Source: a bacterium
Lineage (GTDB): Bacteria; Bacillota_I; Bacilli_A; RF39; UBA660
Direction of reading: 5' to 3'
Assembly (NCBI GenBank): GCA_029100545.1
Contig: JAQXPH010000025.1
Span: forward strand, 1 to 33,424
Length of the DNA stretch: 33,424 nt
Below the pieces are notes generated by a model, which was not told where the DNA came from, made no database searches, and was given only the letters and a program-made list of their open reading frames with translations. The position numbers and the translations under genes are program-made. This document shows, piece by piece, positions 1 to 33,424 of this stretch (position 1 is its first letter; every line of letters begins with the position of its first letter).

Positions 1-1
1 G

Positions 2-103
2 TTTATAGATGATATTGTATATGACAATAATTATTATAGACCATCATTTGCTTTAAATTATAAAACCCCAATTGAGTACAGAACTCAACTAGGGTTTAAA
101 TAA
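2..103 (+). mobile_element. 3' end of an IS3-family (IS150-like) transposase OrfB, truncated by window edge
   Basis: Frame starting at 2 reads FIDDIVYDNNYYRPSFALNYKTPIEYRTQLGFK*. The 'LNYKTPIEYRTQLGF' ending is typical of the IS3 integrase-core C-terminus. 'ctgtctactttctattgaca' follows (about 118-137) and resembles an IS terminal end. Confidence 0.75.
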
Positions 104-295
104 ATATCTTTTTACTGTCTACTTTCTATTGACAAGTTCAAGTTAGCTCTCTAATCCACTTTTTTAGCTGCCATTTAAGGCTGGCTTCACCTGCTTTTTT
201 TGCTAATAATAGCATTATTATTATATGCATGAATACAAATTGCATAACACAATTTAATCATGCATAGTTAATATATCATAAATATTTTAAAGTGC

Positions 296-3200
296 CTATA
301 TTTTTCTTTCAATATTAATACCAACATTTGCATCATTTAATTTCATATCTTTTGAAATATTTTCATCGAAATTTATTTCTAATGCTAATGTTTCATTTTT
401 TACATAGTCAATATTATCTTTAATAGAACTAGAAAATTCTTCATCAGCATTCATATTAATAATAATTCTATCGGCTATATCAAAATCTTTTTCTTTACGC
501 ATAGCTTGAACTTTTGATACAAATTCTCTAGCATTACCTTCTTTTTTTAGTTCATCAGTAATAACTGCATTTAAAATAACAAAATTACCATTTTCCATGC
601 CAATATCAAAGCCTTCTTTAGCACTATAACGAATATCTACAAGTTCTGGTGTTATATTATAATTTTCATTATTTATATTAAGTTCAATACTTTTTCCTTG
701 TTGAAGTTCATTAATTTCTTTTGAAGATAAATTTAATAATGCTTCTTGATATAATTTCATATTTTTACCAATTACTTTTCCTGCTTCTTTAAAATTTGGT
801 AAAACTTTAAAATTCATATATGTATTAATATCATTAACAAATACTACATTTTTTACATTTAATTCTTCTTTAATTAAATTTACTAAATCACTAAGTATAT
901 TTTCATTTTTACCATCTATTAATACTTCAGATAAAGGTTGACGTACTTTTATTTTATTTTCTTCACGTACAAATCTTCCGATACTTATTAACTGTCTTAC
1001 TAAATCCATTTTTTCCTCTAAAACAGGATTAATTAGCTTTTCATCACATTTTGGATAAGTACTTAAATGAACTGATTTTTCATTTGTTAATTTTTGATAT
1101 ATTTCTTCAGATATAAATGGAGCTAAAGGTGCAATTAATTTAGAAAGACTTACAAGAACTTCATAAGTTGTTTTATAAACAGCTTTTTTCGAAGTACTAA
1201 ATTCACTTCCCCAGAATCTTTTTCGACATCTTCTTATATACCAATTTGATAAATCATCAGAAACAAATGAAGTAATAAATTTAACTACTTTATTTAAATC
1301 ATATTCTTCAAAAGAAGAGTTTACATTTTTAACTAAATTATTATATTTTGAGAGTAACCATTTATCAATTTCTTCAAGTTCATTAAAACTAACATCGCAT
1401 TTTCCAATATCTATATTATCAACATTAGCATATAGACAAAAGAATGAATATGTATTTTTTAATGGATTAATAAATTTAGAATATACTTCTTTTACTCCTT
1501 CTTCATCAAATTTAAGTGGTGTCCAAACTGGTGATGCATAAAGCATGTACCATCTTATTGCATCAGCACCATATTCTTGCATTATATTAATTGGGTCAAT
1601 AATATTACCAGTTGATTTACTCATTTTTTTACCTTTAGCATCAAGCATCATATCATTTACAACTACATTTTTAAAGCTTGATTTACCAGATATAATTGTA
1701 GAAATAACTAATAATACATAGAACCATCCTCTTGTTTGGTCTATACCTTCCGCTATAAAATCAGCAGGAAATTGACTTTCAAAAAGTTCTTTGTTTTCAA
1801 ATGGATAATGATATTGAGCATAAGGCATAGCTCCTGAATCAAACCAAACATCCATAACATCTTTAACTCTTGTCATAGTCTTACCACATTTTGGACAAGT
1901 TAAATGGATATTATCAACATAAGGTCTATGAAGTTCCAAATTTTTGACATCAATATCTTTTTCAACTTTTCTATCATTAAGTTCTTCAACTGAACCAATT
2001 ACATCAAAATGATTACAACTATCACAAACCCAAATAGGAAGTGGACAACCCCAATATCTATTTCTTGAAATTCCCCAATCTATCATATTTTCAAGCCAAT
2101 TATTAAATCTTTTTGTTCCAACATAATCTGGATACCAATTTATGCTTTCATTAGCTTTAATAATTTTATCTTTATATGCAGTTGTTTTTACATACCATGC
2201 AGGTTTTGCATAATAAATAAGTGGGCTTTTACATCTCCAACAATGTGGATAATCATGAGTTAATTTGATCTTTTTAAATAATTTATCATTTTCTTTTAAA
2301 TATTTAATTATTTCAATTTCAAGATCACTATCAGTTACTAGTCTTCCTTTCCAAGGACCAATTTTATAGCATCCATCTTTGCCAACACTTTGAGAAAAAG
2401 ATATACCATTTTCATTACATACTCTATTATCATCAGCACCATAAGCTGGAGCAATATGAACAAGTCCTGTTCCATCTTCTGCGGTAACATAACTATCACA
2501 AACTACTTCAAAAGCTTTACCAGAAACTTCTGCAAAAGGCATTAGTTGTTCATATTTTGTACCTTTTAAATCTATACCTTTAAAAGTTTTAAGGACTTTA
2601 TATTCATCGCCAAGAACTTTTTGAGCAAGAGTAGAACAAACAATAAATTTATATCCCATAGACTCTACTAAAATATAATCATAATCTGGATTTACACAAA
2701 CTGCAACATTATCAATAAGTGTCCACGGAGTTGTAGTCCATACAAGCATATATTCATCTTTACCAACAATTTTAAATGGCACGATTACTGTATTTACTGT
2801 ATCAGATTGATAGCCTTGCGAAACTTCATGACTTGCAAGTTCTGTTCCACATCTTGGGCAATATGGTAAAACTTTAGAACCATAATAAACTAAACCCTTT
2901 TCATGCATTTGTTTTAAAATCCACCATTCACTTTCAATATAATTATTTTCACAAGTAACATATGGATTTTTAGTATCAATAAATTGGCCCATCATTTTTG
3001 TAACTTTATCTACTTCATTAATATTAGTTTTTGTTTCTACATTACATTCTTTACAAAAATTTTCTACACCAAATTTTTCAATATCTGCTTTACCAGAAAA
3101 TCCTAATTTCTTTTCAACATTTACTTCAATAGGTAGACCATGTGTATCTAAACCAATTTTACGTAAAACTTTATATCCATTCATAACTTTATATTTACAA

Positions 3201-3409
3201 AATGAATCTTTAATAGTTTTAGCAAATACATGATGAATTCCAGGTTTTGCATTAGCATATATTGGTCCATCATAAAATACCCAAGTTTTATCTCCTTTAG
3301 TACTTTCCTTTAAAATGTTTTCTTTTTCCCACTTTTCTAAAATATCATTTTCAACTTTAGAAACTTCTCTAGTATCTAGTTTTTTAAATTTTTCCATTTT
3401 TACCTCCAA
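296..3409 (-). CDS. ileS: Isoleucyl-tRNA synthetase
   Basis: 1037 aa; HIGH-like 'GPIYANAKPGIHH', KMSKS motif 'GKKMSKSTGN'; Ile T-box leader upstream. Confidence 0.97.
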   Translation of the reverse strand: MEVKMEKFKKLDTREVSKVENDILEKWEKENILKESTKGDKTWVFYDGPIYANAKPGIHHVFAKTIKDSFCKYKVMNGYKVLRKIGLDTHGLPIEVNVEKKLGFSGKADIEKFGVENFCKECNVETKTNINEVDKVTKMMGQFIDTKNPYVTCENNYIESEWWILKQMHEKGLVYYGSKVLPYCPRCGTELASHEVSQGYQSDTVNTVIVPFKIVGKDEYMLVWTTTPWTLIDNVAVCVNPDYDYILVESMGYKFIVCSTLAQKVLGDEYKVLKTFKGIDLKGTKYEQLMPFAEVSGKAFEVVCDSYVTAEDGTGLVHIAPAYGADDNRVCNENGISFSQSVGKDGCYKIGPWKGRLVTDSDLEIEIIKYLKENDKLFKKIKLTHDYPHCWRCKSPLIYYAKPAWYVKTTAYKDKIIKANESINWYPDYVGTKRFNNWLENMIDWGISRNRYWGCPLPIWVCDSCNHFDVIGSVEELNDRKVEKDIDVKNLELHRPYVDNIHLTCPKCGKTMTRVKDVMDVWFDSGAMPYAQYHYPFENKELFESQFPADFIAEGIDQTRGWFYVLLVISTIISGKSSFKNVVVNDMMLDAKGKKMSKSTGNIIDPINIMQEYGADAIRWYMLYASPVWTPLKFDEEGVKEVYSKFINPLKNTYSFFCLYANVDNIDIGKCDVSFNELEEIDKWLLSKYNNLVKNVNSSFEEYDLNKVVKFITSFVSDDLSNWYIRRCRKRFWGSEFSTSKKAVYKTTYEVLVSLSKLIAPLAPFISEEIYQKLTNEKSVHLSTYPKCDEKLINPVLEEKMDLVRQLISIGRFVREENKIKVRQPLSEVLIDGKNENILSDLVNLIKEELNVKNVVFVNDINTYMNFKVLPNFKEAGKVIGKNMKLYQEALLNLSSKEINELQQGKSIELNINNENYNITPELVDIRYSAKEGFDIGMENGNFVILNAVITDELKKEGNAREFVSKVQAMRKEKDFDIADRIIINMNADEEFSSSIKDNIDYVKNETLALEINFDENISKDMKLNDANVGINIERKI

Positions 3410-3621
3410 TAAAAAAAGGTAGTAACCAAAGGGTGCATTAGCACGGTACCACCTTTATATTTAACTTTTTATGTTAACGCCATTATACGTCCTATTCTAT
3501 TTACTTAAATAGGAAACTAGCAAGTGATCTAAATTATTATCAATTATTAATTTTCACCAACCATTAACTCTCTAAAAATTAAATAATAATTCCGTCTTGT
3601 TCATAATCTTTTAAAACTATA
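3410..3621 (-). promoter_or_regulatory. T-box leader (Ile) of ileS
   Basis: Minus strand shows stem I signature AGAGAGTTAATGGTTGGTGAAAATTAAT, candidate ATC specifier in TTTAGATCACTTG, T-box AGGTGGTACCGTG (3442-3454) and a terminator stem ending in TACTACCTTTTTTT. Confidence 0.93.
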
Positions 3622-3627
3622 AATAAA

Positions 3628-3656
3628 TTATATGATTTTTATTTTTAATTGTCAAA
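3628..3656 (-). promoter_or_regulatory. sigma-A-type promoter for ileS T-box leader
   Basis: Minus strand TTGACA (3651-3656), 17 bp, TATAAT (3628-3633). Confidence 0.85.
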
Positions 3657-3687
3657 TAATTATTTTCAATTCCAATTTTTTTATTAT

Positions 3688-4083
3688 TCATACTTTCTTC
3701 TTATGAAATATAATACAAAATAATGCTAAAATTGTAAAAAAACATAATGTTCCAATTAATGGTGTTATATAACTTTTATCACTTATATCTTTTATTTCTT
3801 TAGCACTATTTACATCTTTAAAAACTGGTGTTTCACTTGTATATTCTTTATTAACAACTAATGTATAAGTTGTAACTTTGTCATCATAAACCTCAATTAA
3901 AACATGATTTTCTCCAGGTGTTAAATTATTATTTCCATAAACAGTTACTGTGCAATTATCACAAGTATCATAGTTAAATACAAGTGTTAATATATCTTTA
4001 TTTACATTTACTACATAATTAAATACTTCACTACTAAAGTCTGGTGAAATTTCACCATTTAATACTTCAAGATTATAAAGCAT
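3688..4083 (-). CDS. Cadherin-like beta-sandwich domain protein with C-terminal TM anchor
   Basis: 'LEVLNGEISPDFSSEVFNYVVNVNKD' fits the cadherin-like repeat pattern; hydrophobic C-terminus followed by HKKKV. Confidence 0.65.
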   Translation of the reverse strand: MLYNLEVLNGEISPDFSSEVFNYVVNVNKDILTLVFNYDTCDNCTVTVYGNNNLTPGENHVLIEVYDDKVTTYTLVVNKEYTSETPVFKDVNSAKEIKDISDKSYITPLIGTLCFFTILALFCIIFHKKKV

Positions 4084-4097
4084 TTTTCTTTTCTCCT

Positions 4098-5186
4098 TTA
4101 AATTAGTTTTATTAATATTTCATTTTGTACATAAATATATTTTTCATTTATAAATATAAAATCATTTTCATAAATAAGTTCATTTAACTTAATTAATTTT
4201 TTTACTTTTTCATTTTCTAATATATTAGTATGATATTTTTCATTAAAATTATTTACATTTATTCCATTTATTTTTCTAAGTCCTAATATAAGACCATATT
4301 TAAAATTATCTTCATTAGTAATTATTTCTTTATTTAATAAATATATTCCTTTTAAATAATCATTTAAATTTCTTGTATTATTATATCTAATATTAGATAT
4401 ATATCCACTTGCCCCTAATCCGAAACCATAATAATATTCATTATTCCAATATACTAAATTATGCTCTGATTCATATCCTTTTTTTGCAAAATTACTTATT
4501 TCATAATGATTAAAACCTTTTTCCTTTAAAAATTTACAAATTATTTTATACATTTTATAATCTAATTTTTCTTTAATTGGTTTTATATTATTAATATAAA
4601 GTACAGTATTTTCTTCTATCATAAGACTATAAGTACTAATATGAGTTATATCTAAAGATGTTAAAAGATTTAAATCATTTAAAAGTATTTTTTCATTTTC
4701 ATTAGGAACTGCATATATTAAATCAACATTGATATTATTAAAGCCAAACTTTTTACATAAATTTATTTTATTTTTTACATCTTCATAATCACAAGTTCTA
4801 TTTAATAATATTAAATTATCTTTATTAAATGATTCAATTCCAATACTTAATCTATTTACTTTACCTTTTTTTAAAATATTTAACAAATTAGAATTTATAT
4901 CATTAATATTACATTCAAAAGTAAATTCATAATTTTTTATAAAATTAAATTTATTAATAATAGTAAATAATTTTTCTAAACATTTTTCACTTAATGAAGA
5001 TGGAGTTCCTCCTCCAATATATAACGTTTTTACTTTAGAACTAATATTATAACTTTTAATTTCTTTTTCTAAAGAATCTAAATATAAATCAACCCATTTT
5101 TCATTATATAAAAGTTTACAAAAATCGCAATATGAACAAATTGATTTACAAAAAGGAATATGGATATAAATACTTACATCATTCAT
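4098..5186 (-). CDS. hemW: Radical SAM heme chaperone HemW (coproporphyrinogen III oxidase-like)
   Basis: N-terminal 'SIYIHIPFCKSICSYCDFCK' radical-SAM CxxxCxxC, 'YIGGGTPSSL'; next to lepA as in other Firmicutes. Confidence 0.92.
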   Translation of the reverse strand: MNDVSIYIHIPFCKSICSYCDFCKLLYNEKWVDLYLDSLEKEIKSYNISSKVKTLYIGGGTPSSLSEKCLEKLFTIINKFNFIKNYEFTFECNINDINSNLLNILKKGKVNRLSIGIESFNKDNLILLNRTCDYEDVKNKINLCKKFGFNNINVDLIYAVPNENEKILLNDLNLLTSLDITHISTYSLMIEENTVLYINNIKPIKEKLDYKMYKIICKFLKEKGFNHYEISNFAKKGYESEHNLVYWNNEYYYGFGLGASGYISNIRYNNTRNLNDYLKGIYLLNKEIITNEDNFKYGLILGLRKINGINVNNFNEKYHTNILENEKVKKLIKLNELIYENDFIFINEKYIYVQNEILIKLI

Positions 5187-5491
5187 CTTTTTTTACAACC
5201 TGAAAATCTACCATCTTCACCTTTAAGTGCTATATTATTCATGGCAAAATTTTTACCACCTTTAATTTTAGCATTATAAAGGTTTTGTTTTCTTTTTTGC
5301 GCTATTACATTATAAGTTTCATAGCCAAGGACTTCCATAGCAAGAGGACAAGTTAAATATCTTCCTACACTTGTTGAACTAATGCCGGTAATATTAGATA
5401 GTTCTATATCAGAATAATTACTTTTCAAAAATAATTTACTTAAAAAAAGAATTTTTATTTTCATTTCTTCTTCTTGTTTTTTACTTCTCAT
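5183..5491 (-). CDS. Small HTH protein, SpoIIID-like sporulation regulator
   Basis: HTH 'YSDIELSNITGISSTSVGRYLTCP' followed by 'RKQNLYNAKIKGGKNFAMNN', resembling SpoIIID C-terminus (…HLRGGEATKLKYK). Confidence 0.55.
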   Translation of the reverse strand: MRSKKQEEEMKIKILFLSKLFLKSNYSDIELSNITGISSTSVGRYLTCPLAMEVLGYETYNVIAQKRKQNLYNAKIKGGKNFAMNNIALKGEDGRFSGCKKR

Positions 5492-5493
5492 TT

Positions 5494-7287
5494 TTACTCC
5501 TCATCACTTAGAATACTTAGAAAGGCTTCTTTTGGTACTTCAACAGAACCTATCATTTTCATTCTTTTCTTTCCTTCTTTTTGTTTTTCAAGTAATTTTC
5601 TTTTTCTTGAAACATCGCCACCATAACATTTAGCTAATACATTTTTTTTCATGGCGCTAACATTTTCTCTTGCAATTATCTTTGACCCAATACTTGCTTG
5701 AATTGGAACTTCAAACATTTGTCTTGGAATTGTTTTTCGTAATTTATTTACAATATCTTTACCCTTTTGATAAGCAAAATCTTCGTGAACTATAACAGAT
5801 AATGCATCAACAATTTGGCCATTTAATAAAATATCCATTTTAACAAGTTTACTTACTCTATAATCACTTATTTCATAATCAAAAGAAGCATAACCTTTTG
5901 TACTACTTTTAAGTTTATCATAAAAATCATAAATTATTTCACCAAGTGGGATATAATAATGAATATTTACTCTAGTTTCATCTATATATTCCGTTGTATC
6001 ATATATACCTCTTTTATTTTGACAAAGTGTCATTATTGGTCCAATAAATTCAGTTGGGGCAATTATATTTGTATAAATATATGGCTCTTTAATATATGAT
6101 ATTTTTACTTTTTCAGGCATTTCATTAGGACTAGATATTTCAATTTCTTCACCAGATGTAAGCATAACTTTATAAACAACTGAAGGACTTGTTGCAATTG
6201 TTTCAAGATTAAATTCTCTTTCAAGTCTAGTTAATATAATATCCATATGTAAAAGTCCTAAAAAACCTACCCTAAAACCAAAACCAAGAGCAATTGATGT
6301 TTCTGGGCTAAAAGTAAGTGCAGCATCATTTAATTTTAACTTTTCTAAAGCTTCTTTTAATTCATCATATTTATTTGTTTCGGTAGGAAATATTCCTGAA
6401 AATACCATTGGTTTCATCTTTTTATAACCTTTTAAAGGTTCAAGTGCTTCATTATTTTCAAGAGTAATTGTATCTCCAACGGCAACTTTTGTAATATCTT
6501 TTATTGCGGCGCAAACATAACCAACCATACCACTGGAAAGTTCAGTTTGACTAATATTTGTTAGACGATTAATTCCTAATTCAGTTACCTCAAAAACGGA
6601 AGATGTTGCCATCATTTTTATTTTATCTTTTACTTTAATTTTTCCATCAACAACTTTAACAAGTAAAACTACTCCCTTATATGGGTCATAATGACTATCA
6701 AAAATTAATGCTCTTAAAGGTTTATCTTCATTAATAACAGGTGCTGGTACTTTTTCAATGACAGTTTCTAAAATTTCTTTTACTCCTAAACCTGTTTTAG
6801 CGCTACAAAGAAGTATTTCATTTTCTTTAAAACCTAAAGAATTTATTAATTCACTTTTTACTTTTTCAACATTTGCATTAGGAAGATCAATTTTATTAAT
6901 AACAGGAATAATTGTTAAATCATTTTCAAGAGCAAGATATAAATTAGCAAGTGTTTGAGCCTCGATTCCTTGAGAAGCATCCACTACTAAAATAGCACCT
7001 TCACAAGAAGCAAGTGAACGTGATACTTCATAAGAAAAATCAACATGACCTGGAGTATCTATTAAATTTAAAATATAATCATTTCCTTGATAATTATAAT
7101 TTAAACTAACTGCATTAAGTTTTATTGTAATACCTCTTTCTTTTTCAAGTTCCATATTATCAAGTATTTGAGTCTCATTATTTCGATTACTATAAGCATT
7201 TGTAAGTTCCAAAAAACGATCTGCTAAAGTACTTTTACCATGATCAATATGAGCAATAATTGAAAAGTTTCTAATATTTGATTTCAT
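5494..7287 (-). CDS. lepA: Elongation factor 4
   Basis: 597 aa; GTPase motifs '[16 protein letters not shown]', '[12 protein letters not shown]', 'NKIDLP'; LepA C-terminal 'KAFLSIL'-type end. Confidence 0.97.
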
Positions 7288-7316
7288 TTAACCACCAAAT
7301 ATTATTATACATAAAG

Positions 7317-7643
7317 TTAAGAAATAAATAAAGACCGTATGAAATCCCAAACATTTTTTACTTTTGAAGAAAAAATACTACTTAATTTATTTGATACTGC
7401 ATTTGCAGTTTTTGTATAAATATTTGAATAATCTTCTTCTTTAGGCAAATATGATATAACATTTACTTCTTTACCATCAGCAATATCTTTTTCAAATTCA
7501 TTTATTTTATTTTGGGTAAAAATAACTTTTTCTCTTATTTTTTTATCATAGTAACCAGTTTCTTTAGCAATAAAAAGGCCACAATATATTAAAAATAATA
7601 ATATTAAAATTTTTGTAAAAGGACTAGTTTTTTTCTCTTTCAT
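7317..7643 (-). CDS. Small single-TM protein, positional equivalent of YqxA (spoIIP-yqxA-lepA order)
   Basis: 108 aa, N-terminal TM; sits between spoIIP and lepA; weak sequence support. Confidence 0.45.
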   Translation of the reverse strand: MKEKKTSPFTKILILLFLIYCGLFIAKETGYYDKKIREKVIFTQNKINEFEKDIADGKEVNVISYLPKEEDYSNIYTKTANAVSNKLSSIFSSKVKNVWDFIRSLFIS

Positions 7644-8485
7644 TATCCCTCCATTATATATCCCACTAAAATTTTAGCAAAAATTTCTAAAGTATTATTT
7701 ACTTCTGTAATAGTATTATATTGACCTCCAACTTCTATTAAAATTGCATTACTACTAAAATCTTGATTATATACTCCGTCTACTCCTACTCCACTTTTTT
7801 TAGTTATACCTCTAGAAAGACAACTATTTATTTTTATTAATCTTTCATTTAAAGAATTAATCATTTTTTCATTTTCTAAATAATTTTTATTTTCTAAACC
7901 TAATACAAATAATATTTTGGCATAACTTTTATTATCAATTACACACGTAGTTTTTTCATAAACTGAAGAATCTCGATGTAAATCAATAAAATATATAAGA
8001 GTAGGATAATTTATTATGCTTTGTTCTAAAAGAATTCTACTTGCCTTATAACTATCTTTATAAGTTAAATTATTTTCATTTAAAATATTTTTTAAAGATT
8101 CATTTTCTACAATTGCTTTAATATCATAATCATTTAAATATTCTTTTAAAATATAACTTGCAAACATTACATTATAATCAAGATTATAACTATTTACTTT
8201 ATCATATAAATAGTTTTCTGTTTGATGAGTATTATAAATATAAACTGTTGGAGATCTTTGATTAGTACTTTCCTCTGTTTCTTTAAAAATAGTTTTTTCA
8301 TTATTTTCTTTTTTTTGAGCTTTACCTAAATAAGTATATGTTAAATATATTAATTTATCTTCATTTATTTTATAATTAGTACGAATTATTTTAATAATTA
8401 TAAGAATTAATATCATTTCTAATAAAAAAATAATAATTTTTCTTTGTATTTTTTTCTTTTTACTTAAACTTTTAAAATGTCCCAT
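7643..8485 (-). CDS. spoIIP: Stage II sporulation protein P-like amidase
   Basis: N-terminal TM; 'PTVYIYNTHQTENY', 'IYFIDLHRDS', 'ILIEVGGQYNT' match the SpoIIP Zn-amidase motif layout. Confidence 0.85.
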   Translation of the reverse strand: MGHFKSLSKKKKIQRKIIIFLLEMILILIIIKIIRTNYKINEDKLIYLTYTYLGKAQKKENNEKTIFKETEESTNQRSPTVYIYNTHQTENYLYDKVNSYNLDYNVMFASYILKEYLNDYDIKAIVENESLKNILNENNLTYKDSYKASRILLEQSIINYPTLIYFIDLHRDSSVYEKTTCVIDNKSYAKILFVLGLENKNYLENEKMINSLNERLIKINSCLSRGITKKSGVGVDGVYNQDFSSNAILIEVGGQYNTITEVNNTLEIFAKILVGYIMEG

Positions 8486-8643
8486 ATAATCACCAATAAA
8501 ATATTAACAAATATTTTTTATATATTTTGTCGAATAATATCACTATTTTATTAATAATTATATTTTAGATAGAAACAAAAATGCTTGCTATTTCATAGTA
8601 CATTTGATAAAATATTTACGTACAAAAAAGGAAGGAAGAAAAA

Positions 8644-8904
8644 ATGGCAAATATTAAAAGTTCAAAAAAAGCAATAAAAGTTATCGCAAAGAAAACTGAA
8701 AATAATCATGAAACTAAAGCTCAAGTTAAAAATTTAATTAAAGATATCGAAAAATTAATCGCTTCAGGTGATAAAGAAAAAGCTACTGAAGTATTTAAAG
8801 TTTTTCAAAAATCTTGTGATAGCGCTGTAAGCAAAGGTTTAATTAAATCTAATACTGCTGACAGACAAAAGAAAAGAATATCATCAAAAATTAAAAATAT
8901 GTAG
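8644..8904 (+). CDS. rpsT: 30S ribosomal protein S20
   Basis: 86 aa basic protein, 'MANIKSSKKAIKV…KGLIKSNTADRQKKRISSKI'; SD GGAAGGAAG upstream; divergent from spoIIP. Confidence 0.95.
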   Translation: MANIKSSKKAIKVIAKKTENNHETKAQVKNLIKDIEKLIASGDKEKATEVFKVFQKSCDSAVSKGLIKSNTADRQKKRISSKIKNM

Positions 8905-8953
8905 TATTTATTTACTACTTTTTTTATTTTCTAATATTTGTTAAAATAAAATT

Positions 8954-9937
8954 ATGAAAAAGATTTTTGTAACAATTATTTGTGTTGTATTTTTATTAAT
9001 TATTTCTTATAAAGAAAACTTTATAAGTGATTTTATATCTAAAAAAATAACTGAAAGTCCAAATCTTATTATAAAAGATAAAAATAAATATTATAAAAAT
9101 GATAATTATTTATTTGTTCAAAATACAGATAACTTTGTTCCTTATTCTTATAATGATTTATTAAATATTATCTATACTTCAATTAATAGTGGTTGGGATA
9201 CTTTTACTTTTTATTGTCCTAGTGAATATACTTCTTGCTTAAAAGATATTGAAAATATTAGTAAAGATGATATTACATTAACACATATTAATAATTATGT
9301 TCATCCATATAATAGTTTTACTAATATTAAAACAAGTATATTAGAGTCTGGCGAGATAACAATTGAAATAAATTATTTATATACTTTAGATCAAATAGAA
9401 AAAATAGATAGTGAAGTTGATAAAATAATAAGTAATCTTATTACTTCAACTCAAACTGATTATGAAAAAATAAAAGTAATTCATGATTATATTATAAATA
9501 ATACAAAATATGATGTTGAAAGAAATCAAAATAAAGATAGTAATTATTTATCATATATTGCTTATGGGCCTTTATTTGAACATATGGCAACATGTAATGG
9601 ATATACAGATTTAATGGCAATATTTTTAACTAAATTTAATATAAAAAATTATAAAATTGCTACAACAAAAGAAAGCATTAGTTCATCATCTAATGGACAT
9701 ATATGGAATGCTGTTTATTTAAATAATCAGTGGCTTCATTTAGATTTAACTTGGGATGACCCAGTAAGTGATGATGGTAAAGATTATTTATATCATAAAT
9801 ATTTTTTAATTGATACAACTACTTTAAATAAAGTTGATTCAGGTAAAGTTGAAATTGAAGAACATAATTTTGATAAAAATTATTATTTAGAATTTAATGA
9901 ATCTATAAATGAACTTATTTCTTCTTCTGTTTCCTGA
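8954..9937 (+). CDS. Membrane-anchored transglutaminase-like domain protein
   Basis: Signal/TM N-terminus; catalytic Cys-His-Asp pattern 'TCNGYTDLMAIF'…'GHIWNAVYLNNQWLHLDLTWDDP'. Confidence 0.8.
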   Translation: MKKIFVTIICVVFLLIISYKENFISDFISKKITESPNLIIKDKNKYYKNDNYLFVQNTDNFVPYSYNDLLNIIYTSINSGWDTFTFYCPSEYTSCLKDIENISKDDITLTHINNYVHPYNSFTNIKTSILESGEITIEINYLYTLDQIEKIDSEVDKIISNLITSTQTDYEKIKVIHDYIINNTKYDVERNQNKDSNYLSYIAYGPLFEHMATCNGYTDLMAIFLTKFNIKNYKIATTKESISSSSNGHIWNAVYLNNQWLHLDLTWDDPVSDDGKDYLYHKYFLIDTTTLNKVDSGKVEIEEHNFDKNYYLEFNESINELISSSVS

Positions 9938-10737
9938 AAATTATCAAAATTTACATTAAACCAATTAACATTAAGTTGATTATTAAACCAGGTATATTGT
10001 CTTTTGACATAATGTCTGGTATTTTTTTTAATATTTTCAATTGCCTTTTCATAAGAAACAAAATTATTAAAATAATCAATTAATTCTTTATAACCAATAG
10101 CTCTTTTTAAGATATTACTATTTGGATATTTTAAATATAAATCTTTAACTTCTTTTTCAAGACCATTATTTAGCATTTTATCAACCCTATTATTAACAGT
10201 TTCATATATTTTTTCTCTAGGAGCAGTAAGTCCTATATATATAACATCATATAAACTTTTATCTTTATTATTTTTATTATCATCTCTTTTTAAATAATTT
10301 ATAAGTCTTACTCTATTATTTTGATGAATATTATTACATCCTTTTTGTTTAGCCATTAAATAAAGCTGTTCATTAGAATATTTTTCAAAGTTTTCCTCAT
10401 TTAATTTATTAAACTTATAATCATAAAATAATGCTTTAATATAAAGACCAGTTCCTCCAACAACGATAATATTTTGGTTTTCATATTCCTTTAAAAGTTT
10501 TCTGGCATCAATTTGATATTCCATAACGCTATAATCTTCATCAGGATTTTTTATATCAAAAAGAAAGTGTTTTCTTTCTCCCATTTCTTCATTTGTTATT
10601 TTAGCACTACCAATATCTAAATATTTATAAATTTGAGTTGCATCAGCATTTAACACTATACCATTATATTTTTCAGCTAAAAACTCACTTAATCTAGTTT
10701 TTCCAATACCTGTTGGACCACACACACATATTATCAT
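9883..10737 (-). CDS. miaA: tRNA dimethylallyltransferase
   Basis: 'IICVCGPTGIGKTRLSEFLA', 'NADATQIYKYLDIGSAKI', 'VVGGTGLYIKALF', 'RHYVKRQYTWF'. Confidence 0.95.
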   Translation of the reverse strand: MIICVCGPTGIGKTRLSEFLAEKYNGIVLNADATQIYKYLDIGSAKITNEEMGERKHFLFDIKNPDEDYSVMEYQIDARKLLKEYENQNIIVVGGTGLYIKALFYDYKFNKLNEENFEKYSNEQLYLMAKQKGCNNIHQNNRVRLINYLKRDDNKNNKDKSLYDVIYIGLTAPREKIYETVNNRVDKMLNNGLEKEVKDLYLKYPNSNILKRAIGYKELIDYFNNFVSYEKAIENIKKNTRHYVKRQYTWFNNQLNVNWFNVNFDNFQETEEEISSFIDSLNSK

Positions 10738-10802
10738 AATTTTTCCTCTTTTTTATTATAATATAATTTGACAAATAAAGAAATATTTTATATATTAAAT
10801 GC

Positions 10803-11906
10803 ATGGAAATAATAGGTATAATCGCAGAATATAACCCACTTCATAATGGGCATATTTATCATATTAATAAAATAAAAGAAAAATACCCTGATAGTTTAAT
10901 TATTCTTGCTTTAAATGGTTATTTTATGGAGCGTGGTGAAGTATCAATATTATCTAAATATGATAAAGCATATTTATCTGTTTTATGTGGTGTTGATATA
11001 GTTATAAGTATACCAACTTTATTTGGAGTTCAAAGTGCAGATACTTTTGCACAAACTGCAGTTAAATTATTAAACTATTTAAATGTAAATAAAATTATAT
11101 TTGGAAGTGAATCAAATAATATAGAATTACTTACAAAAATTGCTAAAAAATCACTTGAAAATGATAAAAATGAAATGATTTCTTATTATATAAAAAAAGG
11201 ATTAAATTACCCTACTGCATTAAGTAAAGTTATTAATGAAAAATTTGATTATAATCCTAATGATTTACTTGGTATATGTTATATAAAATCTATTTTACAA
11301 AATAATTATAAAATTATTCCTGAAACTATTTTAAGAACTAATAATTATTTAGATATTAAAAGTAATGATAATATAATAAGTGCTTTAAATATACGAAATA
11401 AAATTAAAGAAAATGAAAATATAAGTAAATATGTTCCAGAAAATGTAATAAATAAAATTAATTTAATTAATAATGATTTATTATTTAATTTAATTAAAAT
11501 TCAAATACTTAATAATGATATTAGTAATATTTTAGATGTTGATGAAGATATGGTATTTTTATTACAAAAAAATATTTCGAAAGTTAATAATTTAAATGAT
11601 TTAATAAACAAATTAAAATCAAAAAAATGTACTTATAATAAAATTAATAGAATGCTTATTCATATTTTGTTAAATATTAAAAAAAATGATGTTAAAACTC
11701 AACTTGATTATATTAATATAATAGGATTTAATAAAAAAGGTAAAAATTATTTAAATAGTATTAAAAAAAATATTAATATTTCTACTAAAATAAATAAAGA
11801 ATCCATTATTTATAAATATGAATTAAAAAGTGCTATTATCTATGATATGTTAACAAATAAAAATGAATTAAAAAAAGAGTTAGAAAATAAACCAATTATT
11901 CTTTAA
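10803..11906 (+). CDS. tmcAL: tRNA(Met) cytidine acetate ligase / YlbM-type nucleotidyltransferase
   Basis: 'MEIIGIIAEYNPLHNGHIYHI', 'NGYFMERGEVSILSKYDKA', 'FGVQSADTFAQ'. Confidence 0.9.
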   Translation: MEIIGIIAEYNPLHNGHIYHINKIKEKYPDSLIILALNGYFMERGEVSILSKYDKAYLSVLCGVDIVISIPTLFGVQSADTFAQTAVKLLNYLNVNKIIFGSESNNIELLTKIAKKSLENDKNEMISYYIKKGLNYPTALSKVINEKFDYNPNDLLGICYIKSILQNNYKIIPETILRTNNYLDIKSNDNIISALNIRNKIKENENISKYVPENVINKINLINNDLLFNLIKIQILNNDISNILDVDEDMVFLLQKNISKVNNLNDLINKLKSKKCTYNKINRMLIHILLNIKKNDVKTQLDYINIIGFNKKGKNYLNSIKKNINISTKINKESIIYKYELKSAIIYDMLTNKNELKKELENKPIIL

Positions 11907-13704
11907 CTCTTTTTATATTTAATAAATATATTGTAACTAAAGGCATTGAAAATATATAAGGCATAGCATAACGATAATAATTATTCGCAGGACCTAAAAC
12001 ACAAAACAATAAAGAAAAATATAAAGGTAATAAAATTACTAAATAGTCATATTTTTTATTTTTTATTAAATACACAAGTAATACTATAAGTAACCATGTA
12101 TTAAATCCCGGACTTACAATTAATCCTAATACTGGTATAGCTCTAAATGCATAAGCATAACTACTTAAAAAATTTCTTAAACCCTCTAAATTATTATAAT
12201 GATAATCAACTAAATTATTATCTGTTATAGGATCATAATATTTAAAATATATATACCAATGAATATCACTTGGATCAAAGAAACCATAAATATTATTAAG
12301 TGTTGCATCAATATAAGTAAAAGGATAAGATATTAGTCCATTAAACCAAGTTTTGAAATAATTTGTTAAATCTTTTTTAGTAGCATATTTATTAAAAGTA
12401 TTTTTAACTGGATCTGATAAAACTGGATTATAATTTTTCTTTATTGCTTCATAATCTAATACTTTACTTATATTTTTTTTATCATTTTCACTAAGACTAT
12501 CTTCATGATATTGAATAAGTCTTGCTGTTTGTTGAAAAGGAATACTTAATGCCTCTCTTATGCTTGTACCAGTTATTCCTAGTTTAGGAAGAAGTATTTT
12601 TGAATATGATAAATATAAACTAGTTATAATAAATGTAATCACTATTATTTTTTTGATATTTTTTCTACTAAATAGACATAAAAAAGGTACAAGTAATATA
12701 ATTAAAAATACTCCATTATTTCTAAATAAACAAATAAATATTGAAAGTATAAAAAATAAAATAATACTTTTCAAAGACCAATTAGTACTTTTATATTTTT
12801 CAATAAAATTAATTATAAACATTATAAGAAGTATTACTAAAGTTGTATAATAAACATCTTTATTAGTATTAATTGCATAAAACGGAAAGCTAGGTACTAA
12901 TGCATATATAAATATTAAAGGAATTAAAAATTTATTTTGAACTTTTCTTTTCTTTAAAAAATTAATTGTATAAGCAAGAGTAATTGCTAAAAACAATCCT
13001 TGAATAAATGTATAAATAAATAAGCCAAAATTATCATTTAAGATAAGTCTTCCTAATTTTATACAAGAACCTAAAAGCATGGTATGAAATACAGGATGAT
13101 GATTAGTAATATTTACATTTGGATTAATTTGAACTGAATAATTTACATATTTAGTTTTTACATTAAAAAATTGTTTAATTTGATTACTAGGATCTGGGGA
13201 TAATACGGCAGGATAAAATGCAATATAATATATACTCCAACAAAGAATAATTATAATTAAAGATATTAAAAATGGGTGTTTATTAAAAAGTTTTATAAAC
13301 TTATTTTCTTTAAAATCTTTTTTATTTAAATAATATTTAATTACTTTTTTTGTATATAAAATAATATATAATAAAATTAAACTTAATGATAAAAATCTAT
13401 ATATTGTAAATATAAACATAAAATTTTTAAATAAAATACTTAAACTAGATATACTACGATAACTTTGTCCAACAAGTAAAAATATTGAAAATAATCCCGT
13501 TAGTATTATATCTTCTTTAGTTATTTTTTCTTTATTATTCTTTATGAATAAATATAATATTATAGAAAAAATCAAAGCAATAATTATACCATTTAAATTA
13601 ATAAAATTACCTTTATTTAAATAAATATTTTTATAATTTATAAAAAGTGAAAATGATGATAATACCGCAATTAATATATTTAATAATTTCTTTTTCATAA
13701 ACAT
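11896..13704 (-). CDS. Polytopic membrane protein, DUF6020-like
   Basis: 602 aa, many TM segments; 'FYPAVLSPDPSNQIKQFF' and 'NHHPVFHTMLLG' resemble the DUF6020 family. Confidence 0.65.
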   Translation of the reverse strand: MFMKKKLLNILIAVLSSFSLFINYKNIYLNKGNFINLNGIIIALIFSIILYLFIKNNKEKITKEDIILTGLFSIFLLVGQSYRSISSLSILFKNFMFIFTIYRFLSLSLILLYIILYTKKVIKYYLNKKDFKENKFIKLFNKHPFLISLIIIILCWSIYYIAFYPAVLSPDPSNQIKQFFNVKTKYVNYSVQINPNVNITNHHPVFHTMLLGSCIKLGRLILNDNFGLFIYTFIQGLFLAITLAYTINFLKKRKVQNKFLIPLIFIYALVPSFPFYAINTNKDVYYTTLVILLIMFIINFIEKYKSTNWSLKSIILFFILSIFICLFRNNGVFLIILLVPFLCLFSRKNIKKIIVITFIITSLYLSYSKILLPKLGITGTSIREALSIPFQQTARLIQYHEDSLSENDKKNISKVLDYEAIKKNYNPVLSDPVKNTFNKYATKKDLTNYFKTWFNGLISYPFTYIDATLNNIYGFFDPSDIHWYIYFKYYDPITDNNLVDYHYNNLEGLRNFLSSYAYAFRAIPVLGLIVSPGFNTWLLIVLLVYLIKNKKYDYLVILLPLYFSLLFCVLGPANNYYRYAMPYIFSMPLVTIYLLNIKRVKE

Positions 13705-13813
13705 AGTATAACAAATATATATATATAAGTAAATTATTAGAATTTAATAAATTATCAATAAGCTAGTTTTTATTAAAAAACTATCAACACCATCTTGTAC
13801 AAAAGGATGTAGA

Positions 13814-13897
13814 ATGATGAGAACTAAAACTTTTATCGTAAAATTACTTAGATACATCTTTATAATTTTACTACTATATACCTTATTGGTACTATAG
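13814..13897 (+). CDS. Candidate 27-aa hydrophobic peptide, type I toxin-like
   Basis: ATGATG start with SD-like AAAAGGA 7 nt upstream; translation MMRTKTFIVKLLRYIFIILLLYTLLVL (basic N-terminus plus single TM); followed by two strong hairpins. Confidence 0.4.
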   Translation: MMRTKTFIVKLLRYIFIILLLYTLLVL

Positions 13898-13908
13898 TTA
13901 AAAAATAG

Positions 13909-13983
13909 ACACTCTGCTTTTGTAGAGTGTCTCACACTTTGTGAGGTGACATTCACTTACGCAATTGAATGTTCCTCTTTTTT
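13909..13983 (+). terminator. Tandem hairpins downstream of the candidate toxin ORF, ending in T-run
   Basis: AGACACTCT-gcttttgt-AGAGTGTCT perfect 9-bp stem, then GAGGTGACATTCA-cttacgcaat-TGAATGTTCCTC followed by TTTTTT. Confidence 0.65.
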
Positions 13984-14188
13984 ATTTTATGCTATTTTTC
14001 TTGCCAAAAACATAATAACATTTAAAAAAACTTTTTACAAGTTATCTTTTTATTTAAATCAAACTTTTATTCACAAATTTGAAATTTTATAGTTTTATAT
14101 CAATCTCTAATAATATTTTAACAAAGTATGAAAAACGTAGCAATAATTATCACACTACTTTTGAAATTTTTTTTTTTAGATATTTATT

Positions 14189-14920
14189 TTAATGTTTTAT
14201 ATAAAATCCTTTTTCAAAATCTATATTAAAATAATGAGACTTATTTTTAACTTTGCATATTTCTTTATTATTTTTATATACCGAAATACTATTATCTTCC
14301 CAAGAATCATTAAATATTATTTCATAATCAGTAACATTTAAATCATTTATCTCTACTGCATTTACAGGTAAAAATTTTTTCAAATCATAACCACCAATGT
14401 CAATTCCTAAATCAAACTGTTTACAGAAATCTTTTCCTATAGCATACGCAAAAGTCTTACTATCTCCAAATCCTCCGTTTCCATCCGATTTATAAACCAA
14501 TACTAAATCACTATTGTTAATCAAAAGTTTATTTTCGACAACAAATGTTAAAAAAAGAATTATAGGAAATAACAAAAAAATTATTGTTGCAAATATAACT
14601 TTATTATTTTTAGTATATATCAGTTTTTTTCTTTTAATTAAGTTTAATATAGTTGATGATACATACAATATTCCTGCAACAAACTCAATTAAATATATAA
14701 ATAACACTTCTAACCCAACTGGTATATATAAAACACCTATCATGATTAAATTTATAATTAAATATAATATATAAATTATATCAATCAAAATGATCCAATT
14801 ACAAATATACTTATTTTTATTTTTTATAGAATACACTAACGTTATTATTGAAAATAAACCAATCAAAATTGATATACAATAAATACAATTTTTTATTAAC
14901 ACTATTACTACTCCTATCAT
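14189..14920 (-). CDS. Hypothetical membrane protein with C-terminal soluble domain
   Basis: 243 aa ORF; four or more TM segments, then 'VYKSDGNGGFGDSKTFAYAIG…'; no family recognised. Confidence 0.6.
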   Translation of the reverse strand: MIGVVIVLIKNCIYCISILIGLFSIITLVYSIKNKNKYICNWIILIDIIYILYLIINLIMIGVLYIPVGLEVLFIYLIEFVAGILYVSSTILNLIKRKKLIYTKNNKVIFATIIFLLFPIILFLTFVVENKLLINNSDLVLVYKSDGNGGFGDSKTFAYAIGKDFCKQFDLGIDIGGYDLKKFLPVNAVEINDLNVTDYEIIFNDSWEDNSISVYKNNKEICKVKNKSHYFNIDFEKGFYIKH

Positions 14921-14952
14921 ATAAAATTATATCACAAAATTCTTTATTTTTA

Positions 14953-15834
14953 TTATTTATTTTCAATTAAATATTTATTATCTTCATTTACTTGTTGTTG
15001 CAATACTTCTAGTTCTTTAATATTTTTATTATTCCTTAATGCGATTTCTTGCTTATTCATTTAACCTAATTAATCTATAAGGTTGCTTCACATTCATTCT
15101 AATTAGTTCTGCATTAGTATTCTCTAAATTATTTAAAATAATTAAATGAAGTAAATCGGTATAATCTCTCATGTTACCATTTTTAGCAAGTTCAAGATTA
15201 TCTTTTCACCATTCTTTAACTGTCATACCAAATAAAGCAACATTTAATACATCTGCCTCATTTGCATATACAAAATTAATTTGTTGTTCTGTTAAAGTAG
15301 GAACAATATATTTCTTTATTGCATCTGTATGAACTACATAATTTAATTTAGATAATAATCTATTAGCATGCCACTCTATTTTTTCTTGATATGTTTCATT
15401 TCGTTTTAATCTTTAAAATTCTTTAATTAAATCAATTTAAACTCTGGACTAATCCAACTAGCAAACTCAAATGCAATATCACTTCTTGCAAAAGTTCCAC
15501 CACCATATTTACTAGATTTTGAAATAATACCAATAGCATTTGTTTCTCTAATCCATTTTTGAGGGGACATAATAAATGCATGTCTTCCTGCTTCATTTTT
15601 AAACTGGTCGAATTCGACCACTTTAAAATTTTCATTATTTAATTCTTCCCATACACCTAGAAAAGAAATTGTTTCTTTATTCCTTAATCAATTTTTAACA
15701 ACATCTGCTGGTGCTTCATCATTTTGTGTTTTTGCTAAATCAGTTAATGATATATATTCATATCCATCGACTCTAACAACATTTATTTTACTACCTTTAA
15801 CATCCATCTCTGATTGTATTATATTATTTTTCAT
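14953..15834 (-). pseudogene. KilA-N domain protein, degraded
   Basis: Minus-strand conceptual translation MKNNIIQSEMDVKGSKINVVRVDGYEYISLTDLAKTQNDEAPADVVKN*LRNKETISFLGVWEELNNENFKVVEFDQFKNEAGRHAFIMSPQKWIRETNAIGIISKSSKYGGGTFARSDIAFEFASWISPEFKL (frameshift) LIKEF*RLKRNETYQEKIEWHANRLLSKLNYVVHTDAIKKYIVPTLTEQQINFVYANEADVLNVALFGMTVKEW*KDNLELAKNGNMRDYTDLLHLIILNNLENTNAELIRM…; at least 3 in-frame stops plus frameshift(s). Confidence 0.85.
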
Positions 15835-15884
15835 AAGATTGCTCCTTTCACATTAACATTGTCTAACAATATTTTAACATAAAT

Positions 15885-16225
15885 TTATCGTTCTAAATCA
15901 TCATCTTTACTGTATTCATTCCTAATCGTACACATATCGTCATTATCTAAAATTTATTCTTCATATAATTCTTCAATTATATCATCATAATTATTATCTT
16001 GTAAGGACTTAACAAGTTTATCCCATAACTCTTTGAAATAATCAAGTGTCTCTTGAAATTTTATAATCTATTTTCTAAATCATTAATTCTATCTTCACTA
16101 GTGATTTTTTTCTTTAATTCTTTCACTTTATTAGAATGATTTTTAAATCTTGCTTATGTTTACCTAGTTGGCATTAGAAATAGTATAATTATTTTTATTT
16201 ATCATTGTTGGCTAAACCTGCCCTT
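15885..16225 (-). pseudogene. Remnant of a MobV-type relaxase C-terminus
   Basis: Minus strand reads '…KVKELKKKITSEDRINDLENRL*NFKRHLDYFKELWDKLVKSLQDNNYDDIIEELYEE*ILDNDDMCTIRNEYSKDDDLER*'. The 'DLER*' end and acidic 'YDD' tail parallel the C-terminus of the intact relaxase at 32035 ('…FSDLER*'). Confidence 0.5.
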
Positions 16226-16316
16226 TCTTTAACTAATAAAAAAATACCACTTCTTTTAGAAATTGATATTTTCTATATTAAATAAAAAACTTTAAAAGTC
16301 TAGACAGATTTACCTA

Positions 16317-16393
16317 TGGTGCCCTCGATGGGATTTAAACCCATAGCCTTTTGCATCGGAAACAACTACTCTATTCAATTGAGCTACGAGGGC
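16317..16393 (-). tRNA. tRNA-Arg (anticodon CCG)
   Basis: Minus strand GCCCTCG-TA-GCTC-AATTGAATA-GAGT-A-GTTGT-TTCCGAT-GCAAA-AGGCT-ATGGG-TTTAAAT-CCCAT-CGAGGGC-A-CCA; cloverleaf with encoded CCA. Confidence 0.93.
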
Positions 16394-16411
16394 ATAAAAA
16401 ATATAATTAAG

Positions 16412-17482
16412 CTAGAATAACTTAATTATATCATTAATTGTAACAATTATCATTAAAAGAAATACTAAAATAAATCCTATTAAATGACAAGTACTTTCAA
16501 ATTTAGCATTAACTGGACTTCCTTTAATCTTTTCAATAATTAAGAAAAGTACATGCCCTCCATCAAATGCTGGGAAAGGTAAAATATTTATAAATCCAAC
16601 ATTTATTGATAAAAATGCTAAAATATATAAGAAATATTTAACACCATAGTTAAGTGAATCACCTACTACTTCATATATTCCAACTGGACCAGAAAGAGCA
16701 GAAATTCCTATTTTACCACTCATAAGTCCCCATATAGTATAAATCATTGAACTAACAGTAGAATTAAATTTTTGAATACTATATTTAAATGCTTTGAATA
16801 TATTTGAAGTATCAGCTTCTTTAATCATTATTCCAAATAATTTATTTTCAGTTCCAGTTTCTTCATCTTTAATAATTTCAGGTTTAATCTTAATAGTTTC
16901 TTTTGTACCATCTTCATGCTTTACTTCAAATGAATAAGTATCACTATTATTTTTATAATATAAAATTATTTGAGCCTTATCCCATGAATGAACACTATAA
17001 CCATTTATACTAATAATTTCATCATTACTTTGAAGATTAGACTCTGCAGCAGGAGTACCTTCAACAGTTTTGTCAATTATTGGTGTAATTGCTCCACCAC
17101 CCCAAATTAATGTGTAAACAAATAAGATAACTATTGCTAAAATAAAATTATTTACAACGCCTGCCACCAAAATTATTAATCTTTGATACCATTTTTTATT
17201 ACACATTAATTTATCTTTTTTTACTTTGTCATCATCTGCATATACTTCTCCAGCCATTGATACAAAGCCACCAATTGGAACAAGTCTAATATTATAATTT
17301 ATTTTATCTTTTTTACCTTTATGTGTATGAATAACTGGTCCCATACCAATTGAAAATTCATAAATATGAACACCAAACATTTTAGCACAAATAAAATGAC
17401 CAAACTCATGTACTAAAATAATAATTCCTAAAATTAAAAATAATAATAATAATTTTAATAAAAATAAACCTATACTTGCCAT
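16412..17482 (-). CDS. rseP: Site-2 (RIP) metalloprotease
   Basis: 'LVHEFGHFICAKMFG' HExxH, PDZ region, 'NILPFPAFDGGHVLF'. Confidence 0.95.
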   Translation of the reverse strand: MASIGLFLLKLLLLFLILGIIILVHEFGHFICAKMFGVHIYEFSIGMGPVIHTHKGKKDKINYNIRLVPIGGFVSMAGEVYADDDKVKKDKLMCNKKWYQRLIILVAGVVNNFILAIVILFVYTLIWGGGAITPIIDKTVEGTPAAESNLQSNDEIISINGYSVHSWDKAQIILYYKNNSDTYSFEVKHEDGTKETIKIKPEIIKDEETGTENKLFGIMIKEADTSNIFKAFKYSIQKFNSTVSSMIYTIWGLMSGKIGISALSGPVGIYEVVGDSLNYGVKYFLYILAFLSINVGFINILPFPAFDGGHVLFLIIEKIKGSPVNAKFESTCHLIGFILVFLLMIIVTINDIIKLF

Positions 17483-17493
17483 AAAATCCTCCT

Positions 17494-18288
17494 TTATAAT
17501 AATATTAATGCTAAAGCAATATATGTCATAAATATAACCAAAGAACTATCCAATCTATCTAAAGCACCACCATGCCCTGGCATAATATTTGAAAAGTCTT
17601 TAATATCATTTTCTCTTTTTAATTTACTAAATATTAAATCACCAATTTGACCCATAATAGTTAATATAAATGTAATTAACACCATAATAAATGGTAATTT
17701 ATGAAATAATATTAAATATAAAATGCTTGGTATAATCGTTCCTAAAATTGTACCAATAAGAGCACCCTCCCATGTTTTTTTAGCACTAATTGTAGGACAC
17801 ATTTTATTTTTTCCAAATAATTTTCCTCCAAATAAAGCAAAAGAATCAGTTATCATAGGAATAGATACTAAATATAAAAATAATTTTAAATCTATATTTC
17901 TAACTAATATAAAACTATTTAATCCAAGCCCAATAAATAATACTAAACCGATTAAATGAAAAGCATCTTTAATAGTATATTTATCATTTTCATAAAAAAG
18001 AGATGGGATAATAAGGGAAAGACATAAAAATACAAGATATATATATGACATTCCACTATAAAATAAATAATTTGTATTTGCAAAAACTATTAATAATAAA
18101 CTTGTAAGGCCTAAAATCATTGGTATATAAGGAATTTTTTTAAGTGTCTTTTTTAAATCCATTATCTCTTTAAATGCCCAAATTGCAATTAACCCAATGC
18201 CTAATTTAAATAAATATCCTCCAAAATATACAAAAGGTATTGCAATTATTATTGCTACAATAGCACTAATTATACGTATTTTCATCAT
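17494..18288 (-). CDS. cdsA: Phosphatidate cytidylyltransferase
   Basis: 'DSFALFGGKLFGKNKMCPTISAKKTWEGALIG' and 'KDFSNIMPGHGGALDRLDS' CdsA signature. Confidence 0.95.
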   Translation of the reverse strand: MMKIRIISAIVAIIIAIPFVYFGGYLFKLGIGLIAIWAFKEIMDLKKTLKKIPYIPMILGLTSLLLIVFANTNYLFYSGMSYIYLVFLCLSLIIPSLFYENDKYTIKDAFHLIGLVLFIGLGLNSFILVRNIDLKLFLYLVSIPMITDSFALFGGKLFGKNKMCPTISAKKTWEGALIGTILGTIIPSILYLILFHKLPFIMVLITFILTIMGQIGDLIFSKLKRENDIKDFSNIMPGHGGALDRLDSSLVIFMTYIALALILL

Positions 18289-18713
18289 TTCAACCTTTCA
18301 TCAAATTTATCCATCTCATCAACTTGAGATTCCACTAAAGCAATAAATCTTTTTTTATAACTAATTACTTTTCTTTGTAATTCTTCAGCTTCTCTTTCAA
18401 TATTTTGGGCTTTGATAAGCGAATTATTTACAATTTTTGAGGCATTATTTTTAGCATCTTCTACAATTAATTTACTTTGAGCATAAGCTGCTTTTTGAGC
18501 ATTCGCACTAGTTTCTTGGGCAAGCAAAAGAGTGTCATTCAAAGTTTTTTCAAGATCTTTATATCTTTCAAGTTCTTTGTTAAGACTTTCAATTTGAATA
18601 GTAGCATTTTTTAATTTATTATAAATACTTTCATACTCATCAGCTACCTCATTTACAAACTTAATAACATCACTTTTATTAAATCCATAGATATTTGTAC
18701 GAAATTTAATCAT
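18285..18713 (-). CDS. divIVA: DivIVA-domain protein
   Basis: 'FRTNIYGFNKSDVIKFVNEVADEYE' followed by coiled coil. Confidence 0.75.
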   Translation of the reverse strand: MIKFRTNIYGFNKSDVIKFVNEVADEYESIYNKLKNATIQIESLNKELERYKDLEKTLNDTLLLAQETSANAQKAAYAQSKLIVEDAKNNASKIVNNSLIKAQNIEREAEELQRKVISYKKRFIALVESQVDEMDKFDERLK

Positions 18714-18723
18714 AAAGCCCTTT

Positions 18724-19134
18724 CTACCAATCTATTTCTTCAGTATCTTTTTCGTCTTTTTTATCAGTTTCATCACTTATTTTACCTTGAACATTAACAT
18801 TTTTTGGTGTACATAAATAAATTCCAACACCAATTTTTTGCATAGAACCACCAATTGCATAAATACATCCACTTAAAAAATCTATAATTCTTTTAGCTTG
18901 TGCTGATGTAACTCTTTTTAAATTAACAACAACAGAATTACGACTTTTTAGATGATCAGCGATTTGTTGAGATTCAGAATAGGCTCTTGGTTCAAGTAAA
19001 ATCATTTTATTTCCAGTTTTATCTGCTTCTTTAACAGCATCTTCTTTACTTATTGTGTAAAACTCATCTTCACTAACATTTTGTAAAGAATCATCATCAT
19101 TATCTTCAAAAAGTTTTTTTAATTTTAATCCCAT
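18724..19134 (-). CDS. sepF: Cell division protein SepF
   Basis: 'ILLEPRAYSESQQIADHLKSRNSVVVNLKRVTSAQAKRIIDFLSGCIYAIGGSMQKIG'. Confidence 0.95.
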   Translation of the reverse strand: MGLKLKKLFEDNDDDSLQNVSEDEFYTISKEDAVKEADKTGNKMILLEPRAYSESQQIADHLKSRNSVVVNLKRVTSAQAKRIIDFLSGCIYAIGGSMQKIGVGIYLCTPKNVNVQGKISDETDKKDEKDTEEIDW

Positions 19135-19169
19135 ACTAATCCCTCCTAGTATTCCTTATTAATTGTATC

Positions 19170-19201
19170 AAAAAAAAAACTATTATGCAATTGCATAATA
19201 G
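19170..19201 (-). terminator. Terminator after proS
   Basis: Perfect 22-bp palindrome CTATTATGCAATTGCATAATAG (19180-19201), followed on minus strand by a T-run (19170-19179). Confidence 0.85.
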
Positions 19202-19214
19202 AAAAAATTAAAAA

Positions 19215-20651
19215 TTAATATGATTTACCCCAAATTACATTATGTTTAGCGTCCTTACCACAGCAAATACATTTTCCAGTAAGAAGTTTATCATCAAAAG
19301 GAATACATCTACTTCCTGCACCACCAGTAATCTCTTTTATTTTATCTTCACATTCTTCACTTCCACACCAATCAGCCTTTATAAAGCCTTCTTTAGTGCT
19401 TGCAAGTTCAATCATTTCATCCTTTGTTTTTGCTTCATAAATATGACTATTTACAAACTCAGTTGCTTTTTCAAGCATTCCCTTTTGAATTACCTCAAGT
19501 TTAGTATTTACTTCCTCACAAATATTTTCAAGTTTTACATTTTCTTTTTCGTGAGTAAATCTAATTGCTAATGTAACTTCTCCATTTTCTAAATCTCTTG
19601 GGCCAACTTCAATACGAAGTGGAATACCTTGAACTTCACTTTCGTTAAATTTAAATCCAGGAGTTTTATCACTATCATCAAGTTTTACTCTAATTCCTTT
19701 TGCTTTTAAATCTTCATAAATCTTTGTAGCATTTTCCATAACACCATCTTTATGAGATGCTATTGGAACTATAACAACCTGTGTAGGAGCAATTTTAGGA
19801 GGAAGTACTAAACCATTATCATCTCCATGAACCATAATTAAAGCCCCTATAAGTCTAGTAGAAGTTCCCCAAGATGTTTCATAAACTGTTTCAAGTTTAT
19901 TTTCTTTATTTAAAAATTTAATATTAAATGCTTGTGCAAATCCTTGACCAAAATAATGTGTTGTTCCAGATTGAAGAGCTTTTCCATCGTGCATCATTGC
20001 TTCCATTGTATAAGTGTTTTCAGCACCTGCAAATTTTTCAGATGGAGTTTTTTGACCTGTAACCATTGGAATTGCTAAGTAATCTTTACAGAAATTTGTA
20101 TAAAGATCAAGCATTTGTAAAGTTCTTTCCATAGCTTCTTTACTAGTTGAGTGAATTGTATGACCTTCTTGCCATAAAAATTCTCGACTACGAAGATATG
20201 GTCTAGTTGTTTTTTCCCATCTAAGTACAGAACACCATTGATTATATATTTTAGGTAAATCTCTATATGATTTAACTTCCTTTTGCCAATAGTTACAGAA
20301 AAGTGTTTCACTTGTAGGTCTTATACACATTCTTTCTTCAAGTTCTTCATTACCACCCATTGTTACCCAAGCAACCTCTGGAGCAAAACCAGCAATATGA
20401 TCCTTTTCTTTCTGAAGTAAACTTTCAGGAATAAGCATAGGAAGATATACATTTTGAACACCTGTTTTCTTAAACATTCTATCCATATTATTTTGAATAT
20501 TTTCCCAAATAGCTTGTCCTAATGGTAAATAAATCATACATCCTTTTACATCCGTATAATCACATAATCTAGCTGCTTTTACAACATCAGTATACCATTG
20601 TGCAAAATCAGTATCTCTTGGAGTAATCTTTTCTGTCATTTTATTATTCAT
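19215..20651 (-). CDS. proS: Prolyl-tRNA synthetase (shorter archaeal/eukaryal-like type)
   Basis: 478 aa; 'DFAQWYTDVVKAARLCDYTDVKGCMIYLPLGQAIWENIQ', 'RPTSETLFCNYW', 'WQEGHTIHST', C-terminal Cys-containing zinc domain. Confidence 0.95.
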   Translation of the reverse strand: MNNKMTEKITPRDTDFAQWYTDVVKAARLCDYTDVKGCMIYLPLGQAIWENIQNNMDRMFKKTGVQNVYLPMLIPESLLQKEKDHIAGFAPEVAWVTMGGNEELEERMCIRPTSETLFCNYWQKEVKSYRDLPKIYNQWCSVLRWEKTTRPYLRSREFLWQEGHTIHSTSKEAMERTLQMLDLYTNFCKDYLAIPMVTGQKTPSEKFAGAENTYTMEAMMHDGKALQSGTTHYFGQGFAQAFNIKFLNKENKLETVYETSWGTSTRLIGALIMVHGDDNGLVLPPKIAPTQVVIVPIASHKDGVMENATKIYEDLKAKGIRVKLDDSDKTPGFKFNESEVQGIPLRIEVGPRDLENGEVTLAIRFTHEKENVKLENICEEVNTKLEVIQKGMLEKATEFVNSHIYEAKTKDEMIELASTKEGFIKADWCGSEECEDKIKEITGGAGSRCIPFDDKLLTGKCICCGKDAKHNVIWGKSY

Positions 20652-20665
20652 AAATATTATCCTTT

Positions 20666-22045
20666 CTAAAATTTGATTTTATCATTAATATATGAAGCAA
20701 CCTCTGAAATATTTAATGTAATTTGCTGCATTGTATCACGATTTCTTAAAGTTACGGTTCCATTATTTATTGTTTCATCATCAATTGTTATTGCAAAAGG
20801 TGTTCCAATAGCATCTGATCTTCTGTAACGCTTTCCAATATTACCAGTTTCATCATAACTACAATTAAATTCTTTAGTTAAATTCCTATAAATTTCTTTA
20901 GCCTTTTCACTATGAAATTTCTTTACAAGAGGAAGCACTGAAACTTTATAAGGTGCTAAGTATGGATGAAGTTTAAGAACTTCACGAATAGAACCATCCT
21001 CTAAAGTTTCTTCATTATAAGCATCACATAATATTGTTAAAAATAATCTTTCAACACCTAGTGATGGCTCTATAACATAAGGAATATATTTTTCATTAGT
21101 TTCTGGGTCTAAATATTTAAGACTTTCGCCAGAAAATTTTTCATGTTGACTTAAATCATAATCAGTTCTTGATGCTATACCCCAAAGTTCACCAAATCCA
21201 AAAGGAAAATTATATTCAATATCAGTAGTTGCATTACTATAAAAGCATAATTCTTCAGGACTATGATCTCTTGTTCTTAAATTTTCGTTTTTAATTCCTA
21301 AGTTTATTAAGAAGTCTATACATTTTTGTTTGTAAAAATTAAACCATTCAAGTTCAGTTCCCGGTTTACAGAAAAACTCTAATTCCATTTGTTCAAATTC
21401 TCTAACTCTAAAAATAAAGTTACCTGGAGTTATTTCATTTCTAAAACTTTTTCCGACTTGACCTATTCCAAATGGTACTTTTAATCTCATACTTCTTTGA
21501 ACATTTAAAAAATTAACAAATATTCCTTGAGCAGTTTCAGGTCTTAAATATATAGTACTTTTTGCTTCTTCAGTAACTCCTTGAAAAGTTTTAAACATTA
21601 AATTGAATTGTCTAATATCAGTAAAATCACTTTTGCCACATTTTGGACATGTAATATTATTTTCTTTAATAAAATCTACTAGTTTTTCATTACTCCAACC
21701 ATCACCAGTTTCACGTCCTTTGGTAAAATCTTCAATTAATTTATCAGCACGATATCTTGATTTACAATGTTTACAATCTACTAAAGGATCTGCAAAAGTT
21801 TTTAAATGACCTGATGCTTCCCATACTTTTGGATTCATTAAAATACCACTATCTAAAGAAACATTATTTTCATCTTCTTGAATAAATTTTTGCATCCAAG
21901 CATTTTTAATATTCTTTTTAAGTTCTGCTCCTAATGGGCCAAAATCCCAACTATTTGCAAGCCCTCCATAAATTTCGCTACCTTGAAATATAAAACCATA
22001 TTGTTTGCAATAATTTGTTAGCTTTTCCATTGTTAATTTTTCCAT
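20666..22045 (-). CDS. glyS: Glycyl-tRNA synthetase (single-chain, alpha2 type)
   Basis: '[35 protein letters not shown]', '[14 protein letters not shown]', '[25 protein letters not shown]'. Confidence 0.96.
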
Positions 22046-22184
22046 AATTTCCTCCTATAATTAAAAAATTCCTTTAAAAAAATAATATAGGGACGAATTT
22101 TAATCCGCGGTTCCACCCTAATTATTCCTTAAAGGAATCACTTTTATTTAATTATCGCTCTAGGATTCCAACCCCGTCATCGCT
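22046..22184 (-). promoter_or_regulatory. Compact T-box-like leader of glyS
   Basis: Minus strand T-box AGGGTGGAACCGCGG (22105-22119) with partner CGTCCCT, stem-III-like ATTCCTTTAAGGAAT and U7 tract (22076-22082). Only about 70-80 nt lie between predicted +1 and the T-box sequence. Confidence 0.8.
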
Positions 22185-22190
22185 AAAAAT

Positions 22191-22219
22191 ATTATAAACT
22201 AATATTTTATATTTTACAA
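22191..22219 (-). promoter_or_regulatory. Promoter for glyS leader
   Basis: Minus strand TTGTAA (22214-22219), 17 bp, TATAAT (22191-22196). Confidence 0.6.
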
Positions 22220-22236
22220 CAAAAAACACTATTTAT

Positions 22237-22863
22237 TTAGCGTTTTAGTATTCTTTTGTATTCAATTACTTTATCTTTTTCTTCTTTATTTATAACCTCA
22301 TTTAAATAACATGTAGAACAAAGGGGTACATAACTAACATCATTATCACCATCTATTGCTACTATATCACCATCATAAACAAATCTACCATTAACTTTTC
22401 TAGCATTAAATACTGCCGTTTCACCACATTTACAATTTACAGTTAATTCATTTTTACGATCAGAAAAACCTATTAAAGCCTCTGTCCCAGGAAAAAGCCT
22501 TCCTCTAAAATCACTTTTTAAAGCATAACATATTACCGTTATACCTACTTCATGAGCAAGCATCCAAAACTCAATTATTTGTTTTTCTGATAAAAATTGT
22601 GCTTCATCAACTAAAATTACTTCCGTATTTTTTATAAGGGAAATATAATTATCATCAAAAATAGAATCTTCACTACCAAGTAATATATCAACATTTGCAC
22701 TATCATTTGTTCTATTAATTACTGTATTTCCACCTTTTGTATCAATTAAAGGCTTTATAATTAAAACTTTGTGTCCATGTTTACGATAATTAAAGTTATC
22801 TTGTAAAAGTTTTGTTGTTTTACCACATTCCATTGTGCCATAAAATAATGTTAAATCTGTCAT
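22237..22863 (-). CDS. tdk: Thymidine kinase
   Basis: 'LFYGTMECGKTTKLLQ', 'VILVDEAQFLSEKQI', Cys pairs 'CKCG'/'CSTC'. Confidence 0.95.
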   Translation of the reverse strand: MTDLTLFYGTMECGKTTKLLQDNFNYRKHGHKVLIIKPLIDTKGGNTVINRTNDSANVDILLGSEDSIFDDNYISLIKNTEVILVDEAQFLSEKQIIEFWMLAHEVGITVICYALKSDFRGRLFPGTEALIGFSDRKNELTVNCKCGETAVFNARKVNGRFVYDGDIVAIDGDNDVSYVPLCSTCYLNEVINKEEKDKVIEYKRILKR

Positions 22864-23589
22864 TTAATACTCCTTATAATCTAGCATCTTTTTATCTAAG
22901 TATAACCCCGTAAAAGAATCATAATAATCAGTTATAAATTTGTTAATAACTTTTTTATATTTATCTTCAACCTTAATTGAAGTTATTGATCCTATATCTA
23001 TATAATAATACATTCTAATAAGTTTTACTACTTTTAAATCAACAATTAATTCATTTTGATAACAATCTTTACATATTAATCCACCATAAGATGCATCAAT
23101 TGTAACAATATTTGTTTTATTACCACATTTATTACAACTATCTAAGTTTAGTCCTACTCCTAAAAAAGGAAGAAGTTTTAATTCTAAAATATTGCAAAGT
23201 GTTAAAGCATCTAAATTATCATTTATTTTTAAAATAGTACTTATAAATAAATCATATATTTTCTTATTATTATTTTGTTTAACTACTTGAATAATAAGTT
23301 TAGTTAAATAAGAAACAATTACCATTTTATCTAAATCATTATGAATTTCTTTTAAAGGATTAATAATATCAACACTTCTTAAAGTTGATATTTTTCCTTC
23401 TTTATAACTCAAACAAAAAACGCCATAGGATAAAGTCTGTGTTCCCGCTCTAAAAGGAGATTTAAGTGATTTTGCACCTTTACACATTATTCCTATAAGC
23501 CCTTTTTCTTTTGTATAAACATTAATAATTTTGCTTGTTTCACCATAAGGTGTTTCACTTACAATGAAACCTTCTACTTCTATAAGCAT
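22864..23589 (-). CDS. recO: DNA repair protein RecO
   Basis: 'EGFIVSETPYGETSKIINVYTKEKGLIGIMCKGAKSLKSPFRAGTQ'; Zn motif CNKCG…CKDC. Confidence 0.93.
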   Translation of the reverse strand: MLIEVEGFIVSETPYGETSKIINVYTKEKGLIGIMCKGAKSLKSPFRAGTQTLSYGVFCLSYKEGKISTLRSVDIINPLKEIHNDLDKMVIVSYLTKLIIQVVKQNNNKKIYDLFISTILKINDNLDALTLCNILELKLLPFLGVGLNLDSCNKCGNKTNIVTIDASYGGLICKDCYQNELIVDLKVVKLIRMYYYIDIGSITSIKVEDKYKKVINKFITDYYDSFTGLYLDKKMLDYKEY

Positions 23590-23591
23590 AA

Positions 23592-23681
23592 TTATTTTCC
23601 TTCTTTAATTTTTTTATAATTTAAATAATCTTCAACTGAGCCACTTTCTTTAAACTTATCCCAAGCTTCTTTAGTAGTCAA
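23592..23681 (-). CDS. yqzL: YqzL-like small protein (not in the supplied ORF track)
   Basis: TTG-start 29-aa ORF LTTKEAWDKFKESGSVEDYLNYKKIKEGK; pattern W..F..(S/T)G(S)…Y L.(Y/F)K and position between era and recO match Bacillus YqzL. Confidence 0.7.
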   Translation of the reverse strand: MTTKEAWDKFKESGSVEDYLNYKKIKEGK

Positions 23682-23727
23682 CCTTTTCCATCCTTTCTAA
23701 TTATATAATGGAAAAAAAGATTATTTT

Positions 23728-24615
23728 TTATTCATCTTCATTTAAATATCCTAAATCTAATAAATATTTTTCTTTATCTTTCCAATTTTTGATAGTTTTT
23801 ACATAAAGTTCTATATAAACTTTTTTACCAACCATTTTTTCAATTTCTTCACGTGCTTCTATCCCAACTTTTTTTAGTCTACTACCATTTTTTCCAATAA
23901 CAATTTTTTTAATTGAATCACGATCTACAATAATATCTACTAAAATATTTACAATATCTTTTTTTTCATGATATCCAACACAATTACATGCAATACTATG
24001 AGGTACTTCTTCAATTGTATCATTTAAAAGTTTTTCTCTAACTATTTCCGAAACCATAAATCTCATAGAACTTGAAGTAATCATATCATCATCATAATAT
24101 TTTACATCATCAGTTAAATATTTTTTTATAACTGTAATTAATCTATCAACATTATCATTTGTCATCGCTGATACTGGAACTATTTCTGAAAAAGGATATA
24201 AATCTTTATATTCATTTATTGTATAAAGTAATATTTCATCAGTAATTTGATCAATTTTATTAATTACTAATATTACAGGTATTTCAACTTTTTTAAGCAT
24301 ATTTAAAATATATTTATCCCCAGGTCCTATACCTTTTTTACCATCTATAACAAAAAGAATACAATCAACATCATTAGTCATTTCTTTAGCTTTTTTATTA
24401 AGAAGTTTTCCTAATCGATTTATAGGTTTAGATATTCCTGGAGTATCTACAAAAACAATCTGATAATCTTTTTCATTATATATTCCTTGTATAACATTTC
24501 TAGTGGTTCCAGCTTTATCTGAGGTTATTGCAATTTTTTGAGTAATTAATGTATTAAGCAAAGTAGACTTTCCTACATTTGGTCTTCCTATTAAACTTAC
24601 AAATCCACTTTTCAT
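23728..24615 (-). CDS. era: GTPase Era
   Basis: 'GRPNVGKSTLLNTL', 'DTPGISKP', 'NKID', C-terminal KH domain 'IVIGKNGSRLKKVGIEAREEIEKMVGKKVYIELYVK'. Confidence 0.97.
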   Translation of the reverse strand: MKSGFVSLIGRPNVGKSTLLNTLITQKIAITSDKAGTTRNVIQGIYNEKDYQIVFVDTPGISKPINRLGKLLNKKAKEMTNDVDCILFVIDGKKGIGPGDKYILNMLKKVEIPVILVINKIDQITDEILLYTINEYKDLYPFSEIVPVSAMTNDNVDRLITVIKKYLTDDVKYYDDDMITSSSMRFMVSEIVREKLLNDTIEEVPHSIACNCVGYHEKKDIVNILVDIIVDRDSIKKIVIGKNGSRLKKVGIEAREEIEKMVGKKVYIELYVKTIKNWKDKEKYLLDLGYLNEDE

Positions 24616-24622
24616 AAACCAC

Positions 24623-25021
24623 CTATTTAAATAAAGCTAAAAAATATGGAACAAAAATAATTAAATTTACAATTAAGGCCATAAATGTAGCTACACATGT
24701 TGAAGCAGAACCACAATCTTTAGCTATTTTAGCAAGTGGATGATATTCTTTAGTTACTAAATCAACAGTTGCTTCAATTGCAGTATTTAAAAATTCTATT
24801 TCCATTATTAAAAGCATACTTAATAAAGAAAATATCCATTGCATAAAAGTAATTTTAAAAATTATTCCTAATATAATAATACCAATAACTCCAATTGTTT
24901 CAAATATAAAACTTGTTTCATGAGTATAACAATATACAAAACCTTGAAAAGAATATTTAAATTTATGTAATACATCTTTTACAGGTCCTACTTTTTCACC
25001 TTTTTGTTTGATTAAATCCAT
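24623..25021 (-). CDS. dgkA: Diacylglycerol/undecaprenol kinase family
   Basis: 'EIEFLNTAIEATVDLVTKEYHPLAKIAKDCGSAST' signature. Confidence 0.92.
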   Translation of the reverse strand: MDLIKQKGEKVGPVKDVLHKFKYSFQGFVYCYTHETSFIFETIGVIGIIILGIIFKITFMQWIFSLLSMLLIMEIEFLNTAIEATVDLVTKEYHPLAKIAKDCGSASTCVATFMALIVNLIIFVPYFLALFK

Positions 25022-25439
25022 TTAACACCAACTCCTGCTTTCCAAACATTACTTTTTCATCTTCTTTATTCATATGATCATAGCCAAGTAAATGAAGTAA
25101 TCCATGAACCGCTAAAAAAGCAAGTTCTCTAGTTTCACTATGTTCATATAAAATTGCTTGTTCTTTCATTCTAGGAATACATATATAAATTTCTCCTAAA
25201 ACTCTAGTATTATTATACATCTTTTTATCATTATCTTCAAAAGCAAATGATATTACATCAGTTACTTTATCAATTCCTCGATAATTCTTATTTATTTCTT
25301 GTATTTTTTTATCATCAACAAGTACTACACTAAAAAATGCATTCTTTACTTTTTCCATCTTTAATGTTTTCTTTAATACTTTATTAATAATTTTATAATC
25401 TTTATAATTAACTAAATCATTTATTTCAAATTTATTCAT
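24996..25439 (-). CDS. ybeY: rRNA maturation endonuclease YbeY
   Basis: 'NKNYRGIDKVTDVISFAFED', 'LAVHGLLHLLGYDHMNKED' (HxxxHxxxxxH). Confidence 0.96.
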   Translation of the reverse strand: MNKFEINDLVNYKDYKIINKVLKKTLKMEKVKNAFFSVVLVDDKKIQEINKNYRGIDKVTDVISFAFEDNDKKMYNNTRVLGEIYICIPRMKEQAILYEHSETRELAFLAVHGLLHLLGYDHMNKEDEKVMFGKQELVLNGFNQTKR

Positions 25440-25440
25440 T

Positions 25441-26064
25441 CTATGCTCTTACTGCCCCCAAAACAATACATAATACTATTATAACTAAAATACCTATACA
25501 AAGCAAATTATTAAATAATTTTGTTTTAAATATATTAGGTAAATATTTATACAATTTATTAAATATCAAATATAATATATATCCTATAGAACAACCAATT
25601 GTATTTAATAAAATATCATCTATATCAAAACTTCTTCCAATATTAAGTTGAACTATTTCTATAGTTGTACTAACACATATTGCAATTAATAAAATATATA
25701 AAATATTTTTAGGTTTAATATATTTTGAAATAATATAGCCAAATGGAATAAATAATGCAATATTTCCAATTACATTTAATAAAAAATATTCACTTGTTAT
25801 TTTATAACGCATAATTTCTGCAAAAGGAATAATATTAATTCCTCCTCCTAAAGTATTATAATCTACTCTTGTAACAAGTTCATAAAGCAAAAGTAAATAA
25901 AACACGGAAAATAAAGTCCAAAACTCTTTATAAAAATCAAACTTTATTTTATTTATTTTTAAGTAAGCAAATCTAATACTTATAATAGTTACTAAAATTA
26001 TAACAAGCGAAGGCCAAATATTTACAATACTATTTTTTAATATATTAAAAATCAATTTAATCAC
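25441..26064 (-). CDS. VanZ-family membrane protein
   Basis: 'NIIPFAEIMRYK…NVIGNIALFIPFGYIIS…TTIEIVQLNIGRSFDIDDILLNTIGCSIGY'. Confidence 0.9.
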   Translation of the reverse strand: MIKLIFNILKNSIVNIWPSLVIILVTIISIRFAYLKINKIKFDFYKEFWTLFSVFYLLLLYELVTRVDYNTLGGGINIIPFAEIMRYKITSEYFLLNVIGNIALFIPFGYIISKYIKPKNILYILLIAICVSTTIEIVQLNIGRSFDIDDILLNTIGCSIGYILYLIFNKLYKYLPNIFKTKLFNNLLCIGILVIIVLCIVLGAVRA

Positions 26065-27187
26065 CTTCTACTTTTTGATATCCTATTTGCTGATTAGCTA
26101 TAATAAATACATCCATCTCCATTGTACTATTATTTATACTTTTTTGCAAAACTTTTTCATATATTATTTCTTCATTTTCTAAAAGGCGCAAATTTATTTT
26201 CTCTTTGGCAAGTTCTACTGCCCTTTTTAATATTTCTTCTTGTGTATAAGTATGCTTAATTTTTTTTACTTCATAATCTTTTCTTAAAAAAATTTTTATA
26301 CCTAAGCCTTCGAAAATTAACTTTTTTTTGGATTCAAAATTTTCAAGTCTATTAGTAAATATTACATAATCTTTATCATTAATATTAATTACTATATTAT
26401 TTCTTTTTTTATTTGTTTTTTCTTTTTCATAATATGTAAAAGGAATACTTACTTTAACATTATACCAAACCTGAGCATAAACCTCTCCTTCTGCACAAAC
26501 CTGATTTTTTATTTCATCATTTAAAGTAATATCACCAGATATTAATAAATCACCCTCTTTTACATAATTATTAATTTTAACTACATTTTGACCTTTATAA
26601 GTATCAATATTTTGAATAAGTCCAGACTTTTTAGCATAGACATTACAATAATTATTTTTATTTTCTTTTTTATTTATTAAACGTTCTTCAACTTTAATAA
26701 TATATTTCATTCCTTTAACTTCTATTTCAAGCCAATCAATATCTTCTTTATTATTTTCTTTAATTATATCTTTTATTTTATTTAGTTCATTAAAATTTTT
26801 TCTTATAGTAAATTTTTTTATTCCAAAACTTTCAAGTTCTTCATTTAATAATTTAACTATTTTTTCATTTTCATGATCTATTTTAATATCTACTATTACA
26901 AATGATGAAAAATATAAAAAAGAAAAAATTAATATAATACTTAAAAAAATTAAATAATATTTTTTTAAAATTGTAATAAAATACTTTTTTCCATAATATC
27001 TTTCTATTTTAAAATTTAAATATTTATAATATTTTACTACTTTTTTATAATCTAAATAATCTATTTTTAAATATAAATAATTATTATTTATATAAGATAA
27101 ATAAACATTTACATTTATTTGATTTAATTTTAAAACTATTTCATTTATATTTAAGTTTTTTGTTTTAATTAATATATAACTTTTCAT
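26057..27187 (-). CDS. yqfD: Sporulation protein YqfD
   Basis: 376 aa; single TM; 'DIDWLEIEVKGMKYIIKVEER…NVYAKKSGLIQNIDTYKGQNVVKINNYVKEGDLLISG'. Confidence 0.9.
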   Translation of the reverse strand: MKSYILIKTKNLNINEIVLKLNQINVNVYLSYINNNYLYLKIDYLDYKKVVKYYKYLNFKIERYYGKKYFITILKKYYLIFLSIILIFSFLYFSSFVIVDIKIDHENEKIVKLLNEELESFGIKKFTIRKNFNELNKIKDIIKENNKEDIDWLEIEVKGMKYIIKVEERLINKKENKNNYCNVYAKKSGLIQNIDTYKGQNVVKINNYVKEGDLLISGDITLNDEIKNQVCAEGEVYAQVWYNVKVSIPFTYYEKEKTNKKRNNIVININDKDYVIFTNRLENFESKKKLIFEGLGIKIFLRKDYEVKKIKHTYTQEEILKRAVELAKEKINLRLLENEEIIYEKVLQKSINNSTMEMDVFIIANQQIGYQKVEGD

Positions 27188-27435
27188 TTTTTACCTATAT
27201 TTTTTATATTACCTTCTATAAGAAGTTCAATATTATTCATTTGCGTAATTTTTAAGTTATTTCCAATTATATCTATTGTAAAATTTTCTATTTTTAGAGT
27301 AATTTTATTTTCAGAAAGATTTATTATTCTTTCATAGTTATAAATATATATACTATCTTTGAAAAAAGAAATAAAATAATTATTATCATATAAAAAGTTT
27401 ATGATAGCATTCTTTATATTCAAAAATATCACCAA
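27184..27435 (-). CDS. yqfC: YqfC/YabP-family sporulation protein
   Basis: 83 aa upstream of yqfD; 'SENKITLKIENFTIDIIGNNLKITQMNNIELLIEGNI' fits YabP/YqfC. Confidence 0.75.
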   Translation of the reverse strand: MVIFLNIKNAIINFLYDNNYFISFFKDSIYIYNYERIINLSENKITLKIENFTIDIIGNNLKITQMNNIELLIEGNIKNIGKK

Positions 27436-27439
27436 TTAA

Positions 27440-27475
27440 TTATATGAAAAAAGATAGATTTTAATTATCTATCTT
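27440..27475 (-). terminator. Terminator overlapping the tex stop codon
   Basis: AAGATAGAT (27451-27459)/ATCTATCTT (27467-27475) 9-bp stem with T-run on the minus strand. Confidence 0.75.
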
Positions 27476-29626
27476 CTCATCTTCCTTAAGTAAAGAAAGC
27501 GAAACCTTTTCTTTTTCTAAGTCAATACCTACTACATAACAATCTACTATATCACCTACAGATAAAACTTGACTTGGATGAGTAATATAATTTTTACTCA
27601 TTTTTGATATATGAATAAGTCCAGCATTATGAAGTCCAATATCTACAAAAGCACCAAAATCAACAACATTTCTTACTGTTCCTTGTAAATGGTCACCTAT
27701 TTTTAAATCTTTAATATCTAAAATATCACTTTTTAAAATTGGTTTAGGCATATCATCTCTTGGATCACGATGTGGTTTAGCAAAAGATGAAAGTATTGTC
27801 TCAATTGTATACTCATCACTTTTAATTTCGTCTTTTAATGAAATAATATCAACATTATTTATTTTATCTTTTACTTTTTCACTGCCAATTTCTTCGGTAC
27901 AAATATTTAGTTTATTCATAATCTTTTTAGCTATATCATAACTTTCTGGATGAATATCTGTTGTATCTAAAATATTTGTTCCACCTTCAACACGCATAAA
28001 ACCAATTGCTTGTTCATAGGCTTTTGCACTTAATAATTTATTTTTTAATATTTCATCTCTTGATAAAATTTTGCCATTTTTCTCACGATAGTTTATGATT
28101 TTATCAATATATGTTTTTGTCATACCAGAAATATATTTTAAAAGTGATGGACTTGCGGTATTTATATTTACTCCTACATCATTAACTACTTTCATAACTA
28201 CATAATCAAGTGACTCAGACAATTTTTTATCATTAACATCATGCTGATATAAACCTACGCCAATGCTTTCAGGATCAATTTTAACAAGTTCTGATAAAGC
28301 ATCTTGTAATCTTCTTCCAATACTTATTGCACTTCTTTCTTCAACTACTAAATTAGGAAACTCACTTATGGCAAGTTTAGAAGCACTATAAACAGAAGCT
28401 CCTGCTTCACTTACAATAATATAATCAACTTTTCTATTAATATTTTTTAATACATCTACTATAAATTTTTCACTTTCTCTTGAAGCAGTTCCATTACCAA
28501 TTGCTACAATATCAACATTATATTTATTAATTAAATCAATTGTTTTTTTCTTTGCTTCTTCATATTTATTAATTGGTTCATGAGGATAAATTTTTTCTAT
28601 AGTTAAAACTTTTCCTTGAGGATTTAATACTGCAAGTTTACAACCAGTTCTAAATGCAGGATCTAAACCTAGGACAATTTTATCCTTAATTGGTTGAGTC
28701 AATAGTAAATTATTTAAATTATCACAAAAGTTTTTTATTGCTACTTCTTCTCCTTTTTCAGAAAGCTGTGCTCTAATTTCTCTTTCTACACTAGGAAATA
28801 TTAATCTTTTATAACTATCTTTAATGGAATCCTTTACTATATCTACTACAAAACTATCTTTATTTTTAATAATTTTTTCTTCAAGAAATGAAATAATTTT
28901 ATCATTATCTATTTCTATTGAAACACTTAATACTTTTTCTTTTTCAGCTCTATTTATTGCTAGAATACGATATGGTTTTATTTCACATACCTTTTCTTTA
29001 AAATCATAATATATTTCATAAACTTTTTTTTCATCAACTGCATCTTTTTTTATTTTAGATACCAAAAGACCATTTTTATAAATATAGCTTCTTATCCATT
29101 TACGATAATATGCATTATCAGAAATATATTCTGCAATTATGTATCCTGCGCCAGTAATAGCCTCATTTACATCTTTAACTTTATCATTAATAAATTTACT
29201 TGTAAGTGCATTTATATCTCCTTTAGTAGGAAATGACATAATCATTTTAGCAAGTGGTTCAAGTCCATTATTAATTGCATCTGTAGCTTTAGTTTTTTTC
29301 TTTTCTTTATAAGGTCTATATAAATCCTCAACTTCGACTAATTTTTCAGCGCTCATTATTTTTTCTTTTAATTCATCAGTTAATAAACCTTTTTCATTTA
29401 TTAAATTTATAACTGCTTCTTTTCTAGAAAGTAAATTTTGTTCATATGCATATATTTCATTAATCTGTCTAATTTGATTTTCATCAAGACCACCAGTTAC
29501 TTCTTTTCTATATCTAGCTATAAATGGTATAGTATTACCATTTTCAAGTAATTCTAAAGTTTTTTGAACTTGATTTTCTTTAATATTTAAATCATTTGCA
29601 ATATTTTTAATTATTTTATCATTCAT
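27461..29626 (-). CDS. tex: Tex family S1 RNA-binding protein
   Basis: 721 aa; 'NTIPFIARYRKEVTGGLDENQIRQI', 'LGLDPAFRTGCKLAVL', 'SIGVGLYQHDVN', C-terminal S1 domain. Confidence 0.97.
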   Translation of the reverse strand: MNDKIIKNIANDLNIKENQVQKTLELLENGNTIPFIARYRKEVTGGLDENQIRQINEIYAYEQNLLSRKEAVINLINEKGLLTDELKEKIMSAEKLVEVEDLYRPYKEKKKTKATDAINNGLEPLAKMIMSFPTKGDINALTSKFINDKVKDVNEAITGAGYIIAEYISDNAYYRKWIRSYIYKNGLLVSKIKKDAVDEKKVYEIYYDFKEKVCEIKPYRILAINRAEKEKVLSVSIEIDNDKIISFLEEKIIKNKDSFVVDIVKDSIKDSYKRLIFPSVEREIRAQLSEKGEEVAIKNFCDNLNNLLLTQPIKDKIVLGLDPAFRTGCKLAVLNPQGKVLTIEKIYPHEPINKYEEAKKKTIDLINKYNVDIVAIGNGTASRESEKFIVDVLKNINRKVDYIIVSEAGASVYSASKLAISEFPNLVVEERSAISIGRRLQDALSELVKIDPESIGVGLYQHDVNDKKLSESLDYVVMKVVNDVGVNINTASPSLLKYISGMTKTYIDKIINYREKNGKILSRDEILKNKLLSAKAYEQAIGFMRVEGGTNILDTTDIHPESYDIAKKIMNKLNICTEEIGSEKVKDKINNVDIISLKDEIKSDEYTIETILSSFAKPHRDPRDDMPKPILKSDILDIKDLKIGDHLQGTVRNVVDFGAFVDIGLHNAGLIHISKMSKNYITHPSQVLSVGDIVDCYVVGIDLEKEKVSLSLLKEDEKIDN

Positions 29627-29817
29627 AATATACCTCTATGTGATTATAGCATAAAAAAAATAGCATTTGCTACTTTCTTTTACTTATTTTGACACAATTT
29701 ACTTAAACAACTATCTAAATTTATTGTGTGTTCATTGGTAAGAAACATTACATTAGAAATAATTAAATCAATTATTAAATATTTTTAAGTATAAATTAAA
29801 ATAATATATTTGCATAA

Positions 29818-29921
29818 AAAAACGAACTAAAAAAGTTCGAACTAATATCAATCTGGTGCCCTTTTGGTGGAAGTATAACAACCACTAGGCATAAATTTAT
29901 AGGTAGTAATAACTACTAACT
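29818..29921 (-). ncRNA. Candidate small RNA with own promoter and intrinsic terminator
   Basis: Minus strand: TTCCAA (29951-29956)-17-TATAAT (29928-29933); ends in CGAACT-TTTTT-AGTTCG hairpin plus seven T. Internal stems GTAGTTATTACTAC and GTGG…CCAC. Confidence 0.45.
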
Positions 29922-30009
29922 AGTCAAATTATACTACAAATTACTGATTTTTGGAAGAAAAAAATTGTTTTCATGATATAATATTTTTATAAGAAGAAAG
30001 GAGAAAAAA

Positions 30010-31104
30010 ATGGAAAACTATTTACAAAAATTAAATCCAACATTAAGAGAATATTTTAGTATTTTATCAGAAGATTTTCCTGAATTTTTATTAGAATATA
30101 TAAATACACCAGCTATGCAAAAACAAGATAAAATTAGCATTTCATGTGGAACTTATTACTCAGAAATGTTTGATACAGAATTTTGGTATTCGAGTTTAGA
30201 ACATAGTATAGCTGTTGCGCTTATAATATGGCATTTTACAAAAGACAAAAAACAAACATTGTCAGGCTTATTTCACGACATTTCAACACCTGTTTTTAAA
30301 CATTGTATAGATTTTATGAATGGAGACCACGAAACACAAGAATCTACAGAAGATTTAACAAAAACATTAATTTTAAAATCTGATGAAATAATGACATTGT
30401 TAAAAAGAGATGGAATAGATATTGATGAAGTCGCAGATTATCACATATATCCTATTGCAGATAATGATACACCAATGCTTTCAGCAGATAGATTAGAATA
30501 TACTTTATCTAATGGGCTTGGCGCTGTAAAAAAAGTATGGGATTTAGATGAAGTAAAAGAAATTTATTCTAATATTGAAGTTTTTGAAAAAGAAAATGGA
30601 ATATTAGAAATGGGATTTACTGATATAGAACTTGCTAATAAGTTTGTAGAGAAAATGAGTGAACTATCAATTTATTATATGGATGATAAGAGAAGATTTT
30701 CAATGCAATTTTTAGCAGATATTATGAAAATAATGTCAGAAAACAATCTAATTACAATTAATGATTTATATAATATGTCAGAAGAAGAAGTTGTTAAGAA
30801 AATTGAAAAATGTGATTTATTTAATATTTCAGAATGTTTTAAACTTTGGAGAAATGCTTGTAATGTTAAAACAAGTTCTTCACAAGTTGCTGATGTTTAT
30901 AGTACAAATATAAAAGCTAAAAAAAGATATATCAATCCTTTAGTACAAACAAATAATGGTTTATTTAGAATTAATGAAATTTCACAAGAAGCAAATAATT
31001 CTATAAATAAGTGTATGGAATATGATTTTGATAGATATTTATATATAGATTTTAATTTTGATAATAAGGAAAAAGCAAAATCATTATCGCTTTCAAAAAA
31101 ATAA
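30010..31104 (+). CDS. HD-domain phosphohydrolase-like protein
   Basis: 'SLEHSIAVALIIWHFTKDKKQTLSGLFHDISTPVFKH' (H…HD) and 'MLSADRLEYTLSNG'; SD GAAAGGAG. Confidence 0.8.
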   Translation: MENYLQKLNPTLREYFSILSEDFPEFLLEYINTPAMQKQDKISISCGTYYSEMFDTEFWYSSLEHSIAVALIIWHFTKDKKQTLSGLFHDISTPVFKHCIDFMNGDHETQESTEDLTKTLILKSDEIMTLLKRDGIDIDEVADYHIYPIADNDTPMLSADRLEYTLSNGLGAVKKVWDLDEVKEIYSNIEVFEKENGILEMGFTDIELANKFVEKMSELSIYYMDDKRRFSMQFLADIMKIMSENNLITINDLYNMSEEEVVKKIEKCDLFNISECFKLWRNACNVKTSSSQVADVYSTNIKAKKRYINPLVQTNNGLFRINEISQEANNSINKCMEYDFDRYLYIDFNFDNKEKAKSLSLSKK

Positions 31105-31110
31105 TGATTT
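31078..31110 (+). terminator. Hairpin at the 3' end of the HD gene
   Basis: Perfect 10-bp inverted repeat AAATCATTAT…ATAATGATTT spanning the stop codon; no long T-run follows. Confidence 0.4.
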
Positions 31111-31133
31111 GATAAAGGCCGTGGCACGTTTTG

Positions 31134-31309
31134 CTCGCTTGCGAGTGAAAGTGGCGATAGGCTTTTTCTTTTATTTTCATTACGAAGTTTTGAAAATAAA
31201 AACATAATTTTTGCTTGGCTTTATGCCTTTCTAAAATTATGCTATATGGGGTTTCAAAAGGGATTTTCCCTTTGCACACCGTTATTGGCTCTGCCAATAG
31301 CGTAGTGTG
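31134..31309. repeat. Cluster of consecutive inverted repeats leading to oriT
   Basis: CTCGC-tt-GCGAG (31134-31145); TTTTATTTTCA/TGAAAATAAAA (31169-31179/31191-31201); CATAATTTT/AAAATTATG (31203-31211/31233-31241); AAAGGGA/TCCCTTT (31257-31263/31267-31273); CACAC…ATTGGC-tct-GCCAAT…GTGTG (31275-31309). Confidence 0.9.
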
Positions 31310-31325
31310 TTACTCTTTTGGATAA
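31274..31325 (+). other. Candidate MobV-type oriT; predicted nic between 31309 and 31310
   Basis: GCACACCGTTATTGGCTCTGCCAATAGCGTAGTGTG/TTACTCTTTTGG parallels pMV158 oriT GCACACACTTTATGAATATAAAGTATAGTGTG/TTATACTTTACATG (inverted repeat bounded by GCACAC…AGTGTG, then TTA). Confidence 0.7.
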
Positions 31326-31351
31326 ATCACAAAAATGTCATATAAAAATAA

Positions 31352-31963
31352 TTATGTGATTTTTAAAACAATTAAATCATAATCTTCTTTTTTGGGATAT
31401 GTATTTTTAACTATCTTAAATATTATTTTAATTTTTTCGTTATCTAGTTTTTCAATTATATTATAATCAACTTTATAAAATAATCTAATAAACACATTTG
31501 TGCCACTCTTGCATGTATCTATAATTCTATTTAACATTTTAATTTTATTTTTTACCATAGCGGCAATTAAAATAGTGTCAGCTTTTTTATAATTATATTT
31601 GAGCCCATTTTCACACTCGAATAATACATTTTTAATATTTAACATAGTTTTCAAATTATTGCTACATAATATCGCCTTTTTATTAATATCTAATCCTATA
31701 AATTTTTCATTAGGATAAAAATTGCAATATGATATAAGACTTAATGGCAGATAACCACACCCAACCATAATCATATATTTTTTATTGTTATAAAATTTTT
31801 TCGTTGTACTTATTTCATATTGAATATTATTATAGAAATCTTTGTTACAAGTTAAATATAAAAAGTTTTTTAAATTATCGAGATTTATATTCTCAATTTT
31901 TTTTATAGAATTTACTTCTTTGATTTCTGCGTCTAAAATAGTTTTCAAATGATAATTTCTCAT
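31352..31963 (-). CDS. Class I SAM-binding protein, nicotianamine synthase-like signature
   Basis: 203 aa; 'MIMVGCGYLPLSLISYCNFYPNEKFIGLDINKKAILCSNNL' glycine-rich motif and 'ADTILIAAMVKNKIKMLNRI' resembling the NAS/CntL 'GSGPLPLT…' and 'DVVFLAALVG' motifs. Confidence 0.5.
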   Translation of the reverse strand: MRNYHLKTILDAEIKEVNSIKKIENINLDNLKNFLYLTCNKDFYNNIQYEISTTKKFYNNKKYMIMVGCGYLPLSLISYCNFYPNEKFIGLDINKKAILCSNNLKTMLNIKNVLFECENGLKYNYKKADTILIAAMVKNKIKMLNRIIDTCKSGTNVFIRLFYKVDYNIIEKLDNEKIKIIFKIVKNTYPKKEDYDLIVLKIT

Positions 31964-32034
31964 ATTATTTTCCTTTTTTATATTTTATTAATAATTAAAA
32001 TTTGTTTAAATATATTAAATATTATATCATACTT

Positions 32035-33294
32035 TTACCTTTCTAAATCACTAAAACTATTTTCTTTAGTATAAAAATTATCAATATCAGCATACTCAAA
32101 TAGTTCATCTTCTTTTGTAGTATCTATTGCTATATCATAAATATCATCTTTATCAAAATCATTGTTATCATAATAATCCTTTATTTCGTTTGTAGTGGCT
32201 TCTTTCGTCTTCTCATTACCAATTTGTAGTAAATGCCTAAAGAAGTCCTTAATTGCCTTTAAAATGGCTTTTATGTATGAAATAAGGTTATCATTTTCTT
32301 TCTCTAGTTTTTGATTTTTAATTCTTAAATATTTAACTTCTTTTTGTATATTTTCATTTTCTTTTTCTAGAAATCTATATGATTTAGCATACTCACCAAC
32401 TTCTTTATAAACTTTTTGAATTTTAGGTTGTATTTCCATAACTTTTTTAGTTTGCTCTATAACTTTATTCATAGAGTCAAATGTATCTTTTTTTACTTTA
32501 ACATATTCTTTATCAAAAATGGTTTCTTTGTTAGAGCCCATTTTTTGTTCTAACTCTAACATAGATTTATTTAATTTTTCGTTTTTAGAAGTAAGTTCTA
32601 TATTTAGTTTTCTAGTAATCTTTTTATATTGTTTTATATCAATGTGTTCATTATCACTATTTTTAATACCACGATCCAAATCATAACCATTATTAATCAT
32701 TCTTTCGTGGTATTTATCTTGTAGTGTAGATAAATAATTTTTATCTTTCATATAATATTTTTTAGATATAGTCCATTTTTCTTTATCACTTCGTTTATCA
32801 TATTTTTTAATTAAAGGAACAACTACACAATGCAAGTGTGGTGTTTTTTCATCTAAATGAATTGTAGCATTTAATACTTGCCATTTCTCATAACCAACAT
32901 CTTCATAAACAAAATCCATACAACAATTAGCCCATTTAACTATTTCATCTTTAGTCATATCTTTAAAGAATTCTTTATCACTTGTAAATAATAATTCATC
33001 TGCTATAACACTATTAGAATCATCTAACATTTGACTAAAACTTTTCTTTCTATTTTCTCTTTCAGTCTTTTGTTTTTCATCGTGTTGTTTCTTATAATCT
33101 TTAACTAAATTCATATAAGAATTATAATAGTCTTTATGTAGGGGTGAAATTAAGTGTATATTATTAACTGATTTACTTTTATCTATATCAGGATTAGACT
33201 TATAAGCTTCTTTAGTTCTTGTGTTATGAGCACCAATTTGTCCTAAGTCTTTTAATTTATTTATTGGCTCAACTCTAAATATTGCATAACTCAT
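32035..33294 (-). CDS. MobV (Pre/Mob) family relaxase
   Basis: 'MSYAIFRVEPINKLKDLGQIGAHNTR', 'WQVLNATIHLDEKTPHLHCVVVPL' HUH motif; C-terminal coiled coil. Confidence 0.93.
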   Translation of the reverse strand: MSYAIFRVEPINKLKDLGQIGAHNTRTKEAYKSNPDIDKSKSVNNIHLISPLHKDYYNSYMNLVKDYKKQHDEKQKTERENRKKSFSQMLDDSNSVIADELLFTSDKEFFKDMTKDEIVKWANCCMDFVYEDVGYEKWQVLNATIHLDEKTPHLHCVVVPLIKKYDKRSDKEKWTISKKYYMKDKNYLSTLQDKYHERMINNGYDLDRGIKNSDNEHIDIKQYKKITRKLNIELTSKNEKLNKSMLELEQKMGSNKETIFDKEYVKVKKDTFDSMNKVIEQTKKVMEIQPKIQKVYKEVGEYAKSYRFLEKENENIQKEVKYLRIKNQKLEKENDNLISYIKAILKAIKDFFRHLLQIGNEKTKEATTNEIKDYYDNNDFDKDDIYDIAIDTTKEDELFEYADIDNFYTKENSFSDLER

Positions 33295-33424
33295 TTTTAT
33301 ATACCTCTTTTGCTTTCTCTAAAACTTCTTTATAAAGTGAATTACCATTTTTATCTTTAATATCTGACAAATCTATTGTTATAACTCCTAATCTTAAATT
33401 TTGCTTTTTATAGTTTTTGTCATT
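33275..33424 (-). CDS. C-terminal part of an ORF upstream of, and overlapping, the relaxase; truncated by window edge
   Basis: Minus-strand frame NDKNYKKQNLRLGVITIDLSDIKDKNGNSLYKEVLEKAKEVYKNELCNI*; open to window end; overlaps relaxase start by 20 nt. Confidence 0.5.
   Translation of the reverse strand, partial: NDKNYKKQNLRLGVITIDLSDIKDKNGNSLYKEVLEKAKEVYKNELCNI

What the first reader, a model, noticed from the sequence alone, without database searches (positions are those of the whole stretch)
22046..22219. Unusually short glyS T-box leader apparently lacking a canonical stem I
The T-box (AGGGTGGAACCGCGG…CGTCCCT), stem III and U7 tract are present, but the only plausible promoter (TTGTAA-17-TATAAT) puts +1 near 22184. 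That leaves about 35 nt (AGCGATGACGGGGTTGGAATCCTAGAGCGATAATT) where a roughly 100-nt stem I is expected. A tdk terminator just upstream limits how much farther 5' the leader could extend. The ileS leader in the same window has the full canonical stem I, so this looks specific to glyS.
Basis: partly seen in the sequence, partly recalled or inferred. Interest (0 to 1): 0.6.

Follow-up and report, generated by a model that had tools for sequence, protein, structure and literature searches.

The report
Miniature tRNA-sensing switch before glyS
The glycyl-tRNA synthetase gene of this uncultured bacterium is preceded by a shrunken T-box riboswitch whose usually ~100-nt tRNA-reading arm is reduced to a 27-nt hairpin with the glycine codon in its loop; the same miniature is kept, with compensating mutations, across its bacterial family, although published rules suggest such a switch should be too weak to work.

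Summary
In detail: the glyS leader (minus strand, +1 near 22184) has T-box, stem III and antiterminator but no canonical ~100-nt stem I. The interpretation changes: stem I is not missing but miniaturised to 27 nt (22183-22157), namely a kink-turn, a 3-4 bp helix and an apical loop UUGGAA(U) with specifier GGA, matching tRNA-Gly(UCC) of this genome; the UGGA bulge matches its U73. A covariance model of this form matches 230 of 291 genomes (125 of 150 genera) of the same family; I read 82 distinct full copies. All apical-helix pairs covary (0/500 shuffles as good); the specifier is GGA, GGC or GGU, flanked by U and A in 81 of 82. Promoters sit a median of about 12 nt upstream, so no longer stem I can be transcribed. 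Other families of the class with a glyS T-box have full stem I. There is no stem II. It thus combines class III's apical-loop specifier with class II's lack of stem II in a terminator-type leader, outside the published four-class scheme. None of 20 members tested reaches Rfam's cut-off. tyrS and hisS leaders of the same genome are also shortened. Function is inferred from conservation, not measured; earlier sightings in subscription papers cannot be excluded.

The parts
22191..22219 (-). promoter TTGTAA-17-TATAAT; predicted +1 near 22184
   Evidence: 73 of 78 relatives have a 9/12 or better promoter ending 7-30 nt before the mini stem I
22157..22183 (-). miniature stem I: kink-turn (GC-GAU-GA ... 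GA-GC), short helix GGG(G)/(U)CCU, apical loop
   Evidence: R1 match E 3.2e-13 (window copy is in the model); covariation; RNAalifold without given structure
22167..22169 (-). specifier GGA, flanked by U22170 and A22166
   Evidence: direct reading; GGA 68, GGC 13, GGU 1 and U/A flanks 81 of 82 each in relatives; tRNA-Gly(UCC) present
22139..22156 (-). single-stranded linker in place of stem II
   Evidence: 12-19 nt between C-helix and stem III in 82 copies, median 15 on alignment columns; no stem II in alignments
22124..22138 (-). stem III ATTCCTTTAAGGAAT
22088..22119 (-). T-box and antiterminator, AGGGTGGAACCGCGG...CGTCCCTA; UGGA bulge 22115-22112 matches U73 of tRNA-Gly
22063..22084 (-). terminator 3' arm complementary to stem III, then U6 (22068-22063)
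20666..22045 (-). glyS, single-chain glycyl-tRNA synthetase, 459 aa; SD AGGAGG at 22056-22051

Best explanation
It is a functional glycine-specific, transcription-attenuating T-box riboswitch with an ultrashort stem I. tRNA-Gly(UCC) is read by a kissing-type pairing between its anticodon loop and the apical loop of the mini stem I: GGA pairs with UCC, and the conserved flanking U and A can add pairs to A37 and U33 (5 bp in all). The kink-turn and the linker of about 15 nt let the tRNA 3' end reach the UGGA bulge. Uncharged tRNA-Gly stabilises stem III plus antiterminator and glyS is transcribed; with charged tRNA stem III is unzipped into an extended terminator hairpin and transcription stops. 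Shown: the parts, their conservation and covariation, promoter position, terminator complementarity. Inferred: tRNA binding, the two extra pairs, the order of events, regulation itself.
For: T-box core beyond chance. Mini stem I in 82 distinct family copies with covariation in every apical pair, 208 double-change cells against 63 shuffled, 0/500, and recovered by RNAalifold with no structure given. Specifier always a Gly codon GGA/GGC/GGU, always before glyS or its operon in the cases read. tRNA-Gly(UCC) with loop CUUCCAA and U73. Promoter locked to the hairpin in 73 of 78. Terminator arm complementary to stem III, -10.9 against -3.9 kcal/mol shuffled, 73 of 80 leaders.
Against: No binding or expression data. 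Published work holds that specifier pairing needs help from the distal stem I motif or stem II, and that terminator-type T-boxes generally need long stem I (PMC10482949, PMC7583486). Folded alone, the window copy prefers another hairpin (-5.8 against -2.5 kcal/mol) and only 30 of 82 lone folds show the apical helix (no kink-turn or tRNA terms). The window copy is a weak one: its helix relies on G-U pairs and its third C-helix pair is A/G. The U and A flanks also occur in the two full-length leaders of the family, so they may be inherited.
Confidence: 0.85

Rival explanations
1. Vestigial leader: stem I was lost and what remains is a weak or constitutive attenuator that no longer reads tRNA.
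For: Stem I is far shorter than in any terminator-type T-box described in the papers read; the window copy has a weak helix.
Against: Family-wide conservation of kink-turn and Gly specifier, and covariation of a helix that would be free to decay.
Confidence: 0.08
2. Full stem I lies further upstream and the mini hairpin is a spacer or chance hairpin.
For: Rfam's end-to-end hit places stem I on sequence up to 22249.
Against: That part of the hit covers tdk's end and the promoter and aligns poorly; promoters sit just before the hairpin in nearly all relatives; the hairpin covaries.
Confidence: 0.02
3. It acts on translation, like the ultrashort ileS T-boxes of Actinobacteria.
For: Ultrashort stem I with apical-loop specifier is described for class III T-boxes, which mostly regulate translation (PMC10482949).
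Against: An extended hairpin followed by a U run in nearly all members; the SD at 22056-22051 lies beyond that hairpin; no stem II, which class III requires.
Confidence: 0.05

Closest known systems
Class II T-boxes (Bacillus subtilis glyQS type, glycine-specific, transcriptional)
   Same: Glycine specifier, kink-turn at the stem I base, single-stranded linker in place of stem II, stem III, antiterminator, terminator.
   Different: [quoted passage not shown] here stem I ends at the specifier, which sits in the hairpin loop.
Class III T-boxes (Nocardia farcinica ileS type, ultrashort stem I, mostly translational)
   Same: Short stem I without the distal motif; specifier in the apical loop.
   Different: Class III is described for Ile, needs stem II with S-turn, mostly controls translation and has a 5-6 nt loop; here Gly, no stem II, a terminator, and a loop most often of 7 nt.
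Full-length glyS T-boxes of the same family (L041, L054)
   Same: Same kink-turn, U-GGA-A specifier, linker length, discriminator and stem III-based terminator.
   Different: They keep the part of stem I above the specifier, about 65-90 nt, which the miniature lacks.
Shortened tyrS and hisS leaders of the same lineage (L008, L232 and relatives)
   Same: Stem I cut down to a hairpin with the codon in the loop, terminator-type.
   Different: They keep a reduced stem IIA/B and are found in few genera; the glyS form is family-wide and has no stem II.

Membership tests
T-box riboswitch | T-box sequence and antiterminator with UGGN bulge matching the tRNA discriminator base | tested here: met
   22119-22088, UGGA against U73 of both tRNA-Gly
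T-box riboswitch | Specifier codon matching the amino acid of the downstream gene, in stem I | tested here: met
   GGA in the mini stem I loop; GGN in 82 of 82 copies
T-box riboswitch | Score above Rfam RF00230 gathering cut-off | tested here: not met
   52.2 against 93 bits; 0 of 20 relatives reach it. The window's own full-length ileS leader also misses it (86.1), so the cut-off is strict in this lineage.
T-box riboswitch | tRNA-dependent antitermination | not testable with these tools
   needs in vitro transcription or a reporter
Class II T-box (glyQS type) | Glycine-specific, no stem II | tested here: met
Class II T-box (glyQS type) | Long stem I with distal double T-loop motif, specifier in internal loop | tested here: not met
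   stem I is 27 nt, specifier in the apical loop, promoter just upstream
Class III T-box (ultrashort ileS type) | Short stem I, specifier in apical loop | tested here: met
   loop 6-8 nt in 80 of 82, most often 7
Class III T-box (ultrashort ileS type) | Stem II with S-turn, required for function | tested here: not met
   only a 12-19 nt linker between kink-turn and stem III
Class III T-box (ultrashort ileS type) | Mostly control of translation | tested here: inconclusive
   terminator and U run predicted in nearly all members, but termination was not measured

The most novel reading that the evidence does not exclude
A fifth structural class of T-box: a minimal tRNA-reading aptamer, a kink-turned hairpin that recruits tRNA-Gly fast enough for transcriptional control through a 5-bp loop-loop pairing alone, without the elbow-binding motif or stem II that published work treats as needed reinforcement.
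Probability: 0.5. Interest if true: 0.75.

Novelty: new variant of a known kind. Interest (0 to 1): 0.6.

Why it matters
Current T-box models say that specifier-anticodon pairing is augmented by the distal stem I motif, by stem II, or by both, and that terminator-type T-boxes generally need the long stem I for fast binding (PMC10482949, PMC7583486). A family-wide class with neither gives a natural test of that rule and a very small tRNA sensor for engineering. It also shows that standard covariance-model cut-offs overlook a whole group of leaders.

Tried and rejected
Full stem I upstream: rejected. Degenerate single copy: rejected. Spread outside the family: the 8 weaker class hits outside it (E 2e-7 to 9e-6) were read and are full-length T-boxes of glyS or other genes. 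SpR19 sRNA and snoRNA hits are chance (E 0.8-3). Usual terminator (CGUCCCU arm against a downstream copy of AGGG): not found in the miniatures. A single origin of the miniature: not settled; on the GlyS tree the two full-length family members nest among miniatures with weak support (3 changes), so regain, several losses or leader transfer stay open. The 2015 paper on ultrashort stem I (PMC4313828) is not held.

Full report
WHAT IS THERE. On the minus strand, the 191 bases between tdk (stop at 22237) and glyS (ATG at 22045) carry, in order: a promoter TTGTAA-17-TATAAT (22219-22191), a 27-nt hairpin (22183-22157), a linker, stem III (22138-22124), the T-box/antiterminator (22119-22088), a terminator arm ending in U6 (22068-22063), an SD (22056-22051) and glyS. 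Rfam's T-box model scores 52.2 bits, E 1.2e-10, well under the gathering score of 93.

THE MINI STEM I. The 27 nt read GC-GAU-GA-C-GGGG-UUGGAA-UCCU-A-GA-GC. Two GC strands, a 3-nt bulge and tandem GA/GA form the kink-turn of a stem I base (kink-turn assignment by sequence, from established knowledge of T-box stem I), followed by a short helix and an apical loop with GGA. The genome has tRNA-Gly(UCC), anticodon loop CUUCCAA, and tRNA-Gly(GCC), both with U73, which fits the specifier and the UGGA bulge.

CONSERVATION. glyS leaders of relatives have the same element. A covariance model from 24 of them (R1) matched 230 of 291 family genomes and 125 of 150 genera at E <= 1e-5, and 184 of 241 in the order sample, where all listed genomes belong to the same family. 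These tallies count model matches; some weak ones (for example G011, G206 and the second hits of G043 and G052) are full-length T-boxes when read, so the number of true miniatures is somewhat lower. Of 94 aligned copies 83 rows are distinct, 82 of them full length. The C-helix and the apical helix covary: over the whole structure 208 double-change cells against 63 in shuffles, 0 of 500 as high, and pairing falls from 97% to about 50% or less when partners are slid. A2 was fitted to the model, which favours the structure, but RNAalifold finds the same helix on the MAFFT alignment A1 with no structure given. The specifier is GGA 68, GGC 13, GGU 1; the base before it is U in 81 of 82 and the base after it A in 81 of 82. 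In 13 parsed full-length glyS leaders outside the family the base before was G 6, A 4, U 2, C 1 (some parses doubtful). The two full-length leaders inside the family also have U-GGA-A, so the flanks may be inherited rather than selected for the miniature.

NO ROOM FOR MORE. In 73 of 78 leaders with enough upstream sequence a promoter with at least 9 of 12 matches ends 7-30 nt, most often 12 nt, before the hairpin; in shuffled upstreams such sites spread out to 130 nt. Transcripts therefore start a few bases before the mini stem I. In the window the distance is 7 nt.

CONTROLS. Other families of the class in which I found a glyS T-box have a full stem I (L244, L245, L248, L251, L255, L257), and the weak R1 hits outside the family are full-length too. 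The ileS leader in this window is full length. None of 20 miniatures reaches the Rfam gathering score, but neither does that ileS leader (86.1), so part of the shortfall is the lineage, not the truncation.

THE SWITCH. In the miniatures the sequence before the U run is complementary to stem III, not to the CGUCCCU arm: mean -10.9 against -3.9 kcal/mol for shuffled arms, versus -3.6 against -4.1 for the antiterminator arm. In 73 of 80 leaders over half of the terminator arm pairs with the stem III region while helix A1 is kept. OFF and ON would then differ by stem III against an extension of helix A1 (inference). This layout is not special to the miniature: it is also in full-length L041 and L054, in some Clostridium-type glyS leaders (L094, L095, L101, L132, L140) and in other leaders of this genome (L001, L008, L232), while L248, L251, L255, L257 and L135 show the usual layout.

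COMPARISON WITH THE KNOWN. A 2023 paper lists four classes: I, long stem I plus stem II; II, glycine, long stem I, no stem II; III, short stem I, specifier in a 5-6 nt apical loop, stem II required; IV, intermediate (PMC10482949). It states that specifier pairing is augmented by the distal motif, by stem II, or by both. [quoted passage not shown] smFRET work on glyQS finds that the elbow contact matters for the first binding step (PMC6197855). The present class has neither aid and mostly uses GGA. TBDB mentions class I hits with truncated stem I without detail in the main text (PMC7778990), so single members may already be listed. My view of the literature is limited to openly licensed papers.

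RELATED CASES. In the same genome the tyrS leader has GUUGAUGAAGACUUACAACCUUCGGAUGUU, a hairpin with UAC in the loop, followed by a reduced stem IIA/B; similar tyrS leaders are in G007, G028 and G045, while most relatives have full-length ones. The hisS leader (L232) and those of G007 (L317) and G043 (L325) have a short hairpin with GAC, probably Asp of a hisS-aspS operon (the operon was not checked). Stem I has thus been cut down more than once in this lineage, with stem IIA/B kept for Tyr and Asp and absent for Gly.

LIMITS. There are no binding or expression data. Single-sequence folding favours another hairpin in the window copy, and the apical helix shows in only 30 of 82 lone folds; the energy model ignores the kink-turn and the tRNA. 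The evolutionary order of loss and regain is unresolved. The taxon is an uncultured family of Bacilli/Tenericutes type, judged from the titles of the nearest named records; its name was not given and not tested.

Noticed in passing
L008:1501-1620 (G000:C33:75708-75827), tyrS leader; also L278, L280, L302: tyrS leaders with a miniature stem I (UAC in the hairpin loop) plus a reduced stem IIA/B; most relatives have full-length tyrS leaders, so this is a separate truncation.
   Followed up: partly
L232 (G000:C31:92985-93110), L317, L325; hisS leaders: Short hisS leaders with GAC (Asp-like) in the hairpin loop and a stem IIA/B; specifier and downstream aspS not verified.
   Followed up: partly
window 22138-22063 (-) and relatives; also L094, L095, L101, L132, L140, L001, L008: Terminator built by pairing stem III with a downstream copy while keeping antiterminator helix A1, unlike the usual layout; shared by some full-length T-boxes.
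   Followed up: partly
A2 columns 42-47, just after the kink-turn (window about 22156-22151): The linker begins with a conserved AUAUA-like stretch (GAGC-N-AUAUA) in most copies; no role known to me.
   Followed up: no
L062, L065, L066 (same genus as the window) versus window 22169-22167: Within one genus the specifier switches between GGC and GGA, so the sensed tRNA-Gly isoacceptor seems to change between close relatives.
   Followed up: no
L041 (G011) and L054 (G044): Two family members have full-length stem I yet nest among miniatures on the GlyS tree, which would mean regain, repeated loss or leader transfer; support is weak.
   Followed up: partly
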